Shown one piece after another: positions 1-64,000 of a stretch of 64,000 bases of DNA. The notes under the pieces were generated by a model, which saw only the letters and a program-made list of their open reading frames with translations, made no database searches and was not told the origin of the DNA. Source of the stretch: Pseudacidobacterium ailaaui (GTDB lineage Bacteria > Acidobacteriota > Terriglobia > Terriglobales > Acidobacteriaceae). Positions within the stretch are counted from its first letter, which is position 1, and each line of letters begins with the position of its first letter. A program made the translations under genes and the position numbers. Where the stretch lies: contig NZ_JIAL01000001.1 of NCBI RefSeq assembly GCF_000688455.1, positions 1,271,001 through 1,335,000 of the forward strand, written 5' to 3'.

Positions 1-2574
1 GACGGCGCCCTTCAGATGCCGGCAGACATACAGTCCACCGCAACCGGCAAACCTGTAGCGATTGTCTTTGATGCGGACGGGGCCGTCATCAATACACTGC
101 TTGGACCGGGAGCCAGCGATCCTTCTGACTGCCGCGACAATGGCGTGATCACGCTTGTAGACAATCTCGGTACAGATGCCACGATCCGGCACGCGCTGAT
201 GGTGCTCAATGGCCTCTGCGCGGGCAATCGTGGACAACTGGCCGTCATGCAATACCAAATCATGCGTGGCTTTGGTCGCATTCTCGGGCTGGACTGGTCC
301 CAGGCCAATGAAGAAGACTTCGCCAGCCACAACATCACGTCCGACGACCTGGCCGGATGGCCCATCATGCATCCGGTTGAGTATCTCTGCCAGTTTTCCA
401 GTGCTTTCTGCTCGCCCGACTTGAGCGCCCTGCGCTATGACGACATCGCCGCACTGAACCGGCTGTATCCGGTAACGGCGGCAAACATCAGCAGTTTCCC
501 CGGAAAGGTCCTGACAGCACCTGCAACCATTTCCCTCCAGGGCACCATCCATTTCCGCAATGGACAAGGAATGCAGGGCGTGAATGTGGTCCTGCGTCCT
601 GTCCTGCCAGGGACCAATCTCCCCGATGTTCGTTATACCGTCACCGCAGTCAGTGGTGCGTTCTTCCAGGGCAATGCCCCAAACCCGGTGAATGGCGCTG
701 TGGATACGCAGGGAGATCCGGTCAATGAGTACGGCAGCGATGATGCCTCTCTGGAGGGCTGGTTTGATCTGAGCGGGGTCCCTCTGCCGGCGGGCACAAA
801 CATTGCAGATTATCAACTCAGCTTTGAAGCAATCAATCCGCTGTATGCTGCCAACAACTCTGTGGGTCCGTATCAAAAGGGCCAGGTGACTCCCTCTGGC
901 ACAATGCCGGTCATCCTGCTCCATGGCCTGACCGCGGGGACCCAAACTGTGGAAGACATTGTGATTCAGGACTCTGCCAACCAGCAGTACAGCGGAGACG
1001 ACGGCACGGAGACGGCCCCGGCGCGGATACCGCCAAGTGGAGAATGGACCGGCCGCATCACTGGATATGGCCATACCGCATGGTTTGACTGGCCGGTGCG
1101 TCCCTACCGTGAGCTGACGGTGGAGGCCCAGGCGCTCGACGAAGACGGAAGGCCCACCCTGAACAAAGCGCAGGTCGTATTGGGTGCGTGGAATGGCTCG
1201 GATGCCCCGGGGTCTGCTCCCGTCAGCGGTACATCACAGGCATTCAACGGAGCACAAACCGGGCTGACGACGCTCTCGGTGGCCACCGTGGCCCCCGGTC
1301 ATCTCCGTCTGGGGATAGCAGATGCACGCGGTGATGGGCGTCCGGATTATCTTTACCACGCCCGCCTGCTCTATGCAGATTCAGTCACCCCGACCCGTAT
1401 CTCTTTGGCGGGCGGTCCCATTACGATTCGCGGTGTCGGCTTCCGCCCCAATGCCGTCGTCACCGTCAATGGGGTCCGCGCTGTGGTCACTGGAGTTACA
1501 CCCACTGAAATCACGGCGATCGCCCCTCCCGCCAACGGGAAAACAGGTGTGGTCCTGCTCACCGTAAGCGACCCGCAGACGCTGGGTGTGACTGCGATCC
1601 AGGACGGCCTGAGCTATGACGCACTCGGCGGAGATGCCCTGGGAATTGTCACAGCACCCTACGGCCCGGTAGGCCTTGGCGTCTGGACACCGTTTACGGT
1701 AAAGGCGCTGGCGGCCGACGGCCAGACGCCCGCCGCCGGCGTTATCGTAACGTTTTCAGTGACAAACGGCGCGGCGGTGCTCGGTTGTGGTCAGCCTGTC
1801 TGTTCGGTGCTTTCAGGCGGAGATGGGCTGGCTTCCATCAACGTAGCGGCAAATACCCTCTCCTCTGCGCAGGTAACGGCCTCTCTCAGCGATGACGCAA
1901 GCGTCATGACGGAATTTACCGGCAGTGGAACGCCGGTCATCGCCGCACTTACGCCCAATCTGTACATCGCTGCCGATGCCTCTTTTCTCTGGGCCCCGCA
2001 GGCCGAGGTGCTGAACAACGGGACCCCTGTGTCCGGGCAGCAGGTAAACTGGTCGGCCAGTACCGGGGCCGTCGCAGCGATGGCCTCCAGCACCAGCAAT
2101 GCAGGCGGCACAGCAACTGGACAAATCAACGTCGGCCCGCTTGCAGCCGGTACAGATGTTCCTGTCTCTGCCTGCCTCTCTCCAGGTCCACAGTGCGCTG
2201 CTTTTCATATTTACGCAGTACATTCTGGGCTTGCACAACTCACCGCAGTCAGCGGAGCAGGCCAATCACTCAGTGCCAGCCAAACGCCAGCGCCAGTGGT
2301 ACTGCGTGTGACCGATGCAGCAGGGCATCCCATGGCCGCGGCGATCGTCACCTTTTACGAAACGCTGGTCCAGTGGACCCCTGACTGCCCGGCACAGGGA
2401 CGCTGCCCGTCGGCCCCTACGCTTGCCACGCAGGCCGTCCAGGCCTCATCTGGAGCAGACGGATTGGTTACACTGGTACCAGTGACCGGCAATGGAGTTC
2501 CCACGCGGTTATACGTGACCGCCGCGACCGGCAATGCAACCTCACTCAGCTTCGAGATTGAACAACATCCATAA
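1..2574 (+). CDS. Secreted IPT/Ig-repeat protein with degenerate matrixin-like N-terminal region (5' partial)
   Basis: The reading frame is open to the first base of the window, and the first ATG (position 16) has no Shine-Dalgarno sequence, so the gene very probably begins upstream. Counting from that ATG (852 residues), residues 1-155 resemble the end of a matrixin-like metalloprotease domain: an RGFGRILGLDW stretch (residues 84-94) stands where HExxHxxGxxH is expected, and DDIAALNRLYP follows about 50 residues later, as it does at the end of such domains. Residues about 455-535 look like an IPT/TIG domain, and the rest is a chain of Ig-like, invasin-type beta domains. The zinc ligands are replaced (H to R, E to G, H to R, H to W), so proteolysis is unlikely. 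Probable role: extracellular or surface binding protein. The domain reading comes from sequence patterns; the function is not known. Confidence 0.7.
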   Translation, partial: DGALQMPADIQSTATGKPVAIVFDADGAVINTLLGPGASDPSDCRDNGVITLVDNLGTDATIRHALMVLNGLCAGNRGQLAVMQYQIMRGFGRILGLDWSQANEEDFASHNITSDDLAGWPIMHPVEYLCQFSSAFCSPDLSALRYDDIAALNRLYPVTAANISSFPGKVLTAPATISLQGTIHFRNGQGMQGVNVVLRPVLPGTNLPDVRYTVTAVSGAFFQGNAPNPVNGAVDTQGDPVNEYGSDDASLEGWFDLSGVPLPAGTNIADYQLSFEAINPLYAANNSVGPYQKGQVTPSGTMPVILLHGLTAGTQTVEDIVIQDSANQQYSGDDGTETAPARIPPSGEWTGRITGYGHTAWFDWPVRPYRELTVEAQALDEDGRPTLNKAQVVLGAWNGSDAPGSAPVSGTSQAFNGAQTGLTTLSVATVAPGHLRLGIADARGDGRPDYLYHARLLYADSVTPTRISLAGGPITIRGVGFRPNAVVTVNGVRAVVTGVTPTEITAIAPPANGKTGVVLLTVSDPQTLGVTAIQDGLSYDALGGDALGIVTAPYGPVGLGVWTPFTVKALAADGQTPAAGVIVTFSVTNGAAVLGCGQPVCSVLSGGDGLASINVAANTLSSAQVTASLSDDASVMTEFTGSGTPVIAALTPNLYIAADASFLWAPQAEVLNNGTPVSGQQVNWSASTGAVAAMASSTSNAGGTATGQINVGPLAAGTDVPVSACLSPGPQCAAFHIYAVHSGLAQLTAVSGAGQSLSASQTPAPVVLRVTDAAGHPMAAAIVTFYETLVQWTPDCPAQGRCPSAPTLATQAVQASSGADGLVTLVPVTGNGVPTRLYVTAATGNATSLSFEIEQHP

Positions 2575-2654
2575 CAGGCCCTGAGGGCGGCGCGCCGCAA
2601 GCAGCAATTGCCGCATCTCTTTCATAGGGACCAATTTTCTTCTGGGGAGTATTC

Positions 2655-4052
2655 ATGGCTGCAGAACTGATTCCAGCAATTGCGGAAGGACGGCGTCCAC
2701 GCGTGCTGATCCTGGGTGCCGGGTTTGCCGGACTCCACGCCGCAAAGGGCCTGGCCAGGCTTCCGGTAGACATCACCGTGGTGGACCGCCGCAATCATCA
2801 CACCTTCCAGCCGCTGCTCTATCAGGTGGCTCTTGCGGTCCTGTCCCCCGCAGACATCGCCACGCCCATCCGCAGCATTCTGCGCAAGCACAAAAACATC
2901 GAAGTGCTCATGGATGAGGCCATCCGGATTGATAAGCAGCGCCGCGCAGTCCAGATGAAAAGCGGTGTGGAAATGGAATATGACTATCTGGTCGTTGCCA
3001 CCGGTTCCACGCATTCCTACTTCGGGCATGATGACTGGGCGCACGTGGCCCCCGGGTTAAAGACCGTTGAAGACGCTACAGAAATCCGTCGGCGCGTGCT
3101 GCTGGCCTTTGAGCTGGCCGAGCGGCAGATGCTGGAGACAGGCTCCCATCCTCCTCTGAACTTTGTCGTCATCGGAGGCGGTCCTACCGGCGTCGAGCTG
3201 GCCGGGGCCATCTCCGACATTGCCAAACTCTATATGCGGCATGATTTCCGCCATATTGATCCAGCAAAGGCCCGGGTGCTGATTCTTGAAGGCGGCCCTC
3301 GCATTCTGGCTGCCTATCCAGAGGACCTCTCCCGCAAGGCGGTCGAGCAGTTGAATGCCCTTGGTGTTGAGGTCCACACCGGTGCGCAGGTCACTGACGT
3401 GCAGCCGGGATATGTGGTGGTTGGCGGCCAGCGGCTGGATTCTGTGGTCACACTCTGGGCCGCCGGAGTGCAGGCCTCTCCGCTGGGCAAGCTGCTGGAG
3501 GTCGAAACCGACCGCCGCGGATGCGTCCTGGTCAATGCAACCCTGAATCCTCCCGGACATCCTGAAATCTTTGTCTGCGGCGACCTTGCCCATTTTGAGC
3601 AGGACGGAAAGCAGGTCCCCGGCGTGGCCCAGCCCGCGATGCAGATGGGCGACCATGTGGCGCGTATGGTGGAACAGGATTTGAAAGGAACGGCCCGCAG
3701 CGCTTTTCACTATTTCGATAAAGGTGATATGGCGACCATCGGCCGCATGGCCGCTGTGGCCAAAATTGAATGGCCCTTCAAAGCGCACTGGAGTGGCTTC
3801 ATGGCCTGGATCACCTGGCTGACCATCCACATCTTCTTCCTCATCGGATTCAGAAACCGCATCTTCGTCTTCTGGGAGTGGGCCTGGACCTACTTCACCT
3901 TCACGCATGGTGCGCGCCTGATCACAGGAAGCCAGGAATTGCCGGGATGGACCGAGCAACAGGGCGTTTCCGGGCCCGAAGCAGGCCTGCCTGTCGATCC
4001 CACTTCTCCGGAATTCCACGCGGCCCTTTCCGCTCCCCGGGGAAAGGCATAA
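2655..4052 (+). CDS. ndh: Type II NADH dehydrogenase (NDH-2), FAD-dependent
   Basis: 465 residues, usual for NDH-2. It transfers electrons from NADH to quinone without pumping protons, on the cytoplasmic face of the inner membrane. The N-terminus has the FAD-binding Rossmann motif LILGAGFAGLHAAKGL, followed by the HHTFQPLLYQVA segment typical of the family. A second dinucleotide motif, VVIGGGPTGVELAGA, binds NADH near residues 175-190, and the FAD-contacting VCGDLAHF lies near residue 310. The C-terminal part (about residues 375-420) is strongly hydrophobic and aromatic (GFMAWITWLTIHIFFLIGF) and should anchor the enzyme in the membrane. The ATG is preceded by GGGGAG at good spacing. It stands alone between two unrelated secreted proteins. 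Confidence 0.92.
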   Translation: MAAELIPAIAEGRRPRVLILGAGFAGLHAAKGLARLPVDITVVDRRNHHTFQPLLYQVALAVLSPADIATPIRSILRKHKNIEVLMDEAIRIDKQRRAVQMKSGVEMEYDYLVVATGSTHSYFGHDDWAHVAPGLKTVEDATEIRRRVLLAFELAERQMLETGSHPPLNFVVIGGGPTGVELAGAISDIAKLYMRHDFRHIDPAKARVLILEGGPRILAAYPEDLSRKAVEQLNALGVEVHTGAQVTDVQPGYVVVGGQRLDSVVTLWAAGVQASPLGKLLEVETDRRGCVLVNATLNPPGHPEIFVCGDLAHFEQDGKQVPGVAQPAMQMGDHVARMVEQDLKGTARSAFHYFDKGDMATIGRMAAVAKIEWPFKAHWSGFMAWITWLTIHIFFLIGFRNRIFVFWEWAWTYFTFTHGARLITGSQELPGWTEQQGVSGPEAGLPVDPTSPEFHAALSAPRGKA

Positions 4053-4056
4053 ATGC

Positions 4057-4080
4057 CGGGCCGCGTCCCCCGGCGGCCCG
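4057..4080 (+). terminator. GC-rich hairpin after ndh
   Basis: An 8-bp perfect stem (CGGGCCGC / GCGGCCCG) starts four bases after the ndh stop codon. There is no T tract, so intrinsic termination would be weak; an mRNA-stabilising or Rho-assisted hairpin is equally possible. Confidence 0.4.
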
Positions 4081-4091
4081 CAGCGCACTGA

Positions 4092-4102
4092 ATAACGTTT
4101 TC
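4092..4102 (+). promoter_or_regulatory. LacI-type operator-like half of an inverted pair
   Basis: ATAACGTTTTC, centred on CG at 4096/4097, is the exact reverse complement of GAAAACGTTAT at 4180-4190. Both look like LacI-family operators, which have a central CG flanked by A/T-rich arms. The centres are 89 bp apart, which would allow looping upstream of the GH43 gene. Inferred from sequence symmetry only. Confidence 0.4.
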
Positions 4103-4179
4103 CCATTCCTACATCATTTTTCTTGACCATTTTGCTTTTCACAGTTTAGATTCTCTGCTGGTTTTCACTTTTCTGTTTA

Positions 4180-4190
4180 GAAAACGTTAT
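4180..4190 (+). promoter_or_regulatory. LacI-type operator-like site in front of the GH43 gene
   Basis: GAAAACGTTAT, the mirror of the site at 4092-4102, ends seven bases before the GGAGG ribosome site of the GH43 gene. A repressor bound here would sit downstream of the promoter or over the transcription start. The cognate regulator is not evident. Confidence 0.4.
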
Positions 4191-4209
4191 CTTTACGGAG
4201 GACTCCCCC

Positions 4210-5652
4210 TTGAAAACTTCTGGCCTGCTCCTGCTTCTTCTATGGGCCTTGACCACGCCCATGCGCGCCCAGCTTGCCATGAACACCAGCACATCATTTC
4301 GCATCGTCAATTCCAACAGCGGTCTTTCTTTGGCCATTGCCGGCGATGCGCAACTGGCCGGGACTACCGCGGTCCAGGATACGGACGCGGCACTTCAAAG
4401 CACCCGCTGGCAGTTTGTTCCTGAAGGAAACAACACCTATCTGATTGAAAACCTGTATACAGGTCAGGTCCTCGGAATCTCGCTCGCCTCCACCGCGCCC
4501 GGGGCCCTCGCACTGGACTGGGCCGATAATGGCACTCCCGACCATCTCTGGCAGGTTCTGGATGCGGGCAACGGCCAATACAAAATCAGAAATGTGAACA
4601 GCGGCCTGCTGCTAGGCATCTCCGGCGCCTCGACCGCCCCGGGAGCACCTGCCTTGCAATGGGTGGACAACGGTACCCCGGACCACCTCTGGACCTTGCA
4701 GCCGGCGGGCGCAGCCTATCCCGGCCCTCTACCGGCCAAGATCGAATACAGCAGCACCGACACAGCAGGCATCCATGATCCATCCATGATCCGAACTTTT
4801 TGGGGATACGCCCTTTTTTCCACCCACAGCGCAATCCATGAGCATGTATCGCTGGACCGGGTCCACTTTTTTGACGCGGGCACAGCGTTGCCTGCCGTCC
4901 CCGCCTGGACCGCGGACGAGACCCTTGGCAGCGGAGACCTGTGGGCCCCCGATGTTTCATGGAGAAATGGGAAATTCTGGCTTTACTATGCCGCTTCCAG
5001 TTTCGGCAGTGCCAACTCGGCCATAGGCCTGGCCACTAGCTGGACCGCCCTGCCGGGCCAGTGGAAGGACTCCGGCACTCCGGTCCTCACCTCCGAGCAG
5101 TGTCCCGGCGCCAACGCCATCGACCCGGCCATTGTAGTGGACGACTCCGGTGTCCCCTGGATGTCCTTTGGCTCATTTTACGGGGGCATCTATCTCATTC
5201 AGCTCGATAAGACCACCGGACAGGTGGCCGCTGGCGCAACCTGCGAACATCTGGCCAACCGGATCGGAAATGCTGACGCCATTGAAGGTTCTTATATCTA
5301 CCATCACGGCGGTTATTACTATCTTTTTGTTTCCCTGGATTTCTGCTGCCAGGGAAGCAACAGCACCTATCACATTGGCGTGGGCCGATCTGTAAACGTC
5401 AATGGCCCCTATTATGACCGTGGTGGCCTGCGCATGGACCAGGGAGGTGTTACGTTGCTGCGGACCTCTCAGGGCCGCTATATCGGTCCGGGCGGGCAGA
5501 CAGTCATGGAAGACATGCGCGGGCCTTTGCTTGTCTACCACTATTACGACGGAGAAAATAATGGCTTGCCTACACTGGGAATGAACGAACTAGGCTGGAC
5601 CAGTGATGGATGGCCGTTCATCCGATCAAAAACAGAGGCGCAGCAGCACTAG
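4210..5652 (+). CDS. GH43 arabinan endo-1,5-alpha-L-arabinosidase with N-terminal ricin-type lectin domain
   Basis: 480 residues with a TTG start; GGAGG lies 8 bases upstream and the signal peptide (about residues 1-20, ending MRAQ) follows directly. Residues about 28-165 are a ricin-like beta-trefoil (CBM13-like) with repeats such as IRNVNSGLLLGISGAST and DNGTPDHLW. From about residue 175 the protein is a five-bladed GH43 propeller. The expected catalytic triad is visible: D190 in HDPSM (general base), D305 in AIDPAI (pKa modulator) and E359 in IEGSY (general acid). This fits an exported enzyme that cuts arabinan side chains of pectin, with the lectin domain targeting galactose/arabinose polymers. 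It converges on the response regulator gene and shares its last four bases (CTAG) with it. Exact linkage specificity cannot be read from sequence. Confidence 0.88.
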   Translation: MKTSGLLLLLLWALTTPMRAQLAMNTSTSFRIVNSNSGLSLAIAGDAQLAGTTAVQDTDAALQSTRWQFVPEGNNTYLIENLYTGQVLGISLASTAPGALALDWADNGTPDHLWQVLDAGNGQYKIRNVNSGLLLGISGASTAPGAPALQWVDNGTPDHLWTLQPAGAAYPGPLPAKIEYSSTDTAGIHDPSMIRTFWGYALFSTHSAIHEHVSLDRVHFFDAGTALPAVPAWTADETLGSGDLWAPDVSWRNGKFWLYYAASSFGSANSAIGLATSWTALPGQWKDSGTPVLTSEQCPGANAIDPAIVVDDSGVPWMSFGSFYGGIYLIQLDKTTGQVAAGATCEHLANRIGNADAIEGSYIYHHGGYYYLFVSLDFCCQGSNSTYHIGVGRSVNVNGPYYDRGGLRMDQGGVTLLRTSQGRYIGPGGQTVMEDMRGPLLVYHYYDGENNGLPTLGMNELGWTSDGWPFIRSKTEAQQH

Positions 5653-6449
5653 TCCTGCTGCTGCGTGCTGCGCATCATCGCCAGGGAAGCGGCCTTGTCA
5701 TTGATCTGAAAATCGTATTCCCGGACAACCTTCATTACAGCGCGCCGGGTCTCCTCTGTATGTTTCCCCTTGTTATGCAGCACCCGGGAGACGGTCGCCA
5801 TGGAGACCCCCGCCTTGCGCGCAATGTCGGCAATGGTGATCTTTTCTCCCTGGGTGCGCGCTTCCTCAAGAGCATCCAGGGTCTCAATCATCGTATTCAG
5901 CCGCTCCCACACCTCAGCAAGGGCCAACCCGGTCCTTTCCGCGACCTGCGTATCGCTCATGCCTTCCGCTATCAGATCCAGAATCTCGCGCTGCTGCGGC
6001 TCCAACTGGGCACGGGGAACACGCTCGGCAAAACGGGCCGCAATGTGCGGGGGAAAATAACGCCCACCGCGGTATACGGTGTGAATGGCCAGCATCATCT
6101 CTTCTTCTGAAGAGGCCTTCAGCAGATATCCATGGGCTCCGGCGCGGATGGCCCCATAGATGTCCTCATCGCTTTCATAACTCGTCAAGACGATCACGCG
6201 CGGGGGCGCATCCATCTGCCGGAGGGCGCGCATGGTCTGCTCGCCATTGAGCGCCGGCATACGGAGGTCCAGCAGCAGAATGTCGGCAGGCTTTTCCCTG
6301 AGCAGCTCCAGCGCCTGCTGTCCGTCTGAGACGCTGCCCACCACTTCCAGGTCAGAGTACGTAGCCAACATGCTTGCCAGCCCCGCGCGCACAACCGGGT
6401 GATCATCTGCAATCAGAATGCGGACTGCGGCTTTTTCCTCACTGGACAT
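5649..6449 (-). CDS. Response regulator: REC + degenerate LuxR-like region + LacI-type HTH
   Basis: 266 residues from the ATG at 6449, chosen because GAGG lies just upstream and it overlaps the kinase stop by 11 bp. Residues about 9-125 are a receiver domain with acidic pair D15/D16, phosphoacceptor D61 (LLLDLRMP), T89 and K111. Residues about 148-195 resemble a LuxR/NarL helix-turn-helix (QREILDLIAEGMSDTQVAE) but lose the consensus afterwards. Residues 203-250 are a clear LacI-family DNA-binding head: ADIARKAGVSMATVSRVLHN, followed by the usual TRRAVMKVVREYDFQIN. LacI heads normally sit on a periplasmic-binding-protein fold; here the head is on a two-component output. Last gene of the operon lipoprotein-kinase-regulator. 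Likely target: the operator-like sites at 9580-9691. Architecture is seen in the sequence; target and direction of control are inferred. Confidence 0.88.
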   Translation of the reverse strand: MSSEEKAAVRILIADDHPVVRAGLASMLATYSDLEVVGSVSDGQQALELLREKPADILLLDLRMPALNGEQTMRALRQMDAPPRVIVLTSYESDEDIYGAIRAGAHGYLLKASSEEEMMLAIHTVYRGGRYFPPHIAARFAERVPRAQLEPQQREILDLIAEGMSDTQVAERTGLALAEVWERLNTMIETLDALEEARTQGEKITIADIARKAGVSMATVSRVLHNKGKHTEETRRAVMKVVREYDFQINDKAASLAMMRSTQQQD

Positions 6450-8568
6450 GCTTTTCCTCATCATAAGCGAGGCGCAACAGCCTGTGCTTTTCCGGAGGGG
6501 CCGGCGCATGGGCCTCAATCCGTGTGCCTCTTCCCGGAGCGGTGTCAATAGTAAGACTTCCCCCAATGCTCTCTGCGCGCTGACGCATGGCCGTCAGGCC
6601 AAAACCGTCTGACTCATGCCGGGGGACAAAGCCGTTGCCATTATCTTCAATCACCAGAGTAATTTCCGCTGGATGATAGACGGCGCGGATGATCAACCGG
6701 CTGGGATGCCCGTGCTGGATGGCATTGGCAATGGACTCCTGCCCGATGCGAAAAAGGCAATCGAGGACGCGAAGGGGGATGGGGCGGGCCTCGCCTTCCA
6801 CCGATGTTTCGATCTGCACCGCATGTCTTCCTACCATTTGCAGCGCAATCTGCTCCAGCGCCGCGATCAGGCCCCCGGCTTCCGTGGCATCCGGACGAAG
6901 CGTAGTAATGCTGCGTCTGGCTTCATCATGACTGTGCCGCACCAGCTCGGCTGCGCGGTCCAGCTCTTCGAGCAGCGCGGGTTTGTCCGGAGGGCCGCTG
7001 TTTTTCGAGATACGGTTGCGAATTGCGCGGAGCTGAAAACCGATTCCGGCAAAACTTTGCGCCAGAGTGTCGTGGATCTCATGCGCCAGCCGCTCCCGTT
7101 CATCAATGACCGCCCGTAAACGCCACTGTTCCGCGCGGCTGTAGAGAAAATGCACAAAATACCCCGCGGCAAGCATAATGAGGGCCAGAGCAATCAGATG
7201 GTCGGCGCTCCACCAGGGCGGCCCTACCAGCACCTTGACGTCTTCCGGAGAGCTGACCAGCAGCGCAAAGGGAACAGCATTCTGCGTGTGTGCCGCATCC
7301 ACCAGACACACCCCCCTCAGGCGTACAAGGCTCTTCTTTTCCAGCTTTCTGAAGGCGTCAGAAACCGTAAGCGAGGCGGGCAAGGCACGAAAGACCTGTA
7401 GCCCGTCCCGCAATTCCAGCACATCCATGCCATCGGAAATTGAGGTTTTGTTCTGCAAAGTGCCTTCCACCTCCAGAAACATGGCATGGTAGGCACCGGT
7501 GGCAGCCTGGTCGGCAGTCACAGAAAGAGGCGGCCTTGGCGCCATGCCTCCCGAGGGGCGGGCGGTGGCATTGCGGATGACGGCGATCAGTCCCTCCGGG
7601 TATACATCGCCTTCCACTTCCACCTCATCGCCTACGCGCAGCAGTGTTCTGTCCCGAAGGACCACTTCGACGCCGCCGCTTGAATCCTGTACATAGAGAG
7701 GGTCAGTCAAGATCACCGTTCCCCGCACCGCGACATGCACCGGGCGCGTCACGGGAAAGAGCCGCAGCTCATGGATGGGCACAAAAGGTCCCCGCGGGGC
7801 CTCGGGAGCAGCCTGAAGATGGTTCTCAGGTACGATCATGGTTCCTTGATTGGTGGGATAGACCATCATCTGGGCCGGAGATTTTGCCGAAGTCAGAACG
7901 GCGGCTTCCGCGTTTGAAAGCCGCTCGGCGTGCACATTTCTCCAGACACCACCGGCCACCATCGACCGCAGCCCGATCTTTCCGGAATGGAAGCAATTCG
8001 GGTCGTGCGCTGTGATTGTCTGCGCATTGTTGCGACCAATTTCCTGCGCAGAAACACTGATATTGCAGCCAAATGCACCCAGCTTCAGGTGATACCAACG
8101 GCCGGGTCGGATTCCGCCTGGCATCTTTGCGGGAGGAAACTCGATCCACCCATGCTCAGCACGTCCCAGCACCAGCGACTGGTCGGCCGTGCGCAAGCCG
8201 GCATAGTAGCCGTTGTAGGAATCCACCCCGTGCTCGATGTCGCTGGCGCGAATCATGAGTCCTGCGTCTCCGCCTTCGCCCAGCAGCTCCATGTCTGCCT
8301 CCACCGAATAGTCCCGCCAGAAAGGCGATCCGGTAATCAGCTTTGCCCCCCGCTCATTGGAATCATTGCGGATTCCACCATTGGTCAGGCTCCAGTTTCC
8401 CGCATAGGGGGTCCACTCGCTGGTTTTGCCAGCGTTAAAGGAGTCCTGGTACGGCAGCCCGCGCCAGGGACTGCGCCAGTAAAGCACGGTGGCGATCACC
8501 GCCAGCACGACGACCACAGCCAAAAGCCAGGTCTGCGCGGTAAACCGATGCCTCTGCAAAGTGTTCAC
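6439..8568 (-). CDS. NarL-type sensor histidine kinase with lectin-like periplasmic domain
   Basis: 709 residues, GTG start, overlapping the stop of the lipoprotein gene by four bases (GTGA). A membrane helix at about residues 13-31 is followed by a periplasmic part of about 420 residues. Residues 38-215 resemble a LamG / DUF1080-like concanavalin fold (FWRDYSVEADMELLGEG, GWIEFPPAKMPGG). Residues about 270-345 look like an OB-fold strand set (VRGTVILTDPLYVQDSSGGV). A second helix lies at about 455-476. The cytoplasmic part is a HisKA_3 domain with probable phosphorylated H499 in HEIHDTLAQ, and an HATPase domain with N615 (QESIANAIQHG), G box DNGNGF and GFGLTAMRQR. It should phosphorylate the response regulator encoded directly downstream. 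The ectodomain suggests direct or lipoprotein-mediated carbohydrate sensing. Confidence 0.9.
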   Translation of the reverse strand: MNTLQRHRFTAQTWLLAVVVVLAVIATVLYWRSPWRGLPYQDSFNAGKTSEWTPYAGNWSLTNGGIRNDSNERGAKLITGSPFWRDYSVEADMELLGEGGDAGLMIRASDIEHGVDSYNGYYAGLRTADQSLVLGRAEHGWIEFPPAKMPGGIRPGRWYHLKLGAFGCNISVSAQEIGRNNAQTITAHDPNCFHSGKIGLRSMVAGGVWRNVHAERLSNAEAAVLTSAKSPAQMMVYPTNQGTMIVPENHLQAAPEAPRGPFVPIHELRLFPVTRPVHVAVRGTVILTDPLYVQDSSGGVEVVLRDRTLLRVGDEVEVEGDVYPEGLIAVIRNATARPSGGMAPRPPLSVTADQAATGAYHAMFLEVEGTLQNKTSISDGMDVLELRDGLQVFRALPASLTVSDAFRKLEKKSLVRLRGVCLVDAAHTQNAVPFALLVSSPEDVKVLVGPPWWSADHLIALALIMLAAGYFVHFLYSRAEQWRLRAVIDERERLAHEIHDTLAQSFAGIGFQLRAIRNRISKNSGPPDKPALLEELDRAAELVRHSHDEARRSITTLRPDATEAGGLIAALEQIALQMVGRHAVQIETSVEGEARPIPLRVLDCLFRIGQESIANAIQHGHPSRLIIRAVYHPAEITLVIEDNGNGFVPRHESDGFGLTAMRQRAESIGGSLTIDTAPGRGTRIEAHAPAPPEKHRLLRLAYDEEKHVQ

Positions 8569-9557
8569 GGCTTGCGTCCCCAGTCCCGGTTCATCAACCT
8601 TTTCGCCAGCGGAGAATCAATGTTCTCGCGTGTCAGCAGGACCGGTTGCAGACGGAGCTCCTGCGCCGGCAAATGACCGGAACGATATTTGGCCAGCAAA
8701 ACCAGAGCACGATGGCCCATCTCGTATGTATCTTCTGCGATCAAGGCGTCCATGGCCCCCGTTCGGACCTCATTGCCCAGCTCTACACTCTGCTCAAACC
8801 CGATCAGCTTTACCTTTTCCGTAAGGTCCCTGCCCTGCAGGGCGGCGATGGCGCCATTGCTGGCCATGGCGGAAAGCGAAAAGACCGCGCGAATCGCAGG
8901 ATGCGTGGCCAGGACTTCATCGGCAATCTGCTGTGCTTCCGTAGCATTATGCGTGCCCGTCCGGCGGTCTGCAATCACTACCTGGGGAAAATGCTCCGCA
9001 AGCTCTGATTCAAAGGCGTGCAGAATGGCCAGGTCACTCAGAGATTCAGGATTCACTCCCAGCACAGCCACCTGGCCCTGGCCATGGAGCACCTCGCCCA
9101 GACGCCGCGCCGCCATGCGGCCCGTGGCCTCATCATCGTTCACGATGTAGGCAAGGTCCTGTTGCGCCGGGATCGACAGGGGCGAGGCAATCACAACCGT
9201 ATGCACTCCGTGGGCTATGGCCCTTCGGACAGGTGCCATCAGGGCCAGCGGCTGGTCCGGGGCCAGAATCAAGCCCTGATAGTGCTCATCGACCACGCGG
9301 TCCACCAGCGCCGCCTGCTGCTGGATATCGTCTTCACTGGTGGGAGCATTCCAGTAAACCAGGATCCCAGCGGGCCGGGCGGCAAACTCGACCCCAGCAT
9401 GGACGGCCTCCCAGATGGTCAGCGCCGTGGTCCGGGGAATCACGGCAACCCGATACGGTCCCCGATGGCAGCCTGCTGTCAGCAGCAGCATACACAGGGG
9501 GAAGAAGCCGGTCCGAAAGGTGTAATCAAAAAAATTCATTGACAATCGTTGTGCCAT
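8565..9557 (-). CDS. Periplasmic sugar-binding lipoprotein (LacI/RbsB-like PBP1 fold)
   Basis: 330 residues; an alternative ATG at 9539 gives 324 residues, and neither start has a strong ribosome site. A hydrophobic leader ends in the lipobox LTAGC (Cys30), so the mature protein should be lipid-anchored. The remainder matches the type 1 periplasmic-binding fold (RVAVIPRTTALTIWEAVHAG; VDEHYQGLILAPDQP; VNDDEATGRMAARRLGEVL; VKLIGFEQS), as in ribose/galactose-binding proteins and LacI effector domains. No ABC permease or ATPase is nearby; instead its stop overlaps the GTG of a histidine kinase. This suggests a ligand sensor for the kinase, comparable in layout to XylFII-LytS of clostridia, not a transport component. 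Ligand unknown, probably a mono- or oligosaccharide. Confidence 0.85.
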   Translation of the reverse strand: MAQRLSMNFFDYTFRTGFFPLCMLLLTAGCHRGPYRVAVIPRTTALTIWEAVHAGVEFAARPAGILVYWNAPTSEDDIQQQAALVDRVVDEHYQGLILAPDQPLALMAPVRRAIAHGVHTVVIASPLSIPAQQDLAYIVNDDEATGRMAARRLGEVLHGQGQVAVLGVNPESLSDLAILHAFESELAEHFPQVVIADRRTGTHNATEAQQIADEVLATHPAIRAVFSLSAMASNGAIAALQGRDLTEKVKLIGFEQSVELGNEVRTGAMDALIAEDTYEMGHRALVLLAKYRSGHLPAQELRLQPVLLTRENIDSPLAKRLMNRDWGRKP

Positions 9558-9579
9558 TCTTATATCAAAGTGGAGCTAA

Positions 9580-9593
9580 TGTAATCGCTTCCA
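9580..9593 (+). promoter_or_regulatory. LacI-type operator-like site O1
   Basis: TGTAATCGCTTCCA, an imperfect palindrome around CG 9586/9587, close to the cre/LacI consensus TGWAARCGYTWNCA. It lies 23 bp before the start of the lipoprotein gene on the minus strand. The wider string GCTAATGTAAnCGCTTCC recurs at O4. Confidence 0.6.
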
Positions 9594-9601
9594 CGATTTC
9601 C

Positions 9602-9615
9602 TGGAATCGCTGGCG
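9602..9615 (+). promoter_or_regulatory. LacI-type operator-like site O2 (weaker)
   Basis: TGGAATCGCTGGCG has the central CG at 9608/9609, exactly 22 bp from O1 (about two helical turns). Its left arm is good and its right arm degenerate. It may act cooperatively with O1 at the promoter of the sensor operon. Confidence 0.4.
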
Positions 9616-9657
9616 AGCCGAATTCACAACATAAGCAGAACGAATTGTGACCGAGAA

Positions 9658-9671
9658 TGGAAGCGCTTGCC
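9658..9671 (+). promoter_or_regulatory. LacI-type operator-like site O3
   Basis: TGGAAGCGCTTGCC contains the perfect core AAGCGCTT with central CG at 9664/9665. It is 20 bp upstream of O4, on the receptor-proximal side of the divergent region. Confidence 0.6.
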
Positions 9672-9677
9672 TGCTAA

Positions 9678-9691
9678 TGTAAGCGCTTCCG
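9678..9691 (+). promoter_or_regulatory. LacI-type operator-like site O4 overlapping a possible receptor promoter
   Basis: TGTAAGCGCTTCCG matches the cre/LacI consensus at nearly every position (CG at 9684/9685). A TATAAG hexamer at 9703-9708 could be a -10 element, in which case the site overlaps the -35 region of the TonB receptor gene starting at 9762. Confidence 0.6.
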
Positions 9692-9761
9692 CATACAGAG
9701 AGTATAAGAACCAGGCCCGCAGCCCTCTCGCCCGGGCCTGGAGAAATTTTCAGGAGGACCT

Positions 9762-12700
9762 ATGCGGCGAAAACTCTGGATGTACGTGACGCTGACCTGC
9801 TTCTGCGTCTGCATCTTTGCCGTCGGAACAGCCTTGGCGCAAACGGTGCGCGGAACGCTGTCCGGCACCATTACTGATTCTTCCGGCGCGGTGATTGCCA
9901 ATGCCAGCGTGCAGGCAAAAAACGAAAAAACAGGAGACGTCTCCACGGTTGTTTCCACCTCGGCCGGCACCTATCGTTTTCCTGAGCTGCCGCTGGGCAC
10001 TTATGACGTTTCCGTGTCTGCGCCAGGGTTCAAAAGCTCAGTCTCTACCGGAATTCTGGTCCAGATCCAGCAGATTACAACCCTGAACGTCACGCTTCAA
10101 CCGGGAGCAGAAGCGCAGACCATCACGGTAAATGCCAATGCACCCACGCTCCAGACCGAGTCGTCTGATATTGGCGGCATTGTTGCCGCCCGCCAGATTG
10201 TGGAGCTGCCACTGGCACTGGGCGGGGTCGGGGCCTTGCGCTCCCCTGAGGCCTTTGTCTTCCTGCTGCCGGGGACCACGGGCCCGGGCACAGCCAACAG
10301 CAACAACGGCATCTTTCTTTCCAAGATTGCCGGCGGTCAGAACTACGGCAACGAGGTGCTGATTGACGGGGCCAGCCAACAGCGCAGTGAGAACGGCTCG
10401 TCCTTTGATGAAGAGGCACCGTCGGTCGAGGCACTGCAAGAGTTCAAGATCACCACGGCCATGCCGCAGGCCGAATATGGACGCACCACGGGCGGCATTG
10501 AAAACTTTGTCACCAAGAGCGGCACCAACAGCTTCCACGGCACGGCATATGAGATCTTCCGCAATGAAGATCTGGATGCAAACACCTGGTTCAACAACGG
10601 CAACCGCGCCTTCTACTGCTCCGGTTCGAACAACACGCCGGCCTGCCGCGCACAGTACGCCCGTCCCCAGGACAAAAAGAACGATTACGGCGGTACGCTG
10701 GGCGGTCCGGTCTGGATCCCGAAACTTTACAACGGCAAGGACAAGCTCTTCTTCTTCTTTAGCTGGGAGCAGCTTGGTTATAAGCTGGGCGCCACCAATA
10801 TTTCCACTGTCCCCACCGTGGCCATGAGGAACGGCGACTTCTCTGGCCCACTCATTTACCGCACCGACCTGGCGCCGGTAGGCACCAACCCCTGCCAGGG
10901 CAATGCGCCCGTCTATCAGGGAGAGATCTTTGATCCTCTTACGGAGCGCACCGTCAACACACCGAACGGTCCGGTGACTTGCCGCGACCAGTTCCCGGGC
11001 AACAAGATTGACCCCAGCCGCTTCAGCGCAGTGGCAAAGAACATCCTGAATTACTATCCTCTGCCTACCAATGACCAGCAGTTCAATAACTTTGCCTTTA
11101 CCAGCGCGATTCCGATCAACAACACCACTTACACGGTGCGGATTGACGCAAACCTGACAGAGAAGAGCAGAATCTGGGGATCATACAGTGCGCGTGAGAA
11201 CAACCGCATCTCCGGCGGCAATCCGATCCTGCCTGACCCGGTGGACCCCAACACCTGGAAGCAGGACTTCCTCACCCACTTCGGCCGGTTCGGCTGGGAC
11301 TACACCTTCACTCCAAACCTGCTGAACCACCTGAATTTCGGCAGCAACCGCAGCAACAGCATCAACTACGCCCAGGCCATCTTTGCCGGAAAGAACTGGT
11401 CCCAGGCACTGGGAATTGCAAACGCAAACTCTCTGAACTTTCCGCAGATCACCAATGGCAACGTGGACAATCTGGGTAATCCACCACAGAACGACGACAA
11501 CGTTGACAATGGTCTTCGCTTGAATGAAAGCGTGGCCTGGCAGCGCGGGCGTCACAGCCTGGCCTTCGGACTGGACCTGCGCTGGCAGCAGTATTCGCCC
11601 ATCAACGGCAACAGCCCGACCATCAATTTCTGCGGCAATGAAACGGCTTCTGAGCGCGGTATCGCCGATGGCTTCGGTTTTGCCAGCCAGTTGCTGGGGC
11701 TGGCCTGCGGAGGAAGCCAGAGCATTATTCCTCACCAGTCGCGCTGGACTTCCTGGTATTACGCGCTGTTCCTGCAGGACGATTTCAAGGTCACCAAAGA
11801 CCTGACCCTGAACCTGGGCGTGCGCTGGGACGTGGATATGCCGCGCCACGAGGCGAAGAATTACACCTCCAACTTCAGCCCAACCGCCAACGACCCGGAA
11901 TTCAACGTGCCCGGTGCTTTGGTGTTTGGCACCAATTGCCATGGCTGCAATACGGCCTGGGCAGACACCTGGTATAAGGACATTGGTCCGCGCATCGGTT
12001 TCGCTTACTCTCCATCGCAGATGGAAGGAAAGACGGTCTTCCGCGGCGGAGCGGGCATCATCTACGGACCTCTCCAGTACTCCGATTTTGGCGGCAGCAT
12101 GAACACTGGCTATCGCGCCAACCCCACCTTCCCGGACAATGGCTTTGACCCGTCCTTTACCCTGGACGCGGGCTATCCGTCCTTTGCCCAGCCGCCAAAC
12201 CTTGATCCTGGAATCTTCAACGGCCAGCCCGTCAGCGGTTCTTATATCGAAAAGCAGTATGGCCGGCCGGCCATGGTCAGCGAGTGGACGCTGCAGATGC
12301 AGCAGGAACTGGCCACAGACCTGATTATGACTGTGGGTTATGTCGGCAACAAGGCGCAGAACCTGCACTCCAATATTCAGAACATCAACAACATTGACCA
12401 GAAGTACTTTTCACTCGGAAACCATCTGAACGATCCGGTGATTGGAAACACAGTAGGCATCACCGAGCCTTTCCCCGGCTTCAACGCTCTTTGGAATGGC
12501 GCAACCGTGCAGCGTGCGCTCCGTCCTTTCCCGCAGTATGACTTCATTGACAGCGGATGCTGCCTGCAGAACGTGGGCATGTCCAGCTATGAAGCCATGA
12601 TGGTTTCACTGGAGCGCCGCTTCCATAACGGCCTGAACCTGCAGGCTTCTTACACCTGGTCAAAGACCATTACAAACTCCGACAGCCTTCTGCCCAACAA

Positions 12701-13406
12701 CGGCGTGGGGGTTGCGCAGGTACAGAACGTGAATGACCTGCATCAGGAGAAGGCCATCAGCGCACAGGACATCCCTCATACCGTGGTATTGAGCTGGCTC
12801 TATGACCTGCCCTTTGGCCGCGGCAAAACCTGGCTGAACCATGGCTTTGCCAGTTATGTTGCCGGAGGATGGGAAGTTGGCTCTGTCCAGCGGTATATGT
12901 CCGGACAACCCTTCTCCTTCTGCTGCGCAACGGGCATTCCTGGCTTCCAGAACCAGATCCGCTTTGACCGCGTACCTGCTTCTGACCTGAAGAGCCCGGC
13001 CTACCATCAGGGACGCATCAACCCCATTGGCGCACAGCAGGCCGACCCCAATACCAACAGCTTGTTCAATCTGGACACGATCCGCCAACCAAATGGAGGC
13101 GCGTTCTATGACCAGAATGCTGTTGCCAATCGCGGAGAGTACGGCGCCTTCACCCTCGGCAACATGCCGCGTGTCACCGGCGAAGTGCGTACACCAGCCT
13201 ATTACAACGAAGACTTCAGCATCCTCAAAAACACGCCCATCCACGAAAACGTGGTATTCCAGCTGAAATTTGAGCTGCTGAACGCCTTCAACCGTCATAC
13301 CTGGAGCATTCCGGATACGGGCCCGAACGATATTTTGTTCGGTGTTCCGAACGGGACCCTGAATACTCCCCGCAATGTGCAGATCACGGGAAGAATCAAT
13401 TTCTAG
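9762..13406 (+). CDS. TonB-dependent receptor, Oar/CarboxypepD_reg type
   Basis: 1214 residues, with AGGAGG directly before the ATG. A signal peptide (about residues 1-28, ending ALAQ) precedes a CarboxypepD_reg-like beta-sandwich (GTLSGTITDSSGAVIANASV, about 33-115). A plug follows (VEALQEFKITTAMPQAEYGR near 225-245) and then a long outer-membrane beta-barrel rich in Asn, Tyr and Phe, ending in RNVQITGRINF with the usual C-terminal aromatic. Members import large substrates such as oligosaccharides through the outer membrane using TonB energy. No SusD gene is adjacent, as is usual in acidobacteria. It is divergent from the lipoprotein-kinase-regulator operon across a 204-bp region with four LacI-type sites, so its expression is probably set by that system. 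A strong terminator follows at 13429. Substrate unknown. Confidence 0.9.
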   Translation: MRRKLWMYVTLTCFCVCIFAVGTALAQTVRGTLSGTITDSSGAVIANASVQAKNEKTGDVSTVVSTSAGTYRFPELPLGTYDVSVSAPGFKSSVSTGILVQIQQITTLNVTLQPGAEAQTITVNANAPTLQTESSDIGGIVAARQIVELPLALGGVGALRSPEAFVFLLPGTTGPGTANSNNGIFLSKIAGGQNYGNEVLIDGASQQRSENGSSFDEEAPSVEALQEFKITTAMPQAEYGRTTGGIENFVTKSGTNSFHGTAYEIFRNEDLDANTWFNNGNRAFYCSGSNNTPACRAQYARPQDKKNDYGGTLGGPVWIPKLYNGKDKLFFFFSWEQLGYKLGATNISTVPTVAMRNGDFSGPLIYRTDLAPVGTNPCQGNAPVYQGEIFDPLTERTVNTPNGPVTCRDQFPGNKIDPSRFSAVAKNILNYYPLPTNDQQFNNFAFTSAIPINNTTYTVRIDANLTEKSRIWGSYSARENNRISGGNPILPDPVDPNTWKQDFLTHFGRFGWDYTFTPNLLNHLNFGSNRSNSINYAQAIFAGKNWSQALGIANANSLNFPQITNGNVDNLGNPPQNDDNVDNGLRLNESVAWQRGRHSLAFGLDLRWQQYSPINGNSPTINFCGNETASERGIADGFGFASQLLGLACGGSQSIIPHQSRWTSWYYALFLQDDFKVTKDLTLNLGVRWDVDMPRHEAKNYTSNFSPTANDPEFNVPGALVFGTNCHGCNTAWADTWYKDIGPRIGFAYSPSQMEGKTVFRGGAGIIYGPLQYSDFGGSMNTGYRANPTFPDNGFDPSFTLDAGYPSFAQPPNLDPGIFNGQPVSGSYIEKQYGRPAMVSEWTLQMQQELATDLIMTVGYVGNKAQNLHSNIQNINNIDQKYFSLGNHLNDPVIGNTVGITEPFPGFNALWNGATVQRALRPFPQYDFIDSGCCLQNVGMSSYEAMMVSLERRFHNGLNLQASYTWSKTITNSDSLLPNNGVGVAQVQNVNDLHQEKAISAQDIPHTVVLSWLYDLPFGRGKTWLNHGFASYVAGGWEVGSVQRYMSGQPFSFCCATGIPGFQNQIRFDRVPASDLKSPAYHQGRINPIGAQQADPNTNSLFNLDTIRQPNGGAFYDQNAVANRGEYGAFTLGNMPRVTGEVRTPAYYNEDFSILKNTPIHENVVFQLKFELLNAFNRHTWSIPDTGPNDILFGVPNGTLNTPRNVQITGRINF

Positions 13407-13428
13407 ACCAAGCTTGAACACCTCCCTG

Positions 13429-13463
13429 GCCCATCGGAGAACTCTTCGATGGGCTTCTTTTTT
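13429..13463 (+). terminator. Rho-independent terminator after the TonB receptor
   Basis: GCCCATCG (13429-13436) pairs with CGATGGGC (13447-13454), followed by TTCTTTTTT. A classic strong intrinsic terminator 22 bases after the receptor stop codon. Confidence 0.9.
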
Positions 13464-13569
13464 GCCCGCTGTCTCCGGGGCCAATTTCCAGCCCCGGAGA
13501 CCCCGTGGTTCCGCGTTTCAAGCAAGCCTGAGTCCTGATACACTCATCAGTTTCCTGGAGGTTTTTCCA

Positions 13570-15762
13570 TTGGCTGCTCCACAGGGTTTTCAGCCTTATG
13601 TTCCGCCGGGTGAGTCGCGGCCGGAGTTTACTCTTCGCGCGGTCTTGCTGGGATGCGTGTTTGCTCTGCTGTTTGGCGCGGTGACGGTGTATGTCGGGCT
13701 GCGTGCGGGGCTTACGGTCGCAGCTTCGATCCCGATCGCAGTGCTTTCCATCAGCGTGCTGCGGGCCTTGGGCAAAGCGTCCATTTTAGAGAACAACATC
13801 GTCCAGACAACGGGCAACGCCGGGCAGTCGATTGCTGCCGGAGTCATCTTCACACTGCCTGCGCTCATCTTTCTTGGGTTTGATCTGGAATACATCCGCA
13901 TCTTCATGCTGGCGCTGCTCGGCGGCTGGCTTGGCGTGCTTTTCATGATTCCACTGCGGCGGCAGCTGATTGTGGAGGAGCACGGCAATCTTACCTATCC
14001 GGAAGGCACGGCCTGCGCCGATGTCCTGATTGCGGGCGAACGAGGCGGTTCCTTTGCCAGCCGCGTCTTTTTTGGCCTTGGGCTGGGCGCGCTGTACACG
14101 CTCTTCCAGAATGAAAACCTGCTGGGGGCGTGGCCAGGGACCCCGAACTACGAACCAAAGTGGCTGCCGGGAGCGGCCGTTCGCGCCGAGGCCACGCCCG
14201 AATACCTGGGTGTGGGTTACATTATCGGGCCGCGGATTGCAGGCACACTCTTTGCCGGAGGCATCATCAGCTGGCTGGTAATTATGCCTGCCATTCACTT
14301 CTTCGGTGCACACTCTTCACAGGCGATTTACCCGGGAACAGTACCGATTGCGCAGATGTCGCCCAGCGATCTGTGGCGGACGTACATTCGTCCCATGGGG
14401 GCCGGCGCAGTGGCTGCTTCCGGTCTGATTACGCTGCTGCGCACCATGCCGACCATTCTCGGCGCGCTGCGCGCCGGCATAACCATGATGGGCAAAAACG
14501 CCGCGGCGGACCGCTCCTCGCGTACCGAGCGCGACATCCCGATGAGCATCGTCCTGGCAGGCAGCGCGCTGCTGGTGCTGGCCATCTTTCTCTTTCTGAC
14601 CTTGAAACCTGTTCCCGGAGCGTACACCGGATGGCTCGCCAACTTTGCTGCGGCGTTGTTGATTCTGGTCTTCGGATTTCTCTTCGTCACGGTGAGCAGC
14701 CGCATCGTGGGACTGATTGGCAGCTCGGCCAACCCCATCAGCGGCATGACCATTGCAACCATCATGGCGACCGCGGCGATCTTTCTGGTCAAAGGATGGA
14801 CCGCTCCCGCATTTGGCGCCCTTGCCATCATGATCGGTGGAGTGGTCTGCATCGCTGCGGCCAATGCTGGAGACACTTCGCAGGACCTGAAAACGGGCTT
14901 CATTGTAGGCGCGACCCCCTGGAAGCAGCAGGTGGCGGTGATGGTGGGCGTGATTGTTTCCGTCTTTTCCATCGGCCTCACGCTGAATGCCATGAACAGA
15001 GGCCTGGAGACATTCTTGCTGCTGAAGCAGCCGGTCCCTTTCAACATCACAGAGCCGCATGATGGCGTCCAGGTGCAGCAGCAGCACTTTTCGCGCCAGC
15101 GCGTTCTGCTTACAAAGCCCGACAACTCTTCATCGTTTGTCGATGGCGGCCAGTATGTGCTGCTGAACGCTCTGGGATCAAGGACCCTGGCGGACGGCAA
15201 ATACCTCTACAATCCAAAGACGGGAATGATTGAGGTGCAGTGGGTGCAGGGCATTGGCAGCGAAAAGGCCGCCGCACCTCAGGGCCGTTTGATGGCAACC
15301 GTCATCAACGGAATTCTTTCCCGCAAGCTGCCCTGGGGGCTGGTGTTTCTTGGAGTTTTCCTAGTGCTGGCTGTGGAAGTTCTGGGCATCCGCTCGTTGT
15401 CCTTCGCTGTGGGCGCGTACCTTTCCATCGGAACGACGCTGGCCATGTTCTGTGGGGGCCTGGTCCGCTGGATGGCCGACCGCGCAGTGGAGAAAGCCGG
15501 AGGCAGCGCGTCAGAGACAGAGAGCGAAGTTTCTCCCGGCTCGCTCTATGCCAGCGGACTGATTGCGGCTGGCGGTGTCATGGGGCTTCTAGGCGTGGCC
15601 CGCAAGCTGTATGAAGCAGCGACCGGCAATACGCTGCGCGTGTGGTTTGCCGAGGGCAGCTTTGTAGACCGGGTCCTCCAGCATCAGGGCGTCTCGATTG
15701 CCGCCTTTGCCATGCTGGCGTTTTCGCTGTATTACTTTGCCCGCAAGCCTCTCAAAGAGTAA
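13570..15762 (+). CDS. OPT family oligopeptide transporter
   Basis: 730 residues from a TTG start at 13570, chosen because GGAGG (13557-13561) lies 8 bases upstream; no ATG fits. The protein is an inner-membrane carrier with many hydrophobic helices. Family features include the N-terminal FTLRAVLLGCVFALLFGA, NNIVQTTGNAGQSIAAGVIF and YPEGTACADVL; the C-terminal half repeats the helical layout. OPT members of this bacterial branch probably move peptides or peptide-like metal chelates with protons. A hydrophilic segment of about 105 residues (about 476-583) interrupts the membrane domain; it contains VDGGQYVLLNALGSRT and ends at the APQGRLMATVINGIL motif, which relatives also have, usually after a shorter loop. 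It follows the terminator of the receptor gene, so it should have its own promoter. Confidence 0.88.
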   Translation: MAAPQGFQPYVPPGESRPEFTLRAVLLGCVFALLFGAVTVYVGLRAGLTVAASIPIAVLSISVLRALGKASILENNIVQTTGNAGQSIAAGVIFTLPALIFLGFDLEYIRIFMLALLGGWLGVLFMIPLRRQLIVEEHGNLTYPEGTACADVLIAGERGGSFASRVFFGLGLGALYTLFQNENLLGAWPGTPNYEPKWLPGAAVRAEATPEYLGVGYIIGPRIAGTLFAGGIISWLVIMPAIHFFGAHSSQAIYPGTVPIAQMSPSDLWRTYIRPMGAGAVAASGLITLLRTMPTILGALRAGITMMGKNAAADRSSRTERDIPMSIVLAGSALLVLAIFLFLTLKPVPGAYTGWLANFAAALLILVFGFLFVTVSSRIVGLIGSSANPISGMTIATIMATAAIFLVKGWTAPAFGALAIMIGGVVCIAAANAGDTSQDLKTGFIVGATPWKQQVAVMVGVIVSVFSIGLTLNAMNRGLETFLLLKQPVPFNITEPHDGVQVQQQHFSRQRVLLTKPDNSSSFVDGGQYVLLNALGSRTLADGKYLYNPKTGMIEVQWVQGIGSEKAAAPQGRLMATVINGILSRKLPWGLVFLGVFLVLAVEVLGIRSLSFAVGAYLSIGTTLAMFCGGLVRWMADRAVEKAGGSASETESEVSPGSLYASGLIAAGGVMGLLGVARKLYEAATGNTLRVWFAEGSFVDRVLQHQGVSIAAFAMLAFSLYYFARKPLKE

Positions 15763-16028
15763 CTTTGCCCTGTCGGTAACACAAAAGCTGATTACCTGGA
15801 AGCCGGATCGTAACTTCCTCTCATCTCGGAATTTTTAAACTTTGGTTGACCCCTCGCCGTCCATGCTGTTAGGGTTTTGAAAGAACATCCGGGAAGCCAT
15901 TGAGAGCAATCAGGAAATGTGTGTGCTTTTTTCCGCATGTTTCCCACAAGCTTTTGGCGCATGAGCTTACGCAGATTCTTGACTGAGTCGGTAAGGCCCC
16001 GGAACATTTTCCCGAATGAGCAACGGCT

Positions 16029-16982
16029 TTGCGTAAACGCTACTACATTATTTTTGTTGCGCGCGAAGAAGACGGCAGGCTGCGGAAGGTCCCTGTTCCG
16101 CTGCACTACGCCTATGTCTTTGTGGCGGCAGCGATTGTGGGGGCATTTACGATTACAGGCATGGCCGGCTCCTACACGCGGATGCTGCTCAAGACGGCGA
16201 CTTTCAACCAGGTGCGTTCCCAGCGCGAGGCCCTTCAGAAAGACTACGCACAGCTGGAACAGGTGGCACATGAAAAGGAAGTCCAGGCCGCCTCGCTGGG
16301 GTCCTTGGCAAGTGAAATCAGCGCGCTGTATGGGTTGCGGCAGAACAAACTGACCAAGTCAGAAGCTTCCGCCAGCTCGCCGCTGACGGACACCTCAGAC
16401 AATTTCAGCGAACAGGCCTACACGCAGTCGCTTGACCAGCTTTATGCGCTGCGCCGCACGGCACTTTCCGGCCAGGTCTATCAGGCCAGCCTGAATATGC
16501 GCCGTCCCTTTGGACTGGACGATGCTCTGACACTGGCCAATGCTCCCTCTCTGTGGCCTGTCGTCGGTCCCGTTACCAGCTCCTTTGGCGAGCGGCAGGA
16601 CCCCTTCAACGGTGAGGGCGCCTTCCATGCCGGAATTGACATCTCCTCCAGTTTTGGAACGCCTGTGCGCGCCACCGCGGACGGGACCGTGGAAATGGCC
16701 GACCGCGCCTCCGGGTACGGGCGTGAAATCGTGATTGATCACGGATATGGGGTCAAAACAGTCTACGGACATCTCTCCGGCTTTGCGGTCACCGAAGGCC
16801 AGGAGGTGACCCGCGGACAAGTCATCGGCTACGTGGGAACGAGCGGCCGTAGCACCGGACCTCATCTCCACTACGAGGTACGCATCCGCAACACTCCAGT
16901 GAATCCACATAAATATCTGCGGGAGACCATGCAGCAGCTTGCCAGCACGGGGACCCAGACTTCGGCCGGCGGGATGCAGTAG
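16029..16982 (+). CDS. M23 family metallopeptidase (LytM-type murein endopeptidase)
   Basis: 317 residues with a TTG start (the nearby ATG at 16017 runs into a stop after six codons). A short basic cytoplasmic tail is followed by a membrane helix at about residues 27-47. A heptad-like coiled coil covers about 55-100 (SQREALQKDYAQLEQVAHEK). The LytM domain lies at about 177-297, with zinc ligands H200 and D204 (FHAGIDIS) and the HLH pair H279/H281 (TGPHLHYEV), so it should be active. Such proteins cut peptide cross-links or activate amidases in the periplasm. Layout resembles MepM/NlpD-like or EnvC-like factors. Two hairpins follow. Confidence 0.9.
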   Translation: MRKRYYIIFVAREEDGRLRKVPVPLHYAYVFVAAAIVGAFTITGMAGSYTRMLLKTATFNQVRSQREALQKDYAQLEQVAHEKEVQAASLGSLASEISALYGLRQNKLTKSEASASSPLTDTSDNFSEQAYTQSLDQLYALRRTALSGQVYQASLNMRRPFGLDDALTLANAPSLWPVVGPVTSSFGERQDPFNGEGAFHAGIDISSSFGTPVRATADGTVEMADRASGYGREIVIDHGYGVKTVYGHLSGFAVTEGQEVTRGQVIGYVGTSGRSTGPHLHYEVRIRNTPVNPHKYLRETMQQLASTGTQTSAGGMQ

Positions 16983-17010
16983 TCCTACAAACATTCATTG
17001 CAGAAAGGAA

Positions 17011-17031
17011 GGGGCCACTCTGAGTGGCCCC
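17011..17031 (+). terminator. Terminator after the M23 peptidase gene
   Basis: GGGGCCACT and AGTGGCCCC form a 9-bp perfect stem with a very short loop, followed by TTCGCTTTC. 28 bases after the stop codon. Confidence 0.7.
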
Positions 17032-17063
17032 TTCGCTTTCGCGCTGCTTCTTCCCCTGAAGCG

Positions 17064-17093
17064 CGCAGTGTTCTTGATCAGAAGAACACTGCG
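17064..17093. terminator. Second hairpin between convergent genes
   Basis: CGCAGTGTTCTT (17064-17075) pairs perfectly with AAGAACACTGCG (17082-17093) around a 6-base loop, with a short TTTG after it on the plus strand. It ends nine bases before the stop codon of the convergent minus-strand gene, so it could terminate or protect both messages. Confidence 0.6.
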
Positions 17094-17102
17094 TTTGCGG
17101 AG

Positions 17103-18425
17103 TTACTTTTTGCTGTAGCTCACGCGCCAGATGGAGCCTGATCCATCGTCGGTGACATAGAGCGATCCATCGTTGCCAACAGCAACCCCCACCGGACGAC
17201 CCCATACATGCCCATCGGCAGTGGTAAAGCCGGTAAGGAAGTCTTCATATTCACCAGTGGCATGTCCGTCCTTCATGGGCACCCGGATGACTTCGTATCC
17301 GGCGCGGTGGGCGCGGTTCCAGGAGCCATGTTCGGCAGCAAAGGCGTCGCCCTTATATTCAGCTGGAAATTGATTTGCTTCGTAAAAGAGCATCTCCAGC
17401 GAGGCGAAGTGGGGCTGCAGGAGGACGTCCGGGGTAATGACTTTGTCCTTCAGCTCCGGGTGCTTGCCTTCGTGACGCGGGTCCTGGTGAGGTCCCATAT
17501 ACCACCACGGCCATCCGTAAAAACCGCCTTCCTGGATGTGCGTAATGTAATCAGGGACCAGGTTGTCGCCGAGCATATCGCGCTCGTTGGTTGAGCACCA
17601 AAGCTCACCGGTCATGGGATGGATGGCTTCCCCTACGCAATTACGGATTCCGTAAGCGTACACCTTGATAAATTTGCCTTCCGGCGTAAATTCAAGCACA
17701 TCGGCGCGATGAAATTCTTCCGGGTGGGTATCGGGGTCGTCCACATTGGAGTGCGACCCGACGGAAACGAACATTTTTGTTCCGTCTTTGGAAAAGGCGA
17801 TGTCGCGGGTCCAGTGTCCGCCGCCGCGCAGGCGTCCGCCGCCGGGGAGATCGGCTAGCTTCTGCGCAGGTCCGCGCGCTTTCAGATCACCGACCTGATA
17901 AGGAATACGCACCACCGAATCTGTGTTCCCGATATAAATCCATTTCGGGTTGGGGCCGGCCGGGTAGAAGTTGATACCGAAGGGCATATTCAGGTTGTCG
18001 GCAAAGGTCTCCACCTGCTTTGCCTTTCCGTCAGGACCCACCCCGCGGAAGACCATGACTTTGTTCTGATAGCTGAGGGCCACGAACAGGTCGCCATTTG
18101 GGGCGGTACGGATGAGCCGGGGCTGGTTGAGCCCGGTGGCATAAAGCTCCACCTTGAACCCTTCCGGCGCCTGTGGCCAGGCATTCGCAGGGCGGGGCAC
18201 CATGTCGGCGCCGTTGTCTACGCCCTTGGTGGCATAGGGGGCCGGCAGGTCAGCCACCGTCAGTTTGCGGCGGACCCCCGGCTTTTCCTTGCTGTAGTCC
18301 GTAAAAGCGGCCTGACCGGTGAGGACTTTTCCGGACGGAGGACCGTCAGCCCGCAGGCTGGAAGCACACAGCAGAAAAGTACCTGCCGCCGTCAAGATAA
18401 CACTGCGATAAAAAGCTTTACCCAT
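17103..18425 (-). CDS. Sorbosone dehydrogenase-like six-bladed propeller protein (PQQ glucose dehydrogenase superfamily)
   Basis: 440 residues from the ATG at 18425, which gives a proper signal peptide (about residues 1-27, ending LRADG). The body resembles soluble PQQ glucose/sorbosone dehydrogenases: LNQPRLIRTAPNGDLFVA, LNMPFGINFYP, HWTRDIAFSKDGTKMFVSVG, YGIRNCVGEAIHP, and AAEHGSWNRAHRAGYEVIRV. If PQQ is bound, the enzyme would oxidise aldoses in the periplasm; many relatives have no proven activity. No PQQ biosynthesis genes occur in the window. It follows the membrane-anchored hypothetical gene on the same strand with a 68-bp gap. Confidence 0.8.
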   Translation of the reverse strand: MGKAFYRSVILTAAGTFLLCASSLRADGPPSGKVLTGQAAFTDYSKEKPGVRRKLTVADLPAPYATKGVDNGADMVPRPANAWPQAPEGFKVELYATGLNQPRLIRTAPNGDLFVALSYQNKVMVFRGVGPDGKAKQVETFADNLNMPFGINFYPAGPNPKWIYIGNTDSVVRIPYQVGDLKARGPAQKLADLPGGGRLRGGGHWTRDIAFSKDGTKMFVSVGSHSNVDDPDTHPEEFHRADVLEFTPEGKFIKVYAYGIRNCVGEAIHPMTGELWCSTNERDMLGDNLVPDYITHIQEGGFYGWPWWYMGPHQDPRHEGKHPELKDKVITPDVLLQPHFASLEMLFYEANQFPAEYKGDAFAAEHGSWNRAHRAGYEVIRVPMKDGHATGEYEDFLTGFTTADGHVWGRPVGVAVGNDGSLYVTDDGSGSIWRVSYSKK

Positions 18426-18493
18426 GGTCCTGGTTCTCCAGCGTGGTTTTAAAAGATGCTCCAAAGCAACTATATTGCAGATTGAAACGTTTT

Positions 18494-19477
18494 TCATCTC
18501 TGAGGCGGCTGGAGCGTCTCCGGATTCAACATTTTTTCAAGGAGCGCATTCGGCAGCGTCGCGCGCAGCACAGCATGGTCTTTATGGTGCTCAATTTTGA
18601 TGCTGTCCAGCAGCGGTTTCCAGTCGGCAGCGTCCGGGCCGGAAGCTGCGGGCTGGGCCGCGCGGAAGAGATTGACCAATGTCTGTACAGAGTCAGCAGA
18701 TGCGGCAGCGGCCTCCTCAGATGGCGCAATCTCTTCAATGCGAAGGTGCAGCGCACCGGCCCAGCGGAGCGAAGCGATGAATGTGGAATCAAATGTTACC
18801 GGCAGGCGTACTCCGAGGATGTGGATGTCACCGCTGTCGCCAAAGGGCAGGCCAATCTGGCCAATCCCCCAGGCCAGCGAGAGCAGCGGCACATCTTGAT
18901 AATGGTCACCCAGAAGGGTGGACCCGGAAAAAGGCAAAGCTGCCGAACGGTAGCGGTCCAGGATAGAGTGGATCTGCTCGGCCGTAGGAGTATTGCTGAC
19001 CGCCACCATGTCATACCCCAGCAGCACGACCCGGACAGTGCGTCCCTCATTGGGAATGCTGTAAATCGTGTGGCCGGCATAAGTTTCCTCTGATGCCGCT
19101 TCGCTTTCCAGGAATTTTGTCAGCCTGCGGCCATCAAAATGTCCGGTAAAGACCTCGGAAAAGGCAACTGGGCCATTTGGACCAGCCGGGTTGGCCATAC
19201 GGTGGAGGGCAAAGGCGGCCTCATCCAGGTCGCGCTCAAACTGGATGCCGGTTGCGTCAATGAATTTCTGATACTCAGGATCGTGCTGTACGGGACGACG
19301 GTCAAAATGGGTGGCTGCGCGCAAAGGACGCAGATTGATGTAAACAATTCCGTCGGACTCGGGCAGCAGGCGGGCGGCCTCTGGCGGCGCCTTTTTGCGC
19401 AGATACACGGCAAAAGCCAGCAATACCAGAATGACGGCGACGACCACCAGCGTGATCTTCGTTCGCCTGTGTCTCAT
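18494..19477 (-). CDS. Membrane-anchored hypothetical protein
   Basis: 327 residues. A basic N-terminus (MRHRRTK) is followed by one hydrophobic helix (about residues 8-26), so it should be inner-membrane anchored with a periplasmic body. I recognise no catalytic motif. The opening PESDGIVYINLRPLRAA and the later alternation of strands resemble DUF3352-like or other acidobacterial conserved hypotheticals that quantify to a value-like fold, but I cannot assign a family firmly. It lies upstream of the sorbosone-dehydrogenase-like gene on the same strand and is divergent from the outer-membrane protein at 19594. Confidence 0.6.
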   Translation of the reverse strand: MRHRRTKITLVVVAVILVLLAFAVYLRKKAPPEAARLLPESDGIVYINLRPLRAATHFDRRPVQHDPEYQKFIDATGIQFERDLDEAAFALHRMANPAGPNGPVAFSEVFTGHFDGRRLTKFLESEAASEETYAGHTIYSIPNEGRTVRVVLLGYDMVAVSNTPTAEQIHSILDRYRSAALPFSGSTLLGDHYQDVPLLSLAWGIGQIGLPFGDSGDIHILGVRLPVTFDSTFIASLRWAGALHLRIEEIAPSEEAAAASADSVQTLVNLFRAAQPAASGPDAADWKPLLDSIKIEHHKDHAVLRATLPNALLEKMLNPETLQPPQR

Positions 19478-19593
19478 CGCGGAGAGTAACCTCGCTTTGC
19501 ATCCATCATCTCATCCACAGGACGAAAACTCTATCCAAAGCAAGCCATCCATTCATTTGGTAATATCGGTCCCTGCGGTACTCTGAATCCGCA

Positions 19594-20436
19594 ATGGCAC
19601 GCTGCGCTCCATACACGCTTCTGCTGTTCCTGATGTTGCTTGCTGCGGGAAGAGTACAGGCACAGGCCGGCCCACCCTTCCAGACCGACGATCCGACTCC
19701 TGTTGACCTGGGCCATTATGAAGCCTACATCTTCGGCACAGTCGATGGCACCCCGGCGGAGCTGGACCCGACAGGCCCCGCCTTTGAGTTTAACTGGGGG
19801 GCGGTCCCCAGAATCCAGCTCCATGCCATTCTGCCCTTCGGGGCCGTGATGCCATCCAACAACCCTATCTATGCCCCGGGCGGAACGGGCGCCAGCGCCT
19901 ATGGCCTGACCGACATGGAGTTCGGCGTGAAATATGGCTTTGTCCGCCAGACCGCACATCGGCCGCAAATCGGCTCATTTACCATGCTGGAAGTGCCGAC
20001 AGGAAGCTACTCAAAGGGACTGGGTGTCGGAAAGGTCTGGTACAAACTGCCTCTGTGGGTGGAAAAGGAGTTCGGACCATGGAGCCTGGTCGGGGGCATG
20101 GGTTATGGTGTCGTTCCGCAAAAAGACTATCGAAATTATCTGTATGGCGGCTTTCTGGTAAAGCGGGAGTTCAGCAAGAAACTGGAATTGTCCATTGAGT
20201 TGTTTTCCCATGCAAGAGAAGGCTTTGCTGCTGCACAGACGCAGGCCTCAGCCATGATAGACGCAGGCGGATACTACCACTTCAAGAATCCCGGCCTGCA
20301 ATTGCTGTTTGCCTATGGACATTCCATCGCAGGCCAGACAGAGAACTATGGCTATCTGGGCCTTTACAAGACCTGGGGAAAAGACAAAGGCACCGGAACG
20401 GACAGCGCGGACCCACCCTCAGAGCATTTTTTCTGA
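19594..20436 (+). CDS. Outer-membrane beta-barrel protein, MetA-pathway-of-phenol-degradation-like
   Basis: 280 residues with a signal peptide (about 1-23, ending VQAQA). The mature start PFQTDDPTPVDLGHYEAYIF is typical of the family named after the phenol-degradation MetA pathway, usually annotated as a transporter. Alternating hydrophobic strands continue to the end (LQLLFAYGHSIAGQTENYGY), consistent with a 12-stranded channel for small hydrophobic compounds. Followed 31 bases later by the DinB-like gene, so possibly co-transcribed. Substrate unknown. Confidence 0.72.
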   Translation: MARCAPYTLLLFLMLLAAGRVQAQAGPPFQTDDPTPVDLGHYEAYIFGTVDGTPAELDPTGPAFEFNWGAVPRIQLHAILPFGAVMPSNNPIYAPGGTGASAYGLTDMEFGVKYGFVRQTAHRPQIGSFTMLEVPTGSYSKGLGVGKVWYKLPLWVEKEFGPWSLVGGMGYGVVPQKDYRNYLYGGFLVKREFSKKLELSIELFSHAREGFAAAQTQASAMIDAGGYYHFKNPGLQLLFAYGHSIAGQTENYGYLGLYKTWGKDKGTGTDSADPPSEHFF

Positions 20437-20467
20437 AGCTGCGGCCTGCTTTGCGAATCAGAGAAGC

Positions 20468-21016
20468 ATGGCCCTTGAATTTACGACCTCCTACGTGAAG
20501 GACTCGCTGGCGATCTTCCGCCAGTACAAGAAACTGGCCGAGGCGGCAATGGCGCAGCTTAGCGATGAGCAACTTCTGGCCACGATCGACCAGGAAAGCA
20601 ATTCGGTGGCGATCATCGTAAAACACATGGCCGGCAACATGCGTTCGCGATGGACAGACTTTCTGACAACCGATGGAGAAAAACCGGACCGAGACCGGGA
20701 CAGTGAGTTTGAGCGACCTCCAGCCACACGCGCTGCGCTGATGGCCCTGTGGGAAGAGGGATGGGACCGTGTTTTCACCGCGCTTGGACCCCTTACCGAT
20801 GCAGACCTGGGCCGTACCATCACCATCCGCGGAGAGGCGCATTCCGTCATGCAGGCCATCAACCGGCAGGTAGCGCATTCTTCTTACCATGCAGGACAGA
20901 TTGTTTTTCTTGCCAAGCATCTGAAGTCCACGGACTGGAAATGCCTGAGCGTACCCCGCGGCCAATCGGCCGAGTATCACCAGAGAGTGCTGCGCGGAGA
21001 GGCCAGCCAACGGTAA
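20468..21016 (+). CDS. DinB-like protein (DUF1572)
   Basis: 182 residues from the ATG at 20468. The N-terminal helix carries ATIDQESNSVAIIVKHMAGN with H near residue 57; INRQVAHSSYHAGQIVFLAK near the C-terminus supplies the two further histidines (VAHSSYHAGQ) that complete the DinB metal-binding triad. DUF1572 proteins are four-helix bundles of the DinB/YfiT superfamily, some of which act as metal-dependent thiol transferases or hydrolases; the substrate here is unknown. Confidence 0.82.
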   Translation: MALEFTTSYVKDSLAIFRQYKKLAEAAMAQLSDEQLLATIDQESNSVAIIVKHMAGNMRSRWTDFLTTDGEKPDRDRDSEFERPPATRAALMALWEEGWDRVFTALGPLTDADLGRTITIRGEAHSVMQAINRQVAHSSYHAGQIVFLAKHLKSTDWKCLSVPRGQSAEYHQRVLRGEASQR

Positions 21017-21146
21017 AACACAAGCCTGGCCCATGCGCAGCCGTTGCGATCGATAGCGCCCCGCCGATTTCAGGCCACGCTCATCTCTGAACAGTAGTCG
21101 TAAACTTCCATCGGGTCCTTAGATACTCCAGACTTATTTGGAGCGC

Positions 21147-22709
21147 TCAGGATGATGAAGTTGCGGTATTGGCAGAGGCCGTCAGCGCAGAGAGAATGGC
21201 TGTTCCGTTGGGAGAACCCAGTCCGGTGCAGGCGTCCCAGCCCGGGCCAGCCGAATAGCTTCCATTATCGCCCTGCGTAATGTCATGAAAGCCGCCCGGA
21301 TTCTGATAAAGGGCGGGATTCACAAAACCCACGGTCTGCTTTCCCTGCTGGACGAGCTGCTGGTTGATGAGGGCAATCAGTCCAGCCCAGAGTGGGGCCA
21401 CAGCACTGGTGCCTCCTACGATTTCCTGCTGGCCGTCCACAACAATGTTGTAGCCGGTCTCCGGCGAGGCATTTCCGGCAACATCGGGGACCCCTCGCCC
21501 AGAACTGCCGGAAGGCAATGCGCTGCCCTGCCATGAAGGCACAGAATATGTCGTGCTGAAGCCGCCTCCGGTGGCGCCTCCGCCGGAATCCTGGTCGTTC
21601 CAGACCACCTCTTCTGAGATTTGAGTGCCATTGGCGATGAGCTCGGTCCCGCCGCAGGCAAGCACGTGCGGACTGGATGCAGGGAAGTCCACGGTATTTG
21701 TGCTGGTGCCGTCGCTGGACCCGCTGTCACCGGATGCGACGGTAATGGTGACCCCAAGGGCGGCCGCAGATTGACAGGCGTTGTCGAGTGCAGTCATCGA
21801 AGACTGCGACCAGCTTGACTCCGGTCCACCCCAACTGATGGAAAGCGTAGAGGGCCTGTTTGCTGTATCGTGGACGGCCGTGGTGATGGCATCCACAAAC
21901 CCCTGGTCGCTGTTCGGCGCAAAGTAAACAGCGATCTTCGCTCCGGGCGCCACAGCGCCGGCCACCTGAATGTCCAGTTCCACCTCGCCGTCGGCGCCGC
22001 TGGGATCGCCGGGTGAATTGGCAGCACCATCCACTGAAACGGCGGTGATCGAAGGTACGCTCAGTCCGATCCCCTGAAAATACGTCTGCAGGTCACTGTC
22101 TGTGTATCCGCCGCCTAGTTCGAGGATGCCGATGGTCTGGCCTGTACCGTCGAGACCCGCAGGAAAACTATAGAGCTGCGCCACCTGCGGGACAGTGAGT
22201 GGTTGTGGATTGGGCTGTGCAGCTGGATCAAGCACGCGAAAGTGCGGCTGGGCCACCGGGCGCGCGTCCAGACCAAGCACGGCTTCAATGACTTCGGACA
22301 GGTCCTCAGGAACCGTGATCGCCCCCTGAAAGCAGTGAAAGCGCCTTTTGTGCTGATGGCCTTCATAGTCATGCAGCGTAACGCCAAAGGCCTTTTCCAG
22401 ACTGGAGGCGGTACCACGCAACACAATGGTCCTGCGCGGAAGGCTGGAGGCCGCCTCATCCACTGCAAGATTGTGGTCGCTGGCGAAGGCGCGGACCCGC
22501 TCAAAATCGGCCGGGTCTGCTGCGTATTGCGCATTAAATTCTTCATGCGAAAGACGGCGGCCTTGGAGCTCCGCGAGATGCAGCGGGTTTTTGCGGCGCA
22601 CGATGACAGAAACCCGGATGATTTGTTCAGGAGACGTGGGGCCGAGCGGGGTTGCGGCCGCAGGCGCCCGGCGGTGGCTGCTCTTTAACTCGATGCGGGA
22701 TGAAGCCAT
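21147..22709 (-). CDS. S53 peptidase (sedolisin / kumamolisin-like) with activation domain
   Basis: 520 residues. About the first 170 form a pro-kumamolisin activation domain (RRLSHEEFNAQYAADPADFE, RTIVLRGTASSLEKAFGV). The catalytic domain has E and D in DGEVELDIQV, the oxyanion D in ASGDSGSSDG and the nucleophile Ser in GGTSAVAPLWAG. The calcium site is recognisable near the end (HDITQGDNG, WDACTGLGSPNG). All expected residues of an acid-active serine-carboxyl endopeptidase are present, which suits an acidic-soil organism. There is no signal peptide at the N-terminus, as in kumamolisin, so release from the cell needs another route. Confidence 0.92.
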   Translation of the reverse strand: MASSRIELKSSHRRAPAAATPLGPTSPEQIIRVSVIVRRKNPLHLAELQGRRLSHEEFNAQYAADPADFERVRAFASDHNLAVDEAASSLPRRTIVLRGTASSLEKAFGVTLHDYEGHQHKRRFHCFQGAITVPEDLSEVIEAVLGLDARPVAQPHFRVLDPAAQPNPQPLTVPQVAQLYSFPAGLDGTGQTIGILELGGGYTDSDLQTYFQGIGLSVPSITAVSVDGAANSPGDPSGADGEVELDIQVAGAVAPGAKIAVYFAPNSDQGFVDAITTAVHDTANRPSTLSISWGGPESSWSQSSMTALDNACQSAAALGVTITVASGDSGSSDGTSTNTVDFPASSPHVLACGGTELIANGTQISEEVVWNDQDSGGGATGGGFSTTYSVPSWQGSALPSGSSGRGVPDVAGNASPETGYNIVVDGQQEIVGGTSAVAPLWAGLIALINQQLVQQGKQTVGFVNPALYQNPGGFHDITQGDNGSYSAGPGWDACTGLGSPNGTAILSALTASANTATSSS

Positions 22710-22782
22710 GAATTTACCTCACGGAAGACCAGAACAATGCGGACAGGGGAAGATGATATCACTGCATGGGTGAAACGAGCGT

Positions 22783-23052
22783 TTACGCGGCGCTCCTCTT
22801 GTGGCGTATGCGCTCGGACAGCAAATTCTTCGCCTCTTCCAGACGGGCCCGGTCAGCCGCACTCAGGTTCTTTCCGGCGCGGTTGATGTAAAACGTGAGC
22901 ATCCTCATGCCTGAGCCGGGGCCTTTGGGAGATACCTTCTTGGACGCAAGTGTGCGGGCAATGGTCTCAGGATCTTTTGTGAAAAGCCCTTGAGGAGGAT
23001 GTGTGGAATCGGTGGTGACTTTCGCGGACCATTTCTTTTTTGCAGCAGCCAT
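22783..23052 (-). CDS. DUF3175 small protein
   Basis: 89 residues from the ATG at 23052, which has AAGGAG 8 bases upstream; a TTG six bases earlier is not needed. It carries the DUF3175 pattern: KKWSAKVT, then GLFTKDPETIARTL, then MRMLTFYINRAGKNLSAADR and a basic tail. No function is established for the family. It lies 35 bases downstream of the cupin gene on the same strand, so it may be the last member of the carboxylase-cupin operon. Confidence 0.8.
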   Translation of the reverse strand: MAAAKKKWSAKVTTDSTHPPQGLFTKDPETIARTLASKKVSPKGPGSGMRMLTFYINRAGKNLSAADRARLEEAKNLLSERIRHKRSAA

Positions 23053-23086
23053 CCTCAATACTCCTTAAAAGAACTGGGATGCAGAC

Positions 23087-23428
23087 TTAGGAGATTCGGT
23101 CGCCATGACTGGGAGGCTGTGAGATGACAAGAAAGCGGACCGCCGCAGAAGAGCGGTTTTTGGCCTGGTGCGGCACTCCGGGTGCAATTTGAAGCCCATG
23201 CCGTGCTGGAACCGTAACTACATCGTCGTCGAACTGCATGGTCAGCTCGCCTTCGAGCACGTAGAAGAATTGGCGCGAACGCGCATGTCGGTGGCGTTGC
23301 TCCTGCGCGCCGGGAGGCATACACTCTTCAATCACGCTGAGATTTTCGGTCCGCACCAGATGCCAGCCATCGCAGACTTCTCCCCAGATGTAATGCTCTG
23401 TGTTTGCGGTGCTCACGGTCTTGCTCAT
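23087..23428 (-). CDS. Cupin_2 domain protein
   Basis: 113 residues, a single small beta-barrel. The first cupin motif is visible as [20 protein letters not shown] (H, H, E-type metal ligands) and the second as [18 protein letters not shown]. Its ATG overlaps the TGA of the upstream carboxylase subunit gene (ATGA), so the two are translationally coupled. Single-domain cupins act as small dioxygenases, isomerases or ligand binders; the coupling hints at a role with acyl-CoA metabolism but no substrate can be named. Confidence 0.8.
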
Positions 23429-25044
23429 AGCGGAATGTTCCCGTGCTTCTTCGGCGGGTTCTTGTCGCGCTTGCCGTCGAGCATTTCGAGCGCGGTAATC
23501 AGGCGTCGGCGCGTTTCGTGCGGAAGAATGACGGCGTCCACGTATCCGCGCTCGGCTGCGATATATGGATTGGCAAACTGCTCGCGGAACTCACGTATCT
23601 TTTCAGCGCGCGCTGCGGCAAGGACCTCTTGTTTGCGCTCTTCGCTCAGCGGACCTTCTTTTGCCTCGGCCTCGGCAACCACCTGCGCAAGCTCGCGTCC
23701 ATACACAATATTCACCGCACCTTCCGGCCCCATCACGGCGATCTCCGCTGTGGGCCATGCCAGGTTCACATCTGTGCGGATGTGCTTGGAACTCATGACG
23801 CAGTATGCGCCGCCATAGGCCTTGCGCGTGATGACGGTGAGCTTAGGCACGGTCGCCTCCGCAAAGGCAAAGAGCAGCTTGGCGCCATGGCGAATGATTC
23901 CGCCATACTCCTGCTGTGTGCCGGGAAGAAATCCAGGGACGTCTTCCAGCGTAATGAGTGGGATGTTGAAGGCATCACAGAAGCGCACAAAACGCGCTCC
24001 CTTGACGCTGGCGTCAATGTCAAGGACCCCGGCCAGAAATGCAGGCTGGTTGGCCACAATGCCCACAGGACGGCCATTCATACGGGCGAAGCCGACAACA
24101 ATGTTGCGGGCAAAGTGCTCGTGCACCTCAAAGAAATAGCCGTCGTCTACAATGCGCGCGATGACCTGCTTCATGTCATAAGGCTGGTTTGACTCGGCGG
24201 GTACAATCGTATCCAGCTCGCGGTCGGCGCGGTCGATCGGGTCGCTGCATGGGCGACGCGGCGGATCTTCCAGATTGTTCGAGGGGACAAAGCCCAAAAG
24301 CTCACGAACCATGGCAAGGCACTCAGCGTCATCGTGCGCCATGAAGTGCGCCACGCCGGAGATCTCATTGTGCGTCATTGCGCCGCCCAGCTTTTCTTTG
24401 GTGACTTCCTCATGCGTAACGGTCTTGATCACGTCCGGACCGGTCACAAACATGTATGAAGTCTTGTCCACCATCAGCGTAAAGTCGGTAATGGCCGGGG
24501 AGTAGACTGCGCCGCCTGCGCAGGGACCAAGGATGGCTGATATTTGCGGCACGACGCCGCTGGCCAGCGTATTGCGCAGAAAAATATCAGCGTATCCGGC
24601 AAGCGAAACCACGCCTTCCTGAATGCGTGCTCCGCCGGAATCATTCAGTCCGATGATGGGAGCGCCGACGCGCATGGCCGTGTCCATGAGCTTGACGATT
24701 TTTGCCGCGTTGGCTTCAGAGAGGGAGCCGCCAAAAACGGTGAAGTCCTGCGCGAAGACAAAAACCGTGCGGCCATCGATCTTGCCGTATCCAGTGACAA
24801 AGCCATCGCCAGGGACACGCTTCTCGGCCATTCCGAAATCGGTGCAGCGGTGTGTGACCAGCTTGTCAGTTTCCTCAAACGTACCTTCGTCCAGCAGAAG
24901 ATGGATGCGCTCGCGCGCTGAAAGCTTGCCTTCCCGGTGCTGGCGTTCGCGCCGCGCTTCGCCGCCACCCTCTTCCGCCAGACGGTTCCGGCGTTCCAGT
25001 TCTTCCAGCATCTCCGCTCGGAGGCTGTGGTTTGTGGTTTCCAT
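23425..25044 (-). CDS. pccB: Acyl-CoA carboxylase carboxyltransferase (beta) subunit, propionyl-CoA carboxylase-like
   Basis: 539 residues from the ATG at 25044. Contains both crotonase-like halves of the carboxyltransferase: the N-terminal one with [20 protein letters not shown] and [16 protein letters not shown] (oxyanion glycines) and the C-terminal one with [20 protein letters not shown] and [13 protein letters not shown]. It transfers CO2 from biotin to propionyl-CoA or another acyl-CoA. The biotin-carboxylase/BCCP alpha subunit is not in this window. Start is 78 bp from the divergent arsR-like gene. Confidence 0.9.
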
Positions 25045-25087
25045 GCACTGCGGATTATAGAGGAGACCGCGAAGGAATGTGCACGGT

Positions 25088-25119
25088 ATATAAGAAATAT
25101 CGAATATGCTAATATTATT
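25088..25119. promoter_or_regulatory. AT-rich divergent control region (possible ArsR operator)
   Basis: Between pccB and the arsR-like gene lies a strongly AT-rich stretch containing AATATCGAATATGCTAATATT-like spaced ATAT/AATATT repeats. ArsR-family regulators commonly bind such imperfect AT palindromes over their own promoter. The exact operator is inferred. Confidence 0.35.
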
Positions 25120-25122
25120 GAA

Positions 25123-25452
25123 ATGCCAGATACATTGCGTCGCTTTAAGGCCGAATTTTTCCAGGCGCTGGCCCATCCCACGCGCATTGCCATTCTTGAG
25201 CAGCTACGCGATGGTGAGCTTTCTGCCGGGGCGATCATTGAAAAACTGGGCATGGAGCAGGCGAATGTTTCGCAGCACCTTGCTGTCTTGCGCTCAAAAC
25301 AGATTGTCGTAAACCGGAAGACGGGCAATCAGGTTTTCTATTCGGTGCGCGACCCTCTGATTATCGAGGTCCTTGACCTCATGCGGAAATATTTTCATGC
25401 CCATCTGAGCGAAGCGCTCACCATGCTGGAAGAGATGGAGGCCCATCGGTGA
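25123..25452 (+). CDS. ArsR/SmtB-family transcriptional regulator
   Basis: 109 residues from the ATG at 25123. Winged helix-turn-helix with [40 protein letters not shown] and wing [13 protein letters not shown]. The protein contains no cysteine, so it has neither the ELCVCD metal site nor the thiol switch of BigR/SqrR-type members. Histidines and acidic residues in the last helix ([17 protein letters not shown]) might form an alpha-5 type site. Its TGA overlaps the GTG of the SulP transporter (GTGA), so it very probably controls that gene and itself. Confidence 0.87.
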
Positions 25453-27158
25453 AATGGAAACACGAGTGGCTGCCGCACTCAATTCTCTGTCTTCGTGATT
25501 ACTCTGTTTCGCAATTCCTACAGGACCTGGTGGCCGGAATCACAGTGGGCCTGGTGGCCCTGCCTTTGGCGATGGCTTTCGGCATTGCATCCGGCGTCAC
25601 ACCGCAAGCCGGCATGTATACCGCAGTTGTTGCCGGGTTCCTGATTTCAGCCCTGGGTGGCTCGCGCGTGCAGATTGGCGGGCCAACAGGAGCATTTGTC
25701 GTCATCGTCGCCGGGATCGTTGCGAAATTCGGCGTCTCCGGGCTTTCCCTGGTGACCCTCCTTGCCGGAGCATTGCTCGTCATCATGGGCGTCACCGGAC
25801 TCGGGACCGCAGTCAAGTTTATTCCCCGTCCTGTGATCATCGGCTTCACCAATGGCATTGCGCTGCTGATTGCATCGACGCAAATCAAGGATTTTCTTGG
25901 CCTCAAGACGGGGCCTGTGCCCAGCGATTTTCTGAAGCGTATGCACGTGCTCATCGCGCATCTCAAGACGACCCAGTGGCAGACGGCCGCGGTAGGTTGC
26001 ATCTCGCTGGCGATCATCATTCTGTGGCCGCGCTGGAACAAACGTGTCCCCGGGTCCATTCTGGCTTTGTTTGCCGCGACGCTTGCTGTGCCGCTGTTGC
26101 ATCTTCCGGTAGAAACAATCGGCACCCGCTTCGGCGGAATCCCGCAAGGCTTTCCTCCCCTTACACTGCCTCACCTGCGTGCCGAGCAAATTCTTCCGCT
26201 ACTGCCCTCGGCATTCACGGTCGCGATGCTGGCCGCAGTGGAAAGCCTGCTGTCGGCGGTCGTGGCTGACGGCATGAGCGGCAGCAGGCACAATTCGAAT
26301 GTTGAGCTGGTGGCGCAAGGCGTGGCCAATCTGGCATCCCCACTCTTTGGCGGAATTCCCGCCACGGGTGCAATTGCGCGGACGGCCACCAACATCCGCT
26401 CAGGCGCACGGACGCCCGTTTCCGGAATGATTCACGCACTCACGTTGCTGGCGATTTTGCTGGTAGCTGCACCACTTGCGAAGTTTGTCCCACTGGCGGC
26501 CCTGGCAGCGGTGCTTTTTGTAGTTGCGTGGAACATGGGCGAGTGGCGCGAGATCGGCTCCATACTCCGGCTGGCGAAAACAGATGTCGCTGTGTGGCTG
26601 GCGACCTTTCTGCTTACGGTCGTTGCGGACCTGACGGTGGCTGTCGGCGTCGGAATGGCATTGGCGGCCCTGCTCTACATCTATCGCATTGCGGAAACGA
26701 CCACTGTGGCCCCCGTCACGGAAGAATATCTGCGCGATGGGCAGGCCCATGTCCTGCAAGACAAAGAAATCCCGCCGAATGTTGCTATTCTGCGCATTCA
26801 TGGACCATTTCTCTTTGGCACTACTGAGAAGCTGGCTGAAGCTACAGCAAATCTGAATGCATTCCCGGCGGTTGTGATTCTGCGCCTGCGGAATATGACG
26901 GCACTCGATGCGACCGGCCTGCACGCGCTGGAGACCTTTGCCGAGCGTCTGCACAAATCAGGCCGCACGCTGCTGCTCTGTGGTGCGCGCGAACAGCCTG
27001 CGGAATTGCTGGCCGCTTCAGAGTTCGTCGAACACATTGGACGAGAGAACATCCTTCCGCACGTGCAGGCAGCACTGGCGCGGGCCAGAGAAATCACCGA
27101 AGCCTTCAGCGGAGTCGGCCCCATCATGGCTGCGGAGTTAAGCCGGGTGTCTCTGTAA
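25449..27158 (+). CDS. SulP family anion transporter with STAS domain
   Basis: 569 residues, GTG start overlapping the regulator stop. About residues 20-420 are the membrane domain, opening with the family signature DLVAGITVGLVALPLAMAFG and continuing with GGSRVQIGGPTGAFVVIVAG. Residues about 445-555 are a cytoplasmic STAS domain (VAILRIHGPFLFGTTEKL, MTALDATGLHALETF). The family carries sulfate, bicarbonate or related anions; the substrate cannot be fixed from sequence. Coupling to an ArsR-type regulator is a recurrent arrangement in bacteria. Confidence 0.9.
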   Translation: MKWKHEWLPHSILCLRDYSVSQFLQDLVAGITVGLVALPLAMAFGIASGVTPQAGMYTAVVAGFLISALGGSRVQIGGPTGAFVVIVAGIVAKFGVSGLSLVTLLAGALLVIMGVTGLGTAVKFIPRPVIIGFTNGIALLIASTQIKDFLGLKTGPVPSDFLKRMHVLIAHLKTTQWQTAAVGCISLAIIILWPRWNKRVPGSILALFAATLAVPLLHLPVETIGTRFGGIPQGFPPLTLPHLRAEQILPLLPSAFTVAMLAAVESLLSAVVADGMSGSRHNSNVELVAQGVANLASPLFGGIPATGAIARTATNIRSGARTPVSGMIHALTLLAILLVAAPLAKFVPLAALAAVLFVVAWNMGEWREIGSILRLAKTDVAVWLATFLLTVVADLTVAVGVGMALAALLYIYRIAETTTVAPVTEEYLRDGQAHVLQDKEIPPNVAILRIHGPFLFGTTEKLAEATANLNAFPAVVILRLRNMTALDATGLHALETFAERLHKSGRTLLLCGAREQPAELLAASEFVEHIGRENILPHVQAALARAREITEAFSGVGPIMAAELSRVSL

Positions 27159-27172
27159 AAGGGGCGCAAAAA

Positions 27173-27201
27173 GCAGGTCCTTCGCTTCGGTCAGGATGAC
27201 A
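27173..27201. repeat. Short dispersed-repeat-like element
   Basis: Begins GCAGGTCCTTCGCTTC and ends TCAGGATGACA, 15 bases after the SulP stop codon. From memory, near-identical strings occur many times in intergenic DNA of acidobacterial and some other genomes; only one copy is seen in this window. Its TCCT/AGGA ends allow a small hairpin. Confidence 0.45.
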
Positions 27202-27252
27202 AATATAACGTAAATAACTGAAAATAAACGATGTACTTTATTACAATGCTCA

Positions 27253-27302
27253 TACAACCTATACACAGCCTCTAAGAATAGTGTTACATTATACAGGTTG
27301 TA
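27253..27302. repeat. Spaced inverted repeat in AT-rich gap before the IS element
   Basis: TACAACCT (27253-27260) is mirrored by AGGTTGTA (27295-27302), 34 bases apart, inside very AT-rich DNA (27200-27330) that contrasts with its surroundings. Function unknown; could be an operator, a promoter with looping sites, or the scar of an older element. Confidence 0.4.
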
Positions 27303-27323
27303 CGAAGAATCTACACGGAGACT

Positions 27324-27332
27324 ACACACAAC
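27324..27332. repeat. Target-site duplication, left copy
   Basis: ACACACAAC directly precedes the left end of the IS256-family element and is repeated exactly after the right end (28622-28630). Nine bases fits the 8-9 bp duplications of this family. Confidence 0.85.
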
Positions 27333-28621
27333 GGTGACGTAACTTCGATTGTGTAAAAGGCAGGAGGGTGTAAGGTGGCTTTGGCCTGACGAGCTAAAGC
27401 CGAACTTGAAAAGGAGCCTTACACCCATGGCGAAGATTGTATCGATCACCGAGCATTTTCAGCACTTCTTGACCAACCTGAAGGAGAGCTTCTGGGGCGA
27501 CCTGGAGCAGAAGACGCAGGTGGCCTGGAAGCGATTTCTGGAAGCGGAATCGGAGCGGTTGCGCGATCAGTATGCAGTTTGGGACAGCTACGAACGGGGA
27601 ACGCGCAAGCCGGGACAGTACCGTAACGGCTATTACGAGAGGGATTTTGTGACCCGCTTCGGCACCATCCGGCTGCGCGTGGCGCGGGCCCGCGGCAAGA
27701 GCTTTCTTCCCCGGGCGATGGAGAAGTTCCAACGCCGGGCGCCGGAGCTGGCCATACTCATCCGGGAGGCGTTTCTGCGCGGCATCTCTACCCGCCAGGT
27801 GGGTCGGCTGGTGGCCACTTTGACGGGCGAGACGATCAGTGCCCAGACCGTCTCGCGGCTGACGCGTGATCTGGATCAGGCGGTGCGGGAGTTTCATCGA
27901 GCCGCCCTGCAGGACGAATGGGCTTACCTGTTTCTGGATGGCGTGGCGTTGAAGGTGCGCCGGCCGGCGGGACGGCAGCATGTGCAGATGCTGGTGGCCT
28001 ACGGCGTGCGCCGGGACGGCACCCGGCAACTGCTCGGCTTTCTGCGCACCCAGGGTGAGGGTCAGGCTCACTGGGAGGCGTTGCTTGAGGATCTCTACCG
28101 GCGCGGTCTGAAGGGCGACAAGCTGCTGCTGATCGTCACCGACGGCTGCCCCGGATTGGCTGCCGCCATCCAGACCGTCTATCCCCGCGTAGCCCATCAA
28201 CGCTGCTGGGTGCACAAGATGCGCAATATCCTCGACAAGGTGCGCAAGCGCGACCATGATGCCGTCAAGCTGGATGCCCAGGCCATCTATCTGGCCGATA
28301 GCCGCCGTCAGGCCGAGGCTGCCGCGCGCGCCTTCAGCCGCCGCTGGCGCCGGGAATATCCCACCATGGTGCGGCAACTGGAACGCGATCTGCCCGACCT
28401 GCTGGTCTTCTACCATTTTCCCAAGCACCTGTGGCGCAAGCTGCGCACCACCAACATCATTGAACGCTGCTTCGTCGAAGTGCGTCGAAGAACCAGGCCC
28501 ATGGTTTGCTTCGTCAACGTGCAGTCCGTGGACCGAATCATCTACTCCATCTTCCAGAGATTCAATCTGGAATGGAAAAACCGCACCCTCCGCGTATTTA
28601 CACAAGCAGCTTGACGTCACC
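27333..28621 (+). mobile_element. IS256-family insertion sequence, complete (1289 bp)
   Basis: The ends are 25-bp imperfect inverted repeats: left 27333-27357 starts GGTGACGTAACTT, right 28597-28621 reads (reversed) GGTGACGTCAAGC; 19 of 25 positions match, including GGTGACGT and the family-typical TTGTGTAAA. One transposase gene fills the element and its stop codon lies inside the right repeat. A perfect 9-bp duplication flanks it. All signs indicate an intact, probably recent insertion. Confidence 0.92.
27427..28614 (+). CDS. IS256-family (mutator-type) transposase
   Basis: 395 residues from the ATG at 27427, which has AAGGAG upstream. DDE transposase with D in FLDGVALKVR, D in LIVTDGCPGLAAA, and E in the terminal TTNIIERCFVEVRRRTRPM signature. 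The C/H-region HQRCWVHKMRNILDKV is typical of the family. An N-terminal DNA-binding part (YRNGYYERDFVTRFGTIRLR) recognises the ends. No frameshift or internal stop, so it should be active. Confidence 0.95.
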   Translation: MAKIVSITEHFQHFLTNLKESFWGDLEQKTQVAWKRFLEAESERLRDQYAVWDSYERGTRKPGQYRNGYYERDFVTRFGTIRLRVARARGKSFLPRAMEKFQRRAPELAILIREAFLRGISTRQVGRLVATLTGETISAQTVSRLTRDLDQAVREFHRAALQDEWAYLFLDGVALKVRRPAGRQHVQMLVAYGVRRDGTRQLLGFLRTQGEGQAHWEALLEDLYRRGLKGDKLLLIVTDGCPGLAAAIQTVYPRVAHQRCWVHKMRNILDKVRKRDHDAVKLDAQAIYLADSRRQAEAAARAFSRRWRREYPTMVRQLERDLPDLLVFYHFPKHLWRKLRTTNIIERCFVEVRRRTRPMVCFVNVQSVDRIIYSIFQRFNLEWKNRTLRVFTQAA

Positions 28622-28630
28622 ACACACAAC
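28622..28630. repeat. Target-site duplication, right copy
   Basis: ACACACAAC, identical to 27324-27332, immediately after the right inverted repeat. Confidence 0.85.
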
Positions 28631-28631
28631 G

Positions 28632-28665
28632 GAATCAACATCAGGATCTCTTCAGATGTTGATTC
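28632..28665. repeat. Perfect inverted repeat beside the IS insertion point
   Basis: GAATCAACATC (28632-28642) and GATGTTGATTC (28655-28665) form an 11-bp perfect stem with a 12-base loop, one base after the target duplication. A GC hairpin (GCCCCGCCGGGGC, 28678-28690) follows. No T tract. May be an older element end, a leader structure for the genes at 28792, or the structure that attracted the IS. Confidence 0.5.
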
Positions 28666-28791
28666 TGATTCGCCGCTGCCCCGCCGGGGCGTTCTTGACG
28701 GCAAATCTTCGCGCACGAGCCGCCGCTGACAGCTGTACTTGTGCGCTCTTGGAGTTGCGTATGTTCGATTGAGAATCGATGGAGAGTAATC

Positions 28792-29211
28792 ATGTCAAAC
28801 ACGATTGTTTGTATATCTTGTGTCAAGTCAAAACAAACATTCCCTTGCGCCGCGAAAGATATGTACATAAGCCCCTTGTTTCGCAAGATGCTTTTATACG
28901 CGCAACAACTCCGGCCACAAAAGATTTTTATTCTATCGGCTGAATACGGACTTCTTAAGCCGGGCGACGTGATTGCCCCTTACGAAAAGACGCTCAAGAC
29001 CATGAGCACCTCAGAAAGATCAGCATGGGCGGAGAAGGTTCTCTCAAGGCTTCGCCAGGAAGCAGACCTGCAAGTGGACAAGTTTATCTTCCTTGCAGGT
29101 GCGCCATACAGAGAGAACCTTGTGCGCCATATCAGGCACTATGAAGTGCCGATGGAAGGGTTGTCGCTTGGACGCCAACTTCAATGGCTGGCTGAGAGGC
29201 TGTGCACATGA
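28792..29211 (+). CDS. DUF6884 domain protein
   Basis: 139 residues from the ATG at 28792, with GGAG about 8 bases upstream. The sequence matches the DUF6884 pattern: VCISCVKSKQTFPCAAKDMY, SPLFRKMLLYAQQL, IFILSAEYGLLKPGDVIAPY and a late FIFLAGAPYRENLV. The fold may be related to the YaaA/nucleoside-processing type, but no activity is established to my knowledge. It overlaps the next gene by ATGA, so the two are made together. Codon use is less GC-rich than the neighbouring metabolic genes and the pair sits between an IS element and a decayed region, which suggests acquisition by transfer. Confidence 0.72.
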   Translation: MSNTIVCISCVKSKQTFPCAAKDMYISPLFRKMLLYAQQLRPQKIFILSAEYGLLKPGDVIAPYEKTLKTMSTSERSAWAEKVLSRLRQEADLQVDKFIFLAGAPYRENLVRHIRHYEVPMEGLSLGRQLQWLAERLCT

Positions 29212-29840
29212 GCGTATGCCAATTCCTACATGAGAGATTAAGGGAATTACCTCGTTTTAAGGCTGATTACGATCCTCGGGAAATTCCTGAAAACGGCCTG
29301 TACTTTGTCTTTGAGAAAGACGAGGCCGCGCATAACGGCGAACGCATCGTCAGAGTCGGGACGCATACAGGCCAAAACAACTTGCCGAAACGCCTGAAAG
29401 AACATCTCTACACGATGAACAAGGACCGCAGTATTTTCAGGAAGCATGTCGGCAGGTGTCTTCTTGCGCGGCTGGGTGACCCGTTTTTGGAATCCTGGGA
29501 AATCGACCTGACGACGCGACAAGCGCGTGCGAAGTTTGAGCACTTGGTCGATAGGGAAAGGCTGGATGAAGTCGAGCAGGAAGTCAGCGCCTACATGAAC
29601 GCCAACTTTTCCTTTGTCGTTTTGCGTGTGGACAACAAGGCCGACAGGCTTGCGGCGGAGTCGGGCATTTTGAGCGTCATTGCCGCCTGCGACGGATGCC
29701 GCGCTTCGGATTCGTGGCTCGGACGGTATCACCCAAGCGCTGCAATACGCGAAAGCGGCCTGTGGAACATCCTGGGGCTTAAGGAAACGCCCATTACACA
29801 AGCCTTTGCAGAAAGGCTGACTTCCACTGGAGCCTTGTAG
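29208..29840 (+). CDS. GIY-YIG-like nuclease domain protein
   Basis: 210 residues from the ATG at 29208 (a GTG six bases earlier is possible but the ATGA overlap favours this start). A GIY-YIG-like core is visible: G30-L31-Y32 (IPENGLYFVFE), then R49-V50-G51-T52 in place of YIG, R62 in LPKRLKEHL as the catalytic arginine, and E151 in RLAAESGI as the likely metal-binding glutamate. Family members cut DNA with one divalent metal. Spacing between R62 and E151 is longer than in minimal domains, so the fold may carry an insertion. Paired with DUF6884; role in genome defence or element maintenance is inferred from context, not proven. Confidence 0.68.
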   Translation: MSVCQFLHERLRELPRFKADYDPREIPENGLYFVFEKDEAAHNGERIVRVGTHTGQNNLPKRLKEHLYTMNKDRSIFRKHVGRCLLARLGDPFLESWEIDLTTRQARAKFEHLVDRERLDEVEQEVSAYMNANFSFVVLRVDNKADRLAAESGILSVIAACDGCRASDSWLGRYHPSAAIRESGLWNILGLKETPITQAFAERLTSTGAL

Positions 29841-30228
29841 AAAACCGGGACGTAGACCTTGGCCACATCGGTTTACGCGATTACGGGTTGCGCCATTGAA
29901 GTTTCCGCTAATGGGTAGCGGCCAATACCGAAATGCGCGGCACTCGGATTCGATTCTCGTGCTTGCGCGTTTGGCAACGTCGTAAGACGACTGCATCCGC
30001 ATCTCTTGAACCTCTTTCGAGACTCGAAATAACCGCGTCAAGGGGGGTCGTCGTCCGACTTCACCTTCACGTAGCACAGGAGGGGGATATCGGTGAGATC
30101 AACCAACCGAACCACATCCGAACGCGGTCGTTGCGCATGAGAACACGCCAGTACAGCGAAGTACCACTTGCTTTTTCTTCGTATGAACACCCACCCCAGG
30201 TTTTTGAAAGTATGGAACAATCACCGCA
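29841..30228. other. 388-bp gap without an intact gene
   Basis: No complete gene or RNA is seen. The minus strand of its right half carries a possible reverse-transcriptase tail (30001-30220); the left half shows no recognisable content. Confidence 0.6.
30001..30220 (-). pseudogene. Possible remnant of a group II intron-type reverse transcriptase/maturase C-terminus
   Basis: Reading from 30220 downward gives VVRLVDLTDIPLLCYVKVKS, then DDDPP and a stop at 30044. This resembles the closing pattern of many intron maturases (DxPIxRHVKVxxxANPFDPxWxxYxxRR). Removing one C from the C run near 30050-30055 would continue as DPLDAVISSLERG, which fits the end of that pattern. There is no polymerase domain and the fragment abuts the DUF885 gene. 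Recognition rests on about 40 degenerate residues, so this is tentative. Confidence 0.28.
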
Positions 30229-32124
30229 CTAACTTGCCTTTACCTCGCCGTAAAACTTCCACTGCGTGTGGAAGTCTTTCGTCAGTTTCTGGTGGGTGAG
30301 GCTGGCGCGGATCATCTCAACAGGAATGCTGTTTTGTTTAAGCACTGCGTCGTGGAATTGCCGGTTGGTCATTTTCCCTGAACCGACAAGCTCCTTGTGC
30401 AGCGCATCAATCTGCATTCCGCCCAACAGATAGGCCGCCTGATAAAGCGGACCGTATCCGCCGCCCAGAGAGCGGCGCACCTCTCCGATGGCGGCCTGCT
30501 TTTCAAAGCCCACGCGGTCCACCAGCAGGTCAATGCATTGCTGCGGCGTCCATTTGCCGAGATGGAAATTCAGCGAGAAGATGATGCGGCCGCAGCGGTG
30601 CCGCCGCCATGCCAGCGCACCGACCCGCTCCTCCGGTGTGCGGTCAAAGCCGAGGTCCCATAGCAGCATCTCCCAGTACAGCGCCCAGCCTTCAACCAGA
30701 AACGGAGTGCCTCCGAAGGCCTGCCGGTAGGCCCGGAAGCGCTGCTCCATAAAGCCCTGAAGCTCGTGCCCAGGCAGCATCTCATGAAACACCGTGGCGT
30801 GGGACATGGCGATGTTATTTGCGCGCATGGTGGTGATGCGCTGCTCATAAGACATGGTGTTCGTCGGATAAGAAATTTGCAGTACTTCTCCGCCCAGGAA
30901 AAACGGCGAGACCAACTGCTGCTGCGGAGGAATCATCCTCATGCGCCAGGTCTCGCGTGCCAAAGGAGGAATGGTGACCAGATTGTTCTTGTCAAGAAAG
31001 TCCAGCGCCTGCAGGATGAACTTATGCGCGAGCTCGGTCTGTTTTCCGGGCTCTACATAAGTGTTCTTTACTTTTTCTAGCGCCTTCTTCCAGTCGTCGC
31101 CAAAACCCATCTCGCGCGAGGCCTTGATCATCTCCTTGTCGTTCCAGGCAAACTCTTTTTCCGCAATGGCGATGAGTTCCTCCGGCGTATAGGGAACCAT
31201 GGCGAAATTCAGCTCGCGTATCAATGCGTCGCGGCCGATGGCGTGGCCGATAATGTCGCTGCTGTCACCTGGATGCGCCGAGGCCATCGATTGCTGATAG
31301 GCTTCTTCATCGCCTTCGCCGCTGGATGGAAGATTTTTTGCTTCAGGAGCAGGCCGCAGCCCGACCACTTTTTCTGAGAGAAACCTGCCATAGGCATCGA
31401 GCGCGGCATCGGCAGTCTTGTAGGGCTCTTCCGCCCACCAGGTAAACATGGGGTCATAGCCGTCGTAAAACTCAAACCAGTTGCGGAGCACATGGCGTAG
31501 GACCTGAAGGTTCTGCACAGCGCGGTTTGCGGCCTCGCGGCGGCGCTGGTAGGCAAGGCCTTTTGTGTCTTCTTTTCCATTGTTCAGGCTGGCTTCCAGA
31601 TCTTTCTTCTTGTCTTTGCAGGCCTGTTCAATCTGTGCCAAAGTGGCCGCAGACTGCTTGCCGTCGATCGGCTCGATTGCGCGCTGCGCAAAGAAGAGCG
31701 CAATGATCGTGTCCGCAAAGGGAGTGTAAGGAGCAGCCTCGGCCTGGAACTGCGCGTCTTCCTCCATATGCGCCCGGACACGATCCAGATAATTGCGAAA
31801 CAGAATGTAGTCCACACGCCCGTCTTCGCTCAGGCTGTCAAACGGTATGTCGTCCAGCCTGCCTTGCCACTCCTCATAAAATTTGCGCATTCGTTCGCGG
31901 GTCTGTTGCGCAAAGGGGATGCTGTAATAGCGCCGCAGCAGCTCCTCGTCCGCAGAGAAGCGTTCGATGTAAGGCCGCATCTCGCTTGAAGATGTATCTA
32001 TCTCAGGGTTCGAGGCAGGTGTTGGTTTTGGCTCTGTGGACGCGAAGGCAAGCTTCGGTACAGTCATACTGAGCGCGGCTGCAGAAGGCACACTGCGAAG
32101 GAGGAAATTGCGACGAGTCGTCAT
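30229..32124 (-). CDS. DUF885 family peptidase-like protein, Tat-exported
   Basis: 631 residues from the ATG at 32124, which gives a twin-arginine-type leader (TTRRNFLLRS, hydrophobic stretch, AFAS) and has CGGAG upstream. The DUF885 signature HEMLPGH lies near residue 450 and supplies zinc ligands of an M32/M3-like gluzincin fold; a supporting run ERVGALAWRRHRCGR follows. Members are thought to be zinc carboxy- or dipeptidases acting outside the cytoplasm, but activity is rarely shown. Divergent from the esterase gene, with a perfect palindrome between them. Confidence 0.82.
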   Translation of the reverse strand: MTTRRNFLLRSVPSAAALSMTVPKLAFASTEPKPTPASNPEIDTSSSEMRPYIERFSADEELLRRYYSIPFAQQTRERMRKFYEEWQGRLDDIPFDSLSEDGRVDYILFRNYLDRVRAHMEEDAQFQAEAAPYTPFADTIIALFFAQRAIEPIDGKQSAATLAQIEQACKDKKKDLEASLNNGKEDTKGLAYQRRREAANRAVQNLQVLRHVLRNWFEFYDGYDPMFTWWAEEPYKTADAALDAYGRFLSEKVVGLRPAPEAKNLPSSGEGDEEAYQQSMASAHPGDSSDIIGHAIGRDALIRELNFAMVPYTPEELIAIAEKEFAWNDKEMIKASREMGFGDDWKKALEKVKNTYVEPGKQTELAHKFILQALDFLDKNNLVTIPPLARETWRMRMIPPQQQLVSPFFLGGEVLQISYPTNTMSYEQRITTMRANNIAMSHATVFHEMLPGHELQGFMEQRFRAYRQAFGGTPFLVEGWALYWEMLLWDLGFDRTPEERVGALAWRRHRCGRIIFSLNFHLGKWTPQQCIDLLVDRVGFEKQAAIGEVRRSLGGGYGPLYQAAYLLGGMQIDALHKELVGSGKMTNRQFHDAVLKQNSIPVEMIRASLTHQKLTKDFHTQWKFYGEVKAS

Positions 32125-32141
32125 GGCGTCTCCGGAAGAAT

Positions 32142-32155
32142 AATTGTATACAATT
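32142..32155. promoter_or_regulatory. Perfect 14-bp palindrome, GntR-type operator-like
   Basis: AATTGTATACAATT is fully self-complementary and contains TTGTATACAA, which fits operators of several GntR-family regulators. It lies in the 77-bp gap between the divergent DUF885 and esterase genes, 17 bp before the DUF885 start, and could control both. No GntR gene is in the window. Confidence 0.5.
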
Positions 32156-32201
32156 TGAGATTCAATGACCCGCAAACTTTACGATATTCTGATTTTCAAC
32201 C

Positions 32202-33323
32202 ATGAAAGATCTTCTCCGGACTGTCGCGCCCCTTTTTACAGGCTGCCTGGTTCCTCTACTTTCCCTCTCAGCAGCAGCGCAGACACCGCGTCTACAGAAG
32301 ACAGAGGCGCCGGCCACGCTGGTTCCGCTTGCGATGCACATCGGAGGCAGGGTGCTGGCAGTCAACAATGGGAAGGAGTACGAGTATCAGTGGCCGGGGA
32401 CGTATTTTGAAACAGCCTTTCGTGGCAGAGAGGTCTACTTCCGCCTGGGAAAGGGCCGTGAAATTCTGCACGTCGTTGTGGACGGACAATCGCCCTTGGT
32501 CCTTACAAAACCGGCTCCTGGACTGTACCGGATATCGGGGCTGAAGGACGGCCCGCATCGGGTCCGTGTCCTGGTTGTTACGGAGAGCCAGGATGCGCCA
32601 AATTTCTTTGGTGGATTTGGAGCCATTGCCGGCGAAGAAGCACTTCCGCTGAAAAAGTCTTCACGGCAGATTGAGTTTATCGGCGATTCTCATACGGTCG
32701 GTTACGGAAATACCTCTCTCCAACGGGAATGCACGAACGAAGAGGTGTGGGCCACGACGGACACCTCACAGGCTTTCGGCGCGCTGATTGCCAGCCATTA
32801 CAACGCTGATGATCAGATCAACGCGATTTCAGGACGCGGCATCGTCCGCAACTACAATGGCTTTGCAGCAGATACCCTGCCGCAAGCGTATCCCTATGTG
32901 CTGCTGGACAAAAAGCAGGAGTACCATGACCCATTGTGGAAACCACACATCATCGTGATTTCTTTAGGGACCAACGATTTTTCCACGCCGCTGAACCCAA
33001 GCGAAAAATGGAAGACCCGGGACGAACTTCACTCGGATTTCGAAGCAACCTACCTCCGCTTTCTTAAGCAGCTTCGGGCCAGGGACCCGGATGCTTTCTT
33101 CATCCTATGGGCCACGGACATGGCCCATGGCGAGATCGAATCGGAGGTGCAAAAGGTGGTGCAATTGGCCCAGGCGCAGGGCGAGGCCAGAATCGCTTTT
33201 TTGCCCGTCGACCATCTTCAGTTCAGTGGCTGCAACTGGCATCCCTCGCTTGCAGATGACAGGACGATCCGAGACAAGGTGGTGCAATTCATCGACGACC
33301 ATCATCTTTGGCCGAAGGAATAG
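32202..33323 (+). CDS. CE2-type SGNH carbohydrate esterase
   Basis: 373 residues with a signal peptide (about 1-27, ending AAAQT). Residues about 45-140 form the jelly-roll domain (YEYQWPGTYFETAFRGREVYF) found before the hydrolase in CE2 esterases. The SGNH part starts at IEFIGDSHTVGYGN with nucleophile S163; GTNDF supplies the asparagine and CNWHPSLADD the catalytic histidine. Such enzymes remove acetyl or other acyl groups from plant polysaccharides or oligosaccharides outside the cytoplasm. The next gene converges directly, with adjacent stop codons. Confidence 0.86.
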   Translation: MKDLLRTVAPLFTGCLVPLLSLSAAAQTPRLQKTEAPATLVPLAMHIGGRVLAVNNGKEYEYQWPGTYFETAFRGREVYFRLGKGREILHVVVDGQSPLVLTKPAPGLYRISGLKDGPHRVRVLVVTESQDAPNFFGGFGAIAGEEALPLKKSSRQIEFIGDSHTVGYGNTSLQRECTNEEVWATTDTSQAFGALIASHYNADDQINAISGRGIVRNYNGFAADTLPQAYPYVLLDKKQEYHDPLWKPHIIVISLGTNDFSTPLNPSEKWKTRDELHSDFEATYLRFLKQLRARDPDAFFILWATDMAHGEIESEVQKVVQLAQAQGEARIAFLPVDHLQFSGCNWHPSLADDRTIRDKVVQFIDDHHLWPKE

Positions 33324-33773
33324 CTACGCGGGTTTCTTCTTTTCCACCAGCAGCAGGTGGTCACAAACCAGCACGGTCTCTCCCTTCTGGTTGATGACCT
33401 CGCAGTGTTCCACCACCATTCCATGATTGGGACGCTTTGCGTCTCCTCGCAGCTCCTGAATACTGACCGTCGCGCGCAATGTATCCCCGATAAACACGGG
33501 CCGGACAAAGCGCAGCCTGTCGTATCCATAGGAAATGGCGCGGGGGTTGATCTCTCCGGCAGTCATCCCTACAGCAATGCTGAAGACCAGCGTGCCGTGC
33601 GCAATACGCTGCTGAAAAGGTTGCGTCCTGCACCATTCGGCATCCATGTGGTGCGGATAGAAGTCCCCAGTCTGCCCGGCGTGCAGGACAATGTCTGTTT
33701 CCGTGATGGTTCGACCGCCGGTCTGACGTACCGCGTGAAGGGTATAGTCCTCAAAATATTTTTCAAAAACCAT
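33324..33773 (-). CDS. MaoC-like hotdog dehydratase
   Basis: 149 residues. Single hotdog fold with the hydratase-2 signature: D and H in [14 protein letters not shown], followed by the [18 protein letters not shown] helix. Hydrates or dehydrates an enoyl-CoA/3-hydroxyacyl-CoA. It is divergent from the binding protein - CoA-transferase operon across an AT-rich 82-bp gap, a layout that points to a shared pathway handling an acyl-CoA. Confidence 0.87.
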
Positions 33774-33855
33774 GGCTCGCCTCTTTCAAGAATCTTATCT
33801 TTATGAAAATTATTTTTGCATATAAAATGATAGGCGTTCGCATTCGTTCATACCC
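33774..33855. promoter_or_regulatory. AT-rich divergent promoter region of the MaoC / CoA-transferase cluster
   Basis: The 82-bp gap contains TATCTTTATG and, in opposite orientation, CATATAAAATGATA, separated by AT-rich DNA, with TATAAAAT as a possible -10 element for the plus strand. The cluster's own IclR regulator (36199) is the likely binder. Inferred. Confidence 0.4.
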
Positions 33856-35013
33856 ATGAGCCAGTCCATCACACTTCGGGGCATCACCTGGAACCACACA
33901 CGCGGGCACCTGCCCATGGTGGCCACCGCACAGCGCTTTCATGAACTACACCCGGAGGTCTCTCTCATCTGGGAGGTGCGTTCTCTGCAGGCATTTGGGG
34001 ACGCTCCCCTGAAAGAACTTGCCCGGCGATATGACCTGCTGGTGGTGGACCATCCCTTCATCGGACAGGCAGCCGAGCAGGGGCTGCTGTTGCCGCTCGA
34101 TGTCTTTCTTCCGGCCGCATTTCTTGCAGACCAGGCGCAGAACTCCGTGGGAGCATCCCATGCCAGCTACCAATATGAGGGGCGGCAATGGGCGCTGGCC
34201 ATCGACGCAGCCGCTCCGGTAAGTGGCTGGCGGCCGGACCTGTTGGAAAAATCTGGTGCTCGACCTCCCGCCAGCTGGGAGGACCTGCTGGAAATGGCCC
34301 GAGCAGGGCTGGTCCTCTTTCCCGCCGTTCCCATTGACAGCCTGATGCACTTCTATATGCTTTGCATCGCTTTAGGGGCAGAGCTGTTCAAGCAGGAGGG
34401 CCGTCTGGTGGAAGAAAATATCGGCGGCGAAGCCTTGCATCGGCTTCGGGAGCTTCTGCAACTCTGTGGGCCGGAATGTCTGCATCGTAATCCGATCACC
34501 GTCTGGGAAACCCTCGCCGCCAGTCATTCCGTTGCCTTTTGCCCCTTTGCCTATGGATATTCCAACTATGCCCGCACGGGTTATGCTGCGCAGGTCCTTG
34601 AATTTGGCGGACTGGTTCAGATGAATGGCGTGCCGCTTCGTTCGGTCCTCGGCGGCGCAGGGCTTGCCGTTTCGGCCCAGAGCACGAACCAGACCGCAGC
34701 GCTCCAATATGCACAGTTTGTGGCCAGCGAACGCTGTCAGCAAACGCTTTACTTTGATTCTGGCGGACAGCCGGGGCACCGCGGTGCATGGCTTGACGCA
34801 GAGACGAACCGTCGTTCCCACGGCTTCTTTTCAAGGACGCTCCCCGTCCTGGACGCTGCCTGTCTTCGGCCCCGTCATGCATGGTATCCATGCTTTCAGG
34901 AAGAGGCCGCAACCGTGGTACACCGATTTCTTGGCTCTGGCGGCAGTGAGATGCAGACCGTGCAGGAGCTGAACCATTTGTACCGGAAAAGCCGTGGAAG
35001 CAGGAGAGCATGA
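33856..35013 (+). CDS. Solute-binding-protein-fold protein without signal peptide
   Basis: 385 residues. The fold reads as an extracellular solute-binding protein family 1 member ([60 protein letters not shown]), as in sugar ABC systems. However, the N-terminus [12 protein letters not shown] has no hydrophobic leader or lipobox, and no permease or ATPase is nearby. It overlaps the CoA-transferase gene by four bases (ATGA). A cytoplasmic binding or scaffolding role for the CoA-transferase substrate is my inference; an unrecognised upstream start is unlikely because the leader region is AT-rich promoter DNA. Confidence 0.75.
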
Positions 35014-36176
35014 GACCTTTAGAAGGACTATTGATCGTCGATTTGAGCCAGTTTTTATCCGGACCTTCCGCCTCGCTGCGCCTCTCAGACCTGGGGGCGC
35101 GGGTCATCAAGATTGAACGGCCGCAGGGAGGCGACCTTTGCCGCCAGCTTTATATTTCCAATCTTGCTTTGGACGGTGACAGCACGCTTTTTCACTCCAT
35201 TAACCGGAACAAGGAAAGCTTCGCCGCTGACCTGAAAAGTGAGGACGATCGAGAAAAACTGCGCTGCCTGCTTCGCCGCGCCGATGTAATGATCCACAAT
35301 TTCCGTCCGGGTGTGATGGAAAGGCTGGGCTTTGATTATGAGGCGGTCCGCGCTCTGAATCCGCGCATCGTATACGCGGAAATTACTGGCTACGGCAAGG
35401 CCGGTCCCTGGCGCAACAAGCCGGGGCAGGACCTGCTGGTACAGGCGCTTTCCGGCCTGACTTGGCTAAGCGGAAATGCGGACCATCCGCCAGTGCCGTT
35501 TGGCATCGCCATTGCGGACCTATATGCGGGGGCGCATCTTGCCGAAGGCATCCTGGCCTGTCTGGTACGCCGCGGCATTACTGGTAAGGGAGGCCGGGTC
35601 GAGGTCAGTCTGCTTGAATCGATTCTTGACTTCCAATTTGAGGTCCTGACTACGTTTCTGAATGACGGCGGCAAACTGCCGCAGCGCAGCGCCATCAACA
35701 ACGGCCATGCCTATCTGGGTGCGCCTTACGGCATTTACCAAACCGCAAGTGGCTATCTGGCCCTGGCCATGAACTCTGTTCCACGCCTGGGAGAACTGTT
35801 GGAATGCCCGGCCCTGCTTCAGTATTCCGACCCTCAGTCCCACTTTGAGAAACGGGACGAAATCAAACAGGTCCTCGCCGACCATCTGAAAAGTCGTTCC
35901 ACAGAGTACTGGCTCTCCAAGCTGGAACCGGCAGATATCTGGTGCGCCGACGTACTCGGCTGGCCGCAGCTTGTGCAGCATGAGGCCTTTCAGGTCCTGG
36001 ACATGGTGCAGGAGGTGTCTCGGGACGGCGGAGTGACCCTGAAGACGACCCGCTGCCCCATCCGAATTGATGGTGAAATCCTCAAAAGCAGTCGAGGCGC
36101 ACCCCGTCTGGGCGAACAGACCGAGGAAATCACAAAAGAACTTATACTTGCACACGAGAAAAGCCGCGACCGCTAA
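35010..36176 (+). CDS. CaiB/BaiF family (class III) CoA-transferase
   Basis: 388 residues. Starts with the family opening [20 protein letters not shown] and [14 protein letters not shown], followed by [17 protein letters not shown] and [19 protein letters not shown]. The catalytic aspartate is expected in [16 protein letters not shown]. It moves CoA between carboxylic acids. Translationally coupled to the preceding binding protein, followed after 22 bp by an IclR regulator; the MaoC gene opposite could act on the same acyl-CoA. Substrate unknown. Confidence 0.9.
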
Positions 36177-36198
36177 TTCATGAACGGAATGGCCCACG

Positions 36199-36981
36199 AT
36201 GCGAAGAAAGATACAAACCAGTTACTCTGTTCCCGCTCTTGACAAAGGACTCGACATTCTGGAGGCGCTGGCCGCCGCGCAGACTCCACAATCACTTACG
36301 GAGATTGCCAAGACCCTGAAGCGCAGCCCGAGTGAGCTCTTCAGGATGCTGAACACGCTGGAGAAACGCGCCTATATCAGCCGCGACGTGGTTTCTGACC
36401 GCTACCGGCTCACGCTGAAACTTTATGAGCTGGCGCACACGCACTCTCCTGTGGACCAATTGCTCCGCGCCGCCACGCAACCCATGCGCGAGCTGGCGGA
36501 AAGCATCCGTGAATCCTGCCATCTGAGTGTGTTGAGCCGGCATATGCTCGTAGTCATCGCGCAGGAGGAAAGCCCTGAGCCGGTGCGGCTGTCCGTGGAG
36601 GTTGGCTATCGCGTGCAACCTTTGAATACAGCTTCAGGGCGGGTGCTGGTCGCCTTTCTGGAGCCGCAGGAACAGCAGTATTTCCTTGCCGGCGACGCCA
36701 CGTATGCCGAAATGACCTCCTCAGAAAAGAAGGCCCTGCAGCGAGAGCTGGAACAGATCCGTGCCAACGGCCATCTGATGACCCTCAGCACACGCCGCAC
36801 GGGCTATGACATCGCCTGCATTGTGGGGAATGCCCAGATTGGAGTCACAGCTGCCCTCGCTGTACCAGTGATTCCCGGCGGCACCAATGCCGGCAGAGAA
36901 AAACAGCTGGTCGCAGCCGTAAAAAAATGCGCACAACAGATTACTGCCTCCCTTGGGATCACTCAGTTTCCTGAAGGCTGA
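36199..36981 (+). CDS. IclR family transcriptional regulator
   Basis: 260 residues. N-terminal winged HTH (ALDKGLDILEALAAA, SLTEIAKTLKRSPSELFRML) and a C-terminal GAF-like effector domain (RVQPLNTASGRVLVAFL, RTGYDIACIVGN, GVTAALAVPVIP). Likely controls the MaoC // binding protein - CoA-transferase cluster and perhaps the GH42 gene that starts nine bases downstream. Confidence 0.9.
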   Translation: MRRKIQTSYSVPALDKGLDILEALAAAQTPQSLTEIAKTLKRSPSELFRMLNTLEKRAYISRDVVSDRYRLTLKLYELAHTHSPVDQLLRAATQPMRELAESIRESCHLSVLSRHMLVVIAQEESPEPVRLSVEVGYRVQPLNTASGRVLVAFLEPQEQQYFLAGDATYAEMTSSEKKALQRELEQIRANGHLMTLSTRRTGYDIACIVGNAQIGVTAALAVPVIPGGTNAGREKQLVAAVKKCAQQITASLGITQFPEG

Positions 36982-36990
36982 CGGCCCGCG

Positions 36991-39063
36991 ATGAAAAAAC
37001 TGCTTTTCTGCCTTGGTCTTTGGCTGGCATATTCGCCCTTCGCGATACCGCAACAGACGGCGCCCGAAGGCCCTGCCGCCGACACGTCCTCTTTGCTGAC
37101 AGGTGTGGCATGGTATCCGGAGCAGTGGCCCGAATCGCGATGGGAGACGGACTTGAGCCTGATGGAGGCCGCGCACATTCATCTGGTGCGCATCGGTGAG
37201 TTCGCCTGGAGCCGCATCGAACCACAGGAAGGCAGCTATGATCTGGACTGGATGGACCGGGCCATTGCGCTGGCAGCAAAGCACCATATTGTCACGGTGA
37301 TCGGCACGCCAACCGATGCCCCTCCGGCCTGGATGACCCAGAGATATCCGGACATCCTGCGCGTAAACCTTAATGGCCAGCGCGATGAGCATGGCAACCG
37401 GCGCCAGTTTTCCTATACCAGTCCGCGCTATCTGGCCTTTTGCCGTAAAGTGGTCGAGCAACTGGGCCGGAGGTTTGGTCACAACCCGAATGTCATCGGC
37501 TGGCAGATTGGAAACGAATTTTCCTTCGACTCCTACGACAGCTACACAAAAAAACTCTTTCAGCAATGGCTGCGGGACAAGTACAAGACCCTCAGCGCAC
37601 TGAACCAGCACTGGACCACCGCCTACTGGAGCCAGACCTATACTGCCTGGGAGCAGATTCCGCTGGAAGACACCCGGGGAAATCCTGGGCTGCTGCTGGA
37701 CCACCGCCGGTTTGTAAGCGATGTGTGGCTCCATTTTGAGAACAACCAGATTGATGTGCTGCGTGCACAGATTACCCCTTGGCAATTCATTACGACCAAT
37801 ATTGGCGGCCTGGCCTGGAGCGACCGCTGGGACCACTACACCATCGCCCATCCGCTGGACCTGGCCTCCTGGGATGACTACGTGGGACAGGGCCAGGTGG
37901 ACCCCTACAAGGACGGCGCCATGCACGACCTGATACGCGGGCTGAAGCAGAAGAACTTCTGGGTGATGGAAGCGCAGCCCGGCTTTGTAAACTGGGCGCC
38001 GATCAACAATGCTCTGGACCGCGGCGAAGTCCGCCGCATGGCGTGGGCCGCTGTAGGGCATGGCGCAGACGCCATCTGTTACTGGCAATGGCGCAGCGCC
38101 CTGAACGGGCAGGAACAATATCATGGAGCGCTGCTTGGCGCTGATGGAACGCCCAATCCTCTCTATACGGAAATCCAGCAGATTGGCGAAGAATTTCACC
38201 GCCTGGGACCGGAACTCTACGGGACCACTCCCCAGTCAGAGGTTGCCATTCTGCATGACTATGACAGCCGCTGGGCAATCGATTTTGAGCCCCATACGGC
38301 ACGTTATGACCAGTTGCAGGTCCTGCTTGATTTCTACCGCCCTCTTCGCGACCAGGCCCAATCGGTGGACATAGTCCCTCCGGATGCGGACCTGGACCGC
38401 TATAAGCTGGTCGTGGCCCCCAGTCTGAATGTCATTCCGGACAAGTTAGGACAGCACTTACTCCGTTATGTTCAGCATGGAGGCCGTCTGGTGCTGGGGC
38501 CTCGCTCCGGCATGAAGGACGCATTCAATGCCCTCGATGTCCATCGTCAGCCTGGCCCTCTGGTCGCTCCGCTGGGCGGGCGCGTCGAGCAATATTACGC
38601 GCTGGAGGGTCCGGTTCCTGTGTCCGGAACATGGGGCACGGCCACTGCGGACATCTGGGCCGAGGCGCTCAGCACGCGTGATCCACAAACCCGCGTCCTG
38701 ATGCGTTATGGCAAGAGCAATGGTTGGCTCGATGGCCAGCCTGCAGCCATCACCCGCCAGCTCGGCCAGGGCAGCATCACCTATCTTGGGACCCTGCTCG
38801 ATGCCTCTGCAATGAATGCAGCCGTCCGCTGGATGCTGCACGGCAGCGGCGTACACCCAGTGTTCGGGCCGCTGCCCCACGGTGTAGAAGTGTGCCGCAG
38901 GACCCGACCGGGACATACCATCTTCATCCTCATCAACGAAAACCAGACACCTGTCACTGTTCCGCTTCCACATCCAATGAAAGACCTGCTCCACGCAGGT
39001 CCCTCATCGGCAAGAGTGGTTTTGCCTGTTCATGGAGTCGCCGTACTGGAAAGTAATCCCTAG
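36991..39063 (+). CDS. GH42 beta-galactosidase, exported
   Basis: 690 residues with a signal peptide (about 1-20, ending FAIPQQ). The TIM barrel begins LLTGVAWYPEQWPESRWETD. Acid/base E176 is in GWQIGNEF and nucleophile E327 in VMEAQPGFVNW. A trimerisation/Rossmann-like middle domain (VAILHDYDSRWAIDF) and a C-terminal beta domain follow, as usual in the family. Unlike most GH42 enzymes it carries an export signal, so it should act in the periplasm or outside on galacto-oligosaccharides or arabinogalactan. Only nine bases follow the IclR stop, so it may be part of that operon. It shares its last four bases (CTAG) with the convergent receptor gene. Confidence 0.9.
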   Translation: MKKLLFCLGLWLAYSPFAIPQQTAPEGPAADTSSLLTGVAWYPEQWPESRWETDLSLMEAAHIHLVRIGEFAWSRIEPQEGSYDLDWMDRAIALAAKHHIVTVIGTPTDAPPAWMTQRYPDILRVNLNGQRDEHGNRRQFSYTSPRYLAFCRKVVEQLGRRFGHNPNVIGWQIGNEFSFDSYDSYTKKLFQQWLRDKYKTLSALNQHWTTAYWSQTYTAWEQIPLEDTRGNPGLLLDHRRFVSDVWLHFENNQIDVLRAQITPWQFITTNIGGLAWSDRWDHYTIAHPLDLASWDDYVGQGQVDPYKDGAMHDLIRGLKQKNFWVMEAQPGFVNWAPINNALDRGEVRRMAWAAVGHGADAICYWQWRSALNGQEQYHGALLGADGTPNPLYTEIQQIGEEFHRLGPELYGTTPQSEVAILHDYDSRWAIDFEPHTARYDQLQVLLDFYRPLRDQAQSVDIVPPDADLDRYKLVVAPSLNVIPDKLGQHLLRYVQHGGRLVLGPRSGMKDAFNALDVHRQPGPLVAPLGGRVEQYYALEGPVPVSGTWGTATADIWAEALSTRDPQTRVLMRYGKSNGWLDGQPAAITRQLGQGSITYLGTLLDASAMNAAVRWMLHGSGVHPVFGPLPHGVEVCRRTRPGHTIFILINENQTPVTVPLPHPMKDLLHAGPSSARVVLPVHGVAVLESNP

Positions 39064-42000
39064 AAGGTGAACCTTCCGGAAAATTCCATGATGCGCTGGT
39101 CGCCGGCGCCATTCACCGTCCCGAAAGAACCGCCGTTGGTCCCGCTCCATACCGTGGTCACCACTGTGTTGGGATGGTTGAAGACGTTAAACGCCTCGGC
39201 ACGGAGCTTAAAATTGACCCGCTCCGTAAGGGGAAAGGTCTTGTCCGCCGCGACGTTGAAGGTAATGTCCTTCGGCCCGCGGATGGTTCCTGGTGAGGAG
39301 TCTCCAAACAGGCCATACGCCGGTGGCTGGAAAGCAGCAGGACTCACATAAGGCTTTGGATCAAATGGCTTGCCGCTGCCCGGATGTGTAATCTTTCCCA
39401 CCAGGTTTGGCCGTGTTGCCAGACCCGTTCCCGCGGTGCCCAGGCTTGGGGTAATGGCAAACCCGCTTTCCAGCACAGCCAAACCCGAGGTCCCCCATCC
39501 GGAAAGAAGCTCCCGCGCAAACAGATTGCCGGAGTGACGGAAGAATGGCATCTGGTAGACCCAGGCCGAAGTAAAGACATGCGTGCGGTCAAAGTCCGGC
39601 AGACCGTAATCTGCGGCAAGGTTCCGCGGATTCTGCGGACTGGCCGCTTCGTCATAGCCTACCCCCGCGCCGTTCGCGCCCGGATTGCCGGGAATGACAT
39701 TTGTCAGCGATTTGCTCCAGGTATATGCCAGATTCAGTTGCAGGTCGGTCAGGCGGTAGACCAGGCCCGTTTGCAGCGAGTTATAGTTTCCTGAACCTCC
39801 GCTGAATGAGCCGGACATGCTGGAATAGCCCGCGTAAGGACGGTAATACAGACTGGAAACCACACCGGTGTTCAGGCATGGATCAAACGAGTAATGCGTC
39901 ACCGGCGGCCCGGCGTAAGTACCATACGCTCCGTTGGCAGGATTGGAAGCGCTGGCCGCGCAGCTTGGCGTGGTGGATGTGGACCCATTGACCGGGAAGT
40001 TGTAATCATACCCGCCCAGAGTGATGTGCCGGGTCACGCTTCCCGCATAAGCCACGCTGGCCACAGCATGAGGGGCCACTTCTCTTTCCACCGTAAGACT
40101 ATAAGTGGAGGTCGCGACTGCGCGGGTCTGTAAACCAATCACGGAAAGTGAAGGAATCGGCGGTGCTCCAACCACCCCAATGGTTGGCTTGCTCAGCAGA
40201 CTGTTATTGATGGTTGTGCTTTGCACATAAGGAGGGTTTGAGATGAGGTTGGCAATCTGTTCGTAAGCAACAGGGGTATAACCCAGACCATAACCGCCAA
40301 AGACAGAAGTTTTACCGTCATCGGTCAACTGATAGGCAAAACCGATGCGCGGACCCCAGTAGTTCTTGCTGCTGATAAAACCATACGGGGTCCCGCTCTG
40401 CCCGGAGAAAACCAGACCATTGGTGGGGTTGGCCACCGCGCCAGAGGCCGTCAGAGGCTGGTTGTTGGCATTCAGCGTTTCGTGGCCAGTGGTGCTGATG
40501 ACCGGCGCCTCGGCCGGATTGAACGTCGCCGGGTTGAAATTTGTTACCTGAGCGCCGCTCATCGTCGTGGGCGCCAGGAAGGTCCACCGCAAACCCAGAT
40601 TCAGGGTCAGGCGGGGCAATGCCTTCCAGTCGTCCTGAAAATAGGCCTCGGCCCAGCGGTTATGAAAGACGCCGCTGCGCTGCACGCTCGACTGCGTATA
40701 GCTGGTGTTCAGTCCCAGCAAATAATCTGCCGCGGGGTCGCCAGTGTGGATCCCCGTAAAACTGAAGTTCCCCATCGGGAAAGCATTGGCATTGGCCCGC
40801 CGAATGCCGAAAATGTAGAGCGCTCCGAATTGAAGCACATGATTGTTCTTCACCCAGCTCATGTCATCAGAGGCGATGCCCTCGCCCGTATGGTTGTAGT
40901 TGGGCTGCGCACCCACACCCAGCCACGCCCAGATGCCGGAAAGCGAAATGTCCGGAATCCGTCCCAAGGGGTCGGCGCCTGAAAACCGCTGCGCAATGCT
41001 GGCTCCGGCAGGCAGTGTGTAATCGGAGACCCCGAGCAGCCATTTGCTGTAGGTCTCGGCAATCTGCGCCGTATTGATGACGTTGGCAGAGACGTTGGTC
41101 TGCACCCGCAGCATGGCATTGAGACCACGACTGTAAACCTTTGATGTGGGTATGGGCGCAGGATCGTTATAGTTGCGCGGACGCAGGTCCAGCACCTCTT
41201 CCGACATCCAACGCCCGGTTACGATGTTCCTTTTCCCAATCCCCTGGTCGATTCTGTATGTTTGATCATTCTGCGTGTCGCTGTCCGTTCCGGTGTTGGT
41301 GTAGTTCACCGCAGCAAGATTGGCAGGGTTGGTTGCGTTTGGCAACGGCCAGTAGGCCTTCATCAGAGCCACCGCCGTCGGGTCCATGCAGGAGGCGGCA
41401 ATCTGGTCCGGCCTGCCATCCGGTCCGTTGGTGATGCAGGTTGCCGGATTCAGCCCCTGGCTGGTCAGAAGGGCCTGACTGTTGGCATCAAGAACCAGCC
41501 CTTTCGCCGGCATCGTCGGACTCTGGCTGAAGTCTCCGTTGCGCATCGCCTGATAGAACATCGAGCGCGTGTGCGTACCATCGTAATGATGATTGACCCT
41601 CCACTCGCCCGCAGCAAAGAAATAGCTGTTCTTTGAGCGGTCGCTGTTATACACACCCGGAATCATGAGAGGACCTCCGAGTGCATAGCCGAAAATGTTG
41701 TAATGCAACGGCGTGTTTCCTGTGGTGGAGATAAACGGACGCGCCGTCGCAAACTGATTGTTGCGCAGATATTCGTATCCAGTCCCGTGAAAGGTATTGC
41801 CGCCGCTCTTGGTCTCTACCAGGATCTGTCCCGAGCCCGCCATGCCATAGCGTGCGCTGTAACTGCTCTTTAAAATACGGAATTCAGCAATGGCGTCCAG
41901 CTCCGGCACCACATTCACATTGAGCAGTCCGCTGGGGTCTGCATCGTAAACACCATCAATGGTGTAAGCAGACTTCTCCACCGATGATCCCCCCACAATC

Positions 42001-42596
42001 ACCGCCGTCTGGCCCAGATATCCGCCGAACCCGTATTGCGGCAGACTGCCGCCGCCTGTAACAGCACTCACGCCGGGGACAATCTGCGCCAGGGTCTGGA
42101 AGTTCCGGCCATTGAGCATCAGGTTTGAGACCTCCTTGGCGCTGATGGTTCCTCCGCTCTCTGACGATTCCGTCTGCACCTGCACGGTATTGGCCTCTAC
42201 CGTAATCTGCGTATTCACATCCCCTACCGCGAGCGACACGTCGACTCCCCGACGCTGGCCCGGGTCCAGATGAATGTTCTGGACCACACCCTGTTTGAAG
42301 CCTGGCCTGGAAACTGTCACCGTGTAATCTCCCCCGGGCAGAGCATCGGCCACATACACGCCCCTGTCTGAGGTCGTCAGCGTGCGGGTGAGCCTGGTGG
42401 CTTGATTGACCACCTGAACAGAGGCGCCGGGAACCATGGCTCCAGAAGAGTCTGTGACTGTGCCCTGGATCGCACCCAGGCTGGTGACCTGTGCTACCGC
42501 CGCTGTACAGATCACCAGCACAGGCAGCAAAGAGAGGTAATGAAGTTTGCGGCCGGCCTGATACTTCAAGATTTTATTCATAAAATAATTTTTCAT
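39060..42596 (-). CDS. TonB-dependent receptor, Oar/CarboxypepD_reg type
   Basis: 1178 residues. Leader with hydrophobic core LLPVLVICTAAVAQ, then a CarboxypepD_reg-like domain (GAIQGTVTDSSGAMVPGASV). The plug contains AIAEFRILKSSYSARYGMAG, followed by the ETKSGGNTFHGTGYEYLRNN motif at the barrel entry. The long barrel ends IMEFSGRFTF with terminal Phe. It is divergent from the GH29-GH127 operon and convergent with GH42, so its cargo is probably a plant oligosaccharide with fucose, galactose or arabinofuranose. Substrate inferred from context only. Confidence 0.9.
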   Translation of the reverse strand: MKNYFMNKILKYQAGRKLHYLSLLPVLVICTAAVAQVTSLGAIQGTVTDSSGAMVPGASVQVVNQATRLTRTLTTSDRGVYVADALPGGDYTVTVSRPGFKQGVVQNIHLDPGQRRGVDVSLAVGDVNTQITVEANTVQVQTESSESGGTISAKEVSNLMLNGRNFQTLAQIVPGVSAVTGGGSLPQYGFGGYLGQTAVIVGGSSVEKSAYTIDGVYDADPSGLLNVNVVPELDAIAEFRILKSSYSARYGMAGSGQILVETKSGGNTFHGTGYEYLRNNQFATARPFISTTGNTPLHYNIFGYALGGPLMIPGVYNSDRSKNSYFFAAGEWRVNHHYDGTHTRSMFYQAMRNGDFSQSPTMPAKGLVLDANSQALLTSQGLNPATCITNGPDGRPDQIAASCMDPTAVALMKAYWPLPNATNPANLAAVNYTNTGTDSDTQNDQTYRIDQGIGKRNIVTGRWMSEEVLDLRPRNYNDPAPIPTSKVYSRGLNAMLRVQTNVSANVINTAQIAETYSKWLLGVSDYTLPAGASIAQRFSGADPLGRIPDISLSGIWAWLGVGAQPNYNHTGEGIASDDMSWVKNNHVLQFGALYIFGIRRANANAFPMGNFSFTGIHTGDPAADYLLGLNTSYTQSSVQRSGVFHNRWAEAYFQDDWKALPRLTLNLGLRWTFLAPTTMSGAQVTNFNPATFNPAEAPVISTTGHETLNANNQPLTASGAVANPTNGLVFSGQSGTPYGFISSKNYWGPRIGFAYQLTDDGKTSVFGGYGLGYTPVAYEQIANLISNPPYVQSTTINNSLLSKPTIGVVGAPPIPSLSVIGLQTRAVATSTYSLTVEREVAPHAVASVAYAGSVTRHITLGGYDYNFPVNGSTSTTPSCAASASNPANGAYGTYAGPPVTHYSFDPCLNTGVVSSLYYRPYAGYSSMSGSFSGGSGNYNSLQTGLVYRLTDLQLNLAYTWSKSLTNVIPGNPGANGAGVGYDEAASPQNPRNLAADYGLPDFDRTHVFTSAWVYQMPFFRHSGNLFARELLSGWGTSGLAVLESGFAITPSLGTAGTGLATRPNLVGKITHPGSGKPFDPKPYVSPAAFQPPAYGLFGDSSPGTIRGPKDITFNVAADKTFPLTERVNFKLRAEAFNVFNHPNTVVTTVWSGTNGGSFGTVNGAGDQRIMEFSGRFTF

Positions 42597-42661
42597 ATTG
42601 TCCCCGCATCAATTCCCTTCCTTATTTGCCCTGTCCCACTCTATCTTTCACAAAGATGGCC

Positions 42662-42677
42662 GTCACTTCTCAGTGAC
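42662..42677. promoter_or_regulatory. Inverted repeat GTCACT-N4-AGTGAC in divergent promoter
   Basis: Perfect 6-4-6 palindrome 66 bp upstream of the receptor start, typical size of a dimeric repressor or activator site. Confidence 0.45.
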
Positions 42678-42721
42678 AGAGCTGAGCAATTCTGAAAAGA
42701 AATCTGGCATTCTGAGGAATT

Positions 42722-42749
42722 TTGGAGCACGATGAATTTCGTTCTCCAA
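42722..42749. promoter_or_regulatory. 28-bp interrupted palindrome upstream of GH29
   Basis: TTGGAG-N-ACGA-N6-TCGT-N-CTCCAA: ten base pairs of symmetry spread over 28 bp, 46 bp before the GH29 start. A candidate operator for the GH29-GH127 operon, possibly also for the divergent receptor. Confidence 0.5.
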
Positions 42750-42795
42750 CCCGGCAAAAACTGTAGTACGTTGAAAATTGGGATGTCAATAGAAA

Positions 42796-44400
42796 ATGTT
42801 TTTACTAATGAGAATTAGGATCCGACGAAGCCTTCCACTCCTCTGCCTGCCGCTATATGCGCTGCTTTATGTTTGCTCTGCGCCCCTCTTGCCGGCACAG
42901 GCCTCGCCGGGCGTCGCCTCCCGCATGGCACGGGTGGAGCGAGAGATCGAGCGAGGTCCTTTCCGTGCGGACTGGGCCTCGCTCGGGCGCTACACGGTCC
43001 CGGCCTGGTTTCAGGACGCCAAGTTCGGCATCTTCATCCACTGGGGCGTCTACTCCGTACCGGCCTTTGGCAATGAGTGGTATTCGCGCAATATGTACGT
43101 GCAGGGCTCTCCGGCCTACCTGCACCACATCGCAACCTATGGACCGCAGTCCCGTTTTGGCTATAAGGACTTTGTCCCCATGTTCAAGGCGGAAAAATTT
43201 GATGCGGACGCATGGGCCGCGCTCTTCCGCCGCGCCGGAGCAAAATATATCGTTCCTGTCGCCGAACACTGCGACGGCTTCCCCATGTATGCTTCTGACC
43301 TGACGCAATGGAACGCTCTGCGCATGGGGCCGAAGCGGGACATTCTGGGCGAGCTGGCCCGTGCGGCGCGAAAGGAAGGTCTGCACTTCGGTGCTTCCTC
43401 ACACCGGGCCGAGCATTGGTGGTGGTATGACGGCGGAACTCAATTCGATTCCGATGTAAACAATCCCAGATTTGCCGGTCTGTACGGGCCCGCGCAGCCC
43501 ATGAACCTGCCGGGAACGCCGAACAAGGGTGAACCCGACCCGGATCACCTGGAAAAATGGCTGCCGCCGGACCGGGCATTTCTGGAGGACTGGCTCGCCC
43601 GCACAACGGAGATCATTGATAAGTATCAGCCGGAGCTTCTCTATCTGGACTGGTGGGTCGGCCAGCCCGCCTTCCGGCCTTATCTTGAGAAGCTCGCAGC
43701 CTACTACTACAATCGCGCGGCCTCATCGAAGCAAGGGGTAGTACTGACTTACAAGCAGCATGATTTTCCGGAAAACGCGGCGGTGCTTGACATTGAACGG
43801 GGCAAACTGGACTCCCTGCGTCTGCTCCCCTGGCAGACAGACACCTCCCTCAGCATCCAGTCCTGGGGTTACGTCAAAGATGACCAATACAGAGACGCCC
43901 GGTCTTTGATCGACGAGCTGGTGGATGTCGTCAGCAAGAATGGCAACCTCCTTCTGAATGTCGGCCCGAAGGCCGATGGCACGATTCCCGAGCAGGCCCA
44001 GCATGTGCTTTTACAGATCGGTGACTGGCTCCGGCAGAACGGAGAGGCCATCTATGGCACACGTCCCTGGCTCGTTTTTGGTGAGGGACCGACCCAAGAC
44101 GCAAACAGTACGGCCAAAGGCAAAGACATCAGGAATTACACCGCAGAAGACATTCGCTTCACCACAAAAGGCGGGACACTCTATGCCATTGCTCTGGGCT
44201 GGCCGCGCGGAGGAAAACTCATCATTCATACGCTTTGGAAGGGCACACCCTATTTGCGGCGTCCCATCTCACACGTCGATCTGCTGGGCTCTTCCAGCCC
44301 ATTGCACTGGGAGCAGACTGCGACGGGCCTGGTGCTCGATCTGCCCGACCTGCCTCCCAACGATGCCGCCTATGTCTTCCGTATCCATATTCAAGGATGA
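42796..44400 (+). CDS. GH29 alpha-L-fucosidase, exported
   Basis: 534 residues; a second ATG 12 bases in is an alternative start. Signal peptide ends near LLPAQA. The TIM barrel starts WFQDAKFGIFIHWGVYSVP; the VAEHCDGFPMY strand and the nucleophile D285 in ELLYLDWWV are typical. NGNLLLNVGPKADGTIPEQA ends the barrel and a beta-sandwich follows. Releases L-fucose from plant or other glycans. The next gene starts six bases after its stop, so the two are one operon. Confidence 0.92.
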   Translation: MFLLMRIRIRRSLPLLCLPLYALLYVCSAPLLPAQASPGVASRMARVEREIERGPFRADWASLGRYTVPAWFQDAKFGIFIHWGVYSVPAFGNEWYSRNMYVQGSPAYLHHIATYGPQSRFGYKDFVPMFKAEKFDADAWAALFRRAGAKYIVPVAEHCDGFPMYASDLTQWNALRMGPKRDILGELARAARKEGLHFGASSHRAEHWWWYDGGTQFDSDVNNPRFAGLYGPAQPMNLPGTPNKGEPDPDHLEKWLPPDRAFLEDWLARTTEIIDKYQPELLYLDWWVGQPAFRPYLEKLAAYYYNRAASSKQGVVLTYKQHDFPENAAVLDIERGKLDSLRLLPWQTDTSLSIQSWGYVKDDQYRDARSLIDELVDVVSKNGNLLLNVGPKADGTIPEQAQHVLLQIGDWLRQNGEAIYGTRPWLVFGEGPTQDANSTAKGKDIRNYTAEDIRFTTKGGTLYAIALGWPRGGKLIIHTLWKGTPYLRRPISHVDLLGSSSPLHWEQTATGLVLDLPDLPPNDAAYVFRIHIQG

Positions 44401-44406
44401 CTGCTG

Positions 44407-46221
44407 ATGCACAGACTTTTTCTTACCCGGCGTAAGTTTCTCGCTCTTACGGCAGCCAGCGCCGTTGTGCCGCACCTGCGCGCCTTGACTCCCCAGGTCC
44501 ACGTGCGTCTGCGAGAGTTCGGCTATGGCGACGTGCGCCTGACCGGAGGACCGCTCAAGGCGCAGTACGACCGCACCTTTGCCAGCTATCTTGCCCTTGA
44601 GAATGACCGTCTGCTCAAGGTCTACCGGCAGCGTGCAGGACTGCCGGCCCCTGGAGACGACATGGGCGGATGGTACGATGCCGACGGATTTGTTCCCGGG
44701 CACTCGCTGGGACAGTACATCTCAGGTATGTCGCGCTATGCCTGTACAACCGGAGAGCCGCTTGCTTACGCGAAAGTAAACCAGCTCGTTGCTGGCTTTG
44801 CCGCAACCCTGGGCAGCGACAATCATCCTTTTGCCAGCCCCGTGGCTTCCACCACTTGGCCCTGTTACATCCTCGACAAGCACGAAATTGGCCTGCTGGA
44901 TGCCTTCCAGCTTGCGGGGGTCGAGCAGGCAAAGGAGCTTTTGCCGCGCGTGGTCCGGGGTGCGCTTCCGTATCTGCCAGACCACACCTATGACCGTGGT
45001 CCGCAAAGCCCGAAGAAGGCCCCCTACGATGAGACTTACATCCTCTCAGAAAATCTGTTCAACGTCTGGGAGGTGACCGGAGACCGTTTCTACTTTGACC
45101 TGGCCAAAAAATATCTTTTGAACACGGAATACTATCTTCCTCTGGCCCAGGGCAAAGACATTCTGCCCGGCAAACATGCTTACAGCCATGTCATCTCTCT
45201 GAGTTCGGCGGCCAAGGCGTATCTGGTGCTGGGCGATTCGGAGTATCTGGAAGCCATCCAAAATGCATGGCAGATGCTCGAAACCTCCCAGCGCTACGCC
45301 TCGGGTGGTTGGGGCCCCAACGAGACCTTCGTCAAGCCTCATGAAGGAAAGCTTTTTGAGAGCCTGACGACCACGCAGGACCACTTTGAGACTCCCTGCG
45401 GCTTCTATGCGCAGGCCAAACTGACACGTTACCTTCTGCGCTTTACCGCCGATGGCCGCTATGGCGACAGCCTGGAGCGCGCCCTCTACAATACCATTCT
45501 CGGCGCCCGAGACCCGGACGGCAGCGGAAACTACTTCTACTACTCCAGCTATCATCCCCTGGCACAGAAGGGCTATTACCAGAAGAAGTGGCCCTGCTGC
45601 TCCGGCACACTGGTCCAGGGCGTGGCCGACTATGTTCTGGATCTTTATTTCCACCACCCAGAAGGTGTTTTCGTAAACCTTTTTGCGCCCTCTCAGGTAC
45701 GCTGGAGCTACGGCGGCATTCCTGTCAGGATCACGCAGAGCACTGCCTTTCCCTTTGGCGAAGAGGTCCGTCTCCATCTGGAAATGCCTGGCCAAGCTGA
45801 ATTCTCCATTTCGCTTCGGGTCCCATTCTGGGCCAGAAGGCCGCCGGAGCTGCGCGTCAATGGAAAATCTGTGCAGGACGCTACGTTGCACAATGGGTTC
45901 CTTCACATCCGCCGCAAATGGAAGGACGGCGATACTCTGGACTACACACTTTCGCGCACGCTACGCGTGGAGGCCATTGACGATAAGCATCCGGAGACCG
46001 TCGCGCTTCTCTACGGTCCGCTCATGCTGGCGGCCGCAGCGCCACCAGCAGACCTGGCAGAAATCCCGCTGGACCTGCCCCGCAGCCTGAGGCCGCTCGC
46101 CGGCGCTGATTCGGTCTTTCTGTATGCTCTGCCGCAAACTGACGTTCAGCTCCGGCCCTGGTTCACACTGCAGGATGAGCGCTATACCACGTACTTCCGG
46201 TTACAAAAAGCACCCGCATGA
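44407..46221 (+). CDS. GH127 beta-L-arabinofuranosidase-like enzyme, Tat-exported
   Basis: 604 residues. Twin-arginine leader (LTRRKFLALTAAS, R8-R9). The (alpha/alpha)6 barrel shows GWYDADGFVPGHSLGQYISG, then HFETPCGFYAQ and KKWPCCSGTLVQGVADY; C397/C398 in CCSGT include the catalytic, zinc-bound cysteine of the family. A beta domain follows (LRVPFWARRPPELRVNGKSV). Known relatives remove beta-linked L-arabinofuranose from hydroxyproline-rich glycoproteins. With GH29, GH42 and the receptor it makes a small glycan-use locus. Exact specificity is uncertain because the family is broad. Confidence 0.88.
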   Translation: MHRLFLTRRKFLALTAASAVVPHLRALTPQVHVRLREFGYGDVRLTGGPLKAQYDRTFASYLALENDRLLKVYRQRAGLPAPGDDMGGWYDADGFVPGHSLGQYISGMSRYACTTGEPLAYAKVNQLVAGFAATLGSDNHPFASPVASTTWPCYILDKHEIGLLDAFQLAGVEQAKELLPRVVRGALPYLPDHTYDRGPQSPKKAPYDETYILSENLFNVWEVTGDRFYFDLAKKYLLNTEYYLPLAQGKDILPGKHAYSHVISLSSAAKAYLVLGDSEYLEAIQNAWQMLETSQRYASGGWGPNETFVKPHEGKLFESLTTTQDHFETPCGFYAQAKLTRYLLRFTADGRYGDSLERALYNTILGARDPDGSGNYFYYSSYHPLAQKGYYQKKWPCCSGTLVQGVADYVLDLYFHHPEGVFVNLFAPSQVRWSYGGIPVRITQSTAFPFGEEVRLHLEMPGQAEFSISLRVPFWARRPPELRVNGKSVQDATLHNGFLHIRRKWKDGDTLDYTLSRTLRVEAIDDKHPETVALLYGPLMLAAAAPPADLAEIPLDLPRSLRPLAGADSVFLYALPQTDVQLRPWFTLQDERYTTYFRLQKAPA

Positions 46222-46264
46222 CCCCGTTTTGCTCGCGTGAAGGAGAAAATTTCTTCTGCGCTCT

Positions 46265-47359
46265 TCATGGATTGCCAGCGGTGGAAGAAGTGGTTTGGGC
46301 CGCGCTGGCTTTGTCTGATTTCGGATAGTAGCCGGTGCGTGTGCGTACGGTCAGCTTGCCGTGTTTCGGCGCACTGGCGACGACCTTGACCAGACGATAT
46401 CCTCCCAGACTGGCGGGCTTGGTCGAGTGATACCCGATGGTGTATTGATTGCGGATGTCGCGCGCGACTTCAGCACAAATCTGGTCCACCTCAGAGAGGG
46501 AATGAGGAAAATAGGCCATTCCTCCGGTTTCTGTTGAGAGCAGTTGCAGGGCGCGTTTGGCCCGCCTCGCCTCGCGTCCTCCTCCGGAGTCACCAAAGAG
46601 CAGTCCAATGGAATAGACCACGGGGCCCTGCAGGTCCTGCACACGGCGGATGGTCTGCTCCAGGTTCAGACTGGAGGCGTTGTCCTCGCCATCGGTCACC
46701 ACCAGAAGCACCTGTTTCGGACGCTTGGCTCCCTGGGCCAGATGGTCGGCCGAGGCCACAATGGCGTCGTATAAGGCCGTGCCTCCTTTGGAATCAATAT
46801 GTGCAAGGCCGTCCTGGAGTTTATTGAGGGAGGAAGTGAAATCCTGGTCGATAAATGCCTCGTCAGAAAAATTGACGATGAAAGCTTCATCTTCCGGATT
46901 GGAAGCACGGACCAGGTCCAGGGCGGCAGAGTTCACGGCAGCGCGCTTGTCCCGCATGGAACCGGAATTATCAATGATGATGCCCATCGAAACAGGAATG
47001 TCCTGGTGCTGAAAAGAAGAGATGGTCTGGGGAACACCATCTTCAAAGACATGAAAATCGTCCTTGGTCAGATCATTCACCAGCCGCCCGTTGTCGTCGA
47101 GCACTGTGGCATTCAGGACCACTTCATCCACGTCGCGGCGGAAGGTGAAACCACCATGCTGTCCATGCTTCAGGTCCTCGGTGGAGGCGGCATTTCTTGC
47201 CGGATTGGCTGGATTGACCGGCTGGTTGTCTGCCGCATCGGGTGAAATGACGGGGTCGCGGTCCACATTCAGCGGAGGCTGCTGCTGTTGCGCAAACACG
47301 GGCAGCCACGCGACGAAGAAAAAAAAGAAGAAGAGGTTCCGCTTATTGCAAAGGCGCAT
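46265..47359 (-). CDS. VWFA-related acidobacterial protein (TIGR03436-like), second of a pair
   Basis: 364 residues from the ATG at 47359. The leader is unusual, with six or more consecutive phenylalanines (NLFFFFFFVAWLPVFAQ) from A-rich DNA on the plus strand. A beta-rich N-terminal part (VVLNATVLDDNGRLVNDLTK) precedes a von Willebrand A domain with MIDAS motif DNSGS (MGIIIDNSGSMRDKR) and VTDGEDNAS. Exported, metal-dependent protein binding is likely. It starts inside the last 17 bases of the preceding VWA gene, so the two are coupled. Function of the family is not established. Confidence 0.87.
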   Translation of the reverse strand: MRLCNKRNLFFFFFFVAWLPVFAQQQQPPLNVDRDPVISPDAADNQPVNPANPARNAASTEDLKHGQHGGFTFRRDVDEVVLNATVLDDNGRLVNDLTKDDFHVFEDGVPQTISSFQHQDIPVSMGIIIDNSGSMRDKRAAVNSAALDLVRASNPEDEAFIVNFSDEAFIDQDFTSSLNKLQDGLAHIDSKGGTALYDAIVASADHLAQGAKRPKQVLLVVTDGEDNASSLNLEQTIRRVQDLQGPVVYSIGLLFGDSGGGREARRAKRALQLLSTETGGMAYFPHSLSEVDQICAEVARDIRNQYTIGYHSTKPASLGGYRLVKVVASAPKHGKLTVRTRTGYYPKSDKASAAQTTSSTAGNP

Positions 47360-48422
47360 AGTATCCGGTGCGAGCATGCACGGTCAGCTGGGGCAGTCCC
47401 GGAGGCGGCACCAGCTTTACTTTCAATTTACGCCACTTGCCATCTTTGCGGGGATCATCCGGTTTGTATCCGAGCACATATTCATTTCGCAACTCAGCAC
47501 TGATTTTTTCTGCAATGTCTCCCATCTCGGACACATCGTCCACGCGAAAGAGACGGCCTCCTGTCTCGGAACAGATGTCATTCAGCAGGACCGGCCCCAA
47601 CCGCTCCTCGGTGGTGGCTGCGTAAGGATCAAAGATGCCGATGGCGTAGATCTGCACGTTGGCCTCACGCACGGTGGCGCGTACCTCATTTTCGGTATAG
47701 CGGCTGCGGTTGTCTCCACCGTCGGAAACAATCAGCAAGGCCCTGCGTTCATATTTGGCCTGCTTCATCTTATTCAGACCGTAATAGATGGCATCCAGCA
47801 GGGCAGTTCGGTGCGCAGCGTGCACATTTGCCAGACGGGCCTCAATGTCCTGCGGGTTCGAGGTGAAGTCCTCAATCAGCTCCGGACGGTCATTGAATCC
47901 AATGACAAAAAATTCATCCTGAGGATTGGCCGTGTGCATGAACTGCAGGATAGAATCGCGTGCGCGGATGATCTTGTTGGCCATGCTGCCGCTCATATCA
48001 AAGATGATTCCGATGGAAACCGGCGCGTCTTCCTGCGAGAAAGTCTTGATGGTCTGGAGGCGGTTGTTTTCGTAAAGAAAGAAATTGCTCTTTTCCAGGC
48101 CCGTCACGAGGCGGTCCATTGGGTCGGTGACCGTTAAAGGGACCAGCACAAGATTCACATCCACGCGGATACGCTCTCCGCGCGAAGCGCTCATGGCGGC
48201 GTCACCCTCGACTGGCGGCGGCGGAGCATTGGCGTCTGGTTTGGGCGGAGGAGGCTGCACATGCACCGAATCTAATGAGTCTTCCTGAGCATGGGCCCGC
48301 GCCGGGAAAAATGCGGCAGGAAAAAGCGCGAAGAGCAGCAAAAATGCAGGGGCGGTCCGACAAACAATTCCTGCCCATCGAGCAGAAGTTTTTGCCGATT
48401 TGCGCCCTGGCACGAGCGCCAT
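47343..48422 (-). CDS. VWFA-related acidobacterial protein (TIGR03436-like), first of a pair
   Basis: 359 residues from the ATG at 48422; an upstream ATG at 48491 would add 23 residues that spoil the signal peptide. Leader with LLLFALFPAAFFPARAHAQ. Same layout as its partner: strand-rich RVDVNLVLVPLTVTDPMDRL, then the VWA domain with MIDAS DMSGS (IGIIFDMSGSMANK) and IVSDGGDNRS. The closing segments of both proteins (RNEYVLGYKPDD here, RNQYTIGYHSTK in the partner) are alike, so they are likely tandem duplicates that diverged. Confidence 0.86.
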   Translation of the reverse strand: MALVPGRKSAKTSARWAGIVCRTAPAFLLLFALFPAAFFPARAHAQEDSLDSVHVQPPPPKPDANAPPPPVEGDAAMSASRGERIRVDVNLVLVPLTVTDPMDRLVTGLEKSNFFLYENNRLQTIKTFSQEDAPVSIGIIFDMSGSMANKIIRARDSILQFMHTANPQDEFFVIGFNDRPELIEDFTSNPQDIEARLANVHAAHRTALLDAIYYGLNKMKQAKYERRALLIVSDGGDNRSRYTENEVRATVREANVQIYAIGIFDPYAATTEERLGPVLLNDICSETGGRLFRVDDVSEMGDIAEKISAELRNEYVLGYKPDDPRKDGKWRKLKVKLVPPPGLPQLTVHARTGYYAPLQ

Positions 48423-48539
48423 GACGTGCTTACCCCCGGGGTCTCTCTGTGCAAATGCTAGCACGCCCAGAAAAAGAGCGCTGCCAGACATTTCGATGAC
48501 GCAGAAAGAAAAAGCGTTTGACCCGGAAAGACCAGAGCT

Positions 48540-49460
48540 TCACGCGCCCTTCTTGTCCACCCTCTGCGCCAGCGCAAATCGCCAGAAGGCAGCAGCCGGG
48601 CCCTCGGGAGCAGGCCCCAGCTTCCGCACCAGAGTGAGCTCACGCCATATCTCCAGGCCTTGCACTTCCACCCTGGCCACCGCGCCCAGACGCAGCGCCT
48701 TGGCCGCTGCCCATTCTGAGACAAATCCAAGCCCCAGTCCAGCCTCCACCCCGGAGAGAATGGCCTCACTGGAATCCAGTTCCATCGCAATCTGGAGCTG
48801 GCCCAGAGGCAAACCTGCCTTGCGGAAGGCCTGCTCGACCACCCGGCGCGAACCGGAACCCTGTTCCCGCAGCAGCAGCGGCACCTGGGCCAGAAAGGCC
48901 AGCGGAACGTTCCCCATCCCGCTCCACTCATGGCTGCGCGGCACAATCAGCACCATACGGTCATCCAGAAACTTTTCCGTATGGACCTCCTTTGACATGG
49001 GAGGCCCTTCAATCATACCCAGCGTAACGGACCCCTTCAGCAGCGAGGAGACAATCTGTTCCGTATTGCCGCTTACGACAGAAAGCGTGACCTTGGGATT
49101 GTCCCTGAGGAAAGCGCCCAGAATCCGGGGGAGGATGTACTGTGCGATGGTTGTCGACGCACCCAGGTGCAGCATACCGCTGACCTCACCCTCCAGCCGA
49201 AGCAGCGCCGTCTTTGCTTCCTCCAGCACACGGGCCGAGCGCTCAGCATATTTCAGGAGCAGCTTGCCGGCCGGTGTAAGCGCAATGCGCACTCCGCTGC
49301 GGTCAAACAGCCGTATCCCCAGCTCTTCTTCGAGCGCATGGATGTGCTGGCTCACCGCGGGCTGGCTCAGATGCAGCGCTTCGGAAGCCTTGCGGAAACT
49401 GGCCTGCGTGGCCACTGCGCGAAAGACCTTCAGACGAAAATTTTCCATGTTCTCCAGCAC
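48540..49460 (-). CDS. LysR-type transcriptional regulator
   Basis: 306 residues. N-terminal HTH (FRLKVFRAVATQASFRKASE, ALHLSQPAVSQHIHALEEEL) and a substrate-binding effector domain with LHLGASTTIAQYILPRILGA and GLGLGFVSEWAA. The closeness to CysB/CbbR-like members suggests a metabolic regulator. No divergent target gene is adjacent: it lies between a terminator for the bactofilin gene and the VWA genes. Confidence 0.9.
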   Translation of the reverse strand: MLENMENFRLKVFRAVATQASFRKASEALHLSQPAVSQHIHALEEELGIRLFDRSGVRIALTPAGKLLLKYAERSARVLEEAKTALLRLEGEVSGMLHLGASTTIAQYILPRILGAFLRDNPKVTLSVVSGNTEQIVSSLLKGSVTLGMIEGPPMSKEVHTEKFLDDRMVLIVPRSHEWSGMGNVPLAFLAQVPLLLREQGSGSRRVVEQAFRKAGLPLGQLQIAMELDSSEAILSGVEAGLGLGFVSEWAAAKALRLGAVARVEVQGLEIWRELTLVRKLGPAPEGPAAAFWRFALAQRVDKKGA

Positions 49461-49462
49461 AA

Positions 49463-49484
49463 AGGCCCCGGATTGCCGGGGCCT
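49463..49484 (-). terminator. Terminator after the bactofilin gene
   Basis: AGGCCCCGG and CCGGGGCCT form a 9-bp perfect stem with a 4-base loop, followed by TTTG on the minus strand, 25 bases after the bactofilin stop. It also separates this gene from the LysR gene. Confidence 0.7.
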
Positions 49485-49509
49485 CTGAGGTCATGACCGA
49501 AAAGCCGTT

Positions 49510-50031
49510 TTATACCGTAACTGCCTTGGCCGCTTCCGCCGGGGCTGCTGCGTTTGCCTTTACCTCGGTGGCCTTTTCATTTCCCGGCTTGCGGATGTCG
49601 ATGCCGCCCTTGAAGAAGGCGCCGTCCTCAATCGAGATGCGCTGCGCAATCACATCGCCTGAAAGCGATCCTTCGCTGCGGATGTCCACACGGTCGCTGG
49701 CATTCACATTGCCGCGCACCTTGCCAAGCACCACGATTTCTCGCGCTGAGATGTTCGCCGTCACCTGTCCATTGCGGCCGACGGTCACCCGGTTTCCTGG
49801 CAGATTAATCGAGCCTTCCACCTTGCCGTCAATGTACAGCGATTCCGAGCCTGTGACTTCGCCTTTGATGATCAGGCTCTTGCCAATCGTCGCCTGGTCT
49901 GCGGAGGCCGATTGTGCCGCTGCGGGAGTGCTGCGTACGTTCTGTTCATAGCTGGGGGTTACGGGCGCGGCCGGACGAACTGGCTCACTGGGGGTTGATG
50001 AAGTATTTCCGCTCTGGTTTGGTTTCCACAT
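49510..50031 (-). CDS. Bactofilin (polymer-forming cytoskeletal protein)
   Basis: 173 residues. A disordered Pro/Ser-rich N-terminal tail of about 45 residues is followed by the right-handed beta-helix core: TIGKSLIIKGEVTGSESLYI, DGKVEGSINLPGNRVTVGRN, VLGKVRGNVNASDRVDIRSE. An Ala-rich C-terminal tail ends it. Bactofilins polymerise without nucleotides and position cell-wall enzymes or other factors at the membrane. No wall enzyme is directly coupled to it here. Confidence 0.92.
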   Translation of the reverse strand: MWKPNQSGNTSSTPSEPVRPAAPVTPSYEQNVRSTPAAAQSASADQATIGKSLIIKGEVTGSESLYIDGKVEGSINLPGNRVTVGRNGQVTANISAREIVVLGKVRGNVNASDRVDIRSEGSLSGDVIAQRISIEDGAFFKGGIDIRKPGNEKATEVKANAAAPAEAAKAVTV

Positions 50032-50285
50032 CTGACTAAAGTTTCCTTTCTTCTCCTCTGAAGCTCACTCCGGGGTTCCCTCGCCCGGAATGTCGAACGT
50101 CGGACCTTGTTCCCATTCGAGAGATCTGCAAAAATCCCCCGAATCCGCGCAGTTGGCGCTGCCTGTCTGCATCTTAAACAGGGTTGCATGAAAAATGCAC
50201 CCCATTGGCAATCTTTTTGTTGAAAGGGTGCTGAGATTGTCCTCCGTATCGAGCGCCTTTCCACCGGCTGGGCTACCCTCATTGT

Positions 50286-52775
50286 ATGACTGACCGCGAC
50301 CTCCTGCGCCAGATTGAGCGCGCCCCTGGCCAGAAAGCCGGATACAAGCAGCTTGTACGTGAGCTCGGTCTGGGGGGAGGCCGTGAACGCCGCCTGCTGC
50401 TCGAACAACTGGCCCGGTTGACTGCACGCGGCCAGCTTATCAAAATTGACCGGGAACAGTGGGCGGTCCCAAAACCCATGACACAGAAAGAGCACATGGT
50501 GGCCGGCCGCATGGACCTGCACCGTGATGGATATGGTTTTGTCCGCCCCAGCGGACGCAGCCGTACAGACGAAGAAGACATCTTCGTCCCCCCCAACGAA
50601 CTGGGTGGGGCCATGCAGGGTGACCAGGTCCTGGTCGAACTCCTTCCCCCGCGGGCGGACGGACGCCGGCTGGGGCGTGTCCTGCGCGTGCTCACGCGGA
50701 ACAATCCCACCGTTGTCGGGACCTTCCATTACGCACGCAGCGAGCGGGCGCAAGGACACTCCGTCGTCCCCCTGGATGGGCGCATGACCCAGCCCATTCT
50801 CATCCCCTTTGGAATGGAATTGCCTCCGGTGCTCCAGCCCACACCCCACCGCGTTTTAGGCAAAGAAGCGAAGCACCACCGCACCGGCGACGAGCTGGAA
50901 GGCATGGTCGTGGACGTGGAGGTCACCGAATGGCCCACAATGACCCGGCCGGCGCGCGGGCGCGTCATCGAGGTGCTGGGGGGCGAAGACGATTTCGGAG
51001 TGGATGTAGAGATTGTCATCCGCAAGCACCATCTGCCGCACGTCTTTCCCGAAAAGGTGCTCGAAGAGGCGCGGAGCGTTGCATTTCTGGAGCCTGAAAC
51101 CATTCAGGCCCGACGCGATTTCCGTCACCTGCCCATCGTGACCATTGATGGCGAATCAGCCCGTGACTTTGATGATGCCGTTCTGGTGCGCGAACAAGAC
51201 GATGGCAACTTCGAGTTGCAGGTGCACATTGCCGATGTTGCGCATTACGTGCGCCCAGGGACCGCATTGGACCTCGAAGCCCGTCTCCGCGGCAATTCCG
51301 TCTATTTCCCGGACCGTGCCATCCCCATGCTGCCGCAGGAGCTTTCCACAGACATTTGCAGCCTGCGCCCAAATGAGGACCGCCTGGTGCTTTCCTGCAT
51401 CATGCAGATAGACAAACACGGCGAAATTCTGGGTTTTGAAATCGTCGAAGGCGTCATCCGTTCCGCTCGCCGCATGACCTATACCCAGGTCCATGCCATT
51501 CTCGAAAAAGACGAGGCCATGCGCGAACAGTTCCGCAATCTGGTCCCGGAATTTGAGCGTATGCAGCATCTGGCGCAGGTGCTGAACAAAAAACGCCAGC
51601 GGCGCGGCTCGATTGACTTTGACCTGCCCGAGCCCCTCATCGAGTTTGATGAATTTGGCGCGATGAAAAGCGTCACGCGCTCCGAGCGCAACTGGGCACA
51701 CCGCCTGATTGAAGAATTCATGCTGGCCGCCAATGAATGCGTCGCCTCGTGGTTGCAACAGCAGGGTGTCGCCTCAATTTATCGCATCCACGAAAGACCA
51801 GAGCCCCGGCGCGTGGTGGAGTTTGAGGAGACGGCCGCCGCATTTGGCTACTCTCTCGGCATCGGAAACCTTCCGGTGCGCAAATTTCAGATCAAGTCGG
51901 AGCGCCGCGAACAGCGGGGACGCGGACGCAATCCCAGGCTGCACGAGGTCCCGGAGGAAATCAACGTGACGCCGCAGATGTATCAGCGCCTGACGGCAAA
52001 AATCGCCGGCAGGCCCGAGGAGCGCATTCTTTCCTACCTGATGCTGCGATCGTTGAAACAGGCCCGCTATAGTGAGAAAAATGAGGGCCACTTCGCGCTG
52101 GCTGCTTCATGCTACACGCATTTCACCTCACCCATCCGGCGCTACCCTGATCTGATCGTGCACCGCATTACCAAAGCGCTTCTGCATGAAAGAATCAGCG
52201 GCAAAGGTACGCTCCCTGCCAGTGGACCGCATGCGCCTCATGCCGTCGCAAGGTTTCCCCTGAGCGCCACGGACCGCGCCGCGGGCGAAGGCCTGGACAG
52301 CCACTCCCTGGCCAGCATTGCGCAGGAGAGCAGTGAAACAGAACGCCGCGCTGCCGATGCCGAACGCGAACTGGTTGAGTGGAAAAAGATCAAGTTTATG
52401 CAGGACCGCGTTGGTGAGGACTTCAACGCACTGGTCCTGACGCCAACCCGGTACGGCCTCTTCGTCGAGCTGGATGACCTTTTTATCGAGGGCCTGGTAC
52501 CCATCCAGAGTCTCGGCCAGATGGACGGCGACTTCTACACGTATCGCGAAAACACACGGGAGATCATCGGCCAGCGCTGGGGACGCAAGTTCACCTTTGG
52601 CCAAAAGGTGCGCGTCATCCTCGACCGCGTGGATGCAAGGGAGCGAAGATTGCAGTTTTCCATTCTGGACGAAGGCCCCTCGCCCGGGGGGAAAGAACGC
52701 GCGCATTCGGCAGAAAAGAAGCCACGCAGACAGAAAAAAGCAAAACCCTTAGGACGAAAAAAACGACGCAAATAA
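50286..52775 (+). CDS. rnr: Ribonuclease R (RNase II family 3'-5' exoribonuclease)
   Basis: 829 residues. An N-terminal winged helix (residues about 1-60) and cold-shock domains (GRMDLHRDGYGFVRPSG, EEDIFVPPNELGGAMQGDQV) precede the RNB catalytic domain with TIDGESARDFDDAVLV near residue 290, carrying the metal-binding aspartates. CYTHFTSPIRRYPDLIVHR marks the end of RNB; an S1 domain follows (EDFNALVLTPTRYGLFVELD) and then a Lys/Arg-rich tail. It degrades structured RNA. A stretch of about 35 residues (SGKGTLPASGPHAP onward, near 640-675) interrupts the usual sequence before SSETERRAADAERE and looks like a local insertion. Confidence 0.93.
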   Translation: MTDRDLLRQIERAPGQKAGYKQLVRELGLGGGRERRLLLEQLARLTARGQLIKIDREQWAVPKPMTQKEHMVAGRMDLHRDGYGFVRPSGRSRTDEEDIFVPPNELGGAMQGDQVLVELLPPRADGRRLGRVLRVLTRNNPTVVGTFHYARSERAQGHSVVPLDGRMTQPILIPFGMELPPVLQPTPHRVLGKEAKHHRTGDELEGMVVDVEVTEWPTMTRPARGRVIEVLGGEDDFGVDVEIVIRKHHLPHVFPEKVLEEARSVAFLEPETIQARRDFRHLPIVTIDGESARDFDDAVLVREQDDGNFELQVHIADVAHYVRPGTALDLEARLRGNSVYFPDRAIPMLPQELSTDICSLRPNEDRLVLSCIMQIDKHGEILGFEIVEGVIRSARRMTYTQVHAILEKDEAMREQFRNLVPEFERMQHLAQVLNKKRQRRGSIDFDLPEPLIEFDEFGAMKSVTRSERNWAHRLIEEFMLAANECVASWLQQQGVASIYRIHERPEPRRVVEFEETAAAFGYSLGIGNLPVRKFQIKSERREQRGRGRNPRLHEVPEEINVTPQMYQRLTAKIAGRPEERILSYLMLRSLKQARYSEKNEGHFALAASCYTHFTSPIRRYPDLIVHRITKALLHERISGKGTLPASGPHAPHAVARFPLSATDRAAGEGLDSHSLASIAQESSETERRAADAERELVEWKKIKFMQDRVGEDFNALVLTPTRYGLFVELDDLFIEGLVPIQSLGQMDGDFYTYRENTREIIGQRWGRKFTFGQKVRVILDRVDARERRLQFSILDEGPSPGGKERAHSAEKKPRRQKKAKPLGRKKRRK

Positions 52776-52778
52776 GCA

Positions 52779-52806
52779 GAGGGCGGCATGTTCCCAGGCC
52801 GCCCTC
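52779..52806. terminator. Hairpin between convergent rnr and receptor genes
   Basis: GAGGGCGGC (52779-52787) pairs with GCCGCCCTC (52798-52806). The following bases GGTTTCC give only a weak T tract on the plus strand; it can serve both converging genes. Confidence 0.6.
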
Positions 52807-52828
52807 GGTTTCCAGCTCCAGTCCTGAT

Positions 52829-55800
52829 TTAGAACTGGAAGCTGGCTTTGAGTTGAATAATGCGCGGGGAAGCATCGCCGCCCAGACCATTGCCAAAGAT
52901 GCTGGTTGGTGTGCTTACGACGCTGTTGATCTTTCCAAACAGCGGGCTGGAGATGTCACTCACCGGCTGCGCGAAGTTCGGATGGTTAAAGAGGTTGAAG
53001 AATTGCGCCCCCACATTCAGAGTGGCCCCTTCCCAGTGCGGGATGCCAAAACCCTTCTGCGCGGCAAAGTCCGTGTCCACATAATGCGGCCCAAAGAACT
53101 GGTTTCTCCTCTGGACATTGAACCCGGTGGGCGTGCTGAAGTCATTGACATCAAAGCAGGAAGTCCCTGCTCCGGTGGCCACATTGGCAACGGAGCTGGA
53201 GCTGCAGTGATGGTTCGGCGAGCCCGTCACAGCAGCGAACAGAGGACCATAGTAGTTCTGTCCCTCAAGCACCTGCCTGGTGGCCTGGTCGGTGATGGAA
53301 AATGGGAACCCCGTGTGATAGAAGACCGTTCCGCTAAATTGCCAGTGGTCGGTCAGCGCATGCGGCCCGCCCCAGTAGGGAAGCTGGACCACGTAGCTCC
53401 CGGTCAGATTATGGCGGACGTCATAGTCGGCGTTGCCATAGTTCTGGCTGAGGTCGTAGGGATTGTTCGGATTGCTGCTGTTGCCCGGATTAAAGGGCAG
53501 GAAACCGCCGTTGGAAATTTCGTCCAGGGCATGGCTGTAGGTGTAATTCAGCGTCACGGTCGCGTACTTTTCGCGATGGTTTGCCGTCACCACCAGTCCG
53601 TTGTAATTGGACGATGCTGCGCTCTGATAAAGCTGGACCTGGGCAAAGGACGGGGCCGGGGCCGACGCCGGCAGGCTGCCAAAACCATAGGCATTGGCGC
53701 TGTCATTGACAACAGGCTCATGATACCCGTGGTTCCCAACGTAGCCGATGGCCAGGGCCGTGTTATAAGGAAGCTGCCGTTCCAGCTGCACGCTCCACTC
53801 TTCATACTGCGGATACTGCATGTTCTGCATTCCGGAGACGAAGCTGGGGGCAGAGAACGTCGGGTTGGCTGCAGCAAGCGTATCGTAGCTGGCGCCCGTG
53901 GCAAAACCTGACCGGAAGGCGGCAGCATTGGCTGCGGCAATTTGCGATCCGCTGCCCGTAAGCGAGGGGTCCAGCAGCGCGCCAAAGATGGTGAAGTTCG
54001 GCTCCGTCGGCGGATTGGCAATCAGGCTGTCGGCCACGGTCCCCGGAAACACGTCGGCAAACATTCCGAAGCCTCCGCGCAGGACTGTGTTCTGCGAAAG
54101 AGACCAGTTGAACCCGATACGCGGCTCGACCATCACGTGCTGATAGCTATGGAAAACGCGGTGCTGGTTGGCAGAGATCAACTGGTTATACGGAGTACCG
54201 GTATCGGAGCTGAGTCCAAAAAAGTCCCCGTTGAAGCGCGCAAAAACATTCTTCAGGCTGATCGGGTTGGAGTTGTGCTCAATGCGGAGCCCCGCATTCA
54301 GCTTGAAGTTAGGACGGATGCTCCAGTCGTCCTGAATATATGCACCCAGTTGGTAGAAAGCCAGCGGCTGAGATTTGCTGAGCGGAAATGCCTGCTGCGT
54401 CAGATAAGCATATCCATTATCAAACGTATAGCCGGGGGCCGGACTTGCATTGGGTCCCAGGCCAATCAGCAGCGGCGCTGTGAACTCCATCGGGTCATAA
54501 TCGCTGATATCATCGCGCCGGAAGGCAGCACCAAGCCGGATCGTGTGGCTTCCGCGGGTGATGTTCAGGTCGTCCAGAAAACCATATTGCGTGGCATTGC
54601 GCCCATTCGGAAAGAATCCGTACGGGTTGAGGGTCGTGAACTGGTCGGTATGGCCAGTGGTTTGATTCTGTGAATCCACGAACTCAAAGGTCCCCGGGAA
54701 GGCCGCCAGATTGGCTGCCGGGTCCGGCGCTTGGAAGATGGAGCGGTAATAGGACGCATTGAAGGTGAACTGGTTAATGATGTATGGCGAAAAGGTGTGC
54801 GTTTCTGCCAACTGGCCTTCATATTGTGGCTGATTGCTCACCAGGTTGAAGACCGGGTTGATGGGATCGGTAAAAGAAGGCTGGAAGCCTTTGTCCTGCT
54901 TATAGCGGACATACATTTTGTCGTTCGTGCCCAGGTTCCAGTCCACGCGCCCGGCCAGGATCCATTCATTCGCTCCGGAGGAAGCAGTCGAGCGGAAGGT
55001 GTTTACGTCCGGATTGACTCCGCCTGCATCGACAAAAGGCACTGCATTCACCGCTCCGGGAGCGTTGTTATACAGGGCAAACATCTTCTGATAGAAGGGA
55101 ACCTCGCTCGGATTGTTTGCCGCAACCTGGCTCAGGATCCGGCTCTGATAAGAGGCGCTGGGAAGATAGACCGCCGTATTGGTGGGGAAGATCAGCCGGA
55201 TGCCCTCGGTGTCCAGGAAGAAGAAGAGCTTGTCCTTCTTCACTGGGCCGCCAAGAGAAGCCGCCCACTGGTTTGCATTGTCAAAGGGCCGCTTGACTCC
55301 CTGCTGGTTATTGAAGTACTCATTGGCGTTCATGATGCGGCCATTCCACCAGTACACAAGGTTGCCGTGGAAGGCATTTGAACCTGAACGCGTAATTTCG
55401 TTCATCTTGGCTCCGCCCAGCCCTCCATATTGCGCAGCATAGGCATTGCTGATGACTGTGGCCTCGGCAATCTCATTGTTGCCCAGCAAAAGATTTGTGG
55501 CGCCGGAATTGTTGATGTTAAAGAAGGGATCGTTCTCGTCCGTGCCGTTGATCGTAAAGTTGTTGGATGTGGCCGGCAGACCAAAACTGGAGAAGTTGCC
55601 ATAACCGAACAATCCATTGGTGGCCTGGGTAGTGGTGTTTATGATCGACCCGGGCGCCAGCTGCCCCATGAACGTCACATCATTGCCGGGGTTTGGCATG
55701 TTTTGGATCTGCTGCTGGTTAAAGCTGGTGGTAAGATTGGCGTCTTCAGTGTGGATCAAAGGCTCAGAGGTTGCGCTCACTTCCACGGTCTGCGCACTGG

Positions 55801-56176
55801 AGCCGACGCTCAGCTTCAGGTCTCCTGTCGTGATCGTGCCCGTATTCACGACTACCTGGACCGTCGTGTTCTGAAATCCTGCGGCCGAGGCCGTAATCTG
55901 GTAGCGTCCGGGTTTGAGCAGAGAGACACGATAAGAACCTGCGCTGTTGGTGCTTGCTTTCTGCACCGCGCCCGTATCCAGGCTCTTCACGGAAATCGTG
56001 GCGTTCGGCACAACTGCTCCGGTGGGGTCCGTAATCGTTCCCTGAATATCACCAGAGATGGACGTCTGGGCCACTGCCCGCTGCGTCCTGAAAGGAGTGA
56101 CTATTCCGGAACCGAGCAGCAGGGCAAGTGTTGCCGCACAAGTGCTGAGACGGAATCTCAAGTTTACATTTCTCAT
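52829..56176 (-). CDS. TonB-dependent receptor, Oar/CarboxypepD_reg type
   Basis: 1115 residues. Leader (ATLALLLGSGIVTPF, then RAVAQ) and a CarboxypepD_reg-like domain (ISGDIQGTITDPTGAVVPNA). The plug (NNEIAEATVISNAYAAQYGG) and MNEITRSGSNAFHGNLVYWW are as in the other receptors; the barrel ends IIQLKASFQF. It is not next to degradative genes, so the substrate cannot be guessed. Upstream is a 281-bp AT-rich gap that also serves yggX on the other strand. Confidence 0.9.
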   Translation of the reverse strand: MRNVNLRFRLSTCAATLALLLGSGIVTPFRTQRAVAQTSISGDIQGTITDPTGAVVPNATISVKSLDTGAVQKASTNSAGSYRVSLLKPGRYQITASAAGFQNTTVQVVVNTGTITTGDLKLSVGSSAQTVEVSATSEPLIHTEDANLTTSFNQQQIQNMPNPGNDVTFMGQLAPGSIINTTTQATNGLFGYGNFSSFGLPATSNNFTINGTDENDPFFNINNSGATNLLLGNNEIAEATVISNAYAAQYGGLGGAKMNEITRSGSNAFHGNLVYWWNGRIMNANEYFNNQQGVKRPFDNANQWAASLGGPVKKDKLFFFLDTEGIRLIFPTNTAVYLPSASYQSRILSQVAANNPSEVPFYQKMFALYNNAPGAVNAVPFVDAGGVNPDVNTFRSTASSGANEWILAGRVDWNLGTNDKMYVRYKQDKGFQPSFTDPINPVFNLVSNQPQYEGQLAETHTFSPYIINQFTFNASYYRSIFQAPDPAANLAAFPGTFEFVDSQNQTTGHTDQFTTLNPYGFFPNGRNATQYGFLDDLNITRGSHTIRLGAAFRRDDISDYDPMEFTAPLLIGLGPNASPAPGYTFDNGYAYLTQQAFPLSKSQPLAFYQLGAYIQDDWSIRPNFKLNAGLRIEHNSNPISLKNVFARFNGDFFGLSSDTGTPYNQLISANQHRVFHSYQHVMVEPRIGFNWSLSQNTVLRGGFGMFADVFPGTVADSLIANPPTEPNFTIFGALLDPSLTGSGSQIAAANAAAFRSGFATGASYDTLAAANPTFSAPSFVSGMQNMQYPQYEEWSVQLERQLPYNTALAIGYVGNHGYHEPVVNDSANAYGFGSLPASAPAPSFAQVQLYQSAASSNYNGLVVTANHREKYATVTLNYTYSHALDEISNGGFLPFNPGNSSNPNNPYDLSQNYGNADYDVRHNLTGSYVVQLPYWGGPHALTDHWQFSGTVFYHTGFPFSITDQATRQVLEGQNYYGPLFAAVTGSPNHHCSSSSVANVATGAGTSCFDVNDFSTPTGFNVQRRNQFFGPHYVDTDFAAQKGFGIPHWEGATLNVGAQFFNLFNHPNFAQPVSDISSPLFGKINSVVSTPTSIFGNGLGGDASPRIIQLKASFQF

Positions 56177-56457
56177 AATACTGACTAAGGCAATATGATT
56201 GCCAAAAATAAAAGATTTAGCGTGGGATAGGCAAAAGTGATGTTAATTGCTTGATATTCGATAAATTAGTCATCACTTCCTCAGAGATATTTACTGGAAA
56301 GTTATCCTATGGACATCCTCATAATCCAGTTTTTTGTATATTTTCCTGCTTATGGGTTCCTGTTTCTATGAAATCTTATAGAATCCCATCCCCGGTGAGA
56401 CGGGGGTTTCTTGCTCTGGAGCTTCCTTGCTTACAATGGGTCTAGAAGGACCTAACC
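56177..56457. promoter_or_regulatory. AT-rich divergent intergenic region before yggX
   Basis: No gene seen. A TACAAT hexamer (56432-56437) with TTGCTC (56411-56416) upstream may be the yggX promoter, though the 15-bp spacer is short. Right before the start, AGAAGGA gives a good ribosome site. Confidence 0.3.
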
Positions 56458-56730
56458 ATGGCACATACCGTTTTTTGCGCGCGCTACAAGCAGCAGATGG
56501 AAGGGCTGGAGGAACCGCCTTTCGACAGTGATTTCGGGAACAAGATCTACCATAACGTCTCAAAAAAGGCCTGGCAGGAGTGGCTGGAGCACCAAAAGAT
56601 GCTGCTGAATGAATACCGTCTTCAGCCCTGGACGCCGCAGGCGCAGGAGTTTCTGGTGGAACAGATGGACCGCTATTTCTTTGGGGAAGGCTCGGAGCTG
56701 CCCAAAGAGTATGTGCCTCCCGCACGCTAG
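56458..56730 (+). CDS. yggX: Probable Fe(2+)-trafficking protein YggX
   Basis: 90 residues, the usual family length. Conserved opening HTVFCARYKQQMEGLEEPPF with Cys7, then GNKIYHNVSKKAWQEWLEHQ and the C-terminal FLVEQMDRYFF. Family members protect iron-sulfur clusters and handle labile iron in the cytoplasm. Followed after 36 bp by an AhpD-like gene, giving a plausible small oxidative-stress unit. Confidence 0.93.
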   Translation: MAHTVFCARYKQQMEGLEEPPFDSDFGNKIYHNVSKKAWQEWLEHQKMLLNEYRLQPWTPQAQEFLVEQMDRYFFGEGSELPKEYVPPAR

Positions 56731-56766
56731 CGGCCTTCCGGACAAATCCCAGACGAAGGACTTCTT

Positions 56767-57330
56767 ATGTTATCCACCGCACTTCAGGGCCGTGTTCGGA
56801 TGCTCGAACGCGATGAGGTAGAAGGCGAAATTGCGGCCTTGTATGACAAGCTCTACGAGGAACGGGGCGTTGTTCCGAACATGTTCAAGACCGTGGCCCA
56901 GACGCCTGCTTTGGCGCTGGGATTTGCGGCCTTTCTCAAACCACTGATGTCGGACGGCGAACTTGCTGCCTGGTATAAGGAGCTGGTGGCGACCCGAGTG
57001 GCCTCCCTGAACCACTGCGAATACTGCATCTCGTCGCACCGTTTTCTGGCCCGGCTGCGCGGCGCTTCTGAGCAGCAGGTAGCAGCCGTGGACAGCTATG
57101 AAGACGGCCCCTTCACGGAAAAGGAAAAGGCAGGCCTTCGTTATGCAGACAAACTGCACCGCTCCGCTCACGCCATTGAGGACGTCGACTATGCCGAGGT
57201 CAAGAAGTATTTCTCTGACAAGGAACTGATTGAACTGACGGCCGTGGCAGCGGCCTTTGAATTTTTCCCCCGCTTTGTCTCAGCGCTCAAAGTCCCAGTG
57301 ACGCCCCTTCCGCCGGAGACGGCCAGCTGA
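56767..57330 (+). CDS. AhpD/carboxymuconolactone decarboxylase-like peroxidase-related protein
   Basis: 187 residues, all helical. The AhpD-type redox motif C84-E-Y-C87 with H91 is in LNHCEYCISSHRFLA, so thiol peroxidase or disulfide reductase activity is likely. The later FTEKEKAGLRYADKLHR is typical of the peroxidase-related branch. Same strand and close to yggX, which supports a role in peroxide defence. Confidence 0.87.
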   Translation: MLSTALQGRVRMLERDEVEGEIAALYDKLYEERGVVPNMFKTVAQTPALALGFAAFLKPLMSDGELAAWYKELVATRVASLNHCEYCISSHRFLARLRGASEQQVAAVDSYEDGPFTEKEKAGLRYADKLHRSAHAIEDVDYAEVKKYFSDKELIELTAVAAAFEFFPRFVSALKVPVTPLPPETAS

Positions 57331-57358
57331 TCATCCTTGAGCAAGGCCGACGGCCCGC

Positions 57359-57802
57359 TTAGTGCCAGCCAAAGGCACCCCGGAAGAGCTCAATTTCCGC
57401 AGTTTTGCCTCTTTCCAGATAGACAGAAAGAAGATCGAAGCGCACGGGCACGTCGTTCTGCGGAAGCTGCCGCAGGTAGTGCCGGGCCAGACGGCGCAGG
57501 GTGCGGCGCTTGTCCTCGTCTACTGCGGCCTCTGCCGTTGCGACGTCCCGCGTCGTGCGCGTCTTGACTTCGATGAAGCAGAGCGTGCCGCCCTCCCAGC
57601 CGATCAGGTCCAGGTCCCCCCGCAGCAGGCCAGCGCGCCATCCGCGCGCGGTGAGGACGTATCCCTGGCGGCGCAGATAGAAGTATGCGGCAAGTTCGCC
57701 ATGCCGGCCGGTGGCCAGGTGCTCTGCTTCCCTGCGGCGGCGCGAAGCGGCAAAGACGAACTTCTCAAAAAGGCGGAGGCGGGTGCGTTCAAGCAAAGCC
57801 AT
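57359..57802 (-). CDS. YraN family (UPF0102) endonuclease-like protein
   Basis: 147 residues, a little longer than usual owing to a basic N-terminal helix. Restriction-endonuclease-like core: GRHGELAAYFYLRRQGYVL, D in LLRGDLDLIGWEGG, and the E-x-K motif in LCFIEVKTRTTRD. DEDKRRTLRRLARHYL follows. The active-site pattern D-ExK is intact. Function is unsettled. It lies 45 bp downstream of the PLC-like gene on the same strand. Confidence 0.88.
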   Translation of the reverse strand: MALLERTRLRLFEKFVFAASRRRREAEHLATGRHGELAAYFYLRRQGYVLTARGWRAGLLRGDLDLIGWEGGTLCFIEVKTRTTRDVATAEAAVDEDKRRTLRRLARHYLRQLPQNDVPVRFDLLSVYLERGKTAEIELFRGAFGWH

Positions 57803-57847
57803 CTGCCGCGATTATCTTGAAGGCAGAGGGCGCATGCCCAGAGCATT

Positions 57848-58885
57848 TCAAGGTGCTGCGCGACGCTTTCCTACACTTTGGTTTTCCCGGATGAAGTTTT
57901 TGAGGAGCTCGTACTGGTCGCTGGCGATATAGTCTACTCCGGCCTCAATCGCGGCCTTCCAGCGGACCTCGGCCGCATTCAATGAGCCGAAGTTGTACCC
58001 ACTGAACCATCCATGGCAGCTTAGGTCCTGCTGATTGTCTACCCCGTCGAGGGTGTAGAAGCGGATCCACAGACCGTTCTGGTGTGCGTGTTCCACCAAG
58101 GCACGCAGGCGGAGGTCGTCGGCCCGGGTCCACTCCCCGGCCCTGGTTTGCCCACCCTGCTCGACGACACTCCACGGATTGTTCCACCACCGTCGATAGT
58201 TATTGGCCCGCTCTGGCTCCAGGGTTTCCGGCGGGGCCATGGGGTCCTCCTCATGGGTGTGCACCGCTCCAAAGACGAGGAGCTGGCCGCCCACGGGAAT
58301 TTCGTGATAAAAGACCTTTTCCTGCGCGTCAGACTCGCCGGTAAGGACCAGAATGGGCCGCACGCTAAGCGGTTCTACTTTTGACTCTTCAGCCGTGCGC
58401 GGGGCCGTGGTGATCCAGTCCTGATATTCATGAAGCAAAGCCAGCACGGCACGGAGATGTTCCGGTTCCTCTGTCTTGAAGTCGAGATTGAGCGTAATCA
58501 GCGGCCAGTCGCCGTGATTGCCCTCCCGCAGTGCCTTCTCCACGATGGGCCGGACCCGCTCAAAAAAATATTGCTTCATCGTGGGTTCATGACCGCTCAC
58601 GGGAATGCCATGCGTCACCACGGACCAGGATTTTCCTGTCTTTCTGTCGGTATACCAACCCAGGTCCTGTTCAATGGCCAGCGGAGTGCCTGCGGAAAGC
58701 GCCCTGTCGATGCGGTCCGCCCACCACTCATAATATGGGTAGCAATTGTGCGCATCCATGACCGAGCGGGCGCCGGGATGCGCCGCGTCCTGCGCGAAGA
58801 GTGAGGAGGCAAGAAGAACGGCAGCAGCAGTCATCGTGAACCTCTGCCGGCTTGCAGCAAACACATGGGCAACCTTCATCATCAT
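57848..58885 (-). CDS. PLC-like phosphodiesterase (GDPD/PI-PLC TIM-barrel superfamily), exported
   Basis: 345 residues. Three consecutive ATG codons (58885, 58882, 58879) overlap the stop of the upstream PHP gene; any could be the start. The signal peptide ends near SSLFAQDA. DAHNCYPYYEWWADRIDRAL and GTPLAIEQDLGW supply the H and E/D residues expected at the barrel rim, and the far end YTLDGVDNQQD and YIASDQYELL are typical of the superfamily. Probable role: cleavage of a phosphodiester or glycerophosphodiester outside the cytoplasm. Substrate unknown. Confidence 0.75.
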   Translation of the reverse strand: MMMKVAHVFAASRQRFTMTAAAVLLASSLFAQDAAHPGARSVMDAHNCYPYYEWWADRIDRALSAGTPLAIEQDLGWYTDRKTGKSWSVVTHGIPVSGHEPTMKQYFFERVRPIVEKALREGNHGDWPLITLNLDFKTEEPEHLRAVLALLHEYQDWITTAPRTAEESKVEPLSVRPILVLTGESDAQEKVFYHEIPVGGQLLVFGAVHTHEEDPMAPPETLEPERANNYRRWWNNPWSVVEQGGQTRAGEWTRADDLRLRALVEHAHQNGLWIRFYTLDGVDNQQDLSCHGWFSGYNFGSLNAAEVRWKAAIEAGVDYIASDQYELLKNFIRENQSVGKRRAAP

Positions 58886-60378
58886 TCTCTGCTTTCGGTG
58901 TAGTTCAGATAGATGGGATTTCCGAGAAGGACCAGCCTGCCTTCCGGGGTAACAACATCCGGACGCAGCCAGTGCTTCTTCCCATCTGCTTTCAAAGTCA
59001 ATGCCAGCACTTGTTCCGTCTGCTGGATGTTTGTTTGCAGCGCATGGACCGGCTGGCCATCCAGCAGGAAGCGTAACAGGAGTCCCTGACACGCCACCAG
59101 ATGCGCGGATATGGCAATTGTGGAATTTGCAGGCGCAGCCAGCGCGTCTCCCATCTTTGCCATCTGCTGATTGTCCGTGACCGAAACGTCGAGGATACGG
59201 TCGCGCGATGCGCTGAGGTCTACAAAAACATGGCCTTTGCGGATGGCGTCCAGCAGCGAAGGCACCGACAGATTGTCAGCATACACCACTGTTTCCGGAC
59301 GGCCGATGGCATTGGTTTTTCCGGCCGGGATCTGTGCATTGTGATTATCGCTGCCTCCAATGGCAGTCACGCGCAGCCCCTGGTCCAGGTACTTCTCCCA
59401 GAAGCTGATACTTGCATGCGGACCATCTTCATCGCCGCCATTGACGGCCTCCATGACGTGGACCAGGCGCGGGTCAAACTGCTGCTGCGGGGTCCATCCG
59501 CAGCCCATGCATTCCTCTCCCGTGGGAGCATTCGGGTGGTTGATCGAAAGAATGGCGTGCAGTTTTTCCGCCCGCTCAAACAAGGTCCGCGTTGTGGTTG
59601 TATCTCCTACTCGGAAGTCGAAGAACTGGGTGGGTCCAAAAAGATTGGCGTGTCCCCAGAAGGTTGTAATCTCGCGTCCGGGAACAAAGAGCAGTTGGTC
59701 AAAGTAGGGCTGCAATTCGCGCAGAGCATCCTCGTGCGAATCCGTGTTATGGTCCGTGACTGCAATAAAGTCCAGTCCGCGCTCGCTGGCTGCTTGCGCG
59801 GTAAGAAACACGGGGCAGGGGACCTTGCGCCCGCTCTGGCTCAGGCAGCTTCCATCACTGTGCGCGGTGTGCATGTGCAGATCACCCCGATACCAGGCCG
59901 GCCCGTTGCGCAGGGGCTGGTCCGTAAACGACTCCTCCCCATCCTGACGGGCAAAATAGATGTCCGCTTCATACTGCGAAGTGGCGCCGGGGCGGATGTT
60001 GGGGACCCCGAGGATGAGCTTCCAGGTGCCGGGCAGAATGGGCCCCGGCAAATAAGACGGCGTGGCGTTGCTTTCGCTCACGGTGAAGGTGCTCTTGTTC
60101 CCGCCGCTCCATCCCCGGAAGCGCTGGGGGTCAAACAGACCCAGATCGATGGTCGTCCGCTGTTCATGCCCTGTGTAGTGAAATGTAACTGTAAGGGCTA
60201 CAATTCCCGATGGAACGTCAAAGGGCACCATTTCATACGTATGGTTTTGTTTGCCTGTGATGGTCCCGCGCAGGACAATGTCTGGTCTCGGGGGAGACTG
60301 TGCGCAGGCAATGGAGGCAGCCAGCAAGCAAAAAAGTAGAGCAGAAACAGAGCGTATTTTCTTCATGATGAGAATCAT
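58882..60378 (-). CDS. CehA/McbA-type metallohydrolase (PHP domain), exported
   Basis: 498 residues (an ATG at 60366 is an alternative start). Signal peptide ends near SIACAQ. Residues about 30-165 form a beta-rich pre-domain (VALTVTFHYTGHEQRTTIDL). The PHP domain starts WYRGDLHMHTAHSDGSCLSQ with metal ligands HxH and D, then DFIAVTDHNTDSHED, ILSINHPNAPTGEE and TAIGGSDNHNAQIP. Relatives hydrolyse esters or phosphoesters. Third gene from the receptor and coupled to the PLC-like gene; both may process a phosphorus-containing compound imported by the receptor. Confidence 0.85.
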   Translation of the reverse strand: MILIMKKIRSVSALLFCLLAASIACAQSPPRPDIVLRGTITGKQNHTYEMVPFDVPSGIVALTVTFHYTGHEQRTTIDLGLFDPQRFRGWSGGNKSTFTVSESNATPSYLPGPILPGTWKLILGVPNIRPGATSQYEADIYFARQDGEESFTDQPLRNGPAWYRGDLHMHTAHSDGSCLSQSGRKVPCPVFLTAQAASERGLDFIAVTDHNTDSHEDALRELQPYFDQLLFVPGREITTFWGHANLFGPTQFFDFRVGDTTTTRTLFERAEKLHAILSINHPNAPTGEECMGCGWTPQQQFDPRLVHVMEAVNGGDEDGPHASISFWEKYLDQGLRVTAIGGSDNHNAQIPAGKTNAIGRPETVVYADNLSVPSLLDAIRKGHVFVDLSASRDRILDVSVTDNQQMAKMGDALAAPANSTIAISAHLVACQGLLLRFLLDGQPVHALQTNIQQTEQVLALTLKADGKKHWLRPDVVTPEGRLVLLGNPIYLNYTESRE

Positions 60379-60400
60379 GAAAATTCTAAGCCATGCTCAG

Positions 60401-60450
60401 GGAGCGTCCCTTCCTTACGCACAACAGATGCGGAAAGGACGGGACGCTCC
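60401..60450 (-). terminator. Intercistronic hairpin between receptor and PHP hydrolase genes
   Basis: GGAGCGTCCC (60401-60410) pairs perfectly with GGGACGCTCC (60441-60450), with inner CTTCC/GGAAAG partial pairing. No T tract on the minus strand, so an RNA processing or differential-expression hairpin between receptor and enzyme is as likely as termination. Confidence 0.5.
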
Positions 60451-60456
60451 GCTGCC

Positions 60457-63400
60457 TCAGAAAGAAAGCCGCAGCGCGAACTGCATGACGCGCGGATCTC
60501 CGGAGAGGGTAGTGATCTGACCAGCGGAACTACTGGTGATGTTCGTTCCGGGCTGTCCGAACTCCGGCGTGTTGGTTACGTTGAAGACCTCCCAGCGCGC
60601 CTCAAGATTGACGCGCTCGATCGGAATCTCACGCATCAGCGCCGCATCGAAGACGTTGATGTGCGGCCCGACCAGCGTATTGCGGCCGCTGTTGCCGAAC
60701 TGGCCCGAAGGAGGTGCGGCATAAGCATCGGTGAGGCTGGAGGCGAGTTTGCCGCAGGCGCTGTTTTTCGAGATATAGAACCAACATGCCGGATCGCCCA
60801 CAATATGCGGCTTGCCCACCAGGAAAGGTGTGGCCACTGCGTAGCCATAGGGATCAAGCGCATTGGCCAGCGTGCCCCCCGCGTTGACCGTGAAGGGATG
60901 CCCTGAATAAAAGGTGTAGACCCCAGAGGTATGAAAATCTCCGAAGATCCACGAGAGCGCGCCGTGGTTCAACATCGGCTTGCCATGTCCAAAAGGCAGC
61001 TCGTAAACATAGCTCACAGAGACACGGTTGCGGAAATCGAAGTCGCTGTTGCCATACCACATGGACGGGTTCCGCCCGTTTGGAGCGTCTCCGGAGTTGC
61101 TTTCCAGCTCCTCAGGGACGTCGTCCAGACTGTGCGAATAGGTGTAAGCGGCCTGGAAGCTCAATCCATTCTGGAAACGTCTTTTCAGGCTTGCCTGCAG
61201 GCCATTGTAATTGCCGTAACCAATCGCATCCGTATATTCAATCTGGCCAAAGTTGGCATAAGGAATGACCGGGACCGTCTGCCCAGAGCTGTTTTTGGTG
61301 GTCTGGACAGTATTGCCTTGAATGAACGGCTGGTTGTAGTCGCGGATAATGTCCAGATGCGTGGATTTGGTGCCGACATAGTCCACTTCCGCAGTCCAGG
61401 CATTGCCTACCGCGCGCTGGATGCCGAAGCTCCACTGCTGCACATACGGGGTTGGGTCATTGGAGTTCATGGCGCGGATATGAAATGCCGTGAGATTGTT
61501 CAGATTAATCGTTGAAGGGTCCAGATAATTCGAGGGGAAACCCTGCTGCGCAATCATCACCGGCGTCGTCGAAGTGGAGGCCGCCGACTGTGTTTTGTTA
61601 ATCAGGTATGGAGGATTGAGCGAAAGCTGGTCTTCACTGCCATAGCGTTCAAAGACAGTGTAGTAGATGCCATAGCCACCGCGCAGGACCGTCTTCTGGT
61701 CAGGCGAATAGGCAAAACCAATCCGCGGACCAAAGTTCTTGTAATTTGGATTGACCAGAGAGCGCGACTTCAACCCTCCGGAACGGGCAAAGACCAGTGC
61801 TCCTGCCACGGGGTCGAAGTTCGCCATCTGTTCTTTTGCATTCAGCGCCGGCGTGGCGAACTCGTAGCGCAGGCCAAGGTTCAGCGTGAGTTGCGGCGTC
61901 ACCTTCCAGTCATCCTCAAAGAAGCCCGAGAGCATCCACAGCCTCTGGTCCACAAAGTGGACATTTGTGAGCTGGTTGCTCTGCACCAGTCCGAGCAGAC
62001 CATCTGCATACGGGAACCCTGTATTGGAAACGCACTGGCTGGACGCATTGCGCTGGCAAGTGAACTGTCCATTGAAGGTCAGATCGCCGCGCATTCCCGG
62101 CTCGTCCTGAAAAAGGTTCCGCATGGGCAGATAGAGCGAGGCCCCGACCTTGAAGGTGTGCGTACCGCGAGTGAGTGAAAGCGTGTCATTGTACTGGTAC
62201 TGCTGCGGCACCTGCTGCTTGGGCAGAAAGTCGGGAGAACCAAGGAACGCCCCGATGGAGCCACTGAATGTGGTCAGCGGCACGCCACCGCCCACTGCTG
62301 GATTGATCGGAATACCGGGAACGTAGTCACCGGCATACTGCGTCAGCGCGAAGGGGTCCTGCTCGGCAAAGGCATAGTTGCGCACCCAGCCGAAGCGGAA
62401 GTCATTGACAAGATTCGGGCTGAAGATGTGCGTCCATCCCAGGACGAAACTATGGTTCTTCAGGTACTGCCTGCCCCAGGCTGAAGTGCTGCTGCCATCG
62501 GCCAGTCCGCCGAGATATCCGGGAATGAAGCGGAAGCGGTTGGAGTAGTTGTAGCGCGCAAAAACAGTGTCGTTGGACGAGGGCGTCCAGTCCACGCGGC
62601 CGTCATAGCTGTCCGTATTGTCCTGGGCCAGCGCATTGCGAAAGTAGTTGTTCGTTTCCGGGGTGAGGCCATTTACGGTGACATTGGGTTGCGGAAACAG
62701 TGCAATCAGTTTTGCGACGACTGGATCGATACGGGTCTGCGGGACCTGGTTATTGAGAAAAGGCTGTCCCGTCTGCGGATCATAAATGGTCGGATACTTG
62801 ATGCCGATCTTTGCGCTGGTCGCCGGGCTGAAGTCGCCGATGCGTTCGTTGGGCAGCGGCACCGTGGAGGTACGCGTCACACCCTGTTTGATCCGTGTGC
62901 CTTCATAGTTAAAAAAGCCAAACAGCCGGTTTTTGATGAATGGACCACCGAGGCTGCCACCAAACTGGTTCTGATTGTTTTCCGGTTTACGCTGGCCATG
63001 CTGCTTGGTGAAGAAGTCCGTCGAGTCAAAATACTGGTTGCGCACATACTCGTAGGCCAGCCCGTGGATCTCATTCGTACCGCTTTTGGTATTTACCGAG
63101 ACCACTGCCCCGGGAGCGCGTCCGTATTCAGCAGAGTAAGGGTTGGTGATGATGTTGAATTCTGCGATGACGTCCACCGAGGGATGGGCGGCCTCCGTGC
63201 TTAGCTCCTGCACGTTTTCTGAGAAGGTGTTGTTGTCAATGCCGTCCAGAATAAAGTTGTTCTGCAGCGAATGCACGCCGTTCACGTTGAAGTCGCCGGT
63301 GCGGCCCGCTGAAGTAGCGCCGCTCTGCTGGGTATAGCGAGAAATCTGCACGCCGGGCACGGTCCGCAGCAGGTCGTCCCAGTTGCGGAGATAAAGCGGA

Positions 63401-63849
63401 GTCTGCTCAATTGTATGCGCCCCAATCACGGTGCCGATCGAGGCATCATCCGGCGATAGCCCCTGGCCCTGAGCCTGCACCTCGACGGTCTGCTGTGCGG
63501 AGCCAACCTGAAGGGAAAAATCGCGGCGCCCCTTTTCTGCAACATTCAAAGTTACATTTTCTTCCACATTGCTGAAGCCGGCGGCCTCCACGCGCAGCGT
63601 GTACTGTCCAATCGGCAGGTTTTGGAAGGAATAGTATCCCGCATTGTCCGACTGGACTACGCGCTCGTATCCTGTAGCAGAATTTGTAGCTTTTATCGTT
63701 ACATTTGGAATGGCTGCACCGCTCGGGTCCGTGACCAGTCCGGTCAGGCTGGCGGTATTCACCTGGGCGGGGAGAAACGCCGCGCCCAGCAGGGCCACAA
63801 CGGCCAGAAAAACGTAACGATACCATGGCGGGGAACAGAACTTCTTCAT
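60457..63849 (-). CDS. TonB-dependent receptor, Oar/CarboxypepD_reg type
   Basis: 1130 residues from the ATG at 63849, with AGGAGG six bases upstream. Leader VFLAVVALLGAAFLPAQ; CarboxypepD_reg-like domain (ASLTGLVTDPSGAAIPNVTI). The plug has VIAEFNIITNPYSAEYGRAP and the following SVNTKSGTNEIHGLAYEYVR; the barrel ends RVMQFALRLSF. It heads a same-strand run with PHP and PLC-like hydrolases. A perfect palindrome lies 70 bp upstream. Confidence 0.9.
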   Translation of the reverse strand: MKKFCSPPWYRYVFLAVVALLGAAFLPAQVNTASLTGLVTDPSGAAIPNVTIKATNSATGYERVVQSDNAGYYSFQNLPIGQYTLRVEAAGFSNVEENVTLNVAEKGRRDFSLQVGSAQQTVEVQAQGQGLSPDDASIGTVIGAHTIEQTPLYLRNWDDLLRTVPGVQISRYTQQSGATSAGRTGDFNVNGVHSLQNNFILDGIDNNTFSENVQELSTEAAHPSVDVIAEFNIITNPYSAEYGRAPGAVVSVNTKSGTNEIHGLAYEYVRNQYFDSTDFFTKQHGQRKPENNQNQFGGSLGGPFIKNRLFGFFNYEGTRIKQGVTRTSTVPLPNERIGDFSPATSAKIGIKYPTIYDPQTGQPFLNNQVPQTRIDPVVAKLIALFPQPNVTVNGLTPETNNYFRNALAQDNTDSYDGRVDWTPSSNDTVFARYNYSNRFRFIPGYLGGLADGSSTSAWGRQYLKNHSFVLGWTHIFSPNLVNDFRFGWVRNYAFAEQDPFALTQYAGDYVPGIPINPAVGGGVPLTTFSGSIGAFLGSPDFLPKQQVPQQYQYNDTLSLTRGTHTFKVGASLYLPMRNLFQDEPGMRGDLTFNGQFTCQRNASSQCVSNTGFPYADGLLGLVQSNQLTNVHFVDQRLWMLSGFFEDDWKVTPQLTLNLGLRYEFATPALNAKEQMANFDPVAGALVFARSGGLKSRSLVNPNYKNFGPRIGFAYSPDQKTVLRGGYGIYYTVFERYGSEDQLSLNPPYLINKTQSAASTSTTPVMIAQQGFPSNYLDPSTINLNNLTAFHIRAMNSNDPTPYVQQWSFGIQRAVGNAWTAEVDYVGTKSTHLDIIRDYNQPFIQGNTVQTTKNSSGQTVPVIPYANFGQIEYTDAIGYGNYNGLQASLKRRFQNGLSFQAAYTYSHSLDDVPEELESNSGDAPNGRNPSMWYGNSDFDFRNRVSVSYVYELPFGHGKPMLNHGALSWIFGDFHTSGVYTFYSGHPFTVNAGGTLANALDPYGYAVATPFLVGKPHIVGDPACWFYISKNSACGKLASSLTDAYAAPPSGQFGNSGRNTLVGPHINVFDAALMREIPIERVNLEARWEVFNVTNTPEFGQPGTNITSSSAGQITTLSGDPRVMQFALRLSF

Positions 63850-63919
63850 GATGTGCCTCCTGAAGCAAAAACCACTGGATCCACGCACGCAGAGAAAGTG
63901 AGGACGTGCGCATAGAAAC

Positions 63920-63933
63920 GCGTAAATTTACGC
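63920..63933. promoter_or_regulatory. Perfect 14-bp palindrome upstream of the TonB receptor
   Basis: GCGTAAATTTACGC is fully self-complementary. The heptamer GAAACGC occurs at its left edge (63915-63921) and again at 63941-63947. A strong candidate operator for the receptor gene starting at 63849. Confidence 0.5.
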
Positions 63934-64000
63934 AGATATAGAAACGCTAAAGGTTAACTCTGAAAAAGTGGTGAAGGCAAGATGAATACGGAATGAATTT

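Follow-up and report, generated by a model that had tools for sequence, protein, structure and literature searches.

A DUF6884 gene coupled to a variant GIY-YIG-like nuclease gene: a possible type IV-like restriction module against 7-deazaguanine phage DNA

What is the function of two small, overlapping genes that lie beside an insertion sequence, and could they form a defence module? We addressed this question for a locus of Pseudacidobacterium ailaaui, using a 64,000-nucleotide stretch of its genome (the window). The features of the locus, including the upstream gene ORF A and the downstream gene ORF B (hereafter A and B), are listed in Table 1. As a preliminary description of this DNA had noted, the two genes overlap by ATGA, and A has a ribosome site of its own, which direct reading of the sequence places 5 bases before the ATG. 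The same description knew of no system with this pair. PADLOC, however, holds models for both proteins, PDC-M57A (E 4.5e-57 against A) and PDC-M57B (E 2.3e-85 against B), and the window's A and B match both of them as two adjacent genes. We take PDC to mean phage defence candidate, and PDC entries reportedly derive from a preprint that dealt with genes lying within defence systems. As far as we found, the PDC-M57 entry consists of the model library only, and a literature search with bioRxiv and most subscription journals outside its reach found no printed mechanism or paper for it. The A-B pair is already known as PDC-M57; a 7-deazaguanine target is a new proposal of this analysis, and the link of viral DUF6884 proteins that lack B to 7-deazaguanine genes is also new here.

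Table 1. Features of the A-B locus, in positions of the window
Feature	Position	Strand	Basis
IS256-family insertion sequence, separate from the pair	27333..28621	+	Transposase profile, inverted repeats, target duplication
GGAGAG, ribosome-binding-site-like, 5' of A	28781..28786	+	Read from sequence
ORF A, DUF6884 protein, 139 aa, PADLOC PDC-M57A	28792..29211	+	Pfam and PADLOC profile matches
ATGA overlap, A stop / B start	29208..29211	+	Sequence
ORF B, 210 aa, PADLOC PDC-M57B, variant GIY-YIG fold	29208..29840	+	PADLOC, predicted structure, residue counts

The region had been taken for a decayed mobile one, a view that the insertion sequence upstream of A does not bear out. The transpos_IS256 profile matched its transposase frame nearly from end to end (E 8.9e-96, positions 8-333 of 338), the terminal inverted repeats (27333-27370 and 28584-28621) are 71% complementary, and identical 9-bp direct repeats, ACACACAAC, flank the element at 27324-27332 and 28622-28630. 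The element ends about 170 bp upstream of A. Because the target duplication encloses the insertion sequence only, IS256 is a separate element and not the carrier of the pair; A and B do not lie between its ends as passenger genes, and the suggestion that they serve to maintain the element finds no support. In the one same-genus genome drawn, B was absent. The DUF885-like and carboxylase-like genes (assigned by eye) that flank the locus were kept there with a different sequence between them, indicating that the site of the pair is variable, and no exact junction was found.

The assignment of A to DUF6884 was confirmed by the Pfam search, in which PF21818 matched at E 2.1e-46 with 157.9 bits against a cut-off of 30. 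Weaker matches were obtained with the YaaA profile (E 6.7e-5, under its cut-off) and with the PADLOC models of DpdC (E 3.9e-4), and the CxxxK and LSAxxG motifs of the DUF6884/YaaA superfamily are present. In an alignment of 59 rows, restricted to unfused A and without the most divergent ones, C10, K14 and Y25 were nearly invariant and S49, A50, G53, Y64, T67, L68, W79, G103 and Y106 invariant. No PDB sequence matched A in a phmmer search. We examined the fold in L028, a natural A-B fusion homologue whose predicted structure reached a pLDDT of 95.6. With this fusion model, Foldseek by itself found nothing at E 0.001, and VIA-align, a re-alignment of Foldseek's own candidates, recovered YaaA: the A half aligned with E. 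coli YaaA (5caj) at Z 9.4 over 126 residues (rmsd 3.0) and with AF0587 at Z 8.2, while the second half aligned with UvrC at Z 5.5. The model of this homologue indicates that the family of A has the YaaA fold.

Pfam still labels the function of DUF6884 as unknown, and its authors, in a passage of PMC11701544, mention the CxxxK and LSAxxG motifs and a DNA-binding cleft. One relative with a described chemistry is DpdC. A statement in PMC11888242 cites dpdC as an example of DUF6884, and the part of PMC12839542 that deals with DpdC classes it in DUF328/PF03883, the YaaA family, and describes its hydrolysis of dPreQ0 in DNA to dADG. With DpdC and YaaA, A shares profile and motifs, and the A half of L028 shares the YaaA fold. 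DpdC, however, is described as lying inside the Dpd modification-restriction cluster, whereas A is paired with a GIY-YIG-like nuclease.

For B, the proposed likeness to GIY-YIG nucleases held at the level of structure and was marginal at the level of sequence profiles. Nothing in Pfam scored above its cut-off; the top match was DUF123 (E 0.021), and PF01541 was not reported. Comparison of B with GIY-YIG by hhalign gave a probability of 8.9 over 15 columns, against a maximum of 1.4 in 20 column shuffles, a comparison weakened by the wrong-frame rows L128, L140 and L153 (recognized by eye) in the B set. No PDB sequence matched B in a phmmer search. The AlphaFold2 model, built from 83 sequences, had a pLDDT of 96.2 and a pTM of 0.91. 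Foldseek alone found no match to it at E 0.001. When 437 Foldseek candidate chains were re-aligned with VIA-align, nine entries reached a Z of at least 2, and all nine were GIY-YIG nucleases. The best was the GIY-YIG domain of UvrC (Z 5.4, 85 residues, rmsd 2.7); the 5hmC-specific PD-T4-3/CMoRE followed the same fold at Z 4.3 over 87 residues, and R.Eco29kI and the Slx1-Slx4 nuclease were also among the nine. These Z values are moderate. The model thus supports the description of B as a variant GIY-YIG nuclease fold.

In the B model, two strands and a helix are followed by a helical stretch and then by a strand and a further helix. Y32 belongs to strand 1; helix 1 carries R62 and H66, and the helix that follows strand 3 carries E151. 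G51 is counted with these four among the residues of the variant GIY-YIG fold. R62 and E151, which the preliminary description had singled out, were identical, together with H66, in all 83 rows of the alignment (the window's B and 82 relatives, with L097 set aside), and Y32 was found in 82 rows, the remaining row having a gap. Judged from the order of elements in the model, R62 and E151 are candidates for the catalytic Arg and Glu of GIY-YIG enzymes. Fold and Tyr/Arg/Glu candidates are common to B, UvrC and R.Eco29kI. B differs from both enzymes in residues 68-133, a long and largely helical segment that separates helix 1 from strand 3, and in Arg49, which takes the position of the YIG Tyr in 82 of 83 rows. 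Since only the GIY tyrosine is kept, we describe B as a GIY-YIG-like, non-canonical member.

The pairing of A with B recurs far beyond this locus. Single-protein scans of genomes and viral contigs found no relatives, and alignment-based searches were needed; a tblastn search of the phage collection with B also gave no match. Species genomes yielded 233 relatives of B, and 80 of these loci were fetched and examined. A was adjacent or fused to B in 68 of the 80: just upstream in 60, fused in six, and following B in two. In one further locus (L059) A was present and the B frame was not recognized, and in the other 11 there was no adjacent A. Among these 11, L053 has a shortened B with A at a distance of 0.6 kb on its upstream side, L055 and L091 are located at the ends of contigs, a weak trace of A precedes B in L084, and the rest apparently hold B alone, so that no A was found for 10 of the 80 B genes, two of them at contig ends. 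Where A precedes B (63 loci, 60 cellular and three viral), the overlap between the start of B and the stop of A was 8 nt in 29 loci and 4 nt in another 18, together 47, under a start-picking rule that favoured ATG and starts near -4. Furthermore, the distances among A proteins were correlated with those among B proteins (r 0.544, 61 pairs), a value that none of 2,000 permutations reached. The A profile used had been rebuilt without A-B fusions, which had contaminated the first one. Together, these data are strong evidence that A and B occur together beyond chance.

B may also act without A, as the loci lacking A and the plasmid loci suggest. Six B loci were on plasmids: A was adjacent in one (Deinococcus), an A-like gene lay within about 3 kb in three, and none was seen in two. 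In three loci without A, the B gene begins 1-4 bases inside the end of an unrelated gene (L032 300-1714, L063 4593-6034, L070 7417-8624); by eye, these upstream genes are alpha/beta-hydrolase-like, glutamate-racemase-like and acetyltransferase-like, respectively. At L092 (1271-2765), B is overlapped at its end by another ORF, in which GIY-YIG-like motifs can be recognized by eye.

Within the phylum the pair is rare. Of 396 genomes, 4 had B and 18 had a DUF6884 match at E 0.001, nine of which were over the cut-off; some of the weaker matches resembled YaaA itself by eye. All four B genomes have a small A-like neighbour beside B. It matches DUF6884 in G000 (the window genome), G224 and G322, below the cut-off in the latter two; in G022 the likeness to A was seen by eye only, and PADLOC gave no match. 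A whole-genome search found A and B once each in the window genome. On a wider scale, the B tree of 79 rows (54 from bacteria, 24 from archaea and that of the window, with four viral rows excluded) spans 26 named phyla, 11 rows being unplaced, and the labels change 8 times for domain and 38 times for phylum. This scatter would fit spread by transfer.

A possible defence role had been proposed for the pair, and its siting bears on this in part. Several loci place it among restriction genes: with a type I specificity gene on one side and a restriction gene on the other in L039, between a type I specificity gene and a restriction-gene fragment in L053, ahead of HsdM, HsdS and HsdR in L093, beside HsdM, HsdR and PrrC homologues in L099, and clustered with an Eco57I-type methylase and a PLD/helicase protein in L015. 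A location in defence islands as a rule did not emerge. We compared samples of near neighbours (130 of 222, of which L053:9822-12203 was not aligned, leaving 129) and far neighbours (130 of 239) for defence families, taking the best 25 of 198 and the best 25 of 153 matching. The commonest of these, a type I methylase model, matched three of 129 near and one of 130 far proteins (Fisher p 0.37), the single far match probably being L039's own HsdM. The enrichment of known defence genes around the pair is weak, and few neighbour families recur among the B loci.

The clearest indication of a substrate came from DUF6884 proteins in viruses. We collected 129 viral relatives and kept 80 of their loci; with some contigs fetched again, 73 distinct viral A proteins were present among 87 loci. 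Where viral A stood without B, 21 of 68 loci had QueC within the stretch that was fetched, and in 16 of these 21 it overlapped the DUF6884 gene. In phage records at large a QueC match occurred in 323 of 50,697, a contrast that is indicative, the collection and search mode being different. A homologue of QueC, QueD, QueE or DpdA lay within 3 kb of 28 of 61 distinct viral A proteins without B, compared with one of the 12 that have B (p 0.02 by Fisher's test). L174, L179 and L180, viral loci where B lacks A, are outside the 12. Among cellular B loci the count was two of 79, and the two matches were weak (24-25% identity). Since viral and cellular loci are sets of different kinds, their contrast is weaker than its p value. 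The remaining 33 of the 61 viral A proteins without B had no 7-deazaguanine gene within 3 kb. In summary, DUF6884 alone accompanies 7-deazaguanine synthesis in many viruses, and nuclease-tied DUF6884 is mostly without it.

Individual viral loci illustrate this arrangement. L235 carries, in this order, two DpdA-like genes, QueC, DUF6884, QueD, a radical SAM (QueE-like) gene and FolE, and in phiFN37 a queuine ribosyltransferase is followed by a DUF6884-type gene and a queuosine precursor transporter. HRTV-29 gp32 (L261 4007-5132), annotated as peroxide stress protein YaaA, is of DUF6884 type and overlaps DpdA; a passage of PMC8651126 mentions both YaaA and DpdA. Perhaps gp32 is a DNA-modification gene and not a stress gene. 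In five of seven phage records (Kronos, BDU-MI-1, ChaoS9, Mx4 and Naby), most of whose genes are unnamed, no 7-deazaguanine gene was annotated nearby. In viral loci such as L212, L214, L235, L246, L251 and others, DUF6884 without B often overlaps QueC and stands in preQ0/DpdA operons, which makes it a likely, as yet unassigned step of phage 7-deazaguanine DNA modification.

Related arrangements also occur outside this set. In the acidobacterial L106 (1087-3228), DUF6884 is fused to a weakly matching TGT domain, with a QueD-like gene adjoining. Three plasmid loci with DUF6884 and without B were opened, and they showed a Dpd neighbour (Variovorax), another GIY-YIG gene (Tolypothrix) and neither (Aromatoleum). 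In the Variovorax plasmid (L264 4937-6504), type I-E cas genes are closely followed by an overlapping pair of DpdB and DUF6884 genes. In the Tolypothrix plasmid (L123 3147-4474), an annotated GIY-YIG gene, perhaps of another GIY-YIG family, precedes DUF6884 in reverse order, near a NACHT NTPase. Among the B loci, a clear QueC was seen in the viral contig L100 (4701-8701) alone, where QueC, an A-B fusion, a SIR2_2-domain protein and a protein resembling nucleoside deoxyribosyltransferase (by eye) stand in a row.

Twelve of 22 tabulated A residues, the same ones named above from C10 to Y106, did not vary among the 21 viral A proteins linked to QueC, and each was kept in 58 or more of the 59 PDC-M57 A proteins. 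The 47 other viral A proteins also keep nearly all twelve, except for T67 (34 of 47), so this sharing singles out no substrate. PDC-M57 A proteins mostly form their own cluster apart from viral A, with 5 label changes against a shuffled mean of 42.

We tentatively read A and B as a two-component, widely scattered, nucleic-acid-targeting module, most likely one of type IV-like restriction against 7-deazaguanine phage DNA, and regard this as a good possibility that stops short of being probable. The narrower proposal, in which PDC-M57 restricts 7-deazaguanine phage DNA and the host joins a GIY-YIG nuclease to a DUF6884 protein, from a family that phages have in 7-deazaguanine operons of their own, and so turns a phage shield into a target, is somewhat more doubtful. 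In the restriction reading, a YaaA/DpdC-type pocket of A would recognize, in the DNA of an invading phage, a 7-deazaguanine such as dPreQ0, dADG or dG+, and A would probably flip the modified base out. B, in contact with A, would cut the modified DNA through its variant site of Y32, R62, H66 and E151. In a sub-variant, A would excise the base or act on its nitrile, and B would nick the product. That cutting would be restricted to modified DNA we infer from the company kept by DUF6884 proteins without B.

The restriction reading draws on the tight coupling of the genes, the natural fusion, the two folds, the invariant candidate catalytic residues and the viral 7-deazaguanine link. A putative modified-guanine reader together with a nuclease fold, at loci where no base machinery was found, fits modification-dependent restriction. 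CMoRE would be a mechanistic precedent by analogy: it is described as a type IV GIY-YIG enzyme with a modification-sensing domain, for which its authors state that they found no homologue (PMC12923530, in the passages on this enzyme). Like CMoRE/PD-T4-3, the A-B pair would combine a GIY-YIG nuclease with a modification-sensing part, sensing by A being our proposal; CMoRE, however, is a single protein directed at 5hmC/5ghmC, whereas B has a DUF6884 partner that is usually encoded by a separate gene. Several observations count against the restriction reading: the weak enrichment of known defence genes, Arg49 in place of the YIG tyrosine, the marginal profile evidence and moderate Z values for a GIY-YIG fold, the 33 of 61 viral A proteins without a 7-deazaguanine gene nearby, the fact that the 7-deazaguanine link belongs to DUF6884 proteins without B, and the absence of A for about one B in eight. 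A defence role for the pair is plausible.

DNA repair is the main rival to the restriction reading. A would find an abasic site, a ribonucleotide or a damaged base, and B would nick beside it as UvrC does. Repair is raised as a possible DUF6884 role in a passage of PMC11701544 through B. subtilis YfjM, a DUF6884 protein that is placed there among the interactors of abasic and RNA-base lesions and has a base-flipping AlphaFold3 model. It is also consistent with the UvrC nuclease domain as the closest fold of B and with the absence of a clear enrichment of known defence genes around the pair. Records of B relatives, moreover, include Nanoarchaeota, Patescibacteria and the like, which are small-genome lineages. 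A core repair gene, on the other hand, would not be expected to be as patchy within the phylum, missing from the same-genus genome drawn, or to change phylum label so often over its tree, and some copies sit within restriction loci; we consider repair unlikely, although it deserves serious attention. Rather unlikely, too, is a nuclease defence or abortive infection that does not involve 7-deazaguanine, in which A would sense another modification or a phage cue and B would degrade DNA or RNA. The existence of a PADLOC entry for the pair and the restriction neighbours at several loci agree with it, as does CMoRE as a GIY-YIG restriction enzyme described for another base, but nearly half of the distinct viral DUF6884 proteins without B (28 of 61) adjoin one kind of base chemistry.

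Two further explanations appear much less probable. The pair, or B alone, might be a selfish, homing-type element that spreads by chromosome cutting. Homing endonucleases include GIY-YIG folds, the distribution of B is scattered and crosses domains, and the B genes of L032, L063 and L070 start inside the ends of unrelated genes. Homing genes reuse a target, however, and the neighbour families of B seldom recur between loci; the natural fusion with A and the A-B distance correlation point instead to a joint function, which makes a selfish element improbable. Finally, the pair could be a small Dpd-like restriction-modification system, in which host DNA would carry a 7-deazaguanine mark made or matured by A, and B would cut unmarked DNA, as is suggested by DpdC, which is placed in the DUF6884 and YaaA families and is described as working in such a system (statements in PMC11888242 and PMC12839542). 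No DpdA homologue was found beside B in loci L007-L100 with five phage-type probes at E 1e-4, a search that could miss a divergent DpdA, and the window genome has a single TGT locus by PF01702, outside the window, matched in two pieces (G000:C1:1752620-1753674), possibly owing to a frameshift or a sequencing error. The DpdA-like protein of L235 has no Pfam match, which shows that a divergent DpdA can escape both the probes and PF01702. Even so, we regard a Dpd-like system as very improbable.

7-Deazaguanines are described as shielding phage DNA from host restriction (in a passage of PMC6884629, where the coliphages 9g and CAjan are named as having 7-deazaguanine DNA). If the restriction reading of the A-B pair is true, a dedicated host counter-weapon would close this step of the arms race against 7-deazaguanine phages. 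The pair would then be a candidate reagent for mapping 7-deazaguanine bases, and DUF6884 would gain a testable role in both phages and their hosts.
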